64,000 nt of DNA from assembly GCF_000702945.1 (NCBI RefSeq), contig NZ_JNLE01000003.1, forward strand, positions 372,001 through 436,000. Reading direction: 5' to 3'. Shown here piece by piece: positions 1-64,000 of this stretch. Each line of letters begins with the position of its first letter. Positions within the stretch are counted from its first letter, which is position 1. Source of the DNA: Clostridium sp. KNHs205 (GTDB lineage: Bacteria > Bacillota > Clostridia > Lachnospirales > Lachnospiraceae). Position numbers and translations under genes: made by a program. The notes beneath the pieces are model-generated. The model did not search any database. It was not told where the DNA came from and saw nothing but the letters and a program-made list of their open reading frames with translations.

Positions 1-1302
1 CGATTCCTGAGGCTGGTTCACAGACTGATCTGCAGGAGGCTGTACTGCCTCAGATGGCTGCGGAATTTCAGCTGCCGGTGCTGCTAAGTTACTCTCTAAA
101 GGGCCTTCATTGATTGCTTCAGGTTGTTTGATTGCTTCATTCTCTGTATCCCCGGTGGAATCTTCAACGGGATAATAATTCGTTGATTCTTCTGAATTAC
201 TAATGAAACTTTTCGGCGGATTTTCTATGGGACTTTGAATCAAGGTTTCATCCGGGATTACAACAGCATTTTCCATCGGGGATTCAACCAAATTAATCTG
301 ATTATCTGCAGTATAATCAATTGGTGCATTAACCAGATCTTTCGCCGGTGCTGCCGGACTATCTACCGAATCTGGATTACTGTCTGTACGCTCTGAATCA
401 ACAGGCTTACCGAAAAATGTCTCGGTGGAACTATCAATAGTTTTATTATTTGCATCCTTGGGTTGTATTTCCTGTTCTTCATCCTGTTCTACAATACGAT
501 TAAAGTTAGGTGTAAGAAGGTCCTTCAAGGATTTATCTCTATCCATTTCATCCTTGTTGTCTTTTGGGATTACTTCCTCCGTAGATTTCGAATATTCAAA
601 TAAGACTTCTGCCAATGTTGCTGCTTTAATCTCTTCTGGCGTTTTAAGGGTTTCAGGAGATTTAACAGTTTCAGGGTTTTTTATAGTTACAGTTGTTTTA
701 TCAGTTTCAGGGGCTTTCATAGTTTCCGGTGTTTTATCGGTTTCAGGGGCTTTCATGGTTTCCGGTATTTTATCGGTTTCAGGGGTTTTTATAGTTACAG
801 TTGTTTTATCGGTTTCAGGGGTCTTATTGGATTCAGGGATTTTCACGGTTTCCGGTGTTTTATTGGATTCAGGATTATTATGGGCCTCCCCCTTTTTATT
901 ATTGGTTCTATTTACGATGCCTGCAACCATGGACATTGTTATAGGTTTATTATCCCATTCAGCGGCAAAGAATTTCCTTTCCGAGAACACAAGAATAATT
1001 CCTCCCATGTCGTCTAACCCATAAGGGGAATTCATAATATGTGCAGCATCGGTTAAAATCTTAAAATCACCTGTGTTGTTTTTGATAAGAAGGCTACCAA
1101 GGAGTATTCCTTCTATACCGGAGGAGTTTCTTTTAAAGGAATAGACTTTCAGCTGTTTTTCATTCAGCCCCAGCGCCGTCACGTGAATGGTGTACTTACA
1201 CTGCCCGTTTCTACTCTCAACTCTGGCATAGCCTATGTTATTTCTTTTTTTACCCTCCTCATATAGGTACATGTACGAAACCAGTCGTTTATAATCAGCC
1301 AT
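1..1302 (-). CDS. Repeat-rich hypothetical protein, 3' end outside the window
   Basis: The reading frame is open from an ATG at 1302 to the window edge (434 codons, no stop), preceded by an AGAGGAGT ribosome site. The first ~140 residues (MADYKRLVSYMYLYEEG...) look like a globular domain found in Lachnospiraceae hypothetical proteins; I think of the DUF6128 group but cannot confirm it. Residues ~143-226 are fourteen six-residue units of the type x-P-E-T-x-K. The rest visible is an acidic, Pro/Ser/Asn-rich, probably disordered linker; the C-terminal domain is cut off. No signal peptide or membrane segment is visible in the part present. Function unknown. Confidence 0.8.
   Translation of the reverse strand, partial: MADYKRLVSYMYLYEEGKKRNNIGYARVESRNGQCKYTIHVTALGLNEKQLKVYSFKRNSSGIEGILLGSLLIKNNTGDFKILTDAAHIMNSPYGLDDMGGIILVFSERKFFAAEWDNKPITMSMVAGIVNRTNNKKGEAHNNPESNKTPETVKIPESNKTPETDKTTVTIKTPETDKIPETMKAPETDKTPETMKAPETDKTTVTIKNPETVKSPETLKTPEEIKAATLAEVLFEYSKSTEEVIPKDNKDEMDRDKSLKDLLTPNFNRIVEQDEEQEIQPKDANNKTIDSSTETFFGKPVDSERTDSNPDSVDSPAAPAKDLVNAPIDYTADNQINLVESPMENAVVIPDETLIQSPIENPPKSFISNSEESTNYYPVEDSTGDTENEAIKQPEAINEGPLESNLAAPAAEIPQPSEAVQPPADQSVNQPQES
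625..876 (-). repeat. 18-bp tandem repeat coding for xPETxK hexapeptides
   Basis: Fourteen in-frame 18-bp units inside the gene at 1-1302. The peptide units read NPESNK, TPETVK, IPESNK, TPETDK, TTVTIK, TPETDK, IPETMK, APETDK, TPETMK, APETDK, TTVTIK, NPETVK, SPETLK, TPEEIK. Alternating acidic and lysine positions with proline suggest an extended spacer. The order APETDK-TTVTIK / TPETDK-TTVTIK recurs, which indicates block duplications. The unit number is likely to vary between strains. Confidence 0.9.
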
Positions 1303-1706
1303 AATGGACTCCTCTTCCTGTGCCAGAGTAACCTCAGGGTTCTGGTACAATCATTGCACTGTTATACTTACAACAATTATATTTTCCAGGATGGAATTTT
1401 AGACCATCATATAAAGTTATTTAAAAGAAACAATCTCTGTATTTACATACTACCGCTGCCTAAGTAAGAAGTGACATTGTCTAAATAAGAACGAGGATAT
1501 AAAGATAAAAAAATAAAGTTAACCCTTGTTTCCCACTCTGCCAGACAATTGCAACATAATATAAAATATTATTGTGGGCAGAAAAAACAACGTTCAACTT
1601 TATTAATATAAATTTTATCCATATCACAGCTCTTACGATACTGCTATCCTATAGCTAAAGTTTCACAATAATTTGATCAAAGTAAGAAAATCTTTTTCCC
1701 ATAGAT

Positions 1707-1934
1707 TTCAGGCAAACTGCGCAAAACAGAAAAGAACGCATGCGCCTATGGAAAGGTATTAGAATTCCTTTTCTCTGGATATTTTGTGCTATAATATAAA
1801 ACTGATTGTTTGAGCGCAGCGAGTTATCAGTTTTATATTATGCCAAGCACAAAACATCCAGAGAATTAGGAATTCTTATACCTTGGAATTGAAGCATGAG
1901 TTTTTTTCTGTTTTGTGCAATTTGCCGTCCCCTT
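1707..1934. repeat. Long foldback repeat element, copy 1
   Basis: A 228-bp segment that is almost wholly self-complementary. Going inwards: an outer helix with CAAAACAG/CTGTTTTG, CATGC/GCATG, a 14-bp helix GGTATTAGAATTCC against GGAATTCTTATACC with one mismatch, CTCTGGAT/ATCCAGAG, TTTTGTGCT/AGCACAAAA, then ATATAAAACTGAT/ATCAGTTTTATAT closing the loop TGTTTGAGCGCAGCGAGTT. The edges are TTCAGG on the left and CCGTCCCCTT on the right. A second copy lies at 30317-30540. It sits 15 bp from the stop of the leftward gene yqeY. It codes for nothing. A non-autonomous mobile or REP/MITE-like element, or a structured 3' RNA, are both possible. Confidence 0.9.
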
Positions 1935-1949
1935 ACGAAAAACTTATAC

Positions 1950-2396
1950 CTACACAAATAAAGCTGCAACCAGATCATTTACAAGCTTGCCGTCTGCCTT
2001 CCCTTTCACTCTGGGCATAAGCTCTTTCATGATTCTTCCTTTGTCTTTTGCAGCGGGTGCCGTAATCTCAAGACCTGAGAGAACCTCGTTGATTATAGCT
2101 TTGATTTCCTCTTCGCTTAAGAAAACAGGAGCGAATTCACCAAGTACAGCAAGTCTTAAAGTGCATTCCTCAATAATTTCTGTTCTGTCAGCTGGTGCAG
2201 ATTCCAGGGTTTCCTTTAACTGCTTGATTTCCTTTAGTACCACTGCATCCTCTTCTTCAGGAGTTAAATCGGCTCTTTTGTCAATTGCCACATTCTTAAG
2301 GGCTGTAAGCAAAGCTGATAGAGCGTCCTTTCTTCCTTTATCTCCTGCTTTCATGGCCTTTACCATTTCTGCTCTTACGATTTCTATCTTTGTCAT
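1950..2396 (-). CDS. yqeY: GatB/YqeY domain protein
   Basis: A 148-residue protein matching the usual length of the small YqeY family, which resembles the C-terminal tail domain of GatB and is thought to bind tRNA or act with amidotransferases; the exact role is not established. The sequence is mostly charged helix with the family pattern of an N-terminal 'EMVKAMKAGDKGRKDALSAL'-like stretch and a C-terminal GRIMKELMPRVKGKADG segment. ATG at 2396 has an AGGAGG ribosome site. It stands alone and leftward, with the foldback element directly after its stop. Confidence 0.9.
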   Translation of the reverse strand: MTKIEIVRAEMVKAMKAGDKGRKDALSALLTALKNVAIDKRADLTPEEEDAVVLKEIKQLKETLESAPADRTEIIEECTLRLAVLGEFAPVFLSEEEIKAIINEVLSGLEITAPAAKDKGRIMKELMPRVKGKADGKLVNDLVAALFV

Positions 2397-2519
2397 AATT
2401 TTTACCTCCTGGTTTATATTCTCATATTCTATTAAATATTGTTTTAAGTAAGTTTGATAACTGATTCCTTGGATGCGCTTTATACGCAGGTTTAAACAAT
2501 ATAAGCTTCCGGATGATCC

Positions 2520-4337
2520 CTATTTCTTAGAACCTTCATTCTGTTCCTTGATCTGTTCCACCAGCTCACTTAAATCCATCCAGCGTTCCATCTTTTCTTC
2601 CAGGCTCTTTTCCAATTGCTCCTTTTCTGCCAGAAGAGTATTTAATTTGGTGTAATCAGAGGCAGCCTTTGCGGATTCTTCCTCAATGGCCTCAAGACGT
2701 GCTTCCAAGGAAGCAATATCCCCTTCAATGGTGTCATACTCTCTTTGATCTTTATAGGATAACTTTAGTTTCACATCCTTGGTCTTTCCCTTGGAATTAT
2801 CATTACTCTCTGCTTTCTGAACAGGTGTTATATTCTCAGCGGCAGCCTTGTCTTCCCTGACCTTATCCTTATAGTCCGTAAAACCACCTTCATACTGCTT
2901 AATCACACCGCCCGGCTCAAAGGCAAATATCCGGTCTGCCATCCGGTCCAGAAAATATCTGTCATGGGATACGGCAAGTACGATTCCGTCATAAGTATCC
3001 AGATAATCCTCCAGGATAGTCAGGGTCGTGATATCCAGATCATTGGTAGGCTCATCCAGTATCAGTACATTAGGCGCCTCCATGAGAACCTTTAACAGGT
3101 ACAGCCTTCTTCTCTCTCCTCCGGATAATTTGGATATCAGTGAATATTGCAGACTTCCGTCAAATAAGAATCGCTCCAGCATCTGTGAGGCAGTGGTCGT
3201 TCCGTCGGCTGTCTCAATATATTCTGCCACATTTCTGATATAATCAATCACCTTAAGGCTTTGATCCATATATTCATTTTCCTGTGAAAAGTAACCGATC
3301 TTAACAGTCTCTCCCTTATCGATAGTACCTTCATCGGGCTTCAGGTTATCCGTTATGCATTTTAGCAGGGTGGATTTGCCGCTGCCGTTGGGGCCTACGA
3401 TACCAAGACGATCGCCCCTTAGCATAATATAGCTGAAGTCCTTAAACAGTACTTTATCGCCATAGGCTTTGCTGATACCGTTTATTTCTATGGTCTTTTT
3501 CCCGAGTCTTGAAGATAAGGCATTGATTTCTACTGCCTTGTCTTCTTCTATGACCTTTCGGTTCTTAAGCTCCTCAAAGCGCATGATATGGGCTTTCTGC
3601 TTGGTGGAGCGGGCTCTGGCCCCTCTCATCATCCATTCCAGATCCATGCGGTACAGGCTCTTTTTCTTCCGTTCCGTTGCCGCCTCCATATCCTCTCTGG
3701 CAGCCTTTAACTCAAGAAATTTGGTGTAGTTGGCTGTATAGGTATAGATAGATCCCTTATCAATCTCAACGATCTTATTCGTAACCTTATCGAGAAAGTA
3801 TCTGTCATGAGTTACCATGAGAAAAGCTCCCTGGTATTTCTTTAAATACTCCTCAAGCCATTCTGCCATGGTATCGTCCAGGTGGTTGGTAGGCTCGTCC
3901 AATATAAGTATTTCAGCCGGTGTCAGCAGGGTTCTGACTAAAGCTACTCTCTTTTTCTGGCCGCCGGATAAGGTCGCCGTACTGCCTGTAACATCGTTAA
4001 TAGACAGTTTAAGCAGCATTGCTCTGGCTTCTCCTTCCAGATCTCTGTATTCTTCCCTGGCCTTTTTCCCTTTTATTACATTATCTAAAATATTCAGATT
4101 CTCATCAAATTCAGGTATCTGAGGAAGAAATTCAACCCGTATATTTTTTCCCTTGACCACGCTGCCTTCGTCTGGCTCTTCCAACCCAGCAATTATTTTA
4201 AGTAAGGTTGATTTTCCAGTACCATTTATACCGATAATTCCAATCTTGTCTCCTTCGTTTATTCCTAAGGAAACCTTGTCGAACAGTATTTTATCTGTAA
4301 AGCTTTTGCTCATTTTCTCTACGTTAAGCAGATTCAT
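2520..4337 (-). CDS. ABC-F family ATPase (Uup/YfmR-like)
   Basis: A soluble duplicated ABC ATPase of ~605 residues without membrane segments. Domain 1 has Walker A GINGTGKST, signature LSGGQKKR and Walker B LILDEPTNHLDD; domain 2 has GPNGSGKST, LSGGERRR and LILDEPTNDLDI. Between them is the charged linker typical of ABC-F proteins that act on ribosomes. The C-terminus (~70 residues, EARLEAIEEES...) is a predicted coiled coil like the nucleic-acid-binding tail of Uup. An in-frame TTG lies upstream at 4376, but ATG at 4337 with AAAGGAGTC is the better start. Housekeeping or antibiotic protection role cannot be told apart from sequence alone. Confidence 0.93.
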   Translation of the reverse strand: MNLLNVEKMSKSFTDKILFDKVSLGINEGDKIGIIGINGTGKSTLLKIIAGLEEPDEGSVVKGKNIRVEFLPQIPEFDENLNILDNVIKGKKAREEYRDLEGEARAMLLKLSINDVTGSTATLSGGQKKRVALVRTLLTPAEILILDEPTNHLDDTMAEWLEEYLKKYQGAFLMVTHDRYFLDKVTNKIVEIDKGSIYTYTANYTKFLELKAAREDMEAATERKKKSLYRMDLEWMMRGARARSTKQKAHIMRFEELKNRKVIEEDKAVEINALSSRLGKKTIEINGISKAYGDKVLFKDFSYIMLRGDRLGIVGPNGSGKSTLLKCITDNLKPDEGTIDKGETVKIGYFSQENEYMDQSLKVIDYIRNVAEYIETADGTTTASQMLERFLFDGSLQYSLISKLSGGERRRLYLLKVLMEAPNVLILDEPTNDLDITTLTILEDYLDTYDGIVLAVSHDRYFLDRMADRIFAFEPGGVIKQYEGGFTDYKDKVREDKAAAENITPVQKAESNDNSKGKTKDVKLKLSYKDQREYDTIEGDIASLEARLEAIEEESAKAASDYTKLNTLLAEKEQLEKSLEEKMERWMDLSELVEQIKEQNEGSKK

Positions 4338-4593
4338 CGTATTGACTCCTTTAATTCCTGCCCGGATACCGCTCATCGCTGTACCGGTTGGCTGCTTTCT
4401 TTACAAAAGCTATCTTTTCATTCTCCGCTATAAAAGGATAACATAAACCTATAAAATTGGAAAGTATTAATTCGTATGGCACATAGGACTTCTACTTAAA
4501 AAAAGTTTCTTTTAACACCTATTATGAACTAGGAGAAATTACCTTCATAGAAAAATTAACGATAATCTTTGATAATTTTTATACATTTTCTAT

Positions 4594-4642
4594 ATACAAT
4601 ATATTGTGTGTATGTGTTATAATACTACACAATATGGGCGAT
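4594..4642 (+). promoter_or_regulatory. Pair of NrdR-like boxes over the nrdDG promoter
   Basis: Box 1 (4594-4609) reads ATACAATATATTGTGT and matches the consensus ACACWATATATWGTGT at 15 of 16 positions. Box 2 (4627-4642) starts ACACAATAT and then decays. They are 33 bp apart start to start, about three helical turns, as usual for NrdR. A TATAAT -10 element (4618-4623) lies between them, so a bound repressor would cover the promoter. This predicts repression of nrdDG by the NrdR ATP-cone repressor, whose gene is not in the window. Confidence 0.75.
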
Positions 4643-4739
4643 TATCTAGTAGTTTAACTGGTAATCACCCGCGTTATAAATAGGTAATTAATTCAGTACT
4701 TACCTAGGAAAAATCAAGCAAAGAAGGTTGTGGCGTCAA

Positions 4740-6860
4740 ATGATAAAGGTAGTAAAAAAGGATAACACCAAAGAAGAATTCAATGTACAAAAGGTTATTA
4801 ATGCAGTGGACAAATCCGCTCAACGTGCTTTGATTCGTTTTACGAAGGAAGAGCATAACTTCATCTGCCAGTTTGTTGAAAGTAAAGTCTTTCACATGGA
4901 CAGGGAAGAAATATACATAAGCGAGATGCACAATATCGTTGAAAGTGCTCTGGAACAGACAAATCCACTGGTTGCAAAGAGCTATAGGGATTACCGTAAT
5001 TACAAACAGGATTTCGTACATATGCTGGATGAAGTATATAAGAAAAGCCAGTCCATCATGTATATCGGTGATAAAGAAAACAGTAACACCGACAGCGCAC
5101 TGGTCTCTACCAAGAGAAGTCTTATCTTCAATCAGTTGAATAAGGAGCTTTATCAAAAATTCTTTTTAACTACGGAAGAATTACAAGCTGCCAGAGACGG
5201 CTATATCTATATTCATGATATGTCTGCAAGAAGAGATACCATGAACTGCTGCCTTTTTGATGTAAAACATGTTTTGGAAGGCGGCTTTGAGATGGGTAAT
5301 CTGTGGTATAACGAACCAAAGACTTTAAATGTAGCCTTTGATGTTATCGGAGATATTGTTCTCAGCGCTGCCAGCCAGCAGTACGGAGGTTTTACCGTAC
5401 CAAGTGTTGACCTGCTGTTAGAGCCTTACGCAGAAAAATCCTACAAGATACTTTTTGAAAAGTACCTGGAACTTGGCATTCCCGAGGAGAAAGCCTCCTC
5501 AGAAGCACTTAAGGATGTAAAGCTGGATTTTGAACAGGGTTTTCAGGGTTGGGAATACAAATTTAACACCGTTGCATCAAGCCGCGGGGATTACCCTTTT
5601 ATAACGGTTTCAGCCGGTACCGGAAGAGGCCGGTTTGCTAAGATGGCTTCGATTGCCCTTTTAGATGTAAGAAGAAAAGGCCAGGGTAAGAAAGAGTGCA
5701 AGAAACCTGTTTTATTCCCTAAAATAGTCTTCTTATATGATAAAAACCTACATGGAGAAGGCTGTGAACTGGAAGAGGTATTTGAAGCCGGTATTCTATG
5801 TTCCAGTAAGACTATGTATCCGGACTGGTTAAGTCTTACCGGAGAAGGTTATGTTCCCAGTGTTTATAAAAAGTACGGCGAAATCATCAGTCCCATGGGC
5901 TGCAGAGCCTTTCTCTCTCCCTGGTATAGGGAAGGCGGCATGAATCCGGCTAATGAAGAGGATACCCCCGTCTTCACCGGCCGTTTTAACATCGGAGCTG
6001 TAAGTCTTCACCTGCCTATGATTCTTGCCAAAGCAAATCAGGAAAGCAAGGATTTTTATGAGGTACTGGATTACTATCTTAATCTGATTCGCAGACTTCA
6101 TATCCGTACCTACGACTACCTGGGAGAACTTCGTGCATCCACTAATCCTCTGGCTTACTGCGAGGGCGGTTTCTACGGCGGACATCTTGGAATCCATGAT
6201 AAGATCAAGCCCTTATTGGAGCCGGCTACTGCTTCTTTTGGTATTACTGCTTTAAACGAACTGCAGCAGCTCTATAACAAGAAGTCACTGGCAGAAGACG
6301 GCAGCTTCGCTATAGAGGTACTAACCTACATAAATAAAAGAATCAACGAGTTTAAGGAAGAGGATCATCACCTGTATGCTATATATGGCACCCCTGCTGA
6401 AAGCCTCTGCGGTCTCCAGGTACAGCAATTCCGTAAAAAGTATGGAATTATTGAGAATGTATCTGACAGAGAGTATGTAAGCAACAGCTTCCACTGCCAT
6501 GTTACGGAAGAACTGACTCCCATTCAGAAACAGGATCTGGAGCAGCGTTTCTGGGATCTCTCAAACGGCGGTAAGATCCAATATGTGAAGTATCCCATCG
6601 ATTATAATATGAATGCCATCAAATCCCTGGTCAGAAGAGCCATGGATATGGGCTTTTACGAAGGCGTAAACCTTTCCCTCGCTTATTGCGATGACTGCGG
6701 TCACCAGGAGCTTGAAATGGATGTCTGCCCGAAATGCGGCAGTTCCAATCTTACTAAGATTGACCGTATGAACGGATATCTGTCTTATTCCAGAGTAAAA
6801 GGGGATACCCGTCTTAATGCAGCCAAAATGGCGGAAATCAAGGAAAGGAAAAGCATGTAA
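4740..6860 (+). CDS. nrdD: Anaerobic ribonucleoside-triphosphate reductase
   Basis: A ~706-residue class III ribonucleotide reductase, the oxygen-sensitive glycyl-radical enzyme that makes dNTPs for DNA synthesis in the cytosol. Residues 1-90 are an ATP-cone (MIKVVKKDNTKEEFNVQK...). The catalytic barrel includes MNCCLFDV and MGCRAFLSPW cysteines. Near the C-terminus are two CxxC pairs (CDDC, CPKC) of the zinc site and the glycyl radical loop RMNGYLS. ATG at 4740 has AAGAAGG 12 bases upstream; an in-frame TTG at 4728 has no room for a ribosome site. Its stop overlaps the start of nrdG by one base, so the two are translated together. Confidence 0.96.
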   Translation: MIKVVKKDNTKEEFNVQKVINAVDKSAQRALIRFTKEEHNFICQFVESKVFHMDREEIYISEMHNIVESALEQTNPLVAKSYRDYRNYKQDFVHMLDEVYKKSQSIMYIGDKENSNTDSALVSTKRSLIFNQLNKELYQKFFLTTEELQAARDGYIYIHDMSARRDTMNCCLFDVKHVLEGGFEMGNLWYNEPKTLNVAFDVIGDIVLSAASQQYGGFTVPSVDLLLEPYAEKSYKILFEKYLELGIPEEKASSEALKDVKLDFEQGFQGWEYKFNTVASSRGDYPFITVSAGTGRGRFAKMASIALLDVRRKGQGKKECKKPVLFPKIVFLYDKNLHGEGCELEEVFEAGILCSSKTMYPDWLSLTGEGYVPSVYKKYGEIISPMGCRAFLSPWYREGGMNPANEEDTPVFTGRFNIGAVSLHLPMILAKANQESKDFYEVLDYYLNLIRRLHIRTYDYLGELRASTNPLAYCEGGFYGGHLGIHDKIKPLLEPATASFGITALNELQQLYNKKSLAEDGSFAIEVLTYINKRINEFKEEDHHLYAIYGTPAESLCGLQVQQFRKKYGIIENVSDREYVSNSFHCHVTEELTPIQKQDLEQRFWDLSNGGKIQYVKYPIDYNMNAIKSLVRRAMDMGFYEGVNLSLAYCDDCGHQELEMDVCPKCGSSNLTKIDRMNGYLSYSRVKGDTRLNAAKMAEIKERKSM

Positions 6861-7351
6861 TGCGATATCACAATATAACCAAAGACGATATGCTTAATGG
6901 CACCGGTCTTCGTGTAGTACTGTGGGTTGCCGGCTGTAATCATGGCTGCAAGGGCTGCCACAATCCCGTAACCTGGGATCTTAACGGAGGTCTTGCATTT
7001 GATGAGGCAGCAAAAGAAGAGCTATTTGAACAATTAAGAAAGCCCTACATTGAAGGGATTACCCTAAGCGGCGGTGATCCTTTGCATCCAGCAAACCGCA
7101 GTGGTGTGGCAGCCTTGGTGGAAGAGATAAGAAATACCTTCCCTGACAAGAATATCTGGCTCTATACAGGCTTTTCCTGGGATGAGATTAAATATCTGCC
7201 TTTAGTTGAACAGGTAGATGTATTGGTAGACGGAAAGTTCATGGAAGCGTTAAAAGATACCAAACTGCATTGGAAGGGCAGCAGTAATCAGAAGATTATT
7301 GATGTAAAGCGTACTTTAGAGAAGGGTGTAATGGTTCTTCATTCTTCCTAG
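6860..7351 (+). CDS. nrdG: Anaerobic RNR-activating radical SAM protein
   Basis: A 163-residue small radical SAM enzyme that uses S-adenosylmethionine and a [4Fe-4S] cluster to place the glycyl radical on NrdD. The cluster motif is visible as CNHGCKGC at residues ~26-33, followed by NPVTWD, and the SAM-binding GG motif as LSGGDPLHPAN. Length fits the family. Start ATG is created by the nrdD stop (TAATG). Confidence 0.96.
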   Translation: MRYHNITKDDMLNGTGLRVVLWVAGCNHGCKGCHNPVTWDLNGGLAFDEAAKEELFEQLRKPYIEGITLSGGDPLHPANRSGVAALVEEIRNTFPDKNIWLYTGFSWDEIKYLPLVEQVDVLVDGKFMEALKDTKLHWKGSSNQKIIDVKRTLEKGVMVLHSS

Positions 7352-7366
7352 AATATAAACAGCAGA

Positions 7367-7411
7367 CAGAGGGCGTTATATGGTAATCCTGCTACCATAT
7401 AGCGCCCTCTG
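7367..7411 (+). terminator. Hairpin after nrdG, probable terminator
   Basis: CAGAGGGCG...TATGGTA pairs with TACCATATA...GCGCCCTCTG, a ~19-bp stem with a short loop, 15 bases after the nrdG stop. There is no U-tract after it, so it may be a weak or factor-assisted terminator or an mRNA-stabilising 3' end. Confidence 0.55.
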
Positions 7412-7624
7412 GTAATGAAAGTGATTAAAACCGCACTATACCTAAATAACTTAGCTGCTTAACACTTAAAAATAGTATCACCAGCAGTATTACAGAGTTT
7501 TCCTGAATCCCTTCTTTTGGGTACTCCGAGTTCAAAAAAGAACTGCTGCTCTGCTCAATTAAGTTATAACCATAGGGCTATCCTTAGTTGTCAGATTAAC
7601 AGTTCTGTGTTTTTTGTTATTTTC

Positions 7625-8866
7625 CTACTGGATATTATCCATATGCGCAGGAAGTCCATTTACCATAATAGGCATTACTTCCCCCATAATCAAAGGTCTT
7701 GCATATCGGATAAACTCTTCTGTAAGTCCGTCATCGCCTTCCTTAATCCAGCTTAGGGGAACTTTCTTCTCCATATTGGCAATCTGCTTGATATTGTGAG
7801 TCTCATAAGCACACTGATAAGGTGAATCAGATACTCTCTTTATTACTGCCATTTCTCCGGTGATACCTCTGGCTGCTGCCATCACACCGGCTCTGCCTGC
7901 TTCAAAGGCTTCTGTAATATCAGAAAGAGAAGCTAAATGAGAAGCACAACGCTGTAAGGTGTTAAGTTCAATGGCTCTGGTCTTGCAATTCAATTCCTTC
8001 TTAACCAGCGCTGCCAGATAAGCCCCTGCACCTGTCAGCATGGTATGTCCGAATTCATCGATATAGGAATCCTTATCGGATAATTCGCAGACAAACCTTC
8101 CGTCTGCCAGATGGATCCCCTCTGATACTGCGATAATAACCGATTTCTTTTCCTGCTGTAAAGCCTTTATATCCTTTAAGAAGACGTCCCTGTCAAAATC
8201 CTTCTCCGGCAGGTAGATGCGGTCCGGTCCCTGGCAATCCTTATCCTTACACAGTGCCGCTGCAGCTGTCAGCCAGCCTGCATGTCTTCCCATAATTTCT
8301 ATAATTGTAAGATTGTTCTGATCATAAACCAGACTGTCTCTGATAATCTCTTTTGTTGCAGCTGCAATGAACTTGGCAGCACTTCCATATCCGGGAGTGT
8401 GATCTGTAATTTCCAGATCATTATCAACGGTTTTCGGAATTCCTATAAATTTTATAGAACTATTTACCGACTCTCCATACTCAGAAAGCTTACGTATACT
8501 ATCCATGGAATCATTTCCGCCGATATAGAAAAAAGCTGCAATTCCATGCTCCTTAAGTATCTGAAACAATTGTTCATATGGGGCGGCATCCTTTTCATAA
8601 TCCGGTAATTTATAGCGGCAGGAGCCTAAATAAGCGGCAGGAGTTCTCTTTAACAGTTCCAGCTCCAGATCACAGGTTATTTTCTCAGAAAGGTCAATCA
8701 GTTTTCCCTTAAGAAGCCCCTGTATACCGTTTAGCATACCATATACCTTGTCTGCGCCTGCTTCTTTTCCTGCCTTATATACACCTGCAAGGCTGGAATT
8801 AATGGCGGCAGTTGGTCCGCCTGATTGTCCGACTATAATGTTTCCTGTTATTTTACCTATGTGCAT
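7625..8866 (-). CDS. pfp: 6-phosphofructokinase, pyrophosphate-dependent type
   Basis: A 413-residue phosphofructokinase of glycolysis (fructose 6-phosphate to fructose 1,6-bisphosphate). Visible motifs: N-terminal GQSGGPTAAINSS, then GGND where ATP-dependent enzymes have GGDG, and PKTVDND where ATP enzymes have PGTIDND. The Asp and Lys at those two places are the known signature for PPi rather than ATP as phosphoryl donor. EIMGRHAGW is the substrate-binding MGR motif. The PPi type is common in strict anaerobes and saves ATP. Start ATG follows AAGGAGAT; a consensus-like promoter lies upstream and the gene appears to be monocistronic. Confidence 0.92.
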   Translation of the reverse strand: MHIGKITGNIIVGQSGGPTAAINSSLAGVYKAGKEAGADKVYGMLNGIQGLLKGKLIDLSEKITCDLELELLKRTPAAYLGSCRYKLPDYEKDAAPYEQLFQILKEHGIAAFFYIGGNDSMDSIRKLSEYGESVNSSIKFIGIPKTVDNDLEITDHTPGYGSAAKFIAAATKEIIRDSLVYDQNNLTIIEIMGRHAGWLTAAAALCKDKDCQGPDRIYLPEKDFDRDVFLKDIKALQQEKKSVIIAVSEGIHLADGRFVCELSDKDSYIDEFGHTMLTGAGAYLAALVKKELNCKTRAIELNTLQRCASHLASLSDITEAFEAGRAGVMAAARGITGEMAVIKRVSDSPYQCAYETHNIKQIANMEKKVPLSWIKEGDDGLTEEFIRYARPLIMGEVMPIMVNGLPAHMDNIQ

Positions 8867-8922
8867 TCTACTATCTCCTTCTGGTTAGAGGTTTCTACTT
8901 TTACCTGGACATTTGCCAGTAA

Positions 8923-8951
8923 AAGATATCATTCCCAAAAGGATATGTCAA
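8923..8951 (-). promoter_or_regulatory. Sigma-A type promoter of the phosphofructokinase gene
   Basis: On the minus strand TTGACA (8951-8946), a 17-base spacer and TATCTT (8928-8923). Directly after the -10 box the predicted leader folds into a hairpin CTTTTACTGG / CCAGGTAAAAG (about 8897-8926), which may affect mRNA stability. Confidence 0.7.
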
Positions 8952-8996
8952 TATAAAAGGTTGTTTTTTCGACATATTCCGTTGACTAAACGAATG

Positions 8997-9869
8997 TCAG
9001 GAATTCAGTTTCTCATAAATTATATTGCTTAAGGCTGCAAAATCTTCAAGTTTCAAAGCCTCTCCTCTGATACTGGGAGACAGATTAAGTTCTGTTATAG
9101 CCTCTGTTATAAGTTCCTTGGAGAGCTTAATTTCATCACTGTTATTAAGTCCGTTGGCAAGGGTTTTTCTCCTTTGATTAAAGGAGGCCCGAATTAATTT
9201 GAACATCAGTTTTTCATCCTGAAGCTTAACCGGCTTGTCCTTGTGAAGAGCGAGCCTGATGACGGCAGAGCCTACATTCGGTCTTGGCATGAAACAGTTT
9301 GGCGGAACATTGGCTGCAATGTAGGGTTCTGCATAATACTGAACTGCCAGGGAAAGAGCCCCGTAATCTTTGCTGCCGGGACCGGACTGCATACGGTCCG
9401 CAACCTCTTTTTGCACCATAACGGTAATATTATCTACGGGAACATGTGCCTCCAATAATCCCATGATGATTGGAGTAGTTATATAATAAGGAAGATTCGC
9501 CACAACTTTTATGGGTCTTCCGCCATTCTTTTCCTGTACCAGTTTATTTAAATCCACCTTTAAGACGTCTTCGTTGATTATACTTACATTCTCATAGGGA
9601 GATAAGGTATCCTCAAGAATCGGTATCAGATTCTTATCTATCTCAACGGCAACCACCTCTCTGGCGGCTTCACACAGGTATTGAGTGAGGGTTCCGATAC
9701 CGGGGCCTATTTCCACTACCATATCATCTTTTGTCACCCCTGCAGCTCTGATAATCTTCTCAAGTACATGGGTATCAATTAGAAAGTTCTGCCCGAACTT
9801 CTTCTGAAAAACGAAATGGTATTTATTTAATATTTCTATAGTTTCCTTTGGATTTCCCAGTGTCGCCAT
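8997..9869 (-). CDS. rsmA: 16S rRNA (adenine1518/1519-N6)-dimethyltransferase
   Basis: A 290-residue KsgA/RsmA methyltransferase that dimethylates two adjacent adenines at the 3' end of 16S rRNA during small-subunit maturation. Motifs: N-terminal KKFGQNFL, SAM-binding VEIGPGIGTLTQYL, and catalytic NLPYYITTPI. ATG at 9869 has AAAGGATG upstream. It follows tatD by 41 bp and is likely co-transcribed with it, the tatD-(rnmV)-rsmA order being common in Firmicutes; no rnmV is present between them here. Confidence 0.96.
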   Translation of the reverse strand: MATLGNPKETIEILNKYHFVFQKKFGQNFLIDTHVLEKIIRAAGVTKDDMVVEIGPGIGTLTQYLCEAAREVVAVEIDKNLIPILEDTLSPYENVSIINEDVLKVDLNKLVQEKNGGRPIKVVANLPYYITTPIIMGLLEAHVPVDNITVMVQKEVADRMQSGPGSKDYGALSLAVQYYAEPYIAANVPPNCFMPRPNVGSAVIRLALHKDKPVKLQDEKLMFKLIRASFNQRRKTLANGLNNSDEIKLSKELITEAITELNLSPSIRGEALKLEDFAALSNIIYEKLNS

Positions 9870-9910
9870 CCATTCATCCTTTCTGTGGCATACAATGCCT
9901 TTAACAACTG

Positions 9911-10678
9911 TTATTTTATTTTATATACATCTTTTGCATTCTGCTCCGTTATCCGAAGGACTTCTTCGTAATCCAGCCCTTTAATTTCCGCTATCTTTTC
10001 CGCTACATAGCGCAGATTAAGGGATGAGTTCCTCTTGCCTCTGTTAGGTTCTGGTGACAGATAAGGTGAATCGGTCTCCAGCACTATACTTTCCATAGGT
10101 GCATACTCTACCACTTCCCTGAGCTTTTTTGCATTCTTAAAGGTCAATACTCCTCCGATACCCAGATAGAAGCCCATATCGAGATAGGACCTTGCCATTT
10201 CTTTTGCATAGGAAAAGCAGTGTATAATGCCTCCCACGGACTTAAGATTACAGCTTTGTATCATATCAAGGGTATCTGCTGCTGCATCTCTGCTGTGAAT
10301 GATAGCGGGCAGATTTACTTCCTTGGCTAATTCCATCTGTCTTTCAAACCATAGCTTTTGCACTGTACGTTCCGGTGTATCCCAGTAATAATCAAGTCCG
10401 ATCTCACCAATGGCAACTACTTTAGGCTCCTTTACAGCCTCTCTCAGCCAGTTGAAATTCTCCTCGTTTAGCTCTGCTGTTTCACTGGGATGTACTCCTA
10501 CCGCTGCGTAAACAAAGGGATATTCTTCTGCCAGAGCCAGAGAGTTTTTGGAGCTTTGAAGGCTTGCTCCTATATTTACTACATAACCAATTTCTGCTGC
10601 TTCAAAGCTGTTAAGTAATTGCTTTCTATCTTCATCAAATGCTTCATCATCATAATGAGCATGGGTTTCAAAAATCAT
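9911..10678 (-). CDS. tatD: TatD family metal-dependent hydrolase
   Basis: A 255-residue TatD-type deoxyribonuclease/hydrolase. Metal ligands are visible as HAHYDD at the N-terminus, GEIGLDYYWD, HSRDA, IHCFS and LETDSPYLSP near the end, all in family order for a TIM-barrel amidohydrolase. A longer frame starts with TTG at 10699, but ATG at 10678 with AGAGG at proper distance is preferred. Substrate in vivo is uncertain; DNA 3' exonuclease or D-aminoacyl-tRNA-linked activities have been proposed for the family. Confidence 0.94.
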   Translation of the reverse strand: MIFETHAHYDDEAFDEDRKQLLNSFEAAEIGYVVNIGASLQSSKNSLALAEEYPFVYAAVGVHPSETAELNEENFNWLREAVKEPKVVAIGEIGLDYYWDTPERTVQKLWFERQMELAKEVNLPAIIHSRDAAADTLDMIQSCNLKSVGGIIHCFSYAKEMARSYLDMGFYLGIGGVLTFKNAKKLREVVEYAPMESIVLETDSPYLSPEPNRGKRNSSLNLRYVAEKIAEIKGLDYEEVLRITEQNAKDVYKIK

Positions 10679-11131
10679 AGATATGCCTCTTTTCTTCAAA
10701 AAACAAAAAATACCATTCTTTTCACATCATTGTTCCTTCCAGTAATACGATAAAAATTACCAGCTGCCTGTCCATTAAGACATTATAAGTGATAACCCTG
10801 TTCTTTGTCCATGCTTTCTTCCATATTCGTTAACCTTTACCTGACTATGCTTTTATTACCTGTATCTTTTATATTTGTAAAGAGAAACTATTCATAAGGA
10901 CTGTAATTATTGGCTGGCATCCATTCATTTTTAATGCAATTTAATTTAAGCCGGCAATATTTCTCTCCTGTATAAGTTGATTCACAGCTACCCAAACCTG
11001 GGCCTTTCCTAAAAAGGTTATCTGCCCGGATGGATAAAAAATATGACTTATAGCAAGCAATAAACACCTTAAAAATAATAAAACTCAGAGTTAGTATGCG
11101 CATTTTTTATTATTTTAGAAAGGAGATTTAT
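10679..11131. other. Gap between divergent tatD and cotJ operons
   Basis: About 450 bp that must hold the promoters for tatD (leftward) and cotJABC (rightward). I see AT-rich sequence but no convincing sigma-A, or sigma-E site that I would defend, no RNA gene and no conserved ORF. Confidence 0.5.
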
Positions 11132-11368
11132 ATGGACATCACACCTCAAAACTTAAATACAATGCCAAAAGATACACCAGCAAAAGGAATTCCTTGTCTT
11201 CCTTTTGATAACCAGGAGACACCAGCAGCTGAGCTTCCTCTGGCAATGGTAGTCATAAGGAAACAATGTTTTAAGGATTTAAATCTGCCGGATGAGGCTT
11301 TAAATGCCGGTACACTGTTTAAGGAATTAGACCTGCCCTTTTATGGAACAGGAGGTGCTTTATTATGA
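11132..11368 (+). CDS. cotJA: Spore coat-associated protein CotJA
   Basis: A 78-residue protein from ATG at 11132 behind AAAGGAGA. The Pro-rich N-terminus and the ELPLAMVVIRKQCF...LFKELDLPF pattern fit CotJA, which in Bacillus is made in the mother cell and joins the inner spore coat with CotJB and CotJC. It overlaps cotJB by four bases. Expected control is by mother-cell sigma-E, from knowledge of the family rather than from a visible site. Confidence 0.88.
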   Translation: MDITPQNLNTMPKDTPAKGIPCLPFDNQETPAAELPLAMVVIRKQCFKDLNLPDEALNAGTLFKELDLPFYGTGGALL

Positions 11369-11619
11369 ATGAAGATAAATGTAGTGCTATGAAAAAACTT
11401 CAGGAAATAAGTTTTGTACTGGATGAGTTACGTCTGTTTCTGGATACTCACCCTTTTGACAAAGAAGCACTTGGCTGCTTTGAAAATTACCGGTCAGAAA
11501 GGGAGAAAGCACTGTCAGAATACGAAACAGCCTTTGGTCCCATAGAATCCTACCGGGTAAAAGAAAATACTACTTGGACCTGGGTGGATGATCCCTGGCC
11601 TTGGGAAGGAGTGATATAA
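11365..11619 (+). CDS. cotJB: Spore coat protein CotJB
   Basis: An 84-residue protein with the family pattern LDELRLFLDTHPFDKEAL...Y and a C-terminal WTWVDDPWPWEGV tail, which is diagnostic for CotJB. It starts inside the end of cotJA (ATGA overlap) and is followed one base later by cotJC, so the three are translationally coupled. It is a structural coat component without known enzymatic activity. Confidence 0.92.
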   Translation: MNEDKCSAMKKLQEISFVLDELRLFLDTHPFDKEALGCFENYRSEREKALSEYETAFGPIESYRVKENTTWTWVDDPWPWEGVI

Positions 11620-11620
11620 T

Positions 11621-12226
11621 ATGTGGACCTATGAAAGAAGACTGCAATTTCCGGTTAAAATAACAACGCCGAATCCTAAAATGGCACAGCTTATTATCAG
11701 TCAGTTCGGCGGTCCTGACGGCGAGCTGGCCGCTTCCATGCGGTATCTCTCACAGCGTTATTCCATGCCTTATAAGGAAGTTACCGGTCTGTTAACAGAT
11801 ATCGGTACAGAGGAATTGGCTCATATGGAGATTATCAGTGCAATTGTATATCAGCTGACAAAGAACCTGACACTGGAAGAGTTAAAAACCGCAGGTTTTG
11901 ATGCCTATTACATTGACCATACAACTGGACTCTGGCCACAGGCGGCAGGCGGTATTCCCTTTAATTCATGTTTCTTCCAGTCCAAAGGCGATGCTCTTAC
12001 GGACTTAACAGAAGACCTTGCTGCAGAGCAGAAGGCAAGAACCACCTATGATAATATTCTACGAGTTGTAACAGATCCCGAAATTGCCGAACCCATACGT
12101 TTCTTAAGAGAACGCGAAGTCGTACACTTTCAGCGGTTTGGTGAAGCCCTGGTAAGAGTTCAGGAGCATCTGGATGCAAAGAACTTCTATGCAATGAATC
12201 CGGAGCTGGATAAGATATTAAAATAA
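11621..12226 (+). CDS. cotJC: Manganese catalase-like spore coat protein CotJC
   Basis: A 201-residue ferritin-like protein of the Mn-catalase family, deposited in the spore coat where it may remove hydrogen peroxide. The dinuclear metal ligands fit the visible E/H pattern: TEELAHMEII around residue 66 and REREVVHFQRFGEAL around residue 167, with EDLAAEQKARTTYD between. Last gene of cotJABC, followed by a strong terminator. Shorter than soluble Mn-catalases but normal for CotJC. Confidence 0.93.
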   Translation: MWTYERRLQFPVKITTPNPKMAQLIISQFGGPDGELAASMRYLSQRYSMPYKEVTGLLTDIGTEELAHMEIISAIVYQLTKNLTLEELKTAGFDAYYIDHTTGLWPQAAGGIPFNSCFFQSKGDALTDLTEDLAAEQKARTTYDNILRVVTDPEIAEPIRFLREREVVHFQRFGEALVRVQEHLDAKNFYAMNPELDKILK

Positions 12227-12267
12227 TGGCAACGGAATGAATCGTTGAAATGATTGCTGAAATAAGA

Positions 12268-12334
12268 AGAAGCTGCTTCTCAGATACCACAGTTTTAACT
12301 GTAACTCTCTGAGATGGCAGCTTCTATTTTTTAT
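12268..12334 (+). terminator. Terminator of cotJABC
   Basis: AGAAGCTGC ... CTCAGA pairs with TCTGAG ... GCAGCTTCT, followed by ATTTTTT. A classic intrinsic terminator 40 bases after the cotJC stop. Confidence 0.88.
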
Positions 12335-12500
12335 TATTCCTTTAAAGATTTTTTTTAAATAAGTAACTGTAGCCCAGTTAATAATTAATTACAATATATA
12401 CTTTCGCTCTACCATAACTCAAGGTTTAAAATGGTTTCCTGCCTAGTATATCAAGAAATTTAATACAGGGTAAACTATAATTAATTTACTTCTTATAAAA

Positions 12501-14471
12501 TTAGCAGATTTCAGCACCGGGAGTCATGTCTTTCTCCGGAACCATTAATGCCAGCTCTCCGTTTTCATTTTCTGCACATAAGAGCATTCCTTCGGACAGG
12601 ATTCCAGCCAGTTTGGCAGGCTTTAAATTCACCAGCACCATAACTTTCTTACCTACCATCTGCTCCGGTGTGTAATATGCTTTGATTCCTGATACAATCT
12701 GCTTAACCTGACTTCCGATTCTGACCTGGGAGCAGAGAAGCTTCTTGGACTTAGGCACTTCTTCACAGGCAATGATCTCACCAACCTGGAACTGCAGCTT
12801 CATGAAGTCATCATAGGAAATCTCATCTTTTGCTGGTATATCTATAACATTTACAGGCTCTTCTTTCTGAGCTTCTTCCGGTATGATTTCTGCTGCTTTT
12901 GCAGCTTCAACCTTCTCAAGTACTTCCTTGATATCAAGTCTTGCAAAAAGAATCTCAGGGGTTTCTGTAACCTTGTTGCCATCCGGATAAAGTCCGTATT
13001 CTTTTAATCCGTCAATATCCCTTAACTCTGTATTAAGCTGAGCGAGGATCTTCCCGGCAGTCTCAGGCATAAAGGAATGCAGCAGGCTGGCTCCCATGGT
13101 AATGCTTTCAACGAGGTTATAAAGAACCGTTTCAAGTCTTTCCTTCTTCTCCTCTTCTTTTGCCAGTACCCAGGGCATGGTCTCATCAATATATTTGTTA
13201 CAGCGTTTAAAGAGTGTAAAGATTTCAGTTAATGCATCTGCGACTCTTAACTGCTCCATCTTAGCTACTACCTTATCCACTGTCATAACTGCAAGCTCTT
13301 TTAATTCTTCATCTACAGCTTCCTTTACACCAGCATTTCTTACCGTTCCTCCAAAATACTTGTTGGACATGGAAATGGTACGGTTAACAAGGTTACCAAG
13401 GGTATTTGCAAGATCGGAATTCATCCTCTCCACCATAAGCTCCCAGGTTATTACACCATCGTTATCAAAAGGCATTTCATGAAGCACAAAATACCTCACG
13501 GCATCCACACCAAAGAAATTAACCAGCTCATCGGCATAGAGTACATTTCCTTTCGACTTACTCATCTTTCCTTCACCCTGTAACAGCCAGGGATGACCGA
13601 ATACCTGCTTCGGTAAAGGAACTTCAAGAGCCATAAGCATAATTGGCCAGTAAATGGTATGGAATCTTAAGATATCCTTACCGATTAAGTGAAGGTCTGC
13701 CGGCCAGAACTTATTATAAAGTTCTCCGTGGCTTCCGTCTGTGTCATAACCAGGACCGGTAATATAATTGCTTAAGGCATCCAGCCATACATACACAACA
13801 TGCTTTTCATCAAAGCTTACTGGAATACCCCATTTAAAGGAGGTTCTGGAAACACAGAGATCCTGTAAGCCCGGCAGCAGGAAGTTATTCATCATTTCAT
13901 TCTTTCTGCTCTCTGGCTGAATGAATTCAGGATGTGTCTTGATGTGCTCGATAAGTCTGTCTGTGTAGTTGCTGAGCTTTAAGAAATATGCTTCTTCTTT
14001 TGCCGGCTGAACTTCGCCGCCGCAGTCAGGGCATTTACCGTCAACCAGCTGGGAAGGTGTAAAGAAGGATTCACAGGGAGTACAATACAAGCCTTCATAG
14101 TGTCCCTTATAGATATCACCTTTTTCATAGAGCTTCTTAAAAATCTTCTGAACCTGTGCTTCATGATAGGTGTCTGTTGTACGGACAAATTTATCATAGG
14201 AGGTATTCATCATATCCCAAATATCCTGAATCTGGGCAGCAACTCCGTCTACGAATTCCTTGGGGGTAATTCCTGCCGCACCGGCTTTGTTCTCAATTTT
14301 CTGTCCATGCTCATCTGTTCCCGTCTGGAAAAACACTTCATAGCCTTCCTGTCTCTTAAATCTTGCTATACTGTCCGCCAGTACGATCTCATAAGTATTT
14401 CCGATATGAGGTTTTCCTGAGGTATAAGCTATGGCAGTTGTAATATAATAGGGTTTCTTACAGTTACACAT
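12501..14471 (-). CDS. metG: Methionyl-tRNA synthetase
   Basis: A 656-residue class I synthetase that charges tRNA-Met. The HIGH motif appears as KPHIGN near residue 20 and the KMSKS motif as KMSKSKGN near residue 300. A zinc knuckle with CTPC and CPDC pairs follows the HIGH region. The final ~110 residues form an EMAP/tRNA-binding domain (FQVGEI... MVLVNLKPAKL), so this is the homodimeric long form. ATG at 14471 follows AAAGGAGGAAG. Expression is controlled by the T-box leader upstream. It lies in the same direction as tatD and rsmA further left, as in Bacillus metS-yabD-ksgA, but cotJABC is inserted between. Confidence 0.97.
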   Translation of the reverse strand: MCNCKKPYYITTAIAYTSGKPHIGNTYEIVLADSIARFKRQEGYEVFFQTGTDEHGQKIENKAGAAGITPKEFVDGVAAQIQDIWDMMNTSYDKFVRTTDTYHEAQVQKIFKKLYEKGDIYKGHYEGLYCTPCESFFTPSQLVDGKCPDCGGEVQPAKEEAYFLKLSNYTDRLIEHIKTHPEFIQPESRKNEMMNNFLLPGLQDLCVSRTSFKWGIPVSFDEKHVVYVWLDALSNYITGPGYDTDGSHGELYNKFWPADLHLIGKDILRFHTIYWPIMLMALEVPLPKQVFGHPWLLQGEGKMSKSKGNVLYADELVNFFGVDAVRYFVLHEMPFDNDGVITWELMVERMNSDLANTLGNLVNRTISMSNKYFGGTVRNAGVKEAVDEELKELAVMTVDKVVAKMEQLRVADALTEIFTLFKRCNKYIDETMPWVLAKEEEKKERLETVLYNLVESITMGASLLHSFMPETAGKILAQLNTELRDIDGLKEYGLYPDGNKVTETPEILFARLDIKEVLEKVEAAKAAEIIPEEAQKEEPVNVIDIPAKDEISYDDFMKLQFQVGEIIACEEVPKSKKLLCSQVRIGSQVKQIVSGIKAYYTPEQMVGKKVMVLVNLKPAKLAGILSEGMLLCAENENGELALMVPEKDMTPGAEIC

Positions 14472-14611
14472 ATATCTTCCTCCTTTTACTGTCCAGTTAT
14501 ATAAAGAGCTTACCAGACTCCAGCACTTTCGCGATAGTTACCCTCTTCCTTAAATGCACCTTGTACATCCGTCCGATAGGGTGTTTTTGGCAATCGGTTT
14601 ATATCCTATCA

Positions 14612-14865
14612 CAAAAAAAGTCCCCGTCTTCTTTAAAGACGAGAACAATATCCCGTGGTACCACTTTAATTCAGCCTGAATAGGCTCTCTTCTCCTGCAG
14701 TTTCTACAGGTTGTCACGATAACGGGTGCTTCCGTCGCAGCCTAAAGGTTCTCCATTCGGTGCGAGGCTCCAAGACCATCTTCAGTAATCTAAACGTGAC
14801 CCTTTTTCAGCAATACAGGGCTCTCTGTCCACGAAAAGTTTTACTTACTCTTCTTTTCTCTGCCT
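14612..14865 (-). promoter_or_regulatory. Met-specific T-box riboswitch leader of metG
   Basis: On the minus strand the leader contains the stem I start AGAGTAAGT, a specifier region GAAGATGGTC whose ATG (14779-14777) is the methionine codon, the T-box core AAGTGGTACCACGGGA (14666-14651), and a terminator hairpin (TCTCGTCTT / AAGACGGGGA) ending in seven U residues at about 14613. Uncharged tRNA-Met should pair with both specifier and T-box bulge and favour the antiterminator, so metG is read only when methionyl-tRNA is short. Confidence 0.93.
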
Positions 14866-14924
14866 TTTAATATTATAGATTAGTATTGGCCGTTTTTTCC
14901 GGCATCATACATCAATTATTTTTT

Positions 14925-14953
14925 AGCATAACATCCCGCGAAAAATTTGTCAA
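14925..14953 (-). promoter_or_regulatory. Promoter of the metG T-box transcript
   Basis: TTGACA (14953-14948), 17-base spacer, TATGCT (14930-14925) on the minus strand. The transcript would begin about 50 bases before the T-box stem I. Confidence 0.7.
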
Positions 14954-15039
14954 CTACAGCTTTTTAATTACAGCAAAACTTATTATTACTTCCAAACTTC
15001 CCTTTCATGTATTTGCACCAGATCGTGTTTGAAAACTGC

Positions 15040-15100
15040 TTGACTTTTAAATCTTACAGATGTAATATATAGGCACGTTTACAAATATTACACTTGTAAT
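15040..15100 (+). promoter_or_regulatory. Promoter and two BlaI-type operators for the PBP pair
   Basis: TTGACT (15040-15045), 17-base spacer and TAATAT (15063-15068) form a promoter. A palindrome TTACAGATGTAA (15054-15065) lies between and over its -10 box, and a second, ATTACACTTGTAAT (15087-15100), lies just downstream of the expected start. Both match the TACA/TGTA core bound by BlaI/MecI repressors, and a third such palindrome stands before blaI at 22373. This predicts repression of both PBP genes by BlaI. Confidence 0.8.
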
Positions 15101-15201
15101 ATTAATAACCTTCTCCAACTCTGCCCTATCATTGCAATACTTTAAAATCCATGAAAGGAGTCCATATTTATTCAGTAATCAGACTGAAACCGGACAGAAA
15201 T

Positions 15202-17331
15202 ATGAAGAAAAATAAAAAGACAAATTACACCCTGAAAATTTTTTTAGGGATAAACTGCTCTATGGCTGTAACCCTGGCTTTGCTTGCAATAATCTATGCA
15301 TTTCTAAAGGACAGTAAAGCTCCGGAGGAAATAATAGTTACCACTCCAAAAGATGTTCTATCAGCCTATGTGTCCCTGCTAAAGGAACAGAACTTTAAGA
15401 AAATGTACACTCTTCTGGATAAAGACAGCCGTAGCAGGATCTCTGAGGATGCTTTTATCTTGCGAAATCAAAAGATATATGAAGGAATTGAAGCAAAAAA
15501 CTTCCATTCTGAAATCACTGATACTTCCATTACTTCAGAAGATTTATCCACTGTAACCTACACCCAGAAGTTTGAAAGTCTGGCTGGTAAGATTCATTTT
15601 ACGAATACTGCCACTTTCACCAAAGACGAGGAAGGTAAATACGCCCTTTCCTGGGATGACAGCATGATTTTTCCCCAGCTGACCTCTGACGATAAGGTTA
15701 AGGTAATTCGTAAGGAGGCTAAACGCGGCCGTCTGTTGGACCGCGTCGGTAACTTACTGGCAGGTGAAGGTGCTGCCTCATCTGTCGGCCTGGTTCCGGG
15801 GAAATTGTCCGAGGATTGGGAAAAAGATAGAAAGCAGCTGTCCCTCTTGTTAAATATGACGCCTGAAAGCATTGAGAAAAAGCTTCAGGCCAAATGGGTA
15901 AACAACGACTCCTTTGTTCCTTTAAAAACAATTGAAGAGCTGGATGAATCAGAGCTGCTTAGTTCTAATCCAAGTGAAAAGGCTATGGAGCTTAAGGAAC
16001 AAAGAAATTCCCTTCTCCAGATACCGGGAATTATGATTACGGATATTGCGGTTCGCAGTTATCCTTTGGAAGAAAAGGCCTCTCATCTGACAGGTTATGT
16101 ACAGAATGTAACAGCCGAAGACCTTAAAGACCATCCGGGTGAAGGCTATTATTCAAACAGTCTTATAGGTCGTACCGGGTTGGAAGCCCTTTATGAAAAA
16201 GAGTTAAGAGGCAGTACTGGTTATGAGATTCTTATTACGAATTTTCAGGGAGCTGTAAAGTGTACCTTAGCCTCCGTTTCCAAAAAGGACGGTGAGGATA
16301 TTCGGCTGACGATTGATTCCGAGCTTCAATCCAAACTTTATGACAGCTTCCGCGAGGACAGAAGCTGTTCTGTCGCCCTTAATCCCTATACAGGTGAAGT
16401 ATTAGCACTGGTCAGTACTCCTTCCTACAACAGCAATGATTTTATTCTCGGGATGTCAGCAGATCAATGGGAGACTTTGAACCAGTCAGAAGCCCAGCCT
16501 CTGTATAACCGTTTCCGGCAGACCTGGTGCCCCGGTTCCTCTTTTAAACCTATCATAGCCGCTATCGGACTTACCAGCGGTGCTCTTGACCCAGAGGAGG
16601 ATTATGGGCAGGAGGGTCTTAAATGGCGCAAGGATGCAAGCTGGGGGAATTATTATGTCACTACTCTCCATACCTATGACCGGGTTACTCTGGAAAATGC
16701 CCTTATTCATTCAGATAACATCTATTTTGCCAAGGCCGCGTTAAAGGTAGGAAAGGACAAATTAGCCGAAAACTTATCCCACCTTGGCTTTTCAGAAAAT
16801 CTCCCCTTTGAAATCTCCCTCTCTTCCTCCCAATATGCCAGAGATGGTATTTTTCAATCAGAAATTCAATTGGCCGACACCGGATATGGACAGGGAGAAG
16901 TGCTTGTTAATCCCCTTCATCTGGCCTGCTTATACACTGCCTTTTGCAACAAGGGAGATGTTATCAGCCCGACCCTTTTGTACCAGGAAGAAGCAGCGCC
17001 TCGTATTTGGATTAAGAATGCCTTCTCAGAAGCTGCCGCAGAAATCGTGAGAAATGCTTTACTAAAAACGGTGAACACCCCTGCCGGAACCGGTTATACC
17101 GTTCACAGGAAGGATCTATCCCTGGCAGGTAAGACCGGTACTGCTGAGATAAAGCTCTCCAAAACCGATAATCAGGGTACGGAGCTTGGCTGGTTCGCTG
17201 TATTTACTACGGACAAAGACACTTCTGAGCCTATCCTGCTGGTAACTATGGTAGAAGACGTAAAGCAAAGAGGCGGAAGCTCCTATGTTATGAAAGGGTT
17301 GAAACCGGTGCTTGAGCATCTGGCCCCCTAA
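15202..17331 (+). CDS. Class B penicillin-binding protein with MecA-type N-terminal domain
   Basis: A membrane-anchored peptidoglycan transpeptidase of ~709 residues. After a basic start comes one membrane helix (FLGINCSMAVTLALLAIIYAF), an NTF2-like MecA_N domain (DVLSAYVSLLKEQNFKKMY...), a dimerisation domain, and the transpeptidase with PGSSFK (SxxK, near 16537), HSDN (SxN) and GKTGTAE (KTG). The layout is that of PBP2a/PBP3-like low-affinity enzymes. Start is uncertain: the frame is open from ATG 15151, but the only good ribosome site (AAAGGAG, 15154-15160) lies after it and far before ATG 15202. First gene of a BlaI-controlled pair; beta-lactam tolerance is an inference. Confidence 0.9.
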   Translation: MKKNKKTNYTLKIFLGINCSMAVTLALLAIIYAFLKDSKAPEEIIVTTPKDVLSAYVSLLKEQNFKKMYTLLDKDSRSRISEDAFILRNQKIYEGIEAKNFHSEITDTSITSEDLSTVTYTQKFESLAGKIHFTNTATFTKDEEGKYALSWDDSMIFPQLTSDDKVKVIRKEAKRGRLLDRVGNLLAGEGAASSVGLVPGKLSEDWEKDRKQLSLLLNMTPESIEKKLQAKWVNNDSFVPLKTIEELDESELLSSNPSEKAMELKEQRNSLLQIPGIMITDIAVRSYPLEEKASHLTGYVQNVTAEDLKDHPGEGYYSNSLIGRTGLEALYEKELRGSTGYEILITNFQGAVKCTLASVSKKDGEDIRLTIDSELQSKLYDSFREDRSCSVALNPYTGEVLALVSTPSYNSNDFILGMSADQWETLNQSEAQPLYNRFRQTWCPGSSFKPIIAAIGLTSGALDPEEDYGQEGLKWRKDASWGNYYVTTLHTYDRVTLENALIHSDNIYFAKAALKVGKDKLAENLSHLGFSENLPFEISLSSSQYARDGIFQSEIQLADTGYGQGEVLVNPLHLACLYTAFCNKGDVISPTLLYQEEAAPRIWIKNAFSEAAAEIVRNALLKTVNTPAGTGYTVHRKDLSLAGKTGTAEIKLSKTDNQGTELGWFAVFTTDKDTSEPILLVTMVEDVKQRGGSSYVMKGLKPVLEHLAP

Positions 17332-17342
17332 GAAAGGAATTT

Positions 17343-20189
17343 ATGAAATCAAAATCTGAAAACCTTCGGCTTATACCGATAGCTGCAATCTTTCTTTTTC
17401 TTATACTGTGGCTGATTACCGTCCTTTACCAGCTGCAGATTTTGAAGGAAAATGACCTTAATACGGGCATTTATACAAAAAAGAAGGAGATTCTGGTGAA
17501 CAGCACCAGAGGGAATATTTATGATAGAAACGGTTTCCTCCTGGCGGGCAGCAGGACGGCTTATTTTGTTACCCTGGAGGACAACACAGAATATGGTAGC
17601 AGCAGAGAACGGCAGCTTGCCTTAAATGGAACTGCTTCTGGTCTTATCAAAATTTTTAGAAAAAATGGAGAAACCCTTGAAAATACCTTACCAATAGCTC
17701 TTAATGCAAACAGCGAATATATCTTTACAACCGATGGTACCAGGCTGAACCGTCTGCGGGCTGATATCTTTGGAAAGGCCAGCCCGGATAAGCTGACAAA
17801 AAAAGAAGCCGGCACAGGCCCGGAGGAACTCTCTCAGTATCTCTGCAATAAATTCGGTATCTATGAAGATATGCTGGACATTTATACAGAAGCTGAGCTG
17901 AGCCAATTTGATCTTTCATTTCGTTATGAGAAAGAAGAGTTGCTTCAATTACTGGGAATTCGTTATATGTTATGGCAGAACAGCAGCCAAAAGTTTATAC
18001 CTTTGACCCTTGCCAGGGACGTATCTGAACAGACCGTGGCAGATATACTGGAAAACAGCTCTGTTCTAAAAGGTGCGCAGATAGAAACCGGAAGTATGCG
18101 TGTCTATGAGGGTGGTGAGGCCTTCTCAAACATTATAGGCTATACGGGTAACATCTCCTCGGAGGAACTTGATCAAAACAAGGAAGCTGGAAAAGACTAT
18201 ACTATAAACTCCATAGTCGGAAAGGACGGAATTGAAAAATACATGGAGGAGGATCTAAAAGGCAGTAATGGCACAAAGGAAGTATCCATTAATCAGGCTG
18301 GCCGAATACAAGATATCCTTTCTGTAACTGACCCCGTGCCTGGCAAGGACATCTATTTAAGTCTTGACTACCATCTGCAAACAGCAGCTTATCAACTTCT
18401 TGAGCAGCATATCGCAGGTATTCTGCTGGATAATCTCATAGATGCTGTAGATTTTAAGAAAACCGGTCTGTCAGATTCCTCCGACATCCGTATACCGGTT
18501 TATGATGTATACTATGCTTTTATTAAAAACAACCTTTTGCAGCTCTCCTCAAACGTAAATACAAATCTCTCACCTTTAGAAAAAGAAATCCGCGAACGGT
18601 TTCAAAAGCAACAGAAAGAAATACTTAAAAAACTGACCTCCCCCTCTGAAACCACCATACCTTTTAATGCTTTATCAAAGGAATACCAGCTTTATGAAGC
18701 TTATTTTGCTGACATTCTTTTCGCTGAGGCATCCCCTTTCCTACTCCCTGATATTTCTCCTAAGAAATCAGATATCTGGCTTCAATGGGAGGAAGGAAAG
18801 CTTTCCTTTATGGAACTCCTCTTAGCCGCAGTGAAAGCTGACTGGATTAACACCAGTACCCTTACCCGAGACCAGAAATACCTTGATGCAAAAGAAGCTG
18901 CCCTGCTACTGGCAGAAAAAGCTTCTAATACCCTTACTACTGATGGGGAGTTTCATAAGCTGGTCTATCAGCAGATGCTAAAAAACAACCTGATTACTCC
19001 CCTGGAAATCTGCCGACTCCTATACCTGCAGGGAGTTTTAAAAGAAGACGAGGATTACAAAAGTTTAATAAATAATGAGTTAAGCCCTTACTCTTTTATT
19101 AGAAAAAAAATACAGAATCTCGAAATAACCCCAGCGCAATTGGCCCTGGAACCCTGTAGCGGTTCTGTGGTGGTTACAGAGGCGGTCACCGGCAAACTGC
19201 TTGCTTGCGTAACCTATCCAGGTTATGACAACAATCTCCTGTCCGGGCAGGAAAGCGGAACCTACTACAGTCATCTGTTAAAGGACCTGTCCCTGCCGCT
19301 TTATAACCGTGCCACCCAACAGCTAACAGCTCCTGGCTCAACCTTTAAGCCCATTACCATAGCTGCCGGACTGGAAGAAAAGGTCATAACACCTGCCACT
19401 TCAATCTTTTGCGACGGAGTATTTGATAAACGCTCTCCCCACCTCAGATGCTGGAAAAGAAGCGGACATGGTATTATAGAAAATCCAGCGGAAGCCATCC
19501 AGAACTCCTGCAACGACTATCTGTGCGAGATTTCTTACCGACTGGGCAGTAAGGATAACAACACCTATTCTGAAGAGCAGGCTCTTAAGGAATTAACGAA
19601 ATATGCAAACCTGTTCCATCTGGATAGCAAATCCGGTATAGAAATAACAGAAAGCCTGCCTCAGATAACAGACAACTATGCAATTCCTTCTTCTATTGGT
19701 CAGGGTACCCATAACTATACCACAGTTCAATTGGCTGCATATGTAAATATCCTGGCAGAAAAAGGTATTGCCTACCGCCTGTCACTACTGGATAAAATAG
19801 CAGACAGCAGCACCGGAACCGAAAGCTCCTTCTTTCCTGAAACAAAAGAAAAAGTCCAACTCTCACAATCCAGTTGGGATACCCTTACACAAGGAATGCT
19901 GCAATATGCTCAAAACAATACCTTGTTAAAAAATATGGATGTTTCTGTTTCCGGGAAAACCGGCACAGCACAGGAATCGAAGACCAAGCCAAATCATGCA
20001 CTGTTTATCGGTTACGCCCCAAGTGATACTCCTGAAATATCTATTGCCGTCAGAATAGCAAATGGTTATTATTCCAGTAATGCTGTTGGTGTAGCGAAGG
20101 ATGTTATAACCTGCTATTTTAAACCAGAAGCGGCAGCAGCACTATTAAACGGAAAAGCTATAAGCAATACTGCACAACGAACCGACTGA
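17343..20189 (+). CDS. Large class B penicillin-binding protein (PBP2/MrdA-like)
   Basis: A 948-residue transpeptidase with one N-terminal membrane helix (LIPIAAIFLFLILWLITVLY), a dimerisation domain starting RGNIYDRNG, and a transpeptidase domain with PGSTFKP (SxxK), NSCN (SxN) and SGKTGTAQ (KTG). It is longer than most PBP2 proteins because ~250 residues (about 365-600) rich in charged helices lie before the active-site serine, as in other clostridial PBP2-like proteins. ATG follows AGAAAGGA, 11 bp after the preceding PBP, so the two share one transcript. Stops 2 bp from the convergent blaR1 stop with no terminator between. Confidence 0.92.
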   Translation: MKSKSENLRLIPIAAIFLFLILWLITVLYQLQILKENDLNTGIYTKKKEILVNSTRGNIYDRNGFLLAGSRTAYFVTLEDNTEYGSSRERQLALNGTASGLIKIFRKNGETLENTLPIALNANSEYIFTTDGTRLNRLRADIFGKASPDKLTKKEAGTGPEELSQYLCNKFGIYEDMLDIYTEAELSQFDLSFRYEKEELLQLLGIRYMLWQNSSQKFIPLTLARDVSEQTVADILENSSVLKGAQIETGSMRVYEGGEAFSNIIGYTGNISSEELDQNKEAGKDYTINSIVGKDGIEKYMEEDLKGSNGTKEVSINQAGRIQDILSVTDPVPGKDIYLSLDYHLQTAAYQLLEQHIAGILLDNLIDAVDFKKTGLSDSSDIRIPVYDVYYAFIKNNLLQLSSNVNTNLSPLEKEIRERFQKQQKEILKKLTSPSETTIPFNALSKEYQLYEAYFADILFAEASPFLLPDISPKKSDIWLQWEEGKLSFMELLLAAVKADWINTSTLTRDQKYLDAKEAALLLAEKASNTLTTDGEFHKLVYQQMLKNNLITPLEICRLLYLQGVLKEDEDYKSLINNELSPYSFIRKKIQNLEITPAQLALEPCSGSVVVTEAVTGKLLACVTYPGYDNNLLSGQESGTYYSHLLKDLSLPLYNRATQQLTAPGSTFKPITIAAGLEEKVITPATSIFCDGVFDKRSPHLRCWKRSGHGIIENPAEAIQNSCNDYLCEISYRLGSKDNNTYSEEQALKELTKYANLFHLDSKSGIEITESLPQITDNYAIPSSIGQGTHNYTTVQLAAYVNILAEKGIAYRLSLLDKIADSSTGTESSFFPETKEKVQLSQSSWDTLTQGMLQYAQNNTLLKNMDVSVSGKTGTAQESKTKPNHALFIGYAPSDTPEISIAVRIANGYYSSNAVGVAKDVITCYFKPEAAAALLNGKAISNTAQRTD

Positions 20190-20191
20190 AT

Positions 20192-21976
20192 TTAATTTCC
20201 GTATATCCCAAGACCTTTCAGTATCTTGAGTGCAACATCTGCGGCCTGGCTGCCGCTGCAGTCAGCTCCCTTTTGCAGGTTTACTGTAAAGAAATAATGG
20301 TTATCCTGGGCTTCTATATAACCCAGGAACCAGCCGTTTATATTTTTTCCTTCCACTGCTCCGGTTCCGGTTTTACCATACAGGGCGGCATCCTCTGTTT
20401 CTCCGAGAAACATTGCTTCCTGCACTGTTTTTATATGCTCTGCATTAAAATCGTAATCATTACGGTAAAAAGCCGTCAGCAGTTCTACCTGCTCAAGGGG
20501 AGAGATCTTAAGAGAAGACTCCATCCAGTAGCTAGAGAGTCCTCCTGACAAATCTTTATTACCATAGCCAATTTCTTCAAACTTTTCCTTTAAAAATGGC
20601 AATCCGCACTTTTCATCCAAGGCTTTAAAATACCAGTTAACGGAATATTTCATGGCAGTTTTCAGGTCTTGATCCTGATTCCAGGAATCAAAAGAATACT
20701 TATTGTTATTCCAGCTGAGGTTTGAATTCTCTCCGGTTATAACTCCCTTCTCCAACGCAAAAAGAGCACTGTATATTTTATAGGTGGAGTCCGGAGAAAC
20801 CCTCTTTATGGCACCTTTTTCGTTATAAAGGGTATATGTCTCCTGGTTTAGGTCATACATCACAAAACTCCCCTCGTAACCTGCGAAATAGGATGCCAGA
20901 CTGTCTTCTACCTTATAGGAGACCGGAAGTCTTACCTCATCGCCGGAGGCGGCCGTGGTGAGTCCTGGCAGAAAAACAAGTACTGCTGCTCCCACTAACA
21001 GAAGAATCCCCCTGCTTCTAAGATGTCCCCATATACTTTCTTTTTGAAAGGCTGCAATATTTTTAATACGTCTGCTTATCTGTCTTGAAGATCCTCCCAT
21101 GGCAGAGGCAGTGGAAAAGCGAGGATAAGACACACTTCTGGCATATGAAATCAATGTTTCGCCATAAGCCTGGACTTGTTCCTCTCCCACCAGTGTCAGA
21201 ACTGAAGCGTCACAGGCAATCTCCCTGTCATTTTGCACTTCCCTTAATGCATACCATACCAGCGGATGGAACCAGTAGAGAACTCTTAACAGACATATCC
21301 AATAATTTATGGGTATGTCATGGTATCTGCAATGCATCAACTCATGCAGCAGGATATACCTGATTTCCTCAGGGCTCTGCTCTTTTACTGCCTGAATAGG
21401 CAAAATCACTACTGGTTTGAAGGTACCAAGGACAATGGGGGATTTTATATAAGCGCTGCTATATATTTCAATCCTCTTTTTTATACCTGCCTCTCTTTTG
21501 CATTCTTCAAATAACCTTCTTATCACTGCATCCTGCAAGGGTAGGGAAGCTTTAAACAGCCTATTAAGCCGCAGAAAGGATGCTATGGTAACAGCTCCCA
21601 TAACCAGAATACCCAAAATCCACACAAGGCCTAATATTAGATAAACAACCGATTCCCTTTCCTGTCCGACTGAAACTGCAAAATTATTCATCCAGCCTCT
21701 ATCAGCTGTCTCCACAACCTTTTCCTCCTCTGGCAGACTCCTTGCGGTAGGGGATAAGGCTGTATTTAAATTTGGAAAAAAGCTACTGCCATAGGATAAA
21801 GAAATTCCCGGCAGAAAGGGTAGCGTAAGTGCAATAAGCAGAAAGAACCAGATAAGATAATGTGTTCTGGGAGACAATTTTTTTCCTGCAATTTTTTTAA
21901 CACAGAAAATCAGTAGTACAAGAAAGGAAATGACCAGCACTGCAATAGCAAAGCGAACCATAAAACCTGCTATCAT
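20192..21976 (-). CDS. blaR1: BlaR1-type beta-lactam sensor with M56 protease and penicillin-binding domain
   Basis: A 594-residue sensor-transducer. The first ~330 residues have several membrane helices and the M56 zinc protease motif HELMH with downstream EVQNDREIACDASVL. After a further membrane helix (~residue 320) the extracellular C-terminal part resembles a class D beta-lactamase / BlaR sensor: STYK (acylated serine), SVN and KTGTG. Acylation by a beta-lactam is expected to switch on the protease and end BlaI repression. It overlaps blaI by four bases (ATGA). No beta-lactamase gene is nearby. Confidence 0.93.
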   Translation of the reverse strand: MIAGFMVRFAIAVLVISFLVLLIFCVKKIAGKKLSPRTHYLIWFFLLIALTLPFLPGISLSYGSSFFPNLNTALSPTARSLPEEEKVVETADRGWMNNFAVSVGQERESVVYLILGLVWILGILVMGAVTIASFLRLNRLFKASLPLQDAVIRRLFEECKREAGIKKRIEIYSSAYIKSPIVLGTFKPVVILPIQAVKEQSPEEIRYILLHELMHCRYHDIPINYWICLLRVLYWFHPLVWYALREVQNDREIACDASVLTLVGEEQVQAYGETLISYARSVSYPRFSTASAMGGSSRQISRRIKNIAAFQKESIWGHLRSRGILLLVGAAVLVFLPGLTTAASGDEVRLPVSYKVEDSLASYFAGYEGSFVMYDLNQETYTLYNEKGAIKRVSPDSTYKIYSALFALEKGVITGENSNLSWNNNKYSFDSWNQDQDLKTAMKYSVNWYFKALDEKCGLPFLKEKFEEIGYGNKDLSGGLSSYWMESSLKISPLEQVELLTAFYRNDYDFNAEHIKTVQEAMFLGETEDAALYGKTGTGAVEGKNINGWFLGYIEAQDNHYFFTVNLQKGADCSGSQAADVALKILKGLGIYGN

Positions 21977-22356
21977 CTTTTATCTCCTTTCGGCTTCTTT
22001 AACAGACTGCGAAGTTCCTCCAGCTCTCCCTCCGTGATACTGTCACTTCCCAGATAGCTGGTTAACATAGAGGTCAGGTTGCCGTCATAAAAACGGTTTA
22101 AAAAATGATTGTTTTCATGCTCCAGATACTCTGACTGCTTCACTAATGGTGTATAAACAAATACTCTGCTCTCCTTATGAAAACTTATGGCTTCTTTTTG
22201 AACCAACCTTTTTAACATTGTCTGTATGGTTTTAGGACTCCAGCTGGTTTCAGCTGTCAGCTTCTCGGTTACCTCATTTGTGCTGATGGGTGCATACCTC
22301 CATATAATTTTCATAACTTCATATTCTGCTTCTGATATCTGAGGTAATTTTTTCAT
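21973..22356 (-). CDS. blaI: BlaI/MecI family transcriptional repressor
   Basis: A 127-residue winged-helix repressor: MKKLPQISEAEYEVMKIIW, recognition region TSWSPKTIQTMLKRLVQK, and a C-terminal dimerisation helix (LTSMLTSYLGSD...). It binds TACA/TGTA palindromes; one sits in its own leader and two at the PBP promoter. Start ATG behind AGGGAGG. Together with blaR1 it makes a beta-lactam-responsive switch; induction by cleavage is family knowledge. Confidence 0.95.
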   Translation of the reverse strand: MKKLPQISEAEYEVMKIIWRYAPISTNEVTEKLTAETSWSPKTIQTMLKRLVQKEAISFHKESRVFVYTPLVKQSEYLEHENNHFLNRFYDGNLTSMLTSYLGSDSITEGELEELRSLLKKPKGDKR

Positions 22357-22372
22357 AAAGCCTCCCTAATTC

Positions 22373-22420
22373 TTACATTTGTAATAAATTGATTATACCC
22401 CTGGTATTACAGCATGTCAA
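22373..22420 (-). promoter_or_regulatory. blaI-blaR1 promoter with BlaI operator
   Basis: On the minus strand TTGACA (22420-22415), 17-base spacer, TATAAT (22397-22392). Just downstream, over the expected transcript start, is the palindrome TTACAAATGTAA (22384-22373), the same core as in the PBP promoter. This implies autoregulation. Confidence 0.85.
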
Positions 22421-22572
22421 GTAATAGAAAGCTTTCATCTAACCTGATTTCATGAATGGTTTTGATCTATTTAACATAAAGTATTATTACAGGATTTTTA
22501 TTCTCAGGCGCAGGGCTGACCTGCCATATCCTGGTCAATAATCCTATTTACCCAAAGAAAGGTATGAAGTAT

Positions 22573-24324
22573 ATGAAAAAAAGAAAGAAGTTGTTTCCGT
22601 TTCTGATTACCGTACTATTGCTGGTATTAGCGTTAGCAGGCTGCAGCAAGAAGGAAAATACGGAAACCACACGGGCCAAGTTCGACAGCTTTACCAATGA
22701 TGTATTTAAGGCAGAAGTGACACAGGATACTTTAACCCTTAACTTTTCTGTTGCCAATCCCAAGAATTACGGTATAGATAGTTACCCTGTTACTTTCGGC
22801 CGCTATTCCATCAGCGAAATGAAGAAATCTCTCATAACTGCAGAAAATTATCTGGCTGCCCTTAAGAAATTTGATTACAGCAATTTAAATACCAGTCAGA
22901 AGCTAACCTATGATATATTATCAAACTATTGGAAGTTAGAGCTTACAGGCGGGTCCTATCTTCTATACAATGAAGTTTTGGGACCTACCACCGGTCTTCA
23001 GGCACAGTTGCCGGTGCTGCTGGCCGAATATAATTTCTATACCAAGGATGACATTGACATTTACCTTAAGCTTCTGCCACAGATTACTGAGTACTTTGAA
23101 GAGATATGTCTTTTTGAACAGCAGAAATCAAAGGCCGGTCTTTTTATGAGTGACACAGTAACCGACAGCATACTAAAACAATGCAGAGCTTTTATTGAAG
23201 ATCCAGAAAATAACTATCTGATAGATGTATTCAACGATAAGATTGAAAGTTATGAGGGGCTTACGAAAAAAGAGATAAAATCCTACAAAGCAGCTAATAA
23301 AGAAGCAGTCCTTAAAAACGTAGTACCCGCTTATCAGCTGCTTATTGATACTTTAGAAGGCTTAAAGGGAACGGGGGTGAACGAAGGAGGTCTTGCCAAT
23401 CTGCCAAAGGGTAAGGAATACTACCGCTATCTCCTGGCCTCCGGTACCGGAACCTCCCGCTCACCGGAAGAGCTTATCAAGTTACTTGACGACTCAATTA
23501 CCAGTAATTTAAGCGCTCTTAACGCTCTGGTAGATAAAGATCCAAAGCTCTATGAGGAGGCTTCCACAGTATCCTATCCGCTGTCAGAGCCCAAAGAGAT
23601 ACTTGAATATCTTAGAAGTGCAATAGAAAAAGATTTTCCGGTGGCTCCGGATGTAAACTTTACGGTTAAATATGTACATAAGTCCCTGGAGGATTATCTT
23701 AGTCCGGCTATGTACCTGGTACCGGCCATTGATAATTTCAATAATAACGTAATCTATATTAACAGCAATCCTGCTTATGACCATCAGCAGATCTTCAGTA
23801 CACTGGCCCATGAAGGCTATCCGGGACATTTATACCAGTCTGTTTATTTTAGAAATACCAATCCTCTGCCTTTAAGAAGCCTGCTGAATTTCAGCGGTTA
23901 TGCAGAGGGCTGGGCAACCTATGTGGAATTCTATTCCTATCATATGGCAGGCTTTGCAGAAGCAGCCTCCTCCTACTTAGACCATAGCATGGCAGCTAAT
24001 ATGGCCTTATACTGCCGTCTGGATCTAGGTGTAAATTATGAAGGCTGGACTGTAGCACAGACCGCCTCCTATCTGAAGCAATTTGGCATTACAGATAAGT
24101 CCACTGCCCAGGTTTTATTCACAACAATGGTAGAAGAGCCAGCTCTTTATCCACAATACGGCGTCGGTTATCTGGAATTTATGGAGCTAAGAAACATTGC
24201 AGAAGAAAGTCTTGGCAGTAAATTCAATATAAAAGACTTTCATAAATTCGTTCTGGATATCGGACCTGCTCAGTTTAAAATAATCAACAAGTACCTGGAC
24301 AGCTGGATTAAGGCACAGAACTGA
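22573..24324 (+). CDS. DUF885 family lipoprotein, probable zinc peptidase
   Basis: A ~583-residue secreted lipoprotein. The signal ends in a lipobox LALAGC, so the mature protein should be anchored to the outer face of the membrane. The DUF885 signature HEGYPGHLYQ near residue 420 is a probable HExxxH-type metal site, and YAEGWATYVEFY follows as in the family. Start ATG 22573 lies ten bases after AAAGG; ATG 22564 is too close to it. Members are thought to be metallopeptidases, but the substrate is unknown. Confidence 0.9.
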   Translation: MKKRKKLFPFLITVLLLVLALAGCSKKENTETTRAKFDSFTNDVFKAEVTQDTLTLNFSVANPKNYGIDSYPVTFGRYSISEMKKSLITAENYLAALKKFDYSNLNTSQKLTYDILSNYWKLELTGGSYLLYNEVLGPTTGLQAQLPVLLAEYNFYTKDDIDIYLKLLPQITEYFEEICLFEQQKSKAGLFMSDTVTDSILKQCRAFIEDPENNYLIDVFNDKIESYEGLTKKEIKSYKAANKEAVLKNVVPAYQLLIDTLEGLKGTGVNEGGLANLPKGKEYYRYLLASGTGTSRSPEELIKLLDDSITSNLSALNALVDKDPKLYEEASTVSYPLSEPKEILEYLRSAIEKDFPVAPDVNFTVKYVHKSLEDYLSPAMYLVPAIDNFNNNVIYINSNPAYDHQQIFSTLAHEGYPGHLYQSVYFRNTNPLPLRSLLNFSGYAEGWATYVEFYSYHMAGFAEAASSYLDHSMAANMALYCRLDLGVNYEGWTVAQTASYLKQFGITDKSTAQVLFTTMVEEPALYPQYGVGYLEFMELRNIAEESLGSKFNIKDFHKFVLDIGPAQFKIINKYLDSWIKAQN

Positions 24325-24483
24325 GCCATACCCAACCATCCAGGTACCAGAAACTAACTTAAATAATGCATACCTATGAGCAGGAGGATAAGCGATAGAA
24401 TAAATTATACCCAAAGCCTGCTTGCAACATTCCCAAACGTAGAAGTATTAATATATCTTCTATCACACCCAGTGAACTTTGCT

Positions 24484-25260
24484 TTACGAACCGTTCGATT
24501 TATAATGCCTCATTCCAAACTTCCAGAAAAGATAGCAGGGAATCAAAAACAGTACAGCAATCAGGGGAAGAAGCATATACCAGCTCTTATCTGATTTACC
24601 CAGCACATATAATAAGGGGTAATATTGGATAAGGGCATAGGGTACTATAAAGGTGCAGAATAAGAGCACTTTCTTTCCATAGATTGCTATCGGATACTTC
24701 CCATGCTCCCTGGCTCCGTCAGTCAGAATATTCATAAACTCTAACCCCTCCAGCGTAAAGAAACAAATAGCCGCATAAATCAAGAACAAGCCGGAAAAGA
24801 CTGCGACTCCTCCCATCATCATAAATATCAAAGTCATTATTCTTGACACATTCCATTCCGTTTCACTTTTATATACTGCGTAAATAAACATTATTACCGC
24901 CTGTAACATACGTCCAAGCCTGGTAAGATCTATTTTGGTACCCAGAACCTGAAGAATCTCATTTCTGGGACGAACCATTATACGGTCAAAGCCTCCGCTG
25001 GATAACACCGAGGGGAAGGCATCAAAACCTCTCGCAAAACACTCCGCCAGCGCAAATTGCATTAGAACCACCGAAAAGCATAATAAAACCTCATGAAAGG
25101 TGAAACCCTCTACCTCATGAAAACGCAAAAACATAAAATATATACCAAGAAAAACATTAAACGATACAAGAAACTGCCCCAAAGCAGTGAGAATAAACGA
25201 AGTTTTATATTCCATGGCGCTTCTGACCTGAATGGACAGATATTTTAAATAGAGTCCCAT
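24484..25260 (-). CDS. ABC-2 type transporter permease
   Basis: A 258-residue membrane protein with about six hydrophobic segments, matching the ABC-2 family permeases often found as pairs (PF06182-like). The N-terminus (YLKYLSIQVRSAMEYKTSF) and the GFDRIMVRPRNEILQVLG loop are typical. Last gene of a leftward ATPase-permease-permease operon; the two permeases likely form a heterodimer. Convergent with the DUF885 lipoprotein gene. Substrate unknown. Confidence 0.88.
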   Translation of the reverse strand: MGLYLKYLSIQVRSAMEYKTSFILTALGQFLVSFNVFLGIYFMFLRFHEVEGFTFHEVLLCFSVVLMQFALAECFARGFDAFPSVLSSGGFDRIMVRPRNEILQVLGTKIDLTRLGRMLQAVIMFIYAVYKSETEWNVSRIMTLIFMMMGGVAVFSGLFLIYAAICFFTLEGLEFMNILTDGAREHGKYPIAIYGKKVLLFCTFIVPYALIQYYPLLYVLGKSDKSWYMLLPLIAVLFLIPCYLFWKFGMRHYKSNGS

Positions 25261-25340
25261 ATGACCTCCTTTTTATAATTTCTTTCAGTTCCCGAATTCA
25301 TATCCTCAAGCCTCAGTATTCCTGCCTGTAAAGACTTTAC

Positions 25341-26144
25341 TTAGCCTCCAAAGGCAGTAACTCTTCTTAAGGCCCTGGACAGCATCACCTTCCCAATAAG
25401 AATCAATGCTATCAGCCAGAACAACTGCAAGAGGATTCCTTCGTACAACTGTGCACCATAGACATCCCCGCTATAGATTCTAAGGGGTAGATTCTGCATG
25501 GAGGCAAACGGAAGAAATCTTATGATTCTTTCAACCTCCTCCGGAAAAAAGGGCAGAGGTATAACTGCGCCGGTCAGAAATTCTGCCAAAGCTGCCGCCA
25601 CTATTCGTATCCCCAGGGAGGAAACCATATAAAAACAGCAAATGTATATGATCATGCAGAAAGCTATGACCACCAGAAAAGCTGCGGTTAAGGAAAACAG
25701 AAACCACAGTGCCGCAATCACGTCTTTTGGAAGAGCCAGACCATAGGGTTCCGGCAGAAAAGCTGCTACCAGCAATATGGGAAAAGCCCTCAGCACCGCC
25801 TTTGACAATCTGGATGCCATATTTTTTACAAACCACATCTTATAGATTGATATGGGACGGCATAGCTCATAAGCCACATTTCCGCTGATAATCATGTCAA
25901 AGATCTCATTTTCATAGAACCATACCATGTATAGGGATAATAAGGCCTGTTGCAGCCAGACATAAGAACACAGCGCTGAAAATTCCATTGGAAAGGCCTC
26001 CGGATTGTAGGAATAAAACGCCTTAAACATCAATATTTCAAGACCACCCCAGGCAAATTGGGTTGCTATTCCTGCCAGGGCTGCCGCTCTGTATTGAAGT
26101 CCATTGGTAAACCGTATTCGAAAAAAGGACAGATATTTCTTCAC
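25341..26144 (-). CDS. ABC-2 type transporter permease
   Basis: A 267-residue six-helix permease of the same family as its neighbour. The loop NVAYELCRPISIYKMWFVKNMASRL corresponds to the RP motif region of the partner permease (shown here in part only). It starts 16 bp after the ATPase stop and ends 80 bp before the second permease, so the three are one operon. Confidence 0.85.
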   Translation of the reverse strand: MKKYLSFFRIRFTNGLQYRAAALAGIATQFAWGGLEILMFKAFYSYNPEAFPMEFSALCSYVWLQQALLSLYMVWFYENEIFDMIISGNVAYELCRPISIYKMWFVKNMASRLSKAVLRAFPILLVAAFLPEPYGLALPKDVIAALWFLFSLTAAFLVVIAFCMIIYICCFYMVSSLGIRIVAAALAEFLTGAVIPLPFFPEEVERIIRFLPFASMQNLPLRIYSGDVYGAQLYEGILLQLFWLIALILIGKVMLSRALRRVTAFGG

Positions 26145-26160
26145 TCAAAACACCGCCTTT

Positions 26161-27159
26161 CTATATTTCATACTGCTTATAAAGCTGTACGACCACTTCA
26201 TCAAGAGATGTTCCTGCAACGGAAATATCGGATATTTCAGTCTGAGAAGTCAAACAGGCAATCGCCTCAGAGACTTTAAGAATATCAGTATCTACTGCAA
26301 CCGTAAGGATTCCCTCTATAGCGGATTCCTTCGTGGCACGCACCTTTAAGGCTTCCGTCATACCTTCTCTTAAAACAGGCTTCTTACCGGAGTATTGTAC
26401 GGTTATAAGCTTGTCCCTGGAAAAACGCTCCCTTACCTCCTCCAGCCTGCCATCCAGCAGAATTTTACCTTTACCGATTAAAAGGATTCTCTGGGTAAGA
26501 GCTTCTATATCCTGCATATCATGGGTAGTTAAGATAACCGTCGTACCATGGTCACGGTTTCTCTCCAAAATAAAATTCCTCACTGCAATCTTTGACACCG
26601 CATCCAGTCCAATGGTAGGCTCGTCCAAAAAGAGAATCCTTGGATTATGCAAAAGAGAGGCTCCGATCTCACACCTCATCCGCTGACCTAAGGAAAGCTG
26701 CCTTGCCGGCGTCCTGAGGATATCCTTTAGATCCAGTAGTTCCGTTAATTCCTCCAGATTCTTTTTGTAGGCTTTCTCCTCCACCTGATAAATGTCCTTT
26801 ATGAGCTCAAAGGAATCCATAATAGGTACATCCCACCAAAGCTGGGAACGCTGTCCGAAAACGACACCTATCTCCTTCACATGCCGAACTCTTTCCTTCC
26901 AGGGAACCCTGCCGTTAATCAAACAGTTTCCCCCATCCGGAGTAAGAATTCCGCTCAATACTTTAATGGTGCTGCTCTTGCCTGCTCCATTTGGCCCTAT
27001 ATAACCAACCATCTCACCATCTTCAATGGTAAATGAAATATCGTCGAGAGCTTTAACCTCCTGGTACTCTCTGTGCACAAAAGCCTTCATGGCTTCCTTT
27101 AGACCTGCACTGCGCCTTGCAACCTGAAAGGTCTTGGTAATGTGACTTACCTCAATCAT
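26161..27159 (-). CDS. ABC transporter ATP-binding protein (ABC-2 exporter)
   Basis: A ~333-residue ATPase that powers the two permeases next to it. Walker A GPNGAGKSS, Q-loop VFGQRSQLWWDVP, signature LSLGQRMR (LSLGQ rather than LSGGQ, common in this subfamily), Walker B RILFLDEPTIGLD and the H-loop TTHDM are all present, followed by a ~100-residue C-terminal domain. A longer frame begins at 27213, but ATG 27159 with AGAGGAGC is preferred. Direction of transport is probably export. Confidence 0.92.
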   Translation of the reverse strand: MIEVSHITKTFQVARRSAGLKEAMKAFVHREYQEVKALDDISFTIEDGEMVGYIGPNGAGKSSTIKVLSGILTPDGGNCLINGRVPWKERVRHVKEIGVVFGQRSQLWWDVPIMDSFELIKDIYQVEEKAYKKNLEELTELLDLKDILRTPARQLSLGQRMRCEIGASLLHNPRILFLDEPTIGLDAVSKIAVRNFILERNRDHGTTVILTTHDMQDIEALTQRILLIGKGKILLDGRLEEVRERFSRDKLITVQYSGKKPVLREGMTEALKVRATKESAIEGILTVAVDTDILKVSEAIACLTSQTEISDISVAGTSLDEVVVQLYKQYEI

Positions 27160-27601
27160 TACATGCTCCTCTTCTGTGCATGAAAATGCACTTATATAAA
27201 TTGAACATAGCATTTAACCTCTTCCGGATATAAAGCGCCAGATACAGGGCATTTTATATTTAAAAAGGCAGCGGCAAGAATTCAACTTATATAGAAAGTT
27301 TGTGTTTATTACTAAACGGCACAAACTTAGGTTTCCTGGTAGTAATATCTTTCATCTTTCATCATCAGAGGGCATTTCCGTAAATTCTGGAGGCTGATTA
27401 ATTTTTATAAAAATCCTGTTCCGATTTTCCGGGCAATATCCATAAATGAATCAAACTTCATAATATCTTGCCAAGTCCAACCTTCCTGGATTTTGCCAGA
27501 AAAGCAATGGTAAAACGAACTTTGCGAAAGGAATTATATTATATACTTAATGGGATTATGTGTCAATTCTATTTGCTGCTAATAGCTGTTTTATAAAATG
27601 A

Positions 27602-27930
27602 AAACAGCTTTTCTATTCTGCAACTGTTTTTCTCTACTAGCAACTGACTTTCTCTACTGACAACTGTTTTTCTATCCTAGTAACTGTTTTTCTCTACAAA
27701 CAGCTGTCTTGCTCTACTGATAACTGTTTTTCTATCCTAGTAACTGTTTTTCTCTACAAACAGCTGTCTTGCTCTACTGATAACTGCTTTTCTATCCTAG
27801 TAACATTTTTTTCTAAAAACAGCTGTCTTGCTCTACTGACAATTGTTTTTCTATCCTAGTACTGTTTTCTATCCTAGTACTTGTTTTTCTATCCTGGTAA
27901 CTGTTTTTCTTTGCAAACAGCTGTCTTTAC
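27602..27930. repeat. Minisatellite with ~20-bp unit and 60-bp higher-order period
   Basis: In the ~850-bp gap between the exporter operon and spmB, about sixteen degenerate copies of a unit of the form AACTGTTTTTCTMTMCTAGT follow one another. Three successive units form a 60-bp block: 27662-27720 and 27722-27780 are identical, and the next block is close but frayed by small deletions. The rest of the gap (27160-27600) is AT-rich without a gene that I can support. No spacers of unrelated sequence, so not CRISPR. Confidence 0.9.
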
Positions 27931-28007
27931 CTACCTGCAACTCTCTTCTGATATTATAGATATCGCTTTCAGCTTAAACAATTTATAACCAGAAACCTTT
28001 TTAAACG

Positions 28008-28535
28008 TCAGAACAGCAATTTAGTAAGAAATACGCTGGCAACAATTCCAGCTAAAGTAGCAGTTAATGCTCCTGCAAGGGTATATCTCGTCTTCTTCAC
28101 ACCAGCAGTCAGAAAATATACACTCATGGTATAGAAGATGGTCTCTGTGCAGCTCATAATTATGGATGTAAGCCTGCCGATATAGGAATCAGGTCCAAAT
28201 TCCTTAAAGATATCCAACAGTAAACTGGTGGCTGCCGAAGCCGAAAAAAGCCTGACCGTAATAAGCGGCACCAGCTCCGAGGGAAAATTAAGAAAATTTG
28301 TTAAAGGCTTGATTAGTCCTGCCAGCATATCCAGTGCTCCAGAAGCCCGCATTATGCCTATAGCGACCATTAAACCGACAAGGGTAGGCATTATACCAAG
28401 AACCACTTTAAAGCCATCCTCAGCACCTTTGGTGAACTCCTGAAACACAGGAGTTTTCATTAACAATGCAAAGCCTACTATGTAAAAAATAACAAAGGGA
28501 ATTATGTAGTCTGATATATATAAAAGAAATCTCAA
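28008..28535 (-). CDS. spmB: Spore maturation protein B
   Basis: A 175-residue membrane protein with several hydrophobic helices (YISDYIIPFVIFYIVGFALL, TLVGLMVAIGIMRASGALD, and others). SpmA and SpmB are needed for full dehydration of the spore core in Bacillus and Clostridium. Start appears to be TTG at 28535; no good ATG or strong ribosome site is visible, so the exact start is uncertain. Lies 113 bp after spmA, same strand. Confidence 0.9.
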   Translation of the reverse strand: MRFLLYISDYIIPFVIFYIVGFALLMKTPVFQEFTKGAEDGFKVVLGIMPTLVGLMVAIGIMRASGALDMLAGLIKPLTNFLNFPSELVPLITVRLFSASAATSLLLDIFKEFGPDSYIGRLTSIIMSCTETIFYTMSVYFLTAGVKKTRYTLAGALTATLAGIVASVFLTKLLF

Positions 28536-28648
28536 TCTTTTAACCCAAAGCCATTATAAATAACAGCCCTGCCCCTGGCATCCTTTCTTTTTTACTCTGT
28601 TTGATTAAAAGTATAATCAGCGTCTGGTCATTTCCTGTTCCATAGCAA

Positions 28649-29233
28649 TTACTTATTACGTGCCAGTTTTCTGGCAACCAATGAGAAGATTATTCCGGCT
28701 ATTGTAGAAACACTGGTAGCAACAAAGGCTGCTCCCAGAATTTCTGTAGGATTAACGGAACCGTACTGTGTTCTGAAAGCAATAATATTTACCGGTATCA
28801 GCTGGAGTGCAGATATGTTTATAATTAAAAAAGTACACATATCGCAGCTGGCCGACTCTCTGTCCTGATTCAATTTCTTCAGCTCCTGCATGGCTTTAAG
28901 CCCCATGGGTGTTGCTGCCCAGCCAAGCCCCAGAAAATTGGCTATCATATTGGAAGCTATGTATTCTTTTGCGGGATGTTTATCCGGAATATTCGGAAAG
29001 AGCAGACTTAACAGCGGATTGATCAGCTTTGTCAGGGCATCGATAATTCCTGCTGTTTTGGCTATCTGCATAATTCCCATCCAAAGGGCAGTAAACCCCA
29101 GCATGGTTATACACAAAACAACAGCCTCTTTTGCAGAGGATAAGGTTGCAGCACTTACATCGTCGATTTTACCTGTTAAAGCCCCAACCACAACACCAAT
29201 TATAATCATGAAGCCCCATAGATAATTCAACAT
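28649..29233 (-). CDS. spmA: Spore maturation protein A
   Basis: A 194-residue membrane protein from ATG 29233 with AGGAGG upstream; a longer frame to 29278 lacks a ribosome site. Family features: MLNYLWGFMIIIGVVVGAL at the start, LGLGWAATPMGLKAMQEL in the middle (nucleoside-recognition 'gate' domain) and a C-terminal hydrophobic helix. Works with SpmB during spore maturation. Confidence 0.92.
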   Translation of the reverse strand: MLNYLWGFMIIIGVVVGALTGKIDDVSAATLSSAKEAVVLCITMLGFTALWMGIMQIAKTAGIIDALTKLINPLLSLLFPNIPDKHPAKEYIASNMIANFLGLGWAATPMGLKAMQELKKLNQDRESASCDMCTFLIINISALQLIPVNIIAFRTQYGSVNPTEILGAAFVATSVSTIAGIIFSLVARKLARNK

Positions 29234-29613
29234 AAGAAACCTCCTAACCCCGGCAGTAATGTATTTAATCCATAGCATAACTGCCTGTATCTTTTCTTTA
29301 TTTATACTATATTCCGGGGTTAGAAAAATAATTCATATGGTCTTCAGAGATGTCATTCCATTAATTTCCATAACCTGTCGAAAACCTTATCGAAACAAGG
29401 AATAAAATGTAAAATCAGAGCGAAAACGCGTTCACATCACCTCTTTAAACCGCTAAAATCCAGTACTCAAAACTTATTTTTCTTTACTTTTTAATACTTT
29501 TATTACAATTATTTCTATAAAATACTAAATAATTGCTTGATTTAATATTTCATTTATTGACTTTCTAATATTTGTATGGTATTTTATAAAAGTATTGTAG
29601 GAGGTACATATAT
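29234..29613. promoter_or_regulatory. Divergent spmA/abrB gap with abrB promoter
   Basis: AT-rich 380 bp. For abrB a plausible promoter is TTGACT (29557-29562), 17-base spacer, TATTTT (29580-29585), followed by AGGAGG (29599-29604). I see no clear sporulation sigma site for spmA. Confidence 0.5.
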
Positions 29614-29871
29614 ATGAAAAGCACAGGAATTGTAAGAAAGCTTGACGAGTTAGGAAGAATAACACTTCCCATCGAGCTCAGAAGAACACTTGGAGTAGGG
29701 GAAAGAGATCCCCTGGAAATCTTTGTTGATGAGGACAGAATCATATTAAGAAAATATGAGCCTGCAGATATCTTTAATGGTTCCAAAGATAACTTAATTG
29801 ATTATCACGGAAAGAAGATTTCTAAAGATTCTATTATGGAGCTTGCTAAATTAGTAGGTATTATCGAATAA
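29614..29871 (+). CDS. AbrB-family transition-state regulator
   Basis: An 85-residue DNA-binding protein with an N-terminal swapped-hairpin domain MKSTGIVRKLDELGRITLPIE and a short C-terminal multimerisation part. Such proteins (AbrB, Abh, SpoVT) hold back post-exponential and sporulation genes during growth; which one this equals is not certain. It is transcribed away from rsmI, as abrB is near yabC (rsmI) in Bacillus, and has its own terminator. Confidence 0.92.
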   Translation: MKSTGIVRKLDELGRITLPIELRRTLGVGERDPLEIFVDEDRIILRKYEPADIFNGSKDNLIDYHGKKISKDSIMELAKLVGIIE

Positions 29872-29888
29872 TACAGCTCAAAGAAGCA

Positions 29889-29927
29889 GCCTGAAGATAA
29901 GCGATACGCTTTTCTTCAGGCTTTTTC
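29889..29927 (+). terminator. Terminator of the AbrB-family gene
   Basis: GCCTGAAGA pairs with TCTTCAGGC and is followed by TTTTTCTT, starting 18 bases after the stop codon. Confidence 0.9.
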
Positions 29928-30094
29928 TTATACTAGAGCATAAAATATATCTTAATGTTGAACTATTTAGAAATAAATATAAAGTAAAAGAAACCTATAA
30001 AATAATAACGCCTCTCCCTCTGGCTCCCAGCACATATCAGTGCATGCAAACTGAGGTAAGGCCTGCTTATTCCAAGCCTTGTTACCTGCTCATT

Positions 30095-30127
30095 ATCTGC
30101 TTGCAGAAGTGGCACTACCACAAATCA
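30095..30127. repeat. 33-bp dispersed intergenic motif, copy 1
   Basis: Begins ATCTGCTTGCAG and ends CCACAAATCA. Related 33-bp segments lie at 33264, 44560 and 62627, all between genes. The surrounding 29928-30316 has no gene; a weak inverted repeat GGTAAGGC / GCCTTGTTACC lies just upstream at about 30055-30086. Confidence 0.6.
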
Positions 30128-30316
30128 AGGTATTCATAATCAGTTTATCATTGTTAAAATGCCTAAACTCAAAACCCATACTAACAACTATTCGCGGCAT
30201 GCTCCAAACAAATATGGAAAATACCTTCAATTTTACACACTAATCTCACCAAAATTATGTATTTCCTAACCTTAATTCTCTCCGTACAAGACTAAAAACT
30301 CCTGCTTTCATACGAG

Positions 30317-30540
30317 TTCAGGAAAATAACGTAAAACAGAAGAACGAATGCGCCTATGGAAAGGCATTAGAAGTCCTTTTCTCTGAAAATTTTGTGCTAT
30401 ATTATAAAACAGACTGTTTGAGCGAAGCGAGTTGTCTGTTTTATAATATGTCCAGCACAGAATATTCAGAGAATTAGGACTTCTTATGCCTTGTAATCGA
30501 AGCATGAGTTTTTCTGTTTTGCGTTATTTTCCGTCCCCTT
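30317..30540. repeat. Long foldback repeat element, copy 2
   Basis: A 224-bp relative of the element at 1707-1934, same orientation and same edges (TTCAGG left, CCGTCCCCTT right). Helices: outer GGAAAATAACG / CGTTATTTTCC with CAAAACAG-type ends, 14-bp GGCATTAGAAGTCC against GGACTTCTTATGCC, TTTTGTGCT / AGCACAGAA, and ATTATAAAACAGAC / GTCTGTTTTATAAT closing TGTTTGAGCGAAGCGAGTT. Compared with copy 1 the helices differ by paired substitutions while loops are kept. It ends 42 bp from the stop of leftward rsmI. Confidence 0.9.
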
Positions 30541-30582
30541 TTGAAAACCCACCCCTTAGCCAATTCAACACCTTATATTCTT

Positions 30583-31425
30583 CTAAGAATTCAAAAGCAT
30601 CTGATAAACTTCTCTTTTCGTAATCCCCCTGTCTGTTGCAACCGCTTTCATAGCCTCTTTCTTATCCATTCCGCGCCCCAGATAAAGGTTCATATGCTCC
30701 TCTAAAGAAAGTGTCAGAAACTTCTCCTTTTCCTGCTCCAGCAAATCCTCTATTTTTAAGCCCTCTATAACAAGCAGGCACTCACCCTTTGGCTCCTCTG
30801 CTTCGTAATGGCTGACGGCCTTAAGAAGACTAGTCTGGAAAGCCGTTTCATGTTTCTTGGTAAGCTCCCTTACTACCGTAACCCTGCGGTCGCCTAAAGC
30901 TTCAGAGAGTTCCTTTAAAGTCTTTATCAGCCTGTGCGGTGCTTCGTATATGATAATGGTTCTGGTCTCTGACTTTAATTCCTTTAAGATGTTATTTCGC
31001 TCCTTCTTATCGGAGGGCAGAAAAGCCTCAAAAGCAAACCGTCTCGTGGATAATCCGGACAGGGTAAGGCCTGTGATTACAGCAGAAGGCCCTGGCAGAG
31101 AGGTAACTGGAATCTCCTCTTCATATGCCATCTTAACCAGCTCTTCACCGGGGTCTGAAATACCGGGCGTTCCCGCATCTGTAATCAGAGCAATATTCTG
31201 TCCCTCTTTGAGAAGTCCGATCAGATAACGCCCTTTCTCTATTTTGTTATACTCATGATAGCTGGTCATGGGGGTATTGATTTCAAAATGGTTTAACAGC
31301 TTGATACTGTGCCTGGTATCCTCTGCGGCAATTAAGTCTGCTTCCTTCAGCGTCCGCAGAACCCTTAAAGTGATATCCTCCAAATTGCCTATGGGCGTAG
31401 CACACAGATATAATGTTCCGGTCAT
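30583..31425 (-). CDS. rsmI: 16S rRNA (cytidine1402-2'-O)-methyltransferase
   Basis: A ~280-residue tetrapyrrole-methylase-fold enzyme. Visible are LYLCATPIGNLEDITLRVL at the N-terminus, AEDTRH, LITDAGTPGISDPG (SAM site) and a C-terminal helical part ending YQMLL. It 2'-O-methylates C1402 in the ribosomal decoding centre. ATG 31425 with GAAGGGA is preferred to a TTG two codons earlier. Twenty bp after trmN6; last gene of the leftward cluster. Confidence 0.95.
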   Translation of the reverse strand: MTGTLYLCATPIGNLEDITLRVLRTLKEADLIAAEDTRHSIKLLNHFEINTPMTSYHEYNKIEKGRYLIGLLKEGQNIALITDAGTPGISDPGEELVKMAYEEEIPVTSLPGPSAVITGLTLSGLSTRRFAFEAFLPSDKKERNNILKELKSETRTIIIYEAPHRLIKTLKELSEALGDRRVTVVRELTKKHETAFQTSLLKAVSHYEAEEPKGECLLVIEGLKIEDLLEQEKEKFLTLSLEEHMNLYLGRGMDKKEAMKAVATDRGITKREVYQMLLNS

Positions 31426-31445
31426 CTGCAATGGTCCCTTCTTTC

Positions 31446-32267
31446 TTAATAACCGTAGATATCATAGATTTCATCGGTGTATTGATTGACTTCCTTATAT
31501 ACAATCAGGGGAGGTTCCACCTTGATCATAGACCCTCCGCCTTTTACTGCTTCAATTAATACCATATTAGGTTCCTTGTCAAGAAAAGGATGTACCATCT
31601 TCATCCTTTTGGGTTCCAGTTTATAGGCAGTGAGTGTATTTATTATTTCTATCAGACGGAAGGGCCTGTGTACCAGATAGAAGCGCCCTGAAGGCTTCAG
31701 TAGCTTTGCCGCCTCTCTTACCACATCCTCCAGCGTACAATGCACTTCATGCCTTGCTATAGCCTTTGGGAGATCCGGATTCTTAAGTCCATGAAGATCG
31801 TTCATATAAGGAGGATTACTGGTAACAACATGAAAGGAAGCAGCGCCAAAGAGTCTGCCTGCTTCTTTAATATCCCCTGTTACAATTGATACTTTCTCCT
31901 CCAGCCCGTTAAGCCTTACGCTCCTTCTAGCCATGTCGGCACTTTCCTCCTGAATATCAAGCCCGGTAAAATGCTCTCCCTTGGTTTTTGCCTCAAGAAG
32001 GATGGGTATAATGCCTGTTCCAGTTCCTAAATCAGCTACCCTTTCCCCTTCTTTCACTTTTGCAAAGCCGGAAAGAAGAACAGCATCCATTCCAAAGCAG
32101 AATTTCTTGCTGTTCTGAATAATTTTATATCCGTTACGCTGCAGCTCATCTATTCTCTCCCCAGGAAGAAGGATATTCGCTGTGTCCTGCTGCTGTGTTT
32201 CTTTCTCTGTTAAAGAAGTCTCGCAGTTTGGCAGCCCTTCTTCCCGGGTATTCCTCATATCGCTCAT
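31446..32267 (-). CDS. tRNA1(Val) adenine-N6 methyltransferase-like protein
   Basis: A 273-residue class I methyltransferase, equivalent by motif and position to Bacillus YabB / E. coli TrmN6. Motif I is VADLGTGTGIIPILL and the N6-adenine catalytic motif is SNPPYMN. An N-terminal ~30-residue extension rich in Glu and Thr is unusual and may mean a later start, perhaps near the LLPGERIDEL segment, but no better start with a ribosome site was seen. It follows ricT by 3 bp, so is translationally coupled to it. Confidence 0.9.
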   Translation of the reverse strand: MSDMRNTREEGLPNCETSLTEKETQQQDTANILLPGERIDELQRNGYKIIQNSKKFCFGMDAVLLSGFAKVKEGERVADLGTGTGIIPILLEAKTKGEHFTGLDIQEESADMARRSVRLNGLEEKVSIVTGDIKEAGRLFGAASFHVVTSNPPYMNDLHGLKNPDLPKAIARHEVHCTLEDVVREAAKLLKPSGRFYLVHRPFRLIEIINTLTAYKLEPKRMKMVHPFLDKEPNMVLIEAVKGGGSMIKVEPPLIVYKEVNQYTDEIYDIYGY

Positions 32268-32270
32268 AGC

Positions 32271-33179
32271 TTATACATCATCCAGATGGGATTTTCCTTC
32301 CTTCATTTCAAGCATCTCAAGTACTCTTAATTCTTCATCAAGAGCAACTCTTTCCTTGCGTTTTCTTGCAGTAAACTTAAGAGTTGACGCTTTGTATTCT
32401 CTAACTTCCTTCTCGTCATTTTCCAGTGTAACGATAACCTTAACCAACTGCTTTAAAACGGTAACACTCTGAACCTCACCGCGTAAACCATCCGCTGTGG
32501 TAACTATATCTCCCACATTGGGAAGCTTGCTGTTCAAATCCTCATAGGCCTCTTCCTCATGCTTCAGGCAGCACATAAGTCGTCCGCATACACCGGATAT
32601 CTTGGTGGGATTTAAGGACAGGTTCTGCTCTTTTGCCATTTTAATGGACACGGGAGCAAATTCGGAAAGATGGGTATGACAGCATAATGGTCTTCCGCAG
32701 ATACCAATACCGCCAACCACCTTCGTCTCATCCCTTACACCGATCTGCCTTAACTCAATACGGGTCTTGAATACACTGGCAAGATCCTTAACCAGTTCCC
32801 TGAAATCGATTCTTCCATCAGCTGTAAAATAAAACAACACCTTATTATTGTCAAAGGTATATTCGGAATCAATCAGCTTCATTTCAAGTTCATGCTTCTT
32901 GATTTTTTCGAGACAGATCTGAAAAGCTTCTTTTTCCTTTATCTTGTTTCTCATTTCAATCTCGTTATCTTCGGGAGTTGCCGTTCTGATTACTGGCTTA
33001 AGAGGCTGAATAATCTTACTCTCCTCCACATCCCTGGGACCGATAACAACATGTCCGTATTCTACACCCCTGGCAGTTTCCACTATTACATAGTCCCCTT
33101 GCTTTATCTCATAACCGGCAGGATCAAAGAAATATATCTTGCCCGCTCTTCTGAACCGGACACCTATAACATTCGTCAT
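32271..33179 (-). CDS. ricT: PSP1 domain protein RicT (YaaT)
   Basis: A ~302-residue protein with the PSP1 domain and conserved cysteines CGRPLCC and CGRLMCC that bind iron-sulfur clusters in the Bacillus RicT/RicA/RicF complex, which stimulates RNase Y processing and Spo0A phosphorylation. ATG 33179 has GGAGG; an ATG at 33191 contains that ribosome site and is not used. A G/C-rich hairpin GCGCGCC / GGCGCG lies directly upstream of the ribosome site and could lower translation. Confidence 0.95.
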   Translation of the reverse strand: MTNVIGVRFRRAGKIYFFDPAGYEIKQGDYVIVETARGVEYGHVVIGPRDVEESKIIQPLKPVIRTATPEDNEIEMRNKIKEKEAFQICLEKIKKHELEMKLIDSEYTFDNNKVLFYFTADGRIDFRELVKDLASVFKTRIELRQIGVRDETKVVGGIGICGRPLCCHTHLSEFAPVSIKMAKEQNLSLNPTKISGVCGRLMCCLKHEEEAYEDLNSKLPNVGDIVTTADGLRGEVQSVTVLKQLVKVIVTLENDEKEVREYKASTLKFTARKRKERVALDEELRVLEMLEMKEGKSHLDDV

Positions 33180-33263
33180 ACTAACCTCCATTCGCGCCTT
33201 GGCGCGCTCAAATTATATGTTAAAATTGCTTACGGATTTCCACACTTGCTCCCTTGCATGCCA

Positions 33264-33296
33264 AACTGCTTGCAGCTTTGGCACTTCCAATACCAG
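33264..33296. repeat. 33-bp dispersed intergenic motif, copy 4 (divergent)
   Basis: Begins AACTGCTTGCAG, continues TTTGGCACTTCCA, and sits between holB and ricT in an otherwise tight operon. With its left flank it forms a hairpin TGCCAAA / TTTGGCA. A further hairpin TGAAATA / TATTTCA is at about 33300-33325. This looks like an insertion within the operon. Confidence 0.5.
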
Positions 33297-33357
33297 GGCA
33301 TGAAATATCTTTTATTTCACATCTGCATCAGCTTTAGCGAATGTAAAACAACATATA

Positions 33358-34362
33358 TTAATTCTCTTTTATGGTAAGAAACATAAGTTCCATTACAATG
33401 TCAAAGTTTACATTGGCATTAAGGCGTATCCTGGCTCTCTCCACTGCCTTAATGATATTCTCAAGGCCTTCATAACTTCTCTTTCCGGCCTGTCTTGTTA
33501 TTTCTGAGTATTCCCCTTTAAAAATTAAAAGGTTGATGTCTTTTGTAACCTTATACATCAAAACATCTCTGAACCATAAAGTAATCATGTCCAGATATTC
33601 ATCGATCCGGTTCTTTTGTTCCGAAATATTCTTAAGACCATCTATCAGCTCGTGAAGCTCCATCTGGTCAAGGTATCGCAGTAAATGAAGAATCTTGTCC
33701 TTCATGGCTGTAAAATCCTCATTTGAAGCATAGGATATGGCTTTTCCCACATTACCTTGTGCAAATACCGCACTGAGCTCTGCCTGGTAATCCGGAAGCT
33801 TTTGCACCTCCATGAGATACTTCTTAATATCCTCTTCCTTTACAGGATTTAGTTTTAGCACCACGCATCTTGACAGAATTGTTTGCAGTAAAGCGTTAAT
33901 ATTATTGGTCAGCAATATGATAACAGCATACGACGGCGGAGCTTCCAGTGTCTTTAGGAGAGCATTCTGTGCCTGTTCCGTCATCTTTTCAGCTTCATCC
34001 ACAATATAGATCTTGCGGTCCCCGCTGTAGGGTTTTATCTGTATATCGTTGTTTAACTGACTTCTGATATCATCCACTCCAAGGCTTGCCTTTTCATGGG
34101 TTACATGAATAATGTCAGGATGGTTGCCTGATTCCGCCTGAAGGCAGGATTTACAGGTACCGCAGCTTTCCCCGTCTGTTTCCAGGTTTTCACACTGCAG
34201 GCTTTTTGCAAATGCGGCAGCCAACGTATGTTTTCCCATCCCGTCTTCACCGGCAAAAATATATGCATGGGATACTGTTCCTGTTCCGGCTGCTGTCCTT
34301 AAATGTCCGGCAATCTGCTCATGACCAATTATATGTTTAAATCCAGCCACAATAACTCCCAT
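33358..34362 (-). CDS. holB: DNA polymerase III delta' subunit
   Basis: A 334-residue clamp-loader subunit of the AAA+ family. N-terminal FKHIIGHEQIAGHLRTA, Walker A-like AGEDGMGKHTLA (GxxGxGKxT), four zinc cysteines (CENLETDGESCGTCKSC region), DEAEKMTEQAQNALLK (Walker B region) and the sensor motif TILSRC are visible. It loads the sliding clamp with tau/gamma and delta. Start may be ATG 34362 or GTG 34350, the latter having GGGAG at better distance. Synteny with yaaR and ricT is as in Bacillus. Confidence 0.94.
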   Translation of the reverse strand: MGVIVAGFKHIIGHEQIAGHLRTAAGTGTVSHAYIFAGEDGMGKHTLAAAFAKSLQCENLETDGESCGTCKSCLQAESGNHPDIIHVTHEKASLGVDDIRSQLNNDIQIKPYSGDRKIYIVDEAEKMTEQAQNALLKTLEAPPSYAVIILLTNNINALLQTILSRCVVLKLNPVKEEDIKKYLMEVQKLPDYQAELSAVFAQGNVGKAISYASNEDFTAMKDKILHLLRYLDQMELHELIDGLKNISEQKNRIDEYLDMITLWFRDVLMYKVTKDINLLIFKGEYSEITRQAGKRSYEGLENIIKAVERARIRLNANVNFDIVMELMFLTIKEN

Positions 34363-34430
34363 CTGCCCCTTTAGGGACTTACGAATACTAATCCCAAAGC
34401 ACTCACTGCGCTTTTCAGATTGAAAATGTA

Positions 34431-34871
34431 TCAGGCAAATATATCCAGCAGCAGTCCTTTGATTTCATCAATTTTATTTAAAATGGCTATGGTATCCTTC
34501 TCATCCTTGATTAATTCCAATGCAAGCTCGTCCAGGTTCTGATCGATAAGCTTTATCATGCCATAGACACGATGACGGCCTCTTCTGTCCAGAAAATTCT
34601 CCCTGCTGAATTTGTGGGAACGGTTGACTATCTCATTCATGAAATCCCTGATAAGTTGCCTGTACCTTTTCATATCACGGACATCCATATGCTTACCCAG
34701 CTTTTTGCCATGCTGAATAATGTCCTCCATCATAAGATTTAAGCGTTCTTTTAGTCCCTGTTCCTCAATGTTGCTAATCAAAGTAAATTTAAAGGAGCCA
34801 TCTGCTTCAGGCAGAGGTGCTTTCGCTTCAACTTGGTTTATGGCTGGTAACTGATTAACTTTTATATCCAT
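34431..34871 (-). CDS. yaaR: YaaR family protein (DUF327)
   Basis: A 146-residue, largely helical protein of the YaaR family found between tmk/yaaQ and holB in Firmicutes. The C-terminal half ([39 protein letters not shown]) is the conserved part. Function not established. ATG behind GAGGAG. Confidence 0.9.
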
Positions 34872-35037
34872 AGAATTAACTCCTCTCCCCTCTTCAGTAA
34901 AATGGATTCAATTTCTATATCTGCTGAATTTATCTTAATTACTATTATTTGTAAGGAAATTGCTGCTTATTTTAAATTGAAACGAACAATTTCCAGATTT
35001 ATTATAGCATAATCAACTTAAAATAAATAGGGAAATT

Positions 35038-35628
35038 TTAATCTTCCATATTCTTCCTGATATCTTTTTCTATGTTAAGGATACATATTTCACTATTTTC
35101 ATTGTTATATCTTTTATTTATACCAAGCTCAAGAAGATTTTCCTCTTTGAAATCTTCTTCGTCTGCCAGAAACCTGCGGCATAATTCAGTATACTTTGGT
35201 TTTTTCTGGGTCTTTTCTCTGGCCAGGGCACGTTCCAGTCGAATTCCGTCTTCAACCTCCAGATATAAGGGCACCACTCTGTCTTTTCCAAGGTATTCCC
35301 GAATTTTTCGATAGGTATCCAGAGTCCCAATCATTATGGAACTTCTCTCATTAAAATCAATCTGTCCATCATCAACCGTAAAGTAATCCCATACTCCGTG
35401 CATGGTATCATAAGCCCTATGTTCTATTACCTTATTACTTTCCTGTAATCTCCCCAGCTCCTCTTTGGTAACAAAGAAGTATTCTTCCCCGTTTTTTTCT
35501 CCATCCCTGATAGGCCTTGTTGTGTACCCAGCAACCGTCTTTAAATTAAGATCCCTGCGGGTGATTTCCTTAAATACCGTATCTTTACCCGCTGCACTCT
35601 TGCCCATAACAACAAACAGTTTATGCAT
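35038..35628 (-). CDS. Guanylate kinase-like P-loop kinase
   Basis: A 196-residue protein with Walker A GKSAAGKDT, then a GMP-binding-like TTRPIRDGEKNGEEYFFV segment as in guanylate kinases. The later half is less typical: the lid region is short (RLERALAREKTQKKPKY) and the tail is long and charged. It takes the place that thymidylate kinase (tmk) has in the Bacillus yaaO-tmk-yaaR order. It may be a second guanylate kinase or a paralogue of different specificity. Confidence 0.8.
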   Translation of the reverse strand: MHKLFVVMGKSAAGKDTVFKEITRRDLNLKTVAGYTTRPIRDGEKNGEEYFFVTKEELGRLQESNKVIEHRAYDTMHGVWDYFTVDDGQIDFNERSSIMIGTLDTYRKIREYLGKDRVVPLYLEVEDGIRLERALAREKTQKKPKYTELCRRFLADEEDFKEENLLELGINKRYNNENSEICILNIEKDIRKNMED

Positions 35629-35701
35629 ACTTTTATATTTTCCTTCCGATTTATTAATACTTACACTTAACCTATATGCTCAACCTTAAGAAAGGAATTT
35701 A

Positions 35702-37114
35702 TCAGCTGATAACTTTTATTGTGTTTCCGCTGTAATCTGTCAGCCCCTGTAAGGATAACCCCTGCTTACGGCAGGAGATAATCTGTTTAAGCAAATCCTT
35801 TTCAATTCTCTCTCCCGGCACCAGAAGAGGTATTCCCGGCGGATATAAATAGACATATTCTCCTGATATGAAGCCTTCGCTATTCGATAGCAGAACCTCT
35901 TTTAAAGGAGCATTCAGAGCCTCTTCACAAGACATTACTGCTTCAGGGGGGGCAAATTCCATAATACTATCCGTTGTGATTTCCTTCTTAAGCTTTCCAT
36001 CAATTTCTCTAAGAGCCGTAAGCAGCCTGTCAAAGCCCTCCTGCCTGTCACCAATGCTGGTCATTCCAAGAACATAATCCTTAGAAACCATCTCCATCTG
36101 AATCTTATAGGTATGGAGCAGTTCTTCATAAAGTTCCTTGCCGGTCATATTGGTTCCTTTTACACTTAATACAAGTTTAGAGGGATCGAACCGGTAAAAG
36201 CCTTCTCCGGTAACAGTATTATCGGTTAAAATCCTGATATTCTTAAATTCTTCCGCCTCCTGATAAAAGCCGGAAAGCATCTTATCATAGCACGCAAACA
36301 ACTCTGACCCATTATTTTTTAATAGCTCCAGACATTTTTCTATTCCTGACATAAGTATATAGGAGGGACTGGAGCTCTGATATATGGATAGATACCGTTC
36401 TATCTTTTCTTCCTCTACCAATTCTCCGTTTATATGCAGCAGCGCAGTCTGTGTAAAAGCCGGCAGAGTCTTATGGATGCTGTGTACCACAACATCAGCT
36501 CCCAGTCTGACTGCCGTTTCCGGAAATCCCTTATGAAAGCCCAAATGTGCTCCATGTGCTTCATCCACCATCAAAGGTATTCCGTAGCTGTGAGCTGCTG
36601 CTGCAATCCCGCGGATATCTGATACTATCCCTTCATATGTGGGAGAGGTAATGATAATTAATTTAATATCCCCCTGGCTTTTAAGGTGCTCTTCCACCTG
36701 CTCCACTGATATTCCTCCATTAATGTCAAATTCTTTTACTACAGGAGGATACAGATATACAGGTTCTAAACCTCTTAAATAAAGGGCATGATAAACCGAC
36801 TTATGGCAGTTTCTTGCCACCAGAACCTTATCGCCTCTGCGGGTGCAGGCAGAGATGCCTGTAAGAATTCCTGCTGAGCTTCCTCCTACCAGGTAATAGG
36901 CCTTACGGGAATTATACAGCTCAGACCAGGCCTCCATTCCGGCCTTTAGTACTCCTTCCGGTCTGTGAAGATTGTCAAAATCGTCTATCTCTGTAATATC
37001 AATGGAATAGGGATCACACATGGCAAGGAGACTGCTGTTTCTCTTGTGTCCCGGCATATGCATAGGATAGTATCCGGCCTCACTGTATTTTAAAAGGCTG
37101 TCATATAAATTCAT
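35702..37114 (-). CDS. Orn/Lys/Arg decarboxylase family protein (YaaO-like)
   Basis: A 470-residue PLP enzyme of the fold-I basic amino acid decarboxylases. MPGHKRN near residue 20, VDEAHGAHLGF with the PLP-binding Asp and His, and the lysine motif VHSIHKTLPAFTQ are visible, followed by the small C-terminal domain. Shorter than inducible E. coli decarboxylases, as in YaaO/SpeA of Bacillus. Reaction is likely arginine or lysine decarboxylation for polyamine synthesis, not decided here. Head of the leftward cluster to rsmI, with ~150 bp to the divergent flavoprotein gene. Confidence 0.9.
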   Translation of the reverse strand: MNLYDSLLKYSEAGYYPMHMPGHKRNSSLLAMCDPYSIDITEIDDFDNLHRPEGVLKAGMEAWSELYNSRKAYYLVGGSSAGILTGISACTRRGDKVLVARNCHKSVYHALYLRGLEPVYLYPPVVKEFDINGGISVEQVEEHLKSQGDIKLIIITSPTYEGIVSDIRGIAAAAHSYGIPLMVDEAHGAHLGFHKGFPETAVRLGADVVVHSIHKTLPAFTQTALLHINGELVEEEKIERYLSIYQSSSPSYILMSGIEKCLELLKNNGSELFACYDKMLSGFYQEAEEFKNIRILTDNTVTGEGFYRFDPSKLVLSVKGTNMTGKELYEELLHTYKIQMEMVSKDYVLGMTSIGDRQEGFDRLLTALREIDGKLKKEITTDSIMEFAPPEAVMSCEEALNAPLKEVLLSNSEGFISGEYVYLYPPGIPLLVPGERIEKDLLKQIISCRKQGLSLQGLTDYSGNTIKVIS

Positions 37115-37272
37115 TTTAATTACCTGCCTTACGTCCCAAAAAGTTTACTTACATTGTAACAAATCCATCAATAAAAACAATCTTTTTTACTCTTTTCCGC
37201 AGAGAAATTACGTGCTAATATTAATATAAAGCTAAAAGTGTACGCTTTAAGCGCACAGATTGGAGAGTTGAC

Positions 37273-37896
37273 ATGAAGGTTCTACTGATTAACGGAAGCC
37301 CCAATATACACGGCTGTACTTATACAGCCTTAGAGGAAGTTGCGAAAACACTGGAAGAAGAGCAAATAGAAACGGAGATTTTTCACATCGGAAACAAACC
37401 GATCAGAGGCTGTATGGATTGCGGTGTCTGTTATCAGTTTCCCGGCAGATGCGCTTACGGGGATGATACGGTGAATGAAGCAATCGACCTGGCAGAAAAA
37501 GCAGACGGTCTTATCTTTGGTGCACCTGTTCATTATGCCTCTGCAAGTGGTGCCATGACCTCTTTTCTGGACAGATTCTTTTACTGCGGGCAAGGGTTTC
37601 CTTATAAACCCGGTGCTGCTGTAGTCTCTTTAAGAAGAGCCGGTTCCACTGCTTCCCTTGACCAGCTTAATAAATACTTTACCATCTCAAGTATGCCCGT
37701 TGTATCCTCACAATACTGGAATATGGTACACGGTAATACTCCGGAAGAGATAAAGCAGGACATCGAAGGTATGCAGATTATGAGAACTCTTGGCAGAAAT
37801 ATGGCATGGCTGCTCAAATGTATTGAGGCAGGTAAGAATGCCGGCATCCCTCTTCCCAGGAAAGAAGAGCGGGTATTTACGAATTTTATAAGATAG
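37273..37896 (+). CDS. Flavodoxin-fold protein with four cysteines, iron-sulfur flavoprotein-like
   Basis: A 207-residue flavoprotein of the NADPH-dependent FMN reductase group. N-terminal LLINGSPNIHGCTYTAL binds the FMN phosphate. It has a compact cysteine motif CMDCGVC...C (CxxCxxCx6C) around residues 47-60, as in iron-sulfur flavoproteins of anaerobes, followed by FGAPVHYASASGAM. It could pass electrons to oxygen, quinones or nitro compounds. ATG is preceded by GGAGAG. Transcribed alone; a terminator is 400 bp further on, past the minisatellite. Confidence 0.88.
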   Translation: MKVLLINGSPNIHGCTYTALEEVAKTLEEEQIETEIFHIGNKPIRGCMDCGVCYQFPGRCAYGDDTVNEAIDLAEKADGLIFGAPVHYASASGAMTSFLDRFFYCGQGFPYKPGAAVVSLRRAGSTASLDQLNKYFTISSMPVVSSQYWNMVHGNTPEEIKQDIEGMQIMRTLGRNMAWLLKCIEAGKNAGIPLPRKEERVFTNFIR

Positions 37897-37926
37897 CAGC
37901 AGTTTACGCGTGGACTTTAAGTTACG

Positions 37927-38175
37927 TGAGGACTGTAATTTATGTTAGAACTGCAGTTTACGTGAGGACTGCAATTTATGTTAGAACTGCAGTTTACGTG
38001 AGGACTGCAATTTATGTTAGAACTGCAGTTTACGTGAGGACTGCAATTTATGTTAGAACTGCAGTTTACGTGAGGACTGCAATTTATGTTAGAACTGCAG
38101 TTTACGTGAGGACTGCAATTTACGTGAGGACAGTAAGTTATGCGATGATTGTAAGTTACAAGCGGACTGCAATTT
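37927..38175. repeat. Minisatellite with 18-bp half unit and 36-bp period
   Basis: Five near-identical 36-bp copies (starts 37927, 37963, 37999, 38035, 38071), each made of two 18-bp halves, AGGACTGCAATTTATGTT and AGAACTGCAGTTTACGTG, followed by degenerate copies to about 38175. The plus strand is open for 84 codons from a GTG and would give alternating VRTAIY/VRTAVY units, but there is no ribosome site and one reading frame staying open is expected for an 18-bp repeat. Not CRISPR, since no unique spacers. Confidence 0.92.
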
Positions 38176-38312
38176 ATTGATAACAGAGCTTAATTTGCAG
38201 GAATTATACAATTTCATAAAGCTGGGCTATCTTTTTTATTACGATAGTAGCTGCTTACTACATGGCGCCCCATAAAAATAATAGTTATTAATTTACAGTA
38301 TAACTTACATAT

Positions 38313-38358
38313 AACACCCTGAACCATGCGATTTTACGGTGCTCAGGGTGTTCTTTTT
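38313..38358 (+). terminator. Intrinsic terminator after the minisatellite
   Basis: AACACCCTGA pairs with TCAGGGTGTT and is followed by CTTTTTAG. It would end a transcript coming from the flavoprotein gene, which then includes the repeat region in its 3' end. The rest of 38176-38508 shows nothing else. Confidence 0.85.
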
Positions 38359-38508
38359 AGTTTGGTTTTTCCGTTTAAGCTTTAAAAGACTGGAATTTCC
38401 TTATGACTTTTATACCTGAAGGAGTTTGTAATATATATCATCCAGATACACACTCTCTTCTCATAATTCTTGGTTTTCTTTCTTAGTGTTCTTTCTTAAT
38501 CTAAGTTC

Positions 38509-39504
38509 TTAACTGAAATATAGAATCTTATCCTTTCCGAACCGTTTGTCAATCTCTTTTAGTAGAAACGCCTCTCCCTCTTCTCTTAAATCCTGTTTAT
38601 AGGAGTATTTTCCCATCCCCCTGCCTCTCATCAGCTCCTTATCATATAGTTCCATAGCCTCCGGGAAAGCCTCATGGTTGATACTTCTATGAATAAAGCT
38701 ATAGGTCATGAAGATGATTTCCAGGAACATGGTATCTTTTACCTTTGGTGATAGCTTTTCCTCCATCACGTCAAGCAACTCAAGATACATCTTCTGCCAG
38801 TCAGGGAGCAGTATCACCGGGGCTATCAGCAGTCCTACCGGATAACCTGCCGCTGCCATTTTATTAACTGCTTCAATTCTGTTATTGAGAGAAGCTGTGC
38901 CTATTTCTATATTACTGATAATATACTGTGGGTTCACAGACATACGAAAGATAACTCTTTCCTGATGATTCAGCCCAAGCAGGGGTTCTATCATATTGAA
39001 TTTTGTAGGAAAGGTCAATTTACCCCTTCCTTTTTTTATAAATTCCTCAACAATCCAGGGGAGATTGCCGGTAATGGTATTCTCCAGTATCAGATCACTG
39101 TTACTTCCGATTTCAAAAACCTGCTCTGTTTCTGTTTTCATGGAAAAGCGTATAAGCCGTTCCATCATCTGTTCTCTGTTAACAAATATCCTGAGATAGG
39201 AACATTTGTTATAATTGCAGACCAGATAACAATACAGGCACATGGCAGTGCATCCTGAGGAGGTAAAAGGCACAAGATAATCAGATACCTTGTAGTTGGG
39301 AGAGTATTTATGCGTCTTCCTGGTACCTAATATCAATAATGTCTTAAGCTTCTGAAATTCCGTATTTTCCTTGGTACGAAGCTCCTCAATATTATTGTGG
39401 TTCTCTATGGGTATCCAGGGCAGATCCTTGTATTTATCCTGTAATTCTTTACCGAGTCTATATTCCAGAACCTCCGGTTCATAGTATACTTTTGACGGTT
39501 TCAT
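38509..39504 (-). CDS. splB: Spore photoproduct lyase-like radical SAM protein
   Basis: A 331-residue radical SAM enzyme that splits the thymine dimer 'spore photoproduct' in DNA at germination. The cluster motif is CTAMCLYC (CxxxCxxC) near residue 90, and an extra cysteine follows in YLVC. N-terminal YYEPEVLEYRLGKEL and the EIGSNSDL, MSVNPQYI and PVGLLIAPVILLPDW segments match the family. Start overlaps the stop of a small ORF (ATGA). Confidence 0.92.
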   Translation of the reverse strand: MKPSKVYYEPEVLEYRLGKELQDKYKDLPWIPIENHNNIEELRTKENTEFQKLKTLLILGTRKTHKYSPNYKVSDYLVPFTSSGCTAMCLYCYLVCNYNKCSYLRIFVNREQMMERLIRFSMKTETEQVFEIGSNSDLILENTITGNLPWIVEEFIKKGRGKLTFPTKFNMIEPLLGLNHQERVIFRMSVNPQYIISNIEIGTASLNNRIEAVNKMAAAGYPVGLLIAPVILLPDWQKMYLELLDVMEEKLSPKVKDTMFLEIIFMTYSFIHRSINHEAFPEAMELYDKELMRGRGMGKYSYKQDLREEGEAFLLKEIDKRFGKDKILYFS

Positions 39505-39659
39505 ATTTTGTTCCTGCTTTCTTTTTTATCTTTGAACAGTTTACTGATAAAATTGCCTACCCATAGTATCTTCGGAAATCTTATTTTAATAACTATAATT
39601 TCAATTACTAGAAACATACAATTCTTGTATTTTACAAATAAAAAGCACAAAACAACCAT
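39501..39659 (-). CDS. Possible small membrane protein upstream of splB
   Basis: An open frame of ~52 codons from ATG 39659 (or 65 from a TTG inside the terminator hairpin) with one or two hydrophobic stretches (VVLCFLFV, CMFLVIEIIVI) and a basic tail FKDKKESRNK. Its TGA overlaps the splB ATG, which speaks for translational coupling, but no ribosome site is visible before it. It is in the position of Bacillus splA yet is not like SplA. May be chance. Confidence 0.3.
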   Translation of the reverse strand: MVVLCFLFVKYKNCMFLVIEIIVIKIRFPKILWVGNFISKLFKDKKESRNKI

Positions 39660-39680
39660 GAAAACTGCACAAATAATAAA

Positions 39681-39720
39681 AATAAGACCTTCAGGCAAAC
39701 CTGAAAGGTCTTATTTTTAT
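39681..39720. terminator. Bidirectional terminator
   Basis: AATAAGACCTTCAGG and CCTGAAAGGTCTTATT form a strong hairpin with T-rich tails on both strands. On the minus strand it ends the zinc-ribbon protein gene that stops at 39768 and separates it from splB. Confidence 0.85.
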
Positions 39721-39767
39721 TTTATGAACTTTATATCATCAGATTAAACTAAGTGTAGTACACTTGT

Positions 39768-40688
39768 CTAATTTCTATATTTCTTAAGGTTGACCTTCCA
39801 CTTCTTAATATCAAATTCCCCCTCCTTAAAGCTTCTATATTTACCTTCATAGGAGAGATAATTCATTTCAGCAGTCCATTCATTGTCATTTCTATGTATT
39901 ATTTGAAAAGAAAATTTGTCATCGTATTTTATTTCACCAGATTTATTTGCTTCCTTACCTGCATCATTTAAATCCATCACATAATGATAAGCCTCATAAT
40001 TGCCTGCTTTATAAATCTCATGAAATGCTTCTTTAAAATCATAATATTTATCGATTATCTCATAGGGTATATAATCACATACCAATGGCAGGACATCCTC
40101 CAGTTCAATGTTCTGATTTCCTTCAACATCTGAAAGATTAATCCTGATATTGTCAATAACTTTAGAGTCAATGGTTCCCACAAATAACAGCGCCTCCTCG
40201 TTATGACCAGTTGTTGTTACATCTACTACAACCTCATCATATTTCTTCCAGAATTTTTTTGCCAACTTGTAATCTCCATAGTATATTGGATGATCTTTTA
40301 AAGTTATTAATTCTGCATAGGTCAGCTTCTGTTTTTTTTGACTTTCCGTTTGTTCCTGACTTTCTGGATTTTCCTGCTTTCCACTTAAGTAATTTTCCGG
40401 ATTAGCCATATAATCCGTCACTATAAAGCCGACTATCCCAAAATACAATAAAGCCAGAACAGCAATTAATTTATAATTTTTTTTAGGTTTCATGCGCCGT
40501 ATAACAGGCTGTTGAATCACTTGTTCATTTCTTCTGTCTTTTATGCCTGCCTCACATTTTGGACATTTATTACCTGATATAACACTTCCACATTTTAAAC
40601 AGATATTTTTAAATTCTTTTGATCCGCATCCTGCACATTGCATGACATTGTCCGCCACTCTGGTTCCGCAATATTCACATACCTTCAT
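39768..40688 (-). CDS. Zinc-ribbon membrane-anchored hypothetical protein
   Basis: A 306-residue protein with four CxxC pairs in the first 45 residues (CEYC, CAGC, CLKC, CPKC), which make two zinc ribbons in the cytosol, one membrane helix near residues 73-95 (LIAVLALLYFGIVGFIV), and a ~200-residue outer part with a Glu/Gln/Ser linker and a mixed globular domain. Such zinc-ribbon/TM/unknown proteins are common in Lachnospiraceae. Function unknown. Confidence 0.8.
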   Translation of the reverse strand: MKVCEYCGTRVADNVMQCAGCGSKEFKNICLKCGSVISGNKCPKCEAGIKDRRNEQVIQQPVIRRMKPKKNYKLIAVLALLYFGIVGFIVTDYMANPENYLSGKQENPESQEQTESQKKQKLTYAELITLKDHPIYYGDYKLAKKFWKKYDEVVVDVTTTGHNEEALLFVGTIDSKVIDNIRINLSDVEGNQNIELEDVLPLVCDYIPYEIIDKYYDFKEAFHEIYKAGNYEAYHYVMDLNDAGKEANKSGEIKYDDKFSFQIIHRNDNEWTAEMNYLSYEGKYRSFKEGEFDIKKWKVNLKKYRN

Positions 40689-40760
40689 AGTTATCTTTTA
40701 TTCCTTTGTAATAGTATCATTATTATAGATTTTTTCATGTGATCTTATGATTTTATTGTC

Positions 40761-40792
40761 TTATGTCCTTATGTCCTTATGTCCTTATGTCC
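40761..40792. repeat. Short tandem repeat, 4 x TTATGTCC
   Basis: Four perfect 8-bp copies in the 268-bp gap upstream of the zinc-ribbon gene and after cbiO. The unit number may vary by slippage; the repeat lies about 75-105 bp before the start codon of the leftward gene. Confidence 0.9.
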
Positions 40793-40956
40793 TATTATAC
40801 CTGATTATTCCATTTCTTAAAATAAATATTTTTCTTTTTTACATTTCCTCTGTTTTCAGCCTTAATATAGCTGCAACAGCAGAAAGTGATTATTTTTTAT
40901 TCTTATCTCTGCTGAACAGTTCGGTCTTATCTTTCTCGATTACGCTTATACCTTTG

Positions 40957-41751
40957 TCAGCGTCTTTGTAGGCACAAAGGAAGTTCCAGATGATTTGCTT
41001 CTAGCAGCTCTTTATCCCTTAATATCTCCTCTGCCGGCCCATCCTTAATTATTTTTCCTTCTGCTATAAGGATTACTCTGGTACAGGTCTCGAGTACCAG
41101 GTCCAGGTCGTGAGAGGCAATCAGCTTGGTTAATCTTAATTTATTTATAACCTGAATCAATGTCCGGCGGTTTCTTGGATCAAGTGCAATAGAGGGTTCA
41201 TCAAATAAAATGATGTCCGGCGTCATAGACAAAAGGGTTGCGATGGAAGCCATTTTCTTCTCACCTCCGGACATTTTATGAATCTGTTTATCCCGTAAAT
41301 GGGTAATATCAAGAATTTCCAAAGCTTCCCTTACCCGCTTGTCCACCTCAGCTTCGCTCAGTCCGTAATTTCTTGGTGCAAAAGCCACATCCTGGTAAAC
41401 ACTTTGGGTAAAGAGCTGGTTATCGGAATCCTGAAAGAGGTAACCTGCATGAGCCCTTATAAAGCCGTAATTCTCTTTTTTAACCGGCATATGGTCAATC
41501 AGCACTTCCCCGGTATAGGAGCTCTCCAGACCAACCAGAATTCGAAGCAGGGTGGACTTTCCTGCTCCATTGGCTCCGACAATACCCACCGCTTCTTCCC
41601 TTCCGGTTGAAAAAGTAATTCCCTGTAAGATATCCGTACCCTTTTCATATGAAAAAGCCAGATTCTTACACTCCACGAGCCCGGTCTCGTCAGTAAAATT
41701 ATTTATAAAATCCTTTGAGGATAATGGATTTTTTACTTTTATACTTTTCAT
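40957..41751 (-). CDS. cbiO: Cobalt/nickel ECF transporter ATPase
   Basis: A 264-residue ATPase with Walker A GANGAGKST, Q-loop LFQDSDNQLF (typical for CbiO/EcfA), signature MSGGEKK and Walker B IILFDEPSIALDP. It powers uptake by the membrane pair CbiM/CbiQ. Starts 26 bp after cbiQ behind AAAAGGAGA. The ~20-residue N-terminal extension before VECKNLAFSYEKG is longer than usual. Confidence 0.93.
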   Translation of the reverse strand: MKSIKVKNPLSSKDFINNFTDETGLVECKNLAFSYEKGTDILQGITFSTGREEAVGIVGANGAGKSTLLRILVGLESSYTGEVLIDHMPVKKENYGFIRAHAGYLFQDSDNQLFTQSVYQDVAFAPRNYGLSEAEVDKRVREALEILDITHLRDKQIHKMSGGEKKMASIATLLSMTPDIILFDEPSIALDPRNRRTLIQVINKLRLTKLIASHDLDLVLETCTRVILIAEGKIIKDGPAEEILRDKELLEANHLELPLCLQRR

Positions 41752-41777
41752 AGCATCTCCTTTTGGTATTCCTTAGC

Positions 41778-42563
41778 TTATTTAATGAGATATCTGATTC
41801 CTACACGAAGTATCAGGAATATACCTGCCCAAAGTAAAAAATATGCATAATCCTTGCTTTCTGCTTTGGGTTTGCCCGTCAGGTAGTATTCTCCTTCAAA
41901 GCCTCGAAGCAGCATGCTTTCATATAGATTCCCCGCTCTGTCAATGGAACGGAGGAACAGCTGCCCTAACAAAGAGCCCCATATCTTATATTTTACACCT
42001 TTTTCACCCGGTGCCCTTAAGGAATAAGCCTGATATACCGCATTGGCCTCTTTCATAAGTACCGTAATATACCGATAAGTCAGAAGAAACTGGTTTACCA
42101 GAATTCCCGGTAACTTAAGTATTCTCAAACTATAGCAGACTCCCTCTATTCCGGTAGTTGCTATTAGAAGGAAAGAAGCCACAAGGCAATACACACCTTT
42201 TAGAAACAGGGTAAGAAAAGACAGGATACCTCCTGTTATGGGAATCTTACCTGCCATAAATAATACTTCCCGGTCGAGAAAGGGATTAAAGAGACCGATA
42301 AACAATATTAAGGGGAGAATTCCCCTTATCTTTCGGAAACAGACCTTTAGGGATATCTCTGAGAGCTTCATTAAAGCCATGGGATATATAAATAAAGGAA
42401 GCAGCCCCCATATATCATATTTATAATATGATACCACAAGTATCATATAACTTATTGTAGTCAGGAGTTTCGCCAGAGGATGTACCCGGTTGATTTCCAA
42501 CTCTCTTAATGCCAGTTCCTCCAGCTCATGGACTTCAAATAATGCATCTTTAATATTTGCCAT
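41778..42563 (-). CDS. cbiQ: Cobalt/nickel ECF transporter T component
   Basis: A 261-residue membrane protein with the N-terminal HPLAKLLTTISYMILVVSYY pattern and two coupling-helix motifs of the CbiQ/EcfT family (YQAYSLRAPG; YESMLLRGFEGEY). It links the ATPase to the substrate-binding subunit CbiM. ATG behind AGAGG. Confidence 0.93.
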   Translation of the reverse strand: MANIKDALFEVHELEELALRELEINRVHPLAKLLTTISYMILVVSYYKYDIWGLLPLFIYPMALMKLSEISLKVCFRKIRGILPLILFIGLFNPFLDREVLFMAGKIPITGGILSFLTLFLKGVYCLVASFLLIATTGIEGVCYSLRILKLPGILVNQFLLTYRYITVLMKEANAVYQAYSLRAPGEKGVKYKIWGSLLGQLFLRSIDRAGNLYESMLLRGFEGEYYLTGKPKAESKDYAYFLLWAGIFLILRVGIRYLIK

Positions 42564-42815
42564 ATTTACCTCTTCAGTTTACAGATGAACTGCTTATTGA
42601 CACCAATTATACTACTATTTCATGTAAAATAAAATATACCCGTTTATGACACGAAAAGAAAACCCTGCAAACAAAGAATATGACTTTCCAGGCTCCAGCT
42701 CTGATGTGCTGCCACGTCAGACAATTTTTCCTTAGATTCATAATATGAGTCATGTGTATCCTGCCTGGCAGGGTGTTTTATTGTAATAGGGTTGCAATTT
42801 CTTTCCAGACGTAGC
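42564..42815 (-). other. Possible structured leader of cbiQO
   Basis: About 250 bp between cbiM and cbiQ. On the minus strand it has a perfect palindrome CCTGCCAGGCAGG (about 42760-42773), then TTGTCTGACGTGGCAGC...CATCAGAGCTGG with possible pairings, and a AT-rich stretch with a TATAAT-like site at about 42604-42610 before cbiQ. I could not match it to a cobalamin or NiCo riboswitch. Confidence 0.3.
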
Positions 42816-42851
42816 AAAAGGGCTGTTTCAACATCCCTTAACAGCCCTTTT
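42816..42851 (-). terminator. Terminator of cbiM
   Basis: AAAAGGGCTGTT and AACAGCCCTTTT form a hairpin 36 bases after the cbiM stop with TTTTGC following on the minus strand. It means cbiM and cbiQO are at least partly uncoupled in transcription. Confidence 0.75.
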
Positions 42852-42887
42852 ATATATTTAACAGTGTATTATGTAGTTAATTATTAT

Positions 42888-43886
42888 CTATGTAGTTTTA
42901 TCCTTTTTACGAAACAGCTTAAATAGCAGACTTAAGCCTATGGTTAACCCTGCAACTATGATTGCTCCTGCAACTCCGGAAAAGGAAGTTCCTGCCGGAG
43001 ACTCACTGTCCGGAAATGCATAATCCGGAAGCAACGCCGTCTTTTCCTGAATATCAGCAGCTGTATCAACCGCTGAGGAATATTCCTTCTGGGCCTCTAT
43101 CTCAGTGCTTCCTGTGACTTTTTCTATGGACCATTCCAAACCGTCCGGATTTCCAGAAGCTATGAGGGATAAACCACCACCTATTATAACAACCGACACG
43201 CCCAGTATTGCAATTACCTGCTTAAAGCTCATTCTTGAATTTATGGCATCTTTCTGTAGTATTTCCGGTCTTGTGTTATATACAAAGATAATTACGGCAC
43301 CAGTTATAAGGCCTTCCACAGTACCTATTGCGAGATGGATGGGTTGCATAAGCGCCAGGAATTGTCCAAAGGATAACGCTGTGATTCCGGATAACAGTGT
43401 CTGTATGGTTACACTAAAGGCTCCTAACTGAAGGCTGATAACACTGCCAAGGACGGAGGCAGCCATAATTCTTGTGTTATTTAATTTCTTCTTTGTAATG
43501 GGGCGATAAATTAACAAGTATCCAACAAAGCAGCCATAGAAAGCCATATTCCAGATATTTGCCCCTAAAGCTAATAATCCACCGTCAGCAAACAGGAGGC
43601 ATTGAATCAAAAGTACAGATACCATGGATAAAAATCCTGCATAAGGCCCCAGCATAATAGATAAAAGCAATCCGCCGCATAAATGTCCGCTGGAGCCGGT
43701 ACCTGGAATTGTGAAATTAATCATTTGGGTAGCAAAAACAAAAGCTGACATAACTCCCATGGTCGGAATCTTCCTTGGATCATTTTCCAGCTTAACTTCT
43801 CTGATAGAATAGGCGGTGGTTATACCGGAAGCAGCAAACATAGTTGCCGCCACAGCCGGTGCAATAAGGGCATCTGCCATATGCAT
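42888..43886 (-). CDS. cbiM: Cobalt/nickel ECF transporter S component, CbiM-CbiN fusion
   Basis: A 332-residue membrane protein. It begins MHMADALIAP, whose His2-type N-terminus binds the metal in CbiM/NikM, has about seven membrane helices, includes GTGSSGHLCGGLLLSI, and carries at the C-terminus a PDGLE domain (SGNPDGLEWSIEKV) plus a last helix as in CbiN/NikN. The fusion supplies both metal-binding parts. Whether Ni or Co is carried is not decided; neighbour csoR-type regulator suggests metal-responsive control. Confidence 0.93.
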   Translation of the reverse strand: MHMADALIAPAVAATMFAASGITTAYSIREVKLENDPRKIPTMGVMSAFVFATQMINFTIPGTGSSGHLCGGLLLSIMLGPYAGFLSMVSVLLIQCLLFADGGLLALGANIWNMAFYGCFVGYLLIYRPITKKKLNNTRIMAASVLGSVISLQLGAFSVTIQTLLSGITALSFGQFLALMQPIHLAIGTVEGLITGAVIIFVYNTRPEILQKDAINSRMSFKQVIAILGVSVVIIGGGLSLIASGNPDGLEWSIEKVTGSTEIEAQKEYSSAVDTAADIQEKTALLPDYAFPDSESPAGTSFSGVAGAIIVAGLTIGLSLLFKLFRKKDKTT

Positions 43887-43922
43887 AAATAATACTCTCC
43901 TTCATCTGAATAATCTATCTGC

Positions 43923-43966
43923 ATTATAGACCTCCTCAGGTAAAAAACAAGCCCGTAGGGGGGATA
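43923..43966 (-). promoter_or_regulatory. cbiM promoter with G-tract operator
   Basis: On the minus strand TTGTTT (43950-43945), 16-base spacer, TATAAT (43928-43923). Directly upstream, on the plus strand, GTAGGGGGGATA (43955-43966) resembles the A/T-flanked G-tract operators of CsoR/RcnR proteins. The gene next door encodes such a regulator. Confidence 0.55.
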
Positions 43967-44049
43967 TTTTTGTTAAAAAAACAAGTACATGAAATGACTT
44001 TATTTATCCACATTTTTTATACAAAAGCCTCTGTTTATCCCCTGTTTTC

Positions 44050-44100
44050 AAATAAAGAATGCCCCGGATGGGGATAGCTTTCAGCTTTCTCTTCCGGGGC
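44050..44100 (-). terminator. Terminator of the CsoR-family gene
   Basis: GCCCCGGA and TCCGGGGC form an 8-bp stem with a long loop, followed on the minus strand by ATTCTTTATTT, 22 bases after the stop. Confidence 0.7.
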
Positions 44101-44122
44101 AGTATTTTCCTGCTCATATGAT

Positions 44123-44488
44123 TTATTTTATAAAACGGTCAATGGCTTTATTAAGATTCTCCAGTGAGGTCTTATCACCGGATTCAATGGCATCTACAAT
44201 GCAATTCTGAATGTGGTCTTCCAGTATAATCTTACCGGTACTGTTTAGGGCTGCTATTACCGCAGAAAGCTGAATAAGCACTTCACTGCAGTCCTTGCCG
44301 TCTTCTATCATTCTCTTAACCGAATCCAGATGTCCTGCTGCCCGGGATAAACGGTTTAATACAGCCTTGGTATTCTGATGGCTATGCTTATGACCTGTAC
44401 CGGCCTCATGACTGTGACTATGTACCTTTTCAGTATCACCAGTATGGGTATGTGTTATGTTCTTTATACGAGCGGTAGTTTTCTTCAT
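44123..44488 (-). CDS. CsoR/RcnR family metal-sensing repressor with His-rich N-terminus
   Basis: A 121-residue DUF156 protein. Residues 13-40 are very His-rich (HTHTGD, HSHSHEAGTGHKHSHQ). The core has LNRLSRAAGHLDSVKRMI, GKDC, then EDHIQNC, so the metal fingerprint reads C-H-C, as in copper CsoR and nickel InrS, not C-H-H as in RcnR. Position beside the cobalt/nickel transporter and a G-tract operator suggests nickel or cobalt control of uptake, but copper cannot be excluded. Confidence 0.88.
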   Translation of the reverse strand: MKKTTARIKNITHTHTGDTEKVHSHSHEAGTGHKHSHQNTKAVLNRLSRAAGHLDSVKRMIEDGKDCSEVLIQLSAVIAALNSTGKIILEDHIQNCIVDAIESGDKTSLENLNKAIDRFIK

Positions 44489-44559
44489 CCGACTTTCCTT
44501 CCTGATACAGCATATGTTATTCTCATATCTGTCTTTATACCTCTCCTTATGCCTAACCT

Positions 44560-44592
44560 ATCTGCCTGCAGATATGGTACAGCAACTAATCA
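44560..44592. repeat. 33-bp dispersed intergenic motif, copy 2
   Basis: Begins ATCTGCCTGCAGATATGG and ends AATCA. Lies in the short gap between argC and the CsoR-family gene. Confidence 0.6.
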
Positions 44593-44642
44593 GGATGTAC
44601 TACCTGCCCATCATAACATATTTGCCAGAAAAATGATAGTAT

Positions 44643-45590
44643 TTACAGATTCAAACCGGAAACTTCTCCACAGCCAAGCATCAGGTTGAGGCACTGAATC
44701 GCCGCACCGGAAGCTCCTTTACCCAGATTATCAAACTGTGCTGACAGGACCACTCTGTCTGAATTGCCGGTAACATAGATATTAAGCCCATCCCAGCCGG
44801 TACAGTCTATACTGCTTAGGAAACCATTCTTTTCAGCTTCCGCACCATAGGGCATCACCTTTATAAATAGCTGCTCCTTATAATAATCTGCAAATAATTT
44901 TTGAAGCTGCTCTGGTGTCTGCTTTTTCTTCAATAAATCTGTATACAAGGGAACGGATACCAGCATACCGCTATAATAATCAGCCACTATGGGTGAAAAC
45001 AGCGGTTCTCTTATAAGACCTGTAATTAATTTCATTTCTTTCAGATGCTTGTGCTGCTGCCCCAGTCCATACTCTCTGGGAGCCGAATATTCGGTCAACC
45101 TTTCCTCTTCCTGGTATTCCGCTATCATCTTCTTTCCTCCCCCGCTGTAACCTGTAAGGGAAAAGCTGCTGATTGGATAATCCTCCGGTAAAATTCCTTC
45201 TTTTATAAGAGGATATACTAACGAGATGAAGCCAGTAGCATGACAACCGGGAACTGCAATACGGCTACCTGCCTGAATCTTAGCCTTATGCTCCGCTGAG
45301 AGCTCCGGCAATCCATATGCCCAGTCATTATTCGTTCTATGAGCTGTGGAGGTATCTATTATTTTAACCTTATGGTTTTCCACCATTGCTACTGCTTCTT
45401 TGGCTGCAGCATCTGGAAGACAGAGAAAGGTGACATCCGAGGAATTAATGAGCTTCTTTCTCTCTGCTTCATCTTTTCTTAACTCCGGTGCAATTGTTAA
45501 TAATTCTATATCCTCACGGCCCTTGAATCGTTCATGGATTCTTAGTCCGGTTGTTCCTTCGCTTCCATCTACAAAAACTTTGATTTTCAT
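44643..45590 (-). CDS. argC: N-acetyl-gamma-glutamyl-phosphate reductase, type 2
   Basis: A 315-residue NADPH-dependent reductase of arginine biosynthesis (third step). The N-terminal nucleotide site DGSEGTTGLRIHER and the active-site cysteine motif PGCHATGF are visible; length and lack of the longer insertion fit the short 'type 2' ArgC. ATG 45590 has GGAGG, while a longer frame to 45611 does not. It stands alone, so other arg genes must be elsewhere. An ARG box lies in its promoter region. Confidence 0.94.
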   Translation of the reverse strand: MKIKVFVDGSEGTTGLRIHERFKGREDIELLTIAPELRKDEAERKKLINSSDVTFLCLPDAAAKEAVAMVENHKVKIIDTSTAHRTNNDWAYGLPELSAEHKAKIQAGSRIAVPGCHATGFISLVYPLIKEGILPEDYPISSFSLTGYSGGGKKMIAEYQEEERLTEYSAPREYGLGQQHKHLKEMKLITGLIREPLFSPIVADYYSGMLVSVPLYTDLLKKKQTPEQLQKLFADYYKEQLFIKVMPYGAEAEKNGFLSSIDCTGWDGLNIYVTGNSDRVVLSAQFDNLGKGASGAAIQCLNLMLGCGEVSGLNL

Positions 45591-45618
45591 AATTACTACC
45601 TCCAACAGCATTGATTAT

Positions 45619-45646
45619 ATGAATATTGTCATGAATATTTATTCAT
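45619..45646 (-). promoter_or_regulatory. ARG box (ArgR/AhrC operator) upstream of argC
   Basis: ATGAATATTTATTCAT (45631-45646) is a near-perfect ARG box palindrome, and a weaker partner ATGAATATTGTCAT overlaps it (45619-45633). A TATAAT-like element is just upstream on the minus strand at about 45658-45663, so a bound arginine repressor would block transcript start. Confidence 0.75.
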
Positions 45647-45860
45647 AGTAAAATTGATTATAAACTAACTTTTTAGAGAGTTTATTTGCCATATCTTTTT
45701 TGTTACAGATATTTTTATTATTTATTATAACAATAAATGTATAAACATGCAACAAGAAATTAGTAACGTCATTTACATATTTCATTATTATAATACGATG
45801 ATAATAAGGTTTAAAATTCTTTGAGTAATTTTACATGCATGCTGTGGTATACTTACTGTA

Positions 45861-46604
45861 TTACAATTTCCTGGCTTTAAACACAAAGGAAAGGGGCAGC
45901 TGCCTCGCCTTTTGGGATCTGTCACTCAGATCATCTGCTGCTTCCATTGTCCCCCGGTCCGTCTGTTCTTCCATTTCTTCTATAACAAATCCTGCTTTTG
46001 CAAGAGCATTTATATAAGTAGATATTTTTCTGTTACACAACTTAACCGTAAATCCATCCAGGCTTAAATCAAACCAGGATTCATCAAAATAACTCTTTTG
46101 AAATACAAGCTTATTATCCTCCATTGCCACGCAATGATGCAGAGGGTGTTTCCAGCTAAAAATGAAGCTTCCGTCTTTTTTCAGATAAGAAGCAATCCGG
46201 TCAAAGGATCCCTGCAAATCTATCGTCCAGCCAATGGCATAGATAGAATATACAAAGTCAAAATAATTCTTAGGAATCTGACACTCCTTTTCCATAGGCT
46301 CATTAATAAGTGTTGCAGCATATCCGCATTCACTAAGTAATTTACCGGCATTCTTTATCTGACTGGTGGACATATCCAGACCCCATAATTCAGCTGCACC
46401 GTTTTCTGCATGATATTTAAGAGAATGTCCGCTTCCGCAGCCTATCTCCAATAGTTTTTTTCCTTTAACAGCCCCAAATAAGTTTAACTCCTTTTCTGTA
46501 ATGAACTGCACACCATATTCAGGCAGTGCAGTAGTTCCAAACCAGCTATCAGCCATTTTGTCCCAATAGTTCTTATTTGTACTTAAAATATTTTCACTCT
46601 CCAT
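45861..46604 (-). CDS. Class I SAM-dependent methyltransferase
   Basis: A 247-residue methyltransferase with motif I LLEIGCGSGHSLKY, acidic LWGLDMS (motif II) and FDFVYSIYAIGW (post II). No substrate domain points to a target; small molecule or unknown. Monocistronic, with ~250 bp AT-rich spacer to argC. Confidence 0.88.
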   Translation of the reverse strand: MESENILSTNKNYWDKMADSWFGTTALPEYGVQFITEKELNLFGAVKGKKLLEIGCGSGHSLKYHAENGAAELWGLDMSTSQIKNAGKLLSECGYAATLINEPMEKECQIPKNYFDFVYSIYAIGWTIDLQGSFDRIASYLKKDGSFIFSWKHPLHHCVAMEDNKLVFQKSYFDESWFDLSLDGFTVKLCNRKISTYINALAKAGFVIEEMEEQTDRGTMEAADDLSDRSQKARQLPLSFVFKARKL

Positions 46605-46841
46605 TAACCTTTTCCTCCTTAAATCATAGACTATTCTTCAGCCTCCCATATATTATCTTGCTAATACATAAATTACCACACAGTACCTATATTTTCTATA
46701 AGCCAACAATTATTTTAATCTTTGATATGTAATATTAATAATTGTTTATCTTTTCTTTATTTACTTCTTTCCTCCCTATTGTTATATTCTATACAAGAAA
46801 GCTACCAAGTACATAATTACATAATCCGTGGGAGGGTACCA

Positions 46842-48578
46842 ATGATAAAAAAAGCAGGAAAAGATAAAACTGTAAGTATGGGCAGACAGATTGTTGTTAG
46901 AATAATGCTGGCTATCACAGCCGCCTTTCTTATCTTAGGAACCGTAACAACCTCCATTGCCTTTGATAAACTGTCTCAGTTTGCTGAGTCATCCTTCCAG
47001 TCCGTAATTACCGGATTAAGCGGCAGCCTGGAACAGCTAGGAATTTCAAAATCCTTTCATAACGGAACTCTGGATCAGTCCAAATTTGATACTTTAAAGA
47101 GTGAAGTCAATAAATATAAGAAAAATATTAATATGCTGTCTGACAGCATCTCCCTGATTACCCAAAAGGATGGGGAATATGTATATGTTTATGGAATAGA
47201 AGGCAATAAAGAGCATAACAGCAATGAAAAGCTTGTTAACACAGATAATTTACTGGTAAAAGCATATGAAACCGGAGAAGCACAGATTTCAGATTTCAAT
47301 ATCTCTTTTATCTGGGAACGGGAGCCTTTGGATTTCTATCTGCCGGTACAGTTATCCAATAATCAGAGCATGGTAATTCACACCACTGTGAAAACAGATT
47401 TAATCGCTCTTGTCCTGACCCTGGTATTGGCTGGCTTTATTGGTTTATTACTAATTGTATTAATCATAGTGAACATTATCGTTAATATTGTAGTAAGATC
47501 CCAAATGCGCTCTGTTGAAGTATTGGTGGAAAAAGTAGAGGAAATATCCAACCTGGAAGGAGATTTGACGAAACGTATAGATATTAAGAGCAATAATGAA
47601 ATAGGACTTTTAGCGAATCATGTAAACAATCTGCTGTGCACCGTCCATGACATGATGTTAACCATCAGTGAATCCTCCGAATACCTGAATAAAAGTACCG
47701 ATTCTTTTCAAGAGCTGATGGCAGTAACAAAGGAAACCACCGCTACACTCCAGTCCTCCGTATCGAAAAGCAAAGGAGCAATTGAACTCAGGTCCAAGGC
47801 AGAAGGTGAAGTAAACAGAAAAGTGTCTCAGATTAATGAAGCAGTATCTCAGGTTACCTTTCGATCAGAGAAGGTCGCGGCTGCCGCTGCCAAAACCACT
47901 GAAGAAGCCGTTGCAGGAAAAGATATTATGAGAGATATGAAGCTATACGTTCATGAATCCGTTCAGAAGGTATCCGAAACCGGTCAACAGGTTGCTCAGC
48001 TGAAGGAAGAATCTTCTCAGATTAATCAGATTATCGATAGTATCAGAAGTATTGCAAAACAAACCAATCTTCTGGCCCTTAACGCCTCCATTGAAGCCGC
48101 CCGGGCAGGTGAGCACGGAAAAGGTTTCTCCGTAGTAGCTGACGAAGTAAGAAAATTAGCAGAGGAATCCTCCCAACAAGCGGCTTCTATAGAAAAGTTG
48201 ATTCAGAGCATACAACAGAGCATTGGTAAGACTCAGTCATCCATGGAATCAGTTCTTACTACCATAAATAACGAGAGTAATATGGTGGACAAGGTTGATG
48301 ACCGCTTTACCGCGATTACCGATTCCGTATCCTCTGTTTCTGAAATGGTACAGGAAGTGTATGGAACTACGGAAGAGATATCCGCCTTCAGTGAAAGTGT
48401 TATGAATGAGCTACAGCAGATGGGGATTCATTTTAAACAAAGCGACGAAGTAATAGAAGAAATGATGGTCAGTATCTCAGAACAGAACAATAGTGTTCAG
48501 GGAATCACAGGACAGGTAGATACCCTTAGTAAGATTGCGGGACGCTTGGACCGAATGATACAGAAATTAAAGTTATAA
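46842..48578 (+). CDS. Methyl-accepting chemotaxis protein
   Basis: A 578-residue chemoreceptor. Helix 1 at residues ~15-38, an outer sensor of ~130 residues with a single-Cache-like look ([16 protein letters not shown]), helix 2 ([20 protein letters not shown]), a HAMP domain and a long signalling coiled coil with the conserved tip [20 protein letters not shown]. Start ATG 46842 has GGGAGG; the frame is open further upstream but without ribosome site. It should signal to CheA/CheW; ligand unknown. Confidence 0.94.
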
Positions 48579-48688
48579 CCCGCTATGAATCGTTTATCCG
48601 GGTGTGTTTGAGAAATGCCCGTACCGGGCTGGTTGTCCATATTGTAAAATATTATTTTGCAATAGCCGTAAACCTGTCAAGTACAGAA

Positions 48689-48754
48689 GGGGATTAATAA
48701 CTCAACTGCTTTTAAAGTACAAACAGTAATAAGCACTCCTGGTTATTAATCCCC
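48689..48754. other. Hairpin between convergent genes
   Basis: GGGGATTAATAAC (48689-48701) pairs with GTTATTAATCCCC (48742-48754), a perfect 13-bp stem with a 40-base loop, between the chemoreceptor and lipoprotein stops. No U-tract on either side; possibly a shared transcript end. Confidence 0.5.
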
Positions 48755-48766
48755 CGCTTAACCCGT

Positions 48767-49501
48767 TTATTCAATATTTCCTTGAAGGAGAATATATCCC
48801 ATACTATTATAGGTAGGAATAATAATACCGATATTATCACCATTAATATAGAAATCATTGGTATGAGCTTGTAGTTCATAATCATTTACAAAGGTCTCAA
48901 TAAATGGTGTATTGTCACTTTTTTCATCAAAATTATTCTCTACAACATCAAAATCAGTATACAGGTGTTCCTCTAAAAAGGATTGCTCTATTTCAAAAAA
49001 ATCTTTTAAATCCAGCTGCTGTTCACTGTTCATATCGATAGTAACTGCATGAGCAAAGCTGTTCGCCGTCTTTAGGTCACTTACTTCCCCAAGAAACAGT
49101 ATGCTTATTACGTCCTGATTTACCTCCATAAGTTGATAATCAACACGGTAATCATGATAGTTTCTGTTTGTTAATACATCATGATAATTAACCGCTTCTT
49201 TATAAAGGGTATCGTTAATACGATTTTCTTTCTCCGAATCTTCCATATTATAAACTTGGGGATATTTTATTTCCAGCGTCTTAGTCCATTGATTATTGTT
49301 ATCCGGTCTGGCCAGATCTTTATTGGTCAATTCACCAGGTGCAATTCCAAACCTGCCGGTACTGGCATACCACTTATCGGAAAATGTATCTTCACGTACT
49401 GCTTTCATTGAATCACTATTGTTTTCAGCATTGTCTTTATAACTACAGGCAGCTAATAAAAAACTGCTTAAAATCAGCATAGCCAGCCTTACTATTTTCA
49501 T
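48767..49501 (-). CDS. Lipoprotein with DUF3298/RsiV-like domain
   Basis: A ~244-residue secreted lipoprotein: MKIVRLAMLILSSFLLAACS with lipobox LAAC. The mature part contains the pattern of DUF4163/DUF3298 domains (LEIKYPQVYNM...INDTLYKEAV; LDLKDFFEIEQSF), as in RsiV and PdaC, where it binds lysozyme or a wall ligand. No sigma-factor or deacetylase domain is attached here. The start may also be TTG three codons earlier. Confidence 0.82.
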   Translation of the reverse strand: MKIVRLAMLILSSFLLAACSYKDNAENNSDSMKAVREDTFSDKWYASTGRFGIAPGELTNKDLARPDNNNQWTKTLEIKYPQVYNMEDSEKENRINDTLYKEAVNYHDVLTNRNYHDYRVDYQLMEVNQDVISILFLGEVSDLKTANSFAHAVTIDMNSEQQLDLKDFFEIEQSFLEEHLYTDFDVVENNFDEKSDNTPFIETFVNDYELQAHTNDFYINGDNIGIIIPTYNSMGYILLQGNIE

Positions 49502-49796
49502 TCTGCCCAAAATTCCACCCCTACTCTCATTATTGCTTTTTTGTTATTCCTTTTCTTCTCCTATTATCCCCATATATAAAGTATTTCTGCAACACAGAGT
49601 TTTTATCTGTATAATTACTATAATTCTATAACAAAAAAGTTTATTTTACTATATTAAAAGATTACTATTTTGTAAATATAGAATCAATTGTTTCTTTTAG
49701 TATGAAAAGGGGACTACTATAACATATATGAAATAACTCAGGCAATGTGAATAAAATATTAAGCCCTTGGACATACTGCCGGTTCATATTTCACTG

Positions 49797-49994
49797 TTAG
49801 ATATACGCCATATAAATATTCTTTATCGTAAGAATTAATACTTGCTGCCCTAATGCTGCTAATTCAGGACTATTGATTAATCTTCTTTCATAAAGTAAAG
49901 ATGTCTTACGTATTAACCTGGATTCAACTATCTGGATTCTTTTCTTTACTTCTTCAGCCTGAACAGATAATTTTATATCCGAAAATTTTCGCAT
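49797..49994 (-). CDS. Small helical protein, possibly Spo0E-like
   Basis: A 65-residue frame MRKFSDIKLSVQAEEVKKRI... with two predicted helices. The pattern INSPELAALGQQVLILTI resembles the Spo0E family motif (S-Q-E-L-D) in position, but the key S-Q-x-x-D residues are replaced, so activity as a Spo0A~P phosphatase is doubtful. Ribosome site is weak (GTGAAGAC). Could be a diverged member or a chance ORF. Confidence 0.45.
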   Translation of the reverse strand: MRKFSDIKLSVQAEEVKKRIQIVESRLIRKTSLLYERRLINSPELAALGQQVLILTIKNIYMAYI

Positions 49995-50061
49995 GACATA
50001 AAGTCTTCACTTTGGTAAACTGCTTTTTCCATACCTTTTATCTCCTATTTTATGCATAATA

Positions 50062-50108
50062 AAAGAGCCAATATCCTGAAGTGACGTTCACCCAGATATT
50101 GGCTCTTT
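50062..50108. terminator. Bidirectional terminator
   Basis: AAAGAGCCAATATC and GATATTGGCTCTTT form a 14-bp stem; on the minus strand it is followed by TTTTATTATG. It ends the gene stopping at 50119 and insulates the small ORF to its left. Confidence 0.88.
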
Positions 50109-50118
50109 ATATAAATTA

Positions 50119-50988
50119 TTAGCGTAAAATAATTCCACAACTTCTACCTAACAAATTCATTTTATAAAGTGCTTTTTGTTGCAAAGACGTTTCTTTGGGA
50201 TAATCTATCTTTGCACGATACCGATGTCCATAAATTCTTCGGATAGCGTCTTCATTATCTTGAACAGAGCCGATAATAGTAAATCGGTCAGCGAATTGCA
50301 TAATTCTACTATCCATTTGTAGAAATTCTCTTAATCCAGGATAGAGAAACCATGAATAGCAAATAAAAGCTTTATAATCATGTTTAGGAAAATATTTCCG
50401 GAAAAACTCACCTGCTATTATAAACGAATTACTAACAGCTTCCGGAGTCAAATCAGCTCCTTTTTGAATATGCACATTTATTACTGGCGCACCAGATGGG
50501 AGTTGCTTCTTCCATTTCTCTGGAAATGTCATATAGGGTTCTCCTAGAAATTCCTCATCAAGGTATATCATATGAAATAACTGAAACTGAATAGTTCCTA
50601 TTTTAAATATTACAATATTGAAAATATGTCGAAACCAAACCACACTATCAATATCTAACCCAATTTCATTGGTTTTATTTTCATATAATTTTGCTCTTAA
50701 AGATACATCAGAGATAGTATTTTTAAAAATAGTATCTGGTATTGATAAATTTTTATATTTCTTACTAACCTCAATTAGTTTATAAATAACAACAATTAAT
50801 CTAGTGAATGGTTTTCGTTTACATAAAGGGAAATTAGGAGCCTCCCCTTCATATGCCAATTCCGACTGCTTGCTAATCCATTTACTGTTCTTAACATAAT
50901 AATTTCTAATAGACTCCTGAATTTCAAGAGAGAACTCAAGTAATCTTAAAATTTCATTAAAATCATTGTATTCTTGTGTTTGATACAT
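50119..50988 (-). CDS. GNAT_C-like acyltransferase-domain protein
   Basis: A ~289-residue protein. The second half (PVINVHIQKGADLTPEAVSN, FICYSWFLYPGLREFL, DRFTIIG) matches the C-terminal domain described for acyltransferase-domain proteins of Clostridia (DUF5596/GNAT_C type). The N-terminal part is helical and not recognised. ATG 50988 lies behind GAGGGA. Its codon use looks more AT-rich than its neighbours, which may mean later acquisition. Biochemical role unknown. Confidence 0.75.
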   Translation of the reverse strand: MYQTQEYNDFNEILRLLEFSLEIQESIRNYYVKNSKWISKQSELAYEGEAPNFPLCKRKPFTRLIVVIYKLIEVSKKYKNLSIPDTIFKNTISDVSLRAKLYENKTNEIGLDIDSVVWFRHIFNIVIFKIGTIQFQLFHMIYLDEEFLGEPYMTFPEKWKKQLPSGAPVINVHIQKGADLTPEAVSNSFIIAGEFFRKYFPKHDYKAFICYSWFLYPGLREFLQMDSRIMQFADRFTIIGSVQDNEDAIRRIYGHRYRAKIDYPKETSLQQKALYKMNLLGRSCGIILR

Positions 50989-51000
50989 TATATCCCTCAT

Positions 51001-51499
51001 TTTATATTTGCACAGACTGCTTAAAATAAGACCTACTCATATGCGTCATAATAATTTTAAATCAAAATACATAATTTTACCATACCCATATGCTGATTTA
51101 TGAAATCCAAAGCTTATCTTAATCCACTCCAGATTATAATATAAACTTAAATCTCCATTAAATATATATTCTCCAATCACTTCCTACTATATAAAAAAGT
51201 CATCTTCACCTAATCATTATTTTCTGACCGACACTTGACCAACGAAAAAACAACCCTTATTTCAAATTTGACCAACAAATGACCGATAAAATCATCTCCC
51301 CGACCTATCCAGTCCCTTTTTGTTATGTCGGGTATCAACCCTTCAAAGTCAATTTTTCTCCTCTTCCCACATTTCCCTGCAACCCCTTGCAAACCCTCAT
51401 TTTCACATAGCTTTTGCCGACTACATCCTTGCCATTCCGGACACATCAAAAAAGCCCTAACCCAGCAGCTCTCTCGTCTGCCAAACTAGGACCTTGAAA
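51001..51499. other. Gap beside tRNA-Lys, possible integration scar
   Basis: About 500 bp with no supported gene. At 51225-51286 lie two TTGACCAAC (51235, 51268) flanked outwards by two TGACCGA (51225, 51280), each pair 3 bp apart, with 24 bp between. This lies downstream of the 3' end of tRNA-Lys, the usual side for integrase attachment. A T-rich stretch at about 51440-51455 on the minus strand may terminate the tRNA transcript. Confidence 0.4.
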
Positions 51500-51572
51500 T
51501 GCGCCTCCAGGGGCTCGAACCCTGGACACCCTGATTAAGAGTCAGGTGCTCTACCAACTGAGCTAGAAGCGC
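51500..51572 (-). tRNA. tRNA-Lys (CTT)
   Basis: On the minus strand GCGCTTC ... GAGGCGC makes the acceptor stem with discriminator A. D arm AGCTCAGTTGGTAGAGC, anticodon stem CCTGA / TCAGG with loop containing CTT, and T arm CCAGGGTTCGAGCCCCTGG are all complete. CCA is not encoded. Confidence 0.97.
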
Positions 51573-51885
51573 TTATTCCGTATTTTTGCTTGTTCATATT
51601 TCCCGAACGCAAAAATGATTATATAATATAAATTTTCAAATTGCAAGCATTTTTTCATATTTTTTTAATTTTTATTTTAATTCTTTACAAATGTTTTTCA
51701 ATTTGACATTTTTTGTTTATTTTAAAGCGTATTTAATCCTTAAGAATAGAGAATCTGATTTGGCTTATCCTTTTTCATGGCGGTTTTAAGAGATTCCTTA
51801 TTTGTAACACAATTTTACGGTATACTTTATATTATAGCTGTAAACCTAAAAAGAGAGCTGCCTATCCCATAGTTATCCTGTTACA
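51573..51885. other. Gap between tRNA-Lys and trxA terminator
   Basis: About 310 bp of very AT-rich sequence. It should hold the tRNA promoter; a TATAATATAA stretch at about 51620-51630 is a candidate -10. No gene seen. Confidence 0.45.
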
Positions 51886-51925
51886 TAAAAATACTGCTGC
51901 AACTTATGGTTAAATTGCAGCAGCT
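51886..51925 (-). terminator. Terminator of trxA
   Basis: CTGCTGCAA and TTGCAGCAG form a hairpin right after the trxA stop, followed on the minus strand by TATTTTTATG. Confidence 0.88.
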
Positions 51926-51932
51926 TTAAATA

Positions 51933-52250
51933 TTATTTTATTTTCTCTAATTTATCAGTAAGCTGAGCCTTTGGCACAGCACCAACAATTGTATCCACTA
52001 CTTCTCCGTCTTTAATTAATAAAAGTGTAGGTATGGACATTACCCTGTATTTGCTGCTGATTCCGGGAGCTTCATCAACATTCAGCTTACCCACTTTCAC
52101 ACTGCCTTCATAATCAGCTGCCAGTTCTTCAATAACAGGAGCCATCATTTTGCAGGGACCGCACCAATCAGCATAAAAATCAACCAACACGGGAACCTGT
52201 GATTTTAATACTTCCTGTTCAAAATTATCATCTGTAAACTTATGAGCCAT
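51933..52250 (-). CDS. trxA: Thioredoxin
   Basis: A 105-residue thioredoxin with active site WCGPC, FYADWCGPCKMMAP context and the cis-proline loop SIPTL. It reduces disulfides in the cytosol. ATG 52250 has AAAGGAGG; a longer frame to 52271 includes that site and is rejected. Own terminator, likely monocistronic. Confidence 0.97.
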   Translation of the reverse strand: MAHKFTDDNFEQEVLKSQVPVLVDFYADWCGPCKMMAPVIEELAADYEGSVKVGKLNVDEAPGISSKYRVMSIPTLLLIKDGEVVDTIVGAVPKAQLTDKLEKIK

Positions 52251-52383
52251 TCTTTTTCCTCCTTTGAACATTTATGCTTAAATAATAACCAACTTCCAGA
52301 ATATCCATTTTCAACCTGGATACTTGTTTATTGATAGCTAGAAAGTGTTTTTAAAACCTCATCTAGTGTAACTTAAGTCTGCT

Positions 52384-52530
52384 TTATTTGCTGCCGCCCT
52401 TCTTCTTAAGACTTTTTCCTAAAAGGCCGCTCACTTCATCCCAGGAATTCTTCATCTGAAGAGCCTTCTTGTTCAACTCCATATTCCCGCCAAAGGTCCT
52501 GGCAAGTTGATTCTTAACGGAATTTTTCAT
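52384..52530 (-). CDS. Small basic hypothetical protein (48 residues)
   Basis: ATG 52530 to TAA 52384 gives a 48-residue protein beginning MKNSVKNQLARTFGGN and ending LGKSLKKKGGSK, with a central QMKNSWDEVSGLLG helix. An AGGTGA ribosome site lies seven bases before the start. Eleven Lys/Arg residues make it strongly basic. The gene is too short for most gene lists. Function unknown; a spore or nucleic-acid-binding role is only a guess. Confidence 0.7.
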   Translation of the reverse strand: MKNSVKNQLARTFGGNMELNKKALQMKNSWDEVSGLLGKSLKKKGGSK

Positions 52531-52646
52531 AACAGTCACCTAATTGAAGTTCTTATCTTATTATATGCATAAATCAATAAATTGTACAGGGTTATAAAGG
52601 AATCTTTCTATGAATAAGTTAATCTTTCTATAATAAGTTGGTATTC

Positions 52647-53291
52647 TTATTTTTTCTCTCTATATATAACCATTCTGTGAATGGGATTTCCCAACCCTGA
52701 AAACTTCTCCTCATACTCCGTCATCACATTTCCTACTGCATACTCGCTGTGGTGCAGATCATAGGTATAATTTCTGAGAATCCACCCGGCATTTTCCACT
52801 TCTTCCAAGGAAAAATCAAAAAGAGGCCTGTTATCAGTTTTGAATATTATCTCTCCATCAGACTTTAAGAACTGGTCATACCTTCCGAGAAATTCCTTAG
52901 AGGTCAGTCTTCTTCTGGCATGACGGTCTTTCGGCCAGGGATCTGAGAAGTTCAGATATATTCTATCCACTTCCCCTTTGTCAAATACATCATTGATAAA
53001 CTCTGCATCTAATCTTAGAAAGAAGAGATTATTCAAATCCAGCTCTTTTCTCTTCTCAAGGCCGCGAATCAGCACACTTGAGTACTTTTCTATTCCAAGA
53101 TAATTAATCTTTGGATTCAACTGGGCCAGCTGACACAGAAACTGTCCTTTTCCCATACCAATTTCTATATGAATTGAATTATCATTACCAAAATAATCTT
53201 TCCAATTACCTTTTATTTTTTCTGGTTCATGGACCACGAAATCGTTTTTGGCTATTTCTTCCAAGGAACCCGGAACATTTCTTAATCGCAT
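52647..53291 (-). CDS. trmB: tRNA (guanine46-N7)-methyltransferase
   Basis: A 214-residue methyltransferase with motif I IEIGMGKGQFLCQLA, NFSDPWPKDRHARRRL (family hallmark PWPKxRHxKRR) and a C-terminal TEYEEKF. It modifies G46 in the tRNA variable loop. ATG 53291 with GGGAGAA upstream. Monocistronic. Confidence 0.97.
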   Translation of the reverse strand: MRLRNVPGSLEEIAKNDFVVHEPEKIKGNWKDYFGNDNSIHIEIGMGKGQFLCQLAQLNPKINYLGIEKYSSVLIRGLEKRKELDLNNLFFLRLDAEFINDVFDKGEVDRIYLNFSDPWPKDRHARRRLTSKEFLGRYDQFLKSDGEIIFKTDNRPLFDFSLEEVENAGWILRNYTYDLHHSEYAVGNVMTEYEEKFSGLGNPIHRMVIYREKK

Positions 53292-53700
53292 ATACTATTC
53301 TCCCATAAAACTACATATTTTTTTATTTTGCGACTTTATTCTTATTGAAAAATTTGCTAATTAATTATATCATACAGCTAAAGAATAACAAGCATTTTCT
53401 CTTTTTTTAAAGATAAGTTGCCGTACATAAGACTTGAACAATTTTTCTTTTACTAAAATGTATTAAATTAATTATTTATAATTTATCGAAATTTGTACAT
53501 TTTCACGATGGTAATTTTAAATTTCTGTAGTATGATATAGCTGTGTTCCGGCTAAAAAAAGGGATGTTTTTTTTAAGCTTCCACTTCATCCGGACATACG
53601 CTTTTCATTTTTCAAGGTTAATTCTTTTCGCTTACATTTAATAATTATACTGCGTATATTATTGGTAAGCAAAACGAAAAATAAACGCAAGGAGGTAAAC
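53292..53700. other. Upstream region of the V-ATPase operon
   Basis: About 400 bp. A TATGAT element at 53531-53536 could be a -10 box but no good -35 was found. A long untranslated leader would follow, with TTCCGG (53546) / CCGGA (53590) able to pair around a T-rich stretch. The ribosome site AAGGAGG lies at 53689-53695. Confidence 0.4.
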
Positions 53701-54012
53701 ATGGAAAATGTAATTGGTCTGTTACACGACATTGAAGAAAAAGCGAATCTTATCATTGCACGTGCCAACGATGAAAAAGTGAAATTACACGAAGCCTTAA
53801 AAAATGATCTCGAAAAGTTGGATAAGGACGTGGCTGATAGTACGAATGCAAAACTTCTTGTATTAAAAAATCAGGTAAATAAGGAATTAGCCGCCGAAAA
53901 AGAAGCTATTACGAAGGACTGGGCAAAACAACTCACCGACTTGGAAGCTAATTATACCCAAAACCATGATGTATTCGTTGACAAAGTTATTCAGGAAATC
54001 ATTAGTGAGTAA
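53701..54012 (+). CDS. V-type ATPase peripheral stalk subunit G/H
   Basis: A ~103-residue, wholly helical, charged coiled-coil protein (ENVIGLLHDIEEKANLII...KVIQEIISE), as expected for the G/H (NtpF/AhaH) subunit that pairs with subunit E to form the peripheral stalk. First gene of the operon; ATG 53701 behind AAGGAGG. Confidence 0.82.
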   Translation: MENVIGLLHDIEEKANLIIARANDEKVKLHEALKNDLEKLDKDVADSTNAKLLVLKNQVNKELAAEKEAITKDWAKQLTDLEANYTQNHDVFVDKVIQEIISE

Positions 54013-54037
54013 ATAATTAGTTACAGGGAGGTTTGTT

Positions 54038-55072
54038 ATGAGCAATTTATTAGTTTATAGCGGGATTGTTACCAAGACCAAGGCCCTGGAGGCAAAATCG
54101 GTAAAAAGCGCGGACTATCAGTCAATAGCAAACTTTGAATCCACAGCAGATTTTATCGCCTATTTAAAATCCCATCCCGGATATGGGGGTGTTTTTGCAG
54201 GAATTGATGAGAACCTGATCCATCGCGGCCAGGTAGAGGGCATGATCATTAACTGCCTGTATCAGGATTTTTCAAAGCTTTACCGCTTTTCCAACCCGGA
54301 TCAAAGAAAGGTTCTTGATATTATCTTTCTCCGTTACGAAGTGAATATACTTAAAGCCTGTATGCATATGGTTTTCAACCAGCACAGAAATTACGATTTG
54401 GGTAATATTACAGAATTTTTTAACAAACACTCCAAAATCGATATTGCTGCACTTGCTACCTCTAAGTCAATGACTGAGTATGTTGAGCATTTAAAAGGCA
54501 GTGATTATTATTCTGTACTGACGAGCATTCAGAAAACGGATATAACCTCCTTTGATTATGAAATGAAGTTAGATATCCAATATTTTATGAAGGCCTGGAA
54601 ATTGAAAGACAGGGTATTGTCAGGAGATAATTTAAAGTATGTTACAGATACCTTAGGTCTTGAAATTGACCTGCTAAATATCATGTGGCTGTACCGCTCC
54701 AAGAAATTTTATAATTTACAGGTAAAAGATGCGTACGCCTATATTATTCCAATAACTTATAAGCTGAAAAAGGATAAGTTAATTAAACTGATGGAAACCT
54801 CCACCATTGAAGAATTCAGCGGGGTATTAAATACCACTCCCTATGATTTTATGGTTCCTTCCCTTGCTAATGGAACAATAGAAAAGGTATACCAAAATAC
54901 TGTATTAAAAAATTATAAGCTTCATAGAGATAAGTATCCGAATTCCATGGCACCCATCAGTTATTATTTGTATCTTAAGAGAACAGAAATAGACAGACTT
55001 ACCTCCGCTCTGGAGTGTATTCGTTATAAACTGGACCCTCAGGATACATTAAAATATATTACTTTTAATTGA
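54038..55072 (+). CDS. ntpC: V-type ATPase subunit C (central rotor, V0d-like)
   Basis: A 344-residue AC39/V0D-type subunit that seats the central stalk on the membrane ring. Helical throughout, with conserved FEST.DF and TYKLKKDKLIKLME-type patterns and Pro-Met/Tyr-rich C-terminus (NSMAPISYYLYLKRTEIDRL). ATG behind GGGAGG. Confidence 0.9.
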   Translation: MSNLLVYSGIVTKTKALEAKSVKSADYQSIANFESTADFIAYLKSHPGYGGVFAGIDENLIHRGQVEGMIINCLYQDFSKLYRFSNPDQRKVLDIIFLRYEVNILKACMHMVFNQHRNYDLGNITEFFNKHSKIDIAALATSKSMTEYVEHLKGSDYYSVLTSIQKTDITSFDYEMKLDIQYFMKAWKLKDRVLSGDNLKYVTDTLGLEIDLLNIMWLYRSKKFYNLQVKDAYAYIIPITYKLKKDKLIKLMETSTIEEFSGVLNTTPYDFMVPSLANGTIEKVYQNTVLKNYKLHRDKYPNSMAPISYYLYLKRTEIDRLTSALECIRYKLDPQDTLKYITFN

Positions 55073-55088
55073 ATCGGAGGTGCAATAA

Positions 55089-56990
55089 TTGATTGAAAAA
55101 ATGAGATTTATCAGCATTACCGGTCCAAAGGCTGAGTTCGACAGAGTTGTCAGTGCGTATCTGAATAAATATGAGATACATCTGGAAAATGCCTTGTCAG
55201 AACTTAGTTCCGTTCAAGATTTAAAGCCTTTCGTAGAGCCGAATCCTTACAAAGAAATCTATTCAAAGGCTATTGAATTAGCAGAACGGTTTGATAAGAA
55301 GGAACCTTCACAAGCTCAGAATATGACACTTTCCGAAGCTTCTACCATTATACTTTCAGCTTCCAGGGAATTGGAAGACCTGACAAGTCAGAAGAAGAAG
55401 CTTGGTCTGGAAAGAGAACATCTGAATGAGCTTCAGAAAAAGATCGAACCTTTTCGTCATCTGGACTATGAAATTGATAAAATATTAGCTTTCAAGTTCA
55501 TAAAGTACCGATTTGGCCGAATTTCCCACGAGTATTATACGAAATTCTCAAAATTCGTATACGAAAGCTTGACAACTTTATTTATTGAATGCGGTAATGA
55601 TCCGGATTATGTCTGGGGTGTGTATTTTGTTCCTTTAGGTGAAGCAGAGAAAACAGATGCTATCTTTTCTTCCCTTCACTTTGAATCAATATCTCTTACC
55701 ACAGAATATGAGGGAACCCCGGATCAGGCCTATAATGCCATTGTAAAGAAACTGGAAGAAAACCAGGAAAAGATCAATGCCATTAATGAGGAAATGAAAA
55801 ACCGTCTAAGCAGCCGGTCTGACAAGATACTTAGTGCTTATGAAATTATCTGTGTTTACTCCAATAACTTTGATGTAAGAAAGATGGCAGCTTGCACAAC
55901 TGTGTCAAAACGCAATGCCTTTTACTTCATATTATGCGGCTGGATTCCGGAAGACAGTGTAAAGGACCTGCTTCATGACATAGACAAAGATAAAGATGTC
56001 TTTTGCATGCTGGAGAAGGATATCACAAGTGTGACCTCCAAACCGCCCACAAAGTTAAAGAATTTAAAGATATTTCAACCTTTTGAGATGTTTATTAAGA
56101 TGTATGGGCTTCCTGCCTACAACGAAATAGATCCTACCTTTTTTGTTGCCATAACCTACTCTATCATCTTTGGTATCATGTTCGGAGATGTTGGGCAAGG
56201 TCTGTGCCTTGCAATAGGCGGAGGATTACTCTACCACTTTAAGAAAATGCCTTTGGCAGCTATCGTTGCCACTGCCGGTGTCTTTTCCACCATAATGGGC
56301 TTTATGTATGGCAGTATCTTCGGCTTTGAAGATGTCTTGCCCCATATTTGGCTGAATCCCATGGAAAACGTAATGACCGTACTGTTAACAGCCGTAGCTT
56401 TCGGCTCCGTGCTTATTATTATCGCTATGATCATAAATATTATTAACGGTATTAAGGCAAAAGATGTAGAGAAGATTTTCTTTGATACCAACGGTGCCGC
56501 CGGACTTGTATTCTATCTTGTAGTACTTGTTTGTGTTGTCTTGGTAGCAACCGGCCATGCATTGCCTGCCGGTATAGTACTTGCAATCTTCCTGGGCATA
56601 CCTCTTATCATTATCTTTTTAAGAGAGCCTCTCACCCATTTGGTGGAGAAGAAATCCGAAATATTACCGGAGCAAAAGGCAATGTTTTTTTTAGAGTCAT
56701 TTTTTGAATTATTCGAAATTATTTTAAGTTACCTTACAAATTCTATTTCCTTCCTGCGTGTTGGTGCCTTCGCAATCAGTCATGCAGCTATGATGGGCGT
56801 TGTTATGTTATTCGCAGGAGCTCATTCAGGGGATCCTAATATATTGGTTGTAATACTCGGTAATATTTTTGTAGCAGGTATGGAAGGCCTGATTGTAGGT
56901 ATTCAGGTACTTCGTCTGGAATATTACGAAATGTTCAGCCGCTTCTATAAGGGTACAGGAAAAGGATTTAAACCATACAAAAGCAAATAA
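55089..56990 (+). CDS. ntpI: V-type ATPase subunit I (a-subunit)
   Basis: A 633-residue stator subunit with a soluble N-terminal half containing coiled coils and a membrane half of about seven helices from residue ~345 (TFFVAITYSIIFGIMFGDVGQG). The essential arginine region is in SFLRVGAFAISHAAM. The start is TTG at 55089, seven bases after GGAGG; ATG 55101 is too far. It forms the half channels with the c-ring. Confidence 0.93.
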   Translation: MIEKMRFISITGPKAEFDRVVSAYLNKYEIHLENALSELSSVQDLKPFVEPNPYKEIYSKAIELAERFDKKEPSQAQNMTLSEASTIILSASRELEDLTSQKKKLGLEREHLNELQKKIEPFRHLDYEIDKILAFKFIKYRFGRISHEYYTKFSKFVYESLTTLFIECGNDPDYVWGVYFVPLGEAEKTDAIFSSLHFESISLTTEYEGTPDQAYNAIVKKLEENQEKINAINEEMKNRLSSRSDKILSAYEIICVYSNNFDVRKMAACTTVSKRNAFYFILCGWIPEDSVKDLLHDIDKDKDVFCMLEKDITSVTSKPPTKLKNLKIFQPFEMFIKMYGLPAYNEIDPTFFVAITYSIIFGIMFGDVGQGLCLAIGGGLLYHFKKMPLAAIVATAGVFSTIMGFMYGSIFGFEDVLPHIWLNPMENVMTVLLTAVAFGSVLIIIAMIINIINGIKAKDVEKIFFDTNGAAGLVFYLVVLVCVVLVATGHALPAGIVLAIFLGIPLIIIFLREPLTHLVEKKSEILPEQKAMFFLESFFELFEIILSYLTNSISFLRVGAFAISHAAMMGVVMLFAGAHSGDPNILVVILGNIFVAGMEGLIVGIQVLRLEYYEMFSRFYKGTGKGFKPYKSK

Positions 56991-57016
56991 TAGTTAAATT
57001 TAAGGAGGAACATATT

Positions 57017-57436
57017 ATGACAATGACAGCAAAATTGATTTTAGTAGTAGCATTAGTATTAAGTATCGCAATTCCCTTTGGAGCATATTTACTCAGTGAA
57101 AAGAAAAAAGGTAACTTTAAGGCAAGTGTTATCGCTAATTCATTTTTCTTCTTTGGTACATTATTAATCGCACACGTTTTATTATTTACCGGTACAGCAT
57201 CTGCTGCTGATGGTAGTGCAGCTGCTTCTGTTGACGGCTGGAGATATTTAGCTGCTGCCCTTTCAACCGGTTTATCCTGTATCGGTGGTGGTATCGCCGT
57301 TGCTTCCGCTGCTTCTGCAGCTTTAGGTGCTATGAGCGAAGACTCCAGCATCATGGGTAAAGCTCTTATCTTCGTTGCTCTTGCAGAAGGTATTGCTCTT
57401 TACGGACTTATCGTTTCTTTCTCTATTTTAGGTTAA
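57017..57436 (+). CDS. ntpK: V-type ATPase subunit K (c-ring)
   Basis: A 139-residue membrane rotor subunit with four helices. The second hairpin has the typical glycine-rich GLSCIGGGIAVASAASAALGA and the ion-carrying glutamate in FVALAEGIALYGLI. The first hairpin (LILVVALVLSIAIPFGAYLL, IANSFFFFGTLLIAHVLLF) has no carboxylate, and the polar Gln/Thr ligands of sodium-type E. hirae NtpK are not visible. So there is probably one ion site per subunit. GGAGG ribosome site. Confidence 0.92.
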   Translation: MTMTAKLILVVALVLSIAIPFGAYLLSEKKKGNFKASVIANSFFFFGTLLIAHVLLFTGTASAADGSAAASVDGWRYLAAALSTGLSCIGGGIAVASAASAALGAMSEDSSIMGKALIFVALAEGIALYGLIVSFSILG

Positions 57437-57446
57437 TGCTTTTAGA

Positions 57447-57561
57447 GGAACCTTCGTTCCTATTATCTTATACAGCGGTTTAGATACCGCCACCGAGAGT
57501 ATAAACTTTCGGTGCATAAAACAAATATTAAAAAGAGGTGTGAAAGTACTTTCTTTCACAC
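57447..57561 (+). other. Run of four hairpins between ntpK and ntpF
   Basis: In order: GGAAC-CTTC-GTTCC (57447-57460), GCGGT/ACCGC (57475-57490), CACCGA/TCGGTG (57491-57514), and GTGTGAAAG/CTTTCACAC (57538-57561). They occupy most of the 170-bp gap, the largest in the operon. They could protect or process the ntpK mRNA, or attenuate downstream transcription. Confidence 0.75.
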
Positions 57562-57606
57562 TTCTTGGCATAAGGCTTTTCTCTTATGAAATAAGGAGGT
57601 AACTGT

Positions 57607-57915
57607 ATGCGTATGTTTCTTATCAGTGATAATGTTGATACTTACACGGGAATGCGCCTTACAGGCGTAGACGGGGTTGTCATACATTCCAGGAAGCATT
57701 TAAAAGAACAGCTGGATAAAGCGCTTGCAGATAAAACCATCGGTGTCCTGCTGATTACAGAAAAATTCAGCCGCGAATTTCCAGATGTGATAAATGATGT
57801 TAAATTGAACCGAAAGCTTCCGTTGATTGTTGAAATTCCCGACCGCCACGGAACGGGAAGAAAGCCCGATTTTATTACTTCCTATGTTAATGAAGCAATT
57901 GGAATAAAATTGTAG
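57607..57915 (+). CDS. ntpG: V-type ATPase subunit F
   Basis: A 102-residue central stalk subunit with the family pattern MRMFLISDNVDTYTGMRLTG, VLLITEKFSREF and IPDRHG. ATG behind AAGGAGG. Follows the hairpin run, so may be expressed less than ntpK. Confidence 0.92.
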   Translation: MRMFLISDNVDTYTGMRLTGVDGVVIHSRKHLKEQLDKALADKTIGVLLITEKFSREFPDVINDVKLNRKLPLIVEIPDRHGTGRKPDFITSYVNEAIGIKL

Positions 57916-57927
57916 AGGGAGATGTCT

Positions 57928-58497
57928 ATGACTTTAGATGAGAAATTAGAACAATTTTATAATTCTGCAATGGAAAGCGCAACCAGCCAGAATATTGAAA
58001 TAATTGAAGAATATCAGAAATCACTGCAGCAGATCTTTGACGAGCACAAGGAAGAACTTATCAGGAAATCCGAGGCCACTTACCGTGCAGAATCAGAAAA
58101 ACTCATGCGTGAGAAGAATAAAGAAGTTGCAAGTGAAGTTATTAATTTAAAGCGTAAATTAAGCGACCGGGCATTTGAATTAAGAAATCAGTTGTTTCAG
58201 GATGTATCCGCTAAGTTACAGGAATACATGAAAACCTCTGATTATTTTGATTTACTGGTTAAACAGATAAAAGCTGTTAAGGATTTTGCGGGAAAAGATG
58301 AGGTTATCATCTATATCAATTCTACCGATTCAAGCTTAAAACCTACTTTAGAAGCTTCCACCGGTGCTGCATTAACTGTCAGCGACCGCGATTTTATCGG
58401 CGGTATCAGAGCAGTTATACAAGAAAAAAGTATATTAATCGATAATTCATTTCTGACCAGAATGGAAGAATCCAAAAATAAATTCGCTGTAAGTTAG
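57928..58497 (+). CDS. ntpE: V-type ATPase subunit E
   Basis: A ~189-residue peripheral stalk subunit; long N-terminal helix (residues ~1-100, strongly charged), then a small globular part with GGIRAV (FIGGIRAVIQEKSILIDN), the usual E-subunit end. ATG 57928 lies seven bases after AGAGGGAG; ATG 57922 is too near it. Confidence 0.92.
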   Translation: MTLDEKLEQFYNSAMESATSQNIEIIEEYQKSLQQIFDEHKEELIRKSEATYRAESEKLMREKNKEVASEVINLKRKLSDRAFELRNQLFQDVSAKLQEYMKTSDYFDLLVKQIKAVKDFAGKDEVIIYINSTDSSLKPTLEASTGAALTVSDRDFIGGIRAVIQEKSILIDNSFLTRMEESKNKFAVS

Positions 58498-58505
58498 ATC
58501 TTTTT

Positions 58506-58545
58506 CTAACTTATAAGTTAGGTCTTTTCTTAAATTATAAGTTAA
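58506..58545 (+). repeat. Duplicated palindrome between ntpE and ntpA
   Basis: CTAACTTATAAGTTAG (58506-58521) is a perfect 16-bp palindrome; TTAAATTATAAGTTAA (58530-58545) is a diverged copy. Nearby TTAACTTAAAG and TTTTAACTAAAA echo it. The function could be mRNA folding or a protein site between the stalk and catalytic genes. Confidence 0.7.
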
Positions 58546-58615
58546 TAATAATCTTAACTTAAAGGCTTTTAACTAAAATGCCATGTAAAAAGAAGAAAGG
58601 GGAGCTATCTCCATT

Positions 58616-60382
58616 ATGAATATAACAGGAAAAATATACGGAATTAACGGACCAATTGTATATGTGGCAGGTAATCAGGGCTTTAAAATGGGCGAAATGG
58701 TTCTAGTAGGCAACGAGAAATTGGTCGGAGAAGTAATCGGTCTGACAAAAGATCAGACTACCGTCCAGGTATATGAAGAGACTACCGGTATTAAACCCGG
58801 TGAGTTGGTATATTCAACCGGTGCAGCTATTTCCGTTACTTTAGCACCAGGAATTATCAGTAATATCTTTGACGGAATCGAGCGTCCTTTAAAGGAAATC
58901 GCAAAAGAATCTGGTGCTTATATCGCCAGAGGTGTCAGCGTTGATGCACTTGATACACAGAAACTCTGGGATGTACACATAACAGTAAAAGAAGGGGATA
59001 AAATTTATGGGGGAACTATCATTGCAGAAGTTCCTGAAACCCGTGCTGTAGTACACAAATCCATGGTTCCTCCCGATGTGGAGGGTGTGGTTATCAAAGC
59101 CGCAAAAGACGGACAGTATACCATAAGCGACACCATTGTAACAATTCAGACTCCTGACGGAGTAACAAAAGAGCTGTCTTTAACACAGAAATGGCCTATT
59201 CGTGTTCCCAGACCTACCTCCAAGAGATATCCTTCTGACCGTCCTCTGATTACCGGACAGCGTATCCTTGATACTCTCTTCCCTATTGCAAAAGGCGGTA
59301 CAGCGGCTATTCCCGGTGGTTTCGGAACCGGTAAGACTATGACACAGCATCAGCTTGCCAAATGGTCCGATGCGGATATTATCGTTTACATCGGCTGCGG
59401 TGAGCGCGGAAACGAAATGACAGAGGTTTTGGAGGACTTCTCCAAGTTAGTAGATCCCAAGTCCGGAAACCCCTTACTTGACAGAACAACTCTTATTGCA
59501 AATACCTCCAACATGCCCGTTGCTGCCCGTGAAGCAAGTATCTATACAGGAATAACACTGGCTGAATACTACCGTGATATGGGTTATCACGTAGCTATCA
59601 TGGCTGACTCCACTTCTCGTTGGGCAGAGGCTCTTCGTGAGTTATCAGGTCGTCTGGAAGAAATGCCTGCCGAGGAAGGCTTCCCTGCATACCTTGCCTC
59701 CAGATTATCAAGCTTTTACGAAAGAGCCGGTTTTATGCAGAACTTAAACGGTACAGAAGGCAGCGTATCCATTATCGGCGCCGTATCCCCTCAGGGTGGT
59801 GACTTCTCAGAACCCGTTACCCAGAATACCAAACGTTTCGTACGCTGTTTCTGGGCACTTGATAAATCTCTGGCTTACGCAAGACATTTCCCTGCTATTC
59901 ACTGGTTAACCAGCTACAGCGAGTATTTAAATGACTTAGCACCCTGGTACACAGAGAATGTCGGAAGAGATTTCGTAGACAGCAGAAATCAGATCTTAAG
60001 CTTATTAACACAGGAAAATCAGTTAAATGAAATCGTTAAACTCATCGGTAGTGACGTACTTCCCGATGATCAGAAGCTGGTACTTGAGATTGCCAGAGTA
60101 ATCCGTTTGGGATTCGTACAGCAAAATGCTTACCATCCTTCCGATACTTATGTTCCTCTTGATAAACAGCTTAAGATGATGAATACCATACTCTATCTGT
60201 TTTCCAAGTCAAAACAGCTTATTGCAATGAACATGCCTATGTCTTTATTAAAGCAGGAGGATATCTTTGATAAGGTAATCTCCATTAAGTATGATGTTGC
60301 AAATGATGAACTTTTCAAATTTGATCACTATACCGCTATGATTGATGACTTCTATAATCGCATCATGGCCAAGAACGGTTAA
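58616..60382 (+). CDS. ntpA: V-type ATPase catalytic subunit A
   Basis: A 588-residue catalytic subunit that hydrolyses or makes ATP. The P-loop reads [12 protein letters not shown] where most relatives have [25 protein letters not shown] and [14 protein letters not shown] are canonical, and the A-type bulge region (~residues 115-190) is present. ATG with GGGGAGC ribosome site. Forms the A3B3 ring with subunit B. Confidence 0.97.
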
Positions 60383-60396
60383 GGAGGATATATAAC

Positions 60397-61782
60397 ATGG
60401 CAATTGAATATTTAGGATTAAGTGAAATAAACGGCCCCTTAATTGCTATAGAGGGTATTCGTGATGCCTCCTATGATGAAATCGTTGAACTGACCGTTGA
60501 AGGTAAGAAAAAACTCGGTAGAATCGTAGAAATTTATGAAGATAAAGCAGTAATTCAGGTGTTCCAGGGAACAGAAGAAATGTCCCTTAACAATACTCAT
60601 ACAAAGCTTACCGGACATCCTATGGAAGTTGCTCTTTCCTCAGATATCCTGGGCCGCGTATTTAACGGTGTAGGTCAGCCTATTGACGGCCTTGGACCTA
60701 TCGTTCCTGAAGTAAATAAAGACGTAAACGGTCTTCCCTTAAATCCCTGTACCAGAGAGTATCCACGAAACTATATCCGTACCGGTATATCAGCTATCGA
60801 CTGCCTTACAACCCTGATCCGCGGACAGAAGCTTCCTATTTTCTCCGGAAACGGTCTTCCTCATGATCAGCTGGCAGCACAGATCGTTAAACAGGCATCT
60901 CTTGGTGAAAACAGCGATGAAGAATTCGCTATCGTATTTGCCGCAATGGGTGTTAAGCACGACGTTGCTGACTTCTTCCGCCGTACTTTTGAGGAAAGCG
61001 GTGCTACTTCTCACGTAGTTATGTTCCTAAACCTGGCAAATGACCCGGTAGTAGAAAGATTAATTACACCTAAGGTAGCTTTAACAGCAGCTGAGTATCT
61101 TGCTTTTGAAAAAGGCATGCATATTCTCGTTGTATTAACCGATATGACTTCCTTTGCAGAAGCAATGCGTGAGGTTTCCTCCTCCAAGGGCGAAATCCCC
61201 AGCAGAAAGGGTTATCCCGGTTACCTGTACAGTGAACTTGCAACCATTTATGAAAGAGCCGGTATCGTTAGCGGCACCAATGGATCTGTAACACAGATTC
61301 CTATTCTGACAATGCCAAACGATGATATCACACATCCTATTCCAGACTTAACAGGATATATTACGGAAGGTCAGATTGTTCTTGACCGTACCATCTATCA
61401 GAAAAATGTATATCCTCCCATCAATATCCTTCCTTCCCTTTCCCGTCTTATGAAGGACGGTATCGGTAAAGGTTATACAAGAGAAGATCATCAGGATCTT
61501 TCCAGTCAGTTATTCTCATCTTATGCCCGCGTGGGTGATGCAAGAGCTCTTGCAAGCGTTATCGGTGAAGACGAACTTTCTCCTATCGATAAGAAGTATC
61601 TGAAGTTCGGTGCCGCAATGGAACAGGAATTCATTACACAGGGAATGGATGAGAACCGTACCATTATACAGACTCTGGATTTAGGCTGGAAACTGCTCCG
61701 TATGCTTCCCAGAGAAGAGCTGGATAGAATTGATACTAAGATACTGGATAAATACTATATTTCATCAGAGGCTTCCAAATAA
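60397..61782 (+). CDS. ntpB: V-type ATPase regulatory subunit B
   Basis: A 461-residue non-catalytic subunit that alternates with A. It lacks a complete P-loop ([16 protein letters not shown]) as expected, has [17 protein letters not shown] and [20 protein letters not shown] 60397 behind AAGGAGG, 14 bp after ntpA. Confidence 0.97.
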
Positions 61783-61833
61783 GTGCCTCAAACAAGCTAA
61801 CCGTAAATATACGGCCTTAGCAGAAAGGCATGG

Positions 61834-62457
61834 GTGTTATATATGAATCCGAATACCTTTCCCACCAAGGGAAACCTAATATTGGCAAAGAACTCCCTAA
61901 CCTTAGCAAAACAGGGCTATGAGCTGATGGATAAGAAGAGAAACATTCTTATCCGTGAACTGATGGAACTGATTGATAAGGCAAAGGATATCCAGACAGA
62001 AATCGATGGAACCTTTACCAGTGCATATGCGGCTTTGCAAAAAGCCAATATAGAAATGGGTATCCGGAATGTAGAAGACTTAAGCTTTACCATTCCGGAG
62101 GAGAATTCCATTGAAATTAAACAAAGAAGTATTATGGGCACGGAGATTCCCCTGGTAGATTTTAAACTGGAGGATGAAAAACCCACTTACTCTTTCTTTA
62201 ATACCAGGTTGTCACTGGATGAAGCCACCAGCAGTTTTCGTAAGGTAAAAGAGCTTACTCTGCGCCTTGCAACCATAGAAAACTCTGCCTATCGTCTGGC
62301 AACCAGTATTAATAAGACACAGAAACGTGCCAATGCCTTAAAGAATATAACAATTCCCCATTATGTAGAGTTAGTTCATAACATACAGAATGCTCTCGAA
62401 GAAAAAGAGAGAGAAGAATTCACAAGACTTAAGGTAATTAAAAGCAGACGTACCTAA
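61834..62457 (+). CDS. ntpD: V-type ATPase subunit D (central stalk)
   Basis: A 207-residue central rotor subunit with long N- and C-terminal helices (PTKGNLILAKNSLTLAKQGYELMDKKRNIL; QKRANALKNITIPHYVELVHNI, given in part). GTG 61834 is five bases after AAAGG; ATG 61843 is the alternative. Last gene of the operon, ending 24 bp before a terminator. Confidence 0.93.
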   Translation: MLYMNPNTFPTKGNLILAKNSLTLAKQGYELMDKKRNILIRELMELIDKAKDIQTEIDGTFTSAYAALQKANIEMGIRNVEDLSFTIPEENSIEIKQRSIMGTEIPLVDFKLEDEKPTYSFFNTRLSLDEATSSFRKVKELTLRLATIENSAYRLATSINKTQKRANALKNITIPHYVELVHNIQNALEEKEREEFTRLKVIKSRRT

Positions 62458-62480
62458 CTCTGCTTTCTATATAGCAAGAC

Positions 62481-62529
62481 AAACAGCTTTCCTTTTAAGT
62501 TAACCGCTTAAAGGGAAGGCTGTTTTTTT
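62481..62529 (+). terminator. Terminator of the V-ATPase operon
   Basis: AACAGC..CCTTTTAAG pairs with CTTAAAGGGAAGGCTGTT and runs into seven T residues. Confidence 0.92.
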
Positions 62530-62626
62530 GCTCATTGTAGCTCCGCCGAGCTCCCCCCGAGGGAGGCAGAGCTCAAAACAAAAGTGTTGGAGTGGGATTC
62601 TGTGAAACCTGCCCTATTCCAGCCTC

Positions 62627-62659
62627 ATCTGCCTGCAGGTATGGGATTGCCACAAATCA
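62627..62659. repeat. 33-bp dispersed intergenic motif, copy 3
   Basis: Begins ATCTGCCTGCAGGTATGG and ends CCACAAATCA, closest to copy 1 at 30095. It lies in the 440-bp gap after the V-ATPase operon; a short GAGCTC-type inverted repeat (62549-62575) is just upstream. Confidence 0.6.
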
Positions 62660-62718
62660 GCATCAAAATAGAAATAAAAATAATAAATTATACTTTAGCA
62701 ATTTAAATAACTAATTTA

Positions 62719-62766
62719 TACAAGTTGTAAAGTTGTATTTACAACTTGTATTTTTTATAGTACAAT
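62719..62766 (+). promoter_or_regulatory. Palindromic operator and promoter of the AraR-like gene
   Basis: TACAAGTTGTAAA (62719-62731) and TTTACAACTTGTA (62738-62750) are perfect inverted arms separated by six bases. The right arm overlaps a -35 TTTACA (62738-62743), which is 17 bases from a -10 TACAAT (62761-62766). This suggests autorepression by the regulator encoded downstream. Confidence 0.75.
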
Positions 62767-62897
62767 AATAGATAAAGTGAAAACTATTAATTAAAAAGAA
62801 ACTATGTACCAGTACCAAATATATTATACAAACAGTCCAATTCAATTTTTGATAATTTAAAATAGTTACAGAAAAACCTTGCAGAAATGAGGCATAT

Positions 62898-63992
62898 ATG
62901 AAAACGAAGGAACAGTCTAAGCATACCATCCTAAGCAGCTGGCTAAGAGAAAATATTGCGAATAATACCTTCAGTGTAGGTGATAAGATACCCTCTGAAA
63001 ATGAACTGGCTAACACTTTTCATTTCAGCAGACAGACCGTAAGGCAAGCCATCGGCGATCTGGTAGCGGAAGGCATCCTTGCCAGGGAACAGGGAAGCGG
63101 AACTTACGTCTCCATTCCACCGGTAAAACCGGTTCAGGATAAAACCATGCGCATAGGCGTAATAACCACGTATCTGGATGATTATATATTTCCAAGCATC
63201 ATACATGGAATCGAAGAGGTACTAACTGCTGAGGGCTATACCATGGCTCTTGGAATTACACATAATAAGCAAGCCGATGAAGAAAACTGTCTCCAGAAGC
63301 TTATCGCCAGCGGTGTGGATGGCCTTATTGTAGAAGGAACAAAATCTGCTCTTTATAATGCCAATGAAGCATTCTATACAAGATTAAAGGAAAAGAATAT
63401 TCCTACTGTCTTTATCAATGGTTATTATCATAATTATAACGGCTCTTATGTTGTACTGGACGATCGAAAAGCCGGTGAAATGATAACGGATATTCTTATT
63501 GATAACGGTCATAAAGGTATCGGCGGTATTTTCAAGTCCGATGATATTCAGGGCTTAAGGCGATTTGAAGGCATGCAGCTTTCAATAAAGAAACACAAAC
63601 AACCCGTAATAGATGAAGCCTATTTATGGTATACTACGGAGGATTTTAAATATCTGATCAACGGCGGTATGGATAAAATGATATTGGAGCGCCTGGAGAA
63701 AACCTCCGGAATTGTCTGCTACAACGACCAGGTTGCAGTTGCTCTCATAAATCTGTTCAAACGAAACGATATCAGAATACCCGAGGATAAATCCCTCGTA
63801 AGTTTTGATAATTCCTTCCTTGCAAAAGAAATGGTATACAACCTTACATCTGTGGTGTATCCCTCAAAAAAAGTTGGCAAAAAAGCTGCCCAGCTCCTGC
63901 TGCAATGCCTGAATAATCCCTTGTACACAGAGCAGGTCAAATTAGACCCCTCCGTTAAGATAAGAGGTTCTGTGACCAACCTAAATAGCTGA
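62898..63992 (+). CDS. GntR/LacI-type transcriptional repressor, AraR-like
   Basis: A 364-residue chimeric regulator: a GntR winged helix at residues 1-70 (GDKIPSENELANTFHFSRQT, VRQAIGDLVAEGIL, EQGSGTYV) joined to a LacI/periplasmic-binding-protein-type sugar domain (MRIGVITTYLDDYIFPSII...). This architecture is that of AraR, the L-arabinose-responsive repressor. Its targets should carry the palindrome seen upstream; arabinose genes would be expected outside the window to the right. Complete; stops at 63992. Confidence 0.92.
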   Translation: MKTKEQSKHTILSSWLRENIANNTFSVGDKIPSENELANTFHFSRQTVRQAIGDLVAEGILAREQGSGTYVSIPPVKPVQDKTMRIGVITTYLDDYIFPSIIHGIEEVLTAEGYTMALGITHNKQADEENCLQKLIASGVDGLIVEGTKSALYNANEAFYTRLKEKNIPTVFINGYYHNYNGSYVVLDDRKAGEMITDILIDNGHKGIGGIFKSDDIQGLRRFEGMQLSIKKHKQPVIDEAYLWYTTEDFKYLINGGMDKMILERLEKTSGIVCYNDQVAVALINLFKRNDIRIPEDKSLVSFDNSFLAKEMVYNLTSVVYPSKKVGKKAAQLLLQCLNNPLYTEQVKLDPSVKIRGSVTNLNS

Positions 63993-64000
63993 TGTAAACC

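What the first reader, a model, noticed from the sequence alone, without database searches (positions are those of the whole stretch)
1707..1934. Foldback element with covarying helices and conserved loops
The two ~225-bp elements (1707-1934, 30317-30540) are near-complete hairpins. Apical loop (TGTTTGAGCGMAGCGAGTT) and internal-loop strands (GCGCCTATGGAAAGG left; GAAGCATGAGTTT right) are almost identical, while helices differ by paired changes: GGTAT/ATACC to GGCAT/ATGCC; AATTCC/GGAATT to AAGTCC/GGACTT; CTGAT/ATCAG to CAGAC/GTCTG; outer ACTGCGC/GTGCAAT to ATAACGT/GCGTTAT. Even a single mismatch in the 14-bp helix is kept. This is the pattern of a structure under selection (RNA, or a DNA hairpin bound by a protein), though repair within a cruciform could also homogenise arms.
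Basis: seen in the sequence. Interest (0 to 1): 0.8.

Follow-up and report, generated by a model that had tools for sequence, protein, structure and literature searches.

The report
Giant DNA hairpins kept by selection
This genome carries at least 82 scattered copies of a near-perfect 220-base hairpin whose unpaired loops stay almost unchanged at fixed places in the genome while its two arms change together; the arms are likely kept matching by DNA copying from one arm to the other, and the hairpin probably works as folded DNA rather than as an RNA.

Summary
Both elements are near-complete hairpins (fold z about -15.5; 0 of 200 shuffles as stable) from a family of at least 82 copies in this Anaerocolumna-like genome, with double compensatory changes at 51 of 75 pairs. 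The compensation does not look like stepwise RNA evolution: 58% of double changes are transversion-type, against 49% in unpaired columns; mismatch intermediates stay rare at every divergence; one copy shows an arm stretch rewritten as the complement of the other. This points to arm-to-arm copying by template switching. Selection is nevertheless real. In 56 syntenic ortholog pairs the hairpin differs at 3.7% of sites (loops 2.4-5.1%), the adjoining upstream DNA at 14-17%, with a sharp boundary. What is conserved is unpaired: an apical GC-GNA-GC cap (72 of 82 copies), internal loops, and two T·T mismatches ten bases apart. Relatives in other genera keep the apical loop and the giant hairpin with different helices. 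Young copies have terminal inverted repeats and 7-8 bp target duplications. Best reading: old foldback MITEs whose core persists as a selected DNA hairpin or cruciform site. No cognate protein was found; transcription could not be tested.

The parts
1709..1929 (+). Element 1: conserved hairpin, CAGG foot to CCGTC foot
   Evidence: model match 245.2 bits; fold
1711..1729 (+). Element 1, left outer arm (fast-changing, pairs with 1908-1926)
   Evidence: outer helix, 17 of 19 pairs with changes on both sides over 82 copies
1908..1926 (+). Element 1, right outer arm
1730..1754 (+). Element 1, left internal-loop strand with CGCCTATGGAAA
   Evidence: 26 of 1106 loop sites changed in 56 ortholog pairs
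1760..1760 (+). Element 1, first T·T mismatch (with T1877)
   Evidence: sequence; retained in most copies
1770..1770 (+). Element 1, second T·T mismatch (with T1867), ten bases from the first
   Evidence: sequence
1807..1825 (+). Element 1, apical loop TGTTTGAGCGCAGCGAGTT
1814..1820 (+). Element 1, GCGCAGC (GC-GNA-GC) cap
   Evidence: GCGNAGC in 72 of 82 copies
1842..1845 (+). Element 1, four-base bulge on the 3' side
   Evidence: lost in L021 and L054
1884..1902 (+). Element 1, right internal-loop strand with GAAGCATGAG
   Evidence: 48 of 1091 loop sites changed in ortholog pairs
30319..30535 (+). Element 2: conserved hairpin
   Evidence: model match 246.2 bits; fold
30415..30433 (+). Element 2, apical loop TGTTTGAGCGAAGCGAGTT
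30422..30428 (+). Element 2, GCGAAGC (GC-GNA-GC) cap

Best explanation
The two elements belong to a family of at least 82 dispersed foldback elements whose loops are conserved at fixed sites; their arms are likely kept complementary by template switching during DNA replication, and the folded + strand probably serves as a DNA hairpin or cruciform site that would be bound by a still unidentified host protein. Steps. (1) Shown: most copies are old insertions shared with a sister species; their flanks decay while the hairpin is conserved. (2) Shown for the young copies: 298-299 bp units with terminal inverted repeats and 7-8 bp direct repeats, as MITEs have. (3) Inferred: a mismatch arising in one arm is usually erased or copied across by quasipalindrome correction, which produces the covariation. 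(4) Inferred: the T·T mismatches, bulge and internal loops would be erased by the same process unless selected, so they are likely the recognition features. (5) Inferred: the apical GC-GNA-GC is predicted to nucleate extrusion of the + strand hairpin, as in phage N4 promoters. (6) Untested: which protein binds, and what the host gains.
For: Selection: 56 of 82 copies have syntenic orthologs in G014, one per site, in unbroken order and matching orientation; hairpin 448/12211 mismatches (3.7%) and 0.8% gap columns, the five nearest upstream 30-base bins 14-17% and 10-24%, first downstream bin 12% and 16%; loops 25/842, 26/1106, 48/1091, 40/790 changed. Arm copying: 62 double Watson-Crick changes in ortholog pairs where about 2 are expected if the sides were independent (my arithmetic), 37 of 62 transversion-type; on a spanning tree 241 of 419, against 196 of 397 in unpaired columns; singles stay near 4 per comparison while doubles rise from 4 to 13; L010 and L054 against their orthologs; inverted duplication of the loop in L043. 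DNA and + strand: GCGNAGC in 72 of 82 own copies (N = A 33, C 26, T 12, G 1) and in 81 of 90 distinct G014/G012 copies; published passages on d(GCGAAGC) and on N4 loops, where C-G closure and loop G and A are needed for extrusion; G-T over A-C mismatches on the + strand, 105:45 cells, 64:33 in orthologs; 46 of 62 G014 copies share one orientation relative to GC skew; no constant upstream gene orientation, 42 of 78. Two unrelated insertion sequences hit set points of the hairpin.
Against: No binding protein found. Transcription not testable here. The G-T excess is absent in other genera (50:44 over 26 hairpins) and could be mutational. The energy model gave GNA no bonus over other triloops in DNA or RNA, so the DNA argument rests on published work and recall. 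Helix sites are also slow (3.4%), which arm copying alone would not explain. The three youngest copies differ by 5-8 single-sided changes and no double one, so correction is not immediate. Ortholog pairs had to match the model on both sides; only nine sites without an ortholog were read in full. Four of 82 loops fit neither GNA nor GNNA.
Confidence: 0.5

Rival explanations
1. A structured RNA: the + strand is transcribed and the hairpin acts as RNA; arms co-vary because RNA pairing is selected.
For: Strong covariation, conserved loops, G-T over A-C on the + strand.
Against: Transversion-type double changes 58-60% with few intermediates; upstream flank with no conserved promoter, 14% divergence right at the edge; upstream genes read toward the element in only 42 of 78 cases; no Rfam family at gathering score in four loci. 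A published survey shows that template switching can also maintain true RNA hairpins, so copying alone does not exclude RNA.
Confidence: 0.22
2. No host function: selfish MITE relics. Hairpins look conserved because damaged ones are deleted quickly and copies exchange sequence with each other.
For: Deletion derivatives at four G014 sites. A 19-base apical cassette is present in one ortholog and absent from the other at three sites, which may mean exchange between copies.
Against: Loops diverge 2.4-5.1% between orthologs but more between copies (mean pairwise difference 0.07-0.17), so exchange does not dominate; of nine sites read, none held a full-length hairpin decayed by point changes.
Confidence: 0.18
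3. REP-like elements served by a Y1 (HUH) transposase, single-stranded DNA being the mobile form.
For: Strand bias with replication. Three of the four Y1 loci found in G000 and G014 are fragments 172-334 bp left of a hairpin, all in one orientation; none on the right side in 172 copies.
Against: The fragments differ in their left ends and in distance to the hairpin, so they look like separate insertions beside it. The window's genome has only a fragment below the cut-off and G012, with at least 38 copies, has none. 8-bp duplications are not expected of Y1 elements (recalled).
Confidence: 0.06

Closest known systems
Bacterial MITEs
   Same: Short, non-coding, dispersed, terminal inverted repeats and 7-8 bp direct repeats in the young copies
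   Different: Core is a giant hairpin under selection at fixed sites, and the same cap and architecture occur with different end sequences in other genera
REP/BIME palindromes of enterobacteria (recalled)
   Same: Dozens of intergenic hairpins with conserved mismatches; insertion sequences of the IS110 and IS3 types hit them, as recalled for IS621 and IS1397
   Different: About 220 bases instead of 20-40; no intact Y1/RAYT gene in the window's genome
Phage N4 early promoter hairpins
   Same: C(GNA)G loop that drives extrusion of one strand (passages)
   Different: Those are small promoters of a phage polymerase; here a 19-base apical loop tops a long hairpin
Quasipalindromes and template switching in RNA genes (PMC8794818, passages)
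   Same: Arms corrected by copying, giving apparent compensatory mutation
   Different: Here in a dispersed repeat, with 57 to about 70 bp matched outer arms in G479, and with mismatches kept against the correction

Membership tests
Bacterial MITE | Terminal inverted repeats | tested here: met
   CTGGAGAGTCAAAAGTTC at both ends of L041 and L066; GTTACHGTTY ends in G479; decayed in most old copies
Bacterial MITE | Target-site duplication | tested here: met
   8 bp at L041, 7 at L066; 8 bp exact in four of six G479 copies, by my reading; not seen in the old copies I looked at
Bacterial MITE | Mobilised by a related autonomous element | tested here: inconclusive
   That end sequence in the window's genome lies almost only at hairpin copies and no autonomous copy was seen (11 places with up to 3 mismatches; 2 of them not examined)
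REP/RAYT | RAYT (Y1) gene in the genome | tested here: not met
   own genome: fragment, 22 bits against cut-off 23; G012 none
REP/RAYT | Short 20-40 base palindrome | tested here: not met
   215-221 bases in most copies
Known Rfam family | Match at gathering score | tested here: not met
   four own loci including element 1: only a tRNA in L002; element 1 at relaxed threshold: best are microRNA hairpin families far below gathering; element 2 was not scanned by itself
Functional structured RNA | Covariation beyond shuffles | tested here: met
   0 of 500; not specific to RNA here
Functional structured RNA | Transcribed | not testable with these tools
   no expression data

The most novel reading that the evidence does not exclude
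Anaerocolumna and scattered other Bacillota carry a chromosome-wide set of selected DNA-hairpin sites, nucleated by a GC-GNA-GC cap and read by a dedicated host protein through T·T mismatches one helical turn apart; the arms are rewritten freely by template switching, so the site is conserved as a shape rather than as a sequence.
Probability: 0.3. Interest if true: 0.88.

Novelty: new variant of a known kind. Interest (0 to 1): 0.72.

Why it matters
Covariation is usually taken as proof of a functional RNA. Here it appears to be produced largely by DNA arm copying, while separate evidence (ortholog constraint on the loops) still shows selection. If the DNA reading holds, this is a genome-wide set of shape-conserved hairpin sites, found by a strict loop pattern in 12 of 398 sampled phylum genomes, with an unknown reader protein and a role that can be tested by deleting copies.

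Tried and rejected
REP/RAYT was my first idea, from the AAGGGGACGG end; set aside because the window's genome has no intact Y1 gene. Loss of SbcCD as the reason why giant palindromes survive: SbcD matches in 23 of 24 genomes, 20 over the cut-off, the window's genome, G014, G012, G479 and G029 among them; G266 has none and G010 only a match below the cut-off. A partner gene beside elements: 15 loci, six of them viral contigs, showed no shared neighbour by eye (no family search was run on these). Viral contigs: six hits, near my chance estimate of about four, not pursued. Plasmid and phage collections: no match to element 1. Literature: the string GAGCGAAGCGAG is in three papers, unrelated by title; the listings on long palindromic repeats in Clostridia (15 of 109 shown) and on MITEs, Lachnospiraceae and palindromes (8 of 111 shown) named nothing on this family. 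I claim no wider absence from print. A changed outer pair at the L048 site, where G014 lacks the core, looked like proof of copying without function; it cannot be polarised and is not used.

Full report
What is there. The two hairpins at window 1709-1929 and 30319-30535 fold with z near -15.5. A covariance model from 69 copies finds 82 distinct copies in this genome at E <= 1e-35, besides three copies broken by an insertion and a few shortened ones. G014, a one-contig sister genome, has 62 copies and G012 at least 38.

Covariation. 51 of 75 pairs have changes on both sides; the score is 0.307 against 0.098 in shuffles, 0 of 500, and sliding the partner destroys it.

Why the covariation is not by itself evidence for RNA. 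Between pairs of copies, single-side differences stay near 4 (3.9 to 4.3) from the second divergence class on, while double changes rise from 4.2 to 13.2. On a spanning tree of 81 copies, double changes are 178 transition-type and 241 transversion-type, against 201 and 196 in unpaired columns. In 56 ortholog pairs there are 62 double changes, 37 of them transversion-type, and 163 single-side ones. Stepwise RNA compensation passes through G-U and should be rich in transitions; a survey of RNA genes gives 61.0% transition-type for one-step compensations and itself proposes template switching (PMC8794818, passages). In L010 the left arm is the exact complement of the right at two former mismatch sites, while the ortholog keeps mismatches there; in L054 the four-base bulge is gone and the ortholog keeps it. 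L043 carries an inverted duplication of its apical loop. In G479 copies 57 to about 70 outer base pairs match almost without fault, although the arms differ between copies. Copying from arm to arm is the simplest cause. Against an instant process: the three youngest copies (L041, L061, L066) differ by five to eight single-sided changes and no double one. Mutations start on one arm.

Why there is selection. 56 of 82 copies have a syntenic ortholog in G014, in unbroken order and orientation, both window elements among them. Over these pairs the hairpin has 3.7% mismatches and 0.8% gap columns; the five nearest upstream 30-base bins have 14-17% and 10-24%; the first downstream bin has 12% and 16%, falling further out toward genes. 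Loops, which the opposite arm cannot template, are at 2.4-5.1%. Ascertainment was checked in part. Of 26 copies without ortholog, 19 regions were fetched and nine sites read: four are deletion derivatives that keep parts of the outer foot, five lack the hairpin, none is a point-decayed full-length hairpin. Two more G014 sites hold a hairpin split in its apical loop by an insertion sequence.

What is conserved. GCGNAGC lies in the apical loop of 72 of 82 copies (N = A 33, C 26, T 12, G 1), GCGNNAGC in 6, neither in 4; 81 of 90 distinct G014/G012 copies have GCGNAGC. d(GCGAAGC) is described as an extraordinarily stable DNA mini-hairpin with a sheared G-A pair (PMC6582339, passages); N4 promoters need C-G closure and the loop G and A for extrusion (PMC4496689, passages). 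That N is free in the DNA motif and that RNA lacks this stability is recalled; the energy model used here gave no GNA bonus in either. Two T·T mismatches ten bases apart are in the window family and, by my reading, in G479 and G029, where the helix bases around them differ. The strict loop pattern occurs in 12 of 398 phylum genomes and 11 of 200 family genomes, the own genome counted in both; the reversed control gave none and one match. It undercounts, since most copies in the window's genome end GTTATC. Of 36 such loops tested, 26 stand on arms with at least 50 Watson-Crick pairs and 10 scored lower, L162, L165 and L167 among them.

Strand and surroundings. G-T mismatches outnumber A-C on the + strand (105:45; 64:33 in orthologs), which favours a folded + strand, but not in other genera (50:44). 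In G014 46 of 62 copies have the + strand on the strand of negative GC skew (skew from sampled loci). Upstream genes show no orientation bias (42 of 78 read toward the element); downstream genes converge on it in 53 of 82 cases, median 57 bp from the stop (a simple ORF caller). A replication-linked orientation and no constant promoter fit a DNA element better than an RNA gene, without proving it.

Origin. Young copies are 298-299 bp units with inverted repeats and 7-8 bp direct repeats; the four copies with that end type (L037, L041, L061, L066) have no G014 ortholog. G479 copies have another end sequence and 8-bp repeats, exact in four of six. Most copies are decayed MITEs whose core remains.

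Insertions. An IS110-type IS (PF01548, PF02371) sits at the same base of the left arm, at the first T·T mismatch, in three copies, and no other place matched the IS part of the query. A 1.7-kb rve-type IS (PF00665, PF01527), 99.5% identical, sits in the apical loop of two different G014 copies. Both behave like elements that recognise the hairpin.

Mechanism. A mobile foldback element spread before the species split. Its ends decayed; its core was kept. The arms are homogenised by template switching; the unpaired features survive because they are selected. The most likely selected form is a folded + strand DNA hairpin or cruciform recognised by a host protein. The protein and the benefit are unknown, so this last step is inference.

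Noticed in passing
L278, L279, L280 (hairpins of L065, L033, L052): An IS110-family IS (about 1.6 kb) is inserted at the same base of the hairpin's left arm, GGTATTAGA|..|GAAGTCC, in three copies.
   Followed up: yes
L274:9165-10885 and L269:15870-17600: In G014 the same rve-type (IS3-like) IS, 99.5% identical over 1729 bp, sits in the apical loop of two different hairpins.
   Followed up: yes
L031:1501-1623, L226 and L245 left flanks: Three decayed IS200-type tnpA fragments lie 172-334 bp left of a hairpin, all reading away from it; only one other Y1 locus was found in the two genomes.
   Followed up: partly
L203/L228, L204/L242, L040/L247: A 19-base apical cassette (TACACATAGTGTACTCATG region) is present in one ortholog and absent from the other at three sites, as if copied between paralogous hairpins.
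   Followed up: no
G014, 62 copies: 46 of 62 hairpins share one orientation relative to GC skew, hence to replication.
   Followed up: partly
window 1-64000: GC skew is negative in seven of eight 8-kb bins and both hairpins are on the + strand, matching the bias in G014; the only tRNA found is tRNA-Lys at 51500-51572.
   Followed up: no
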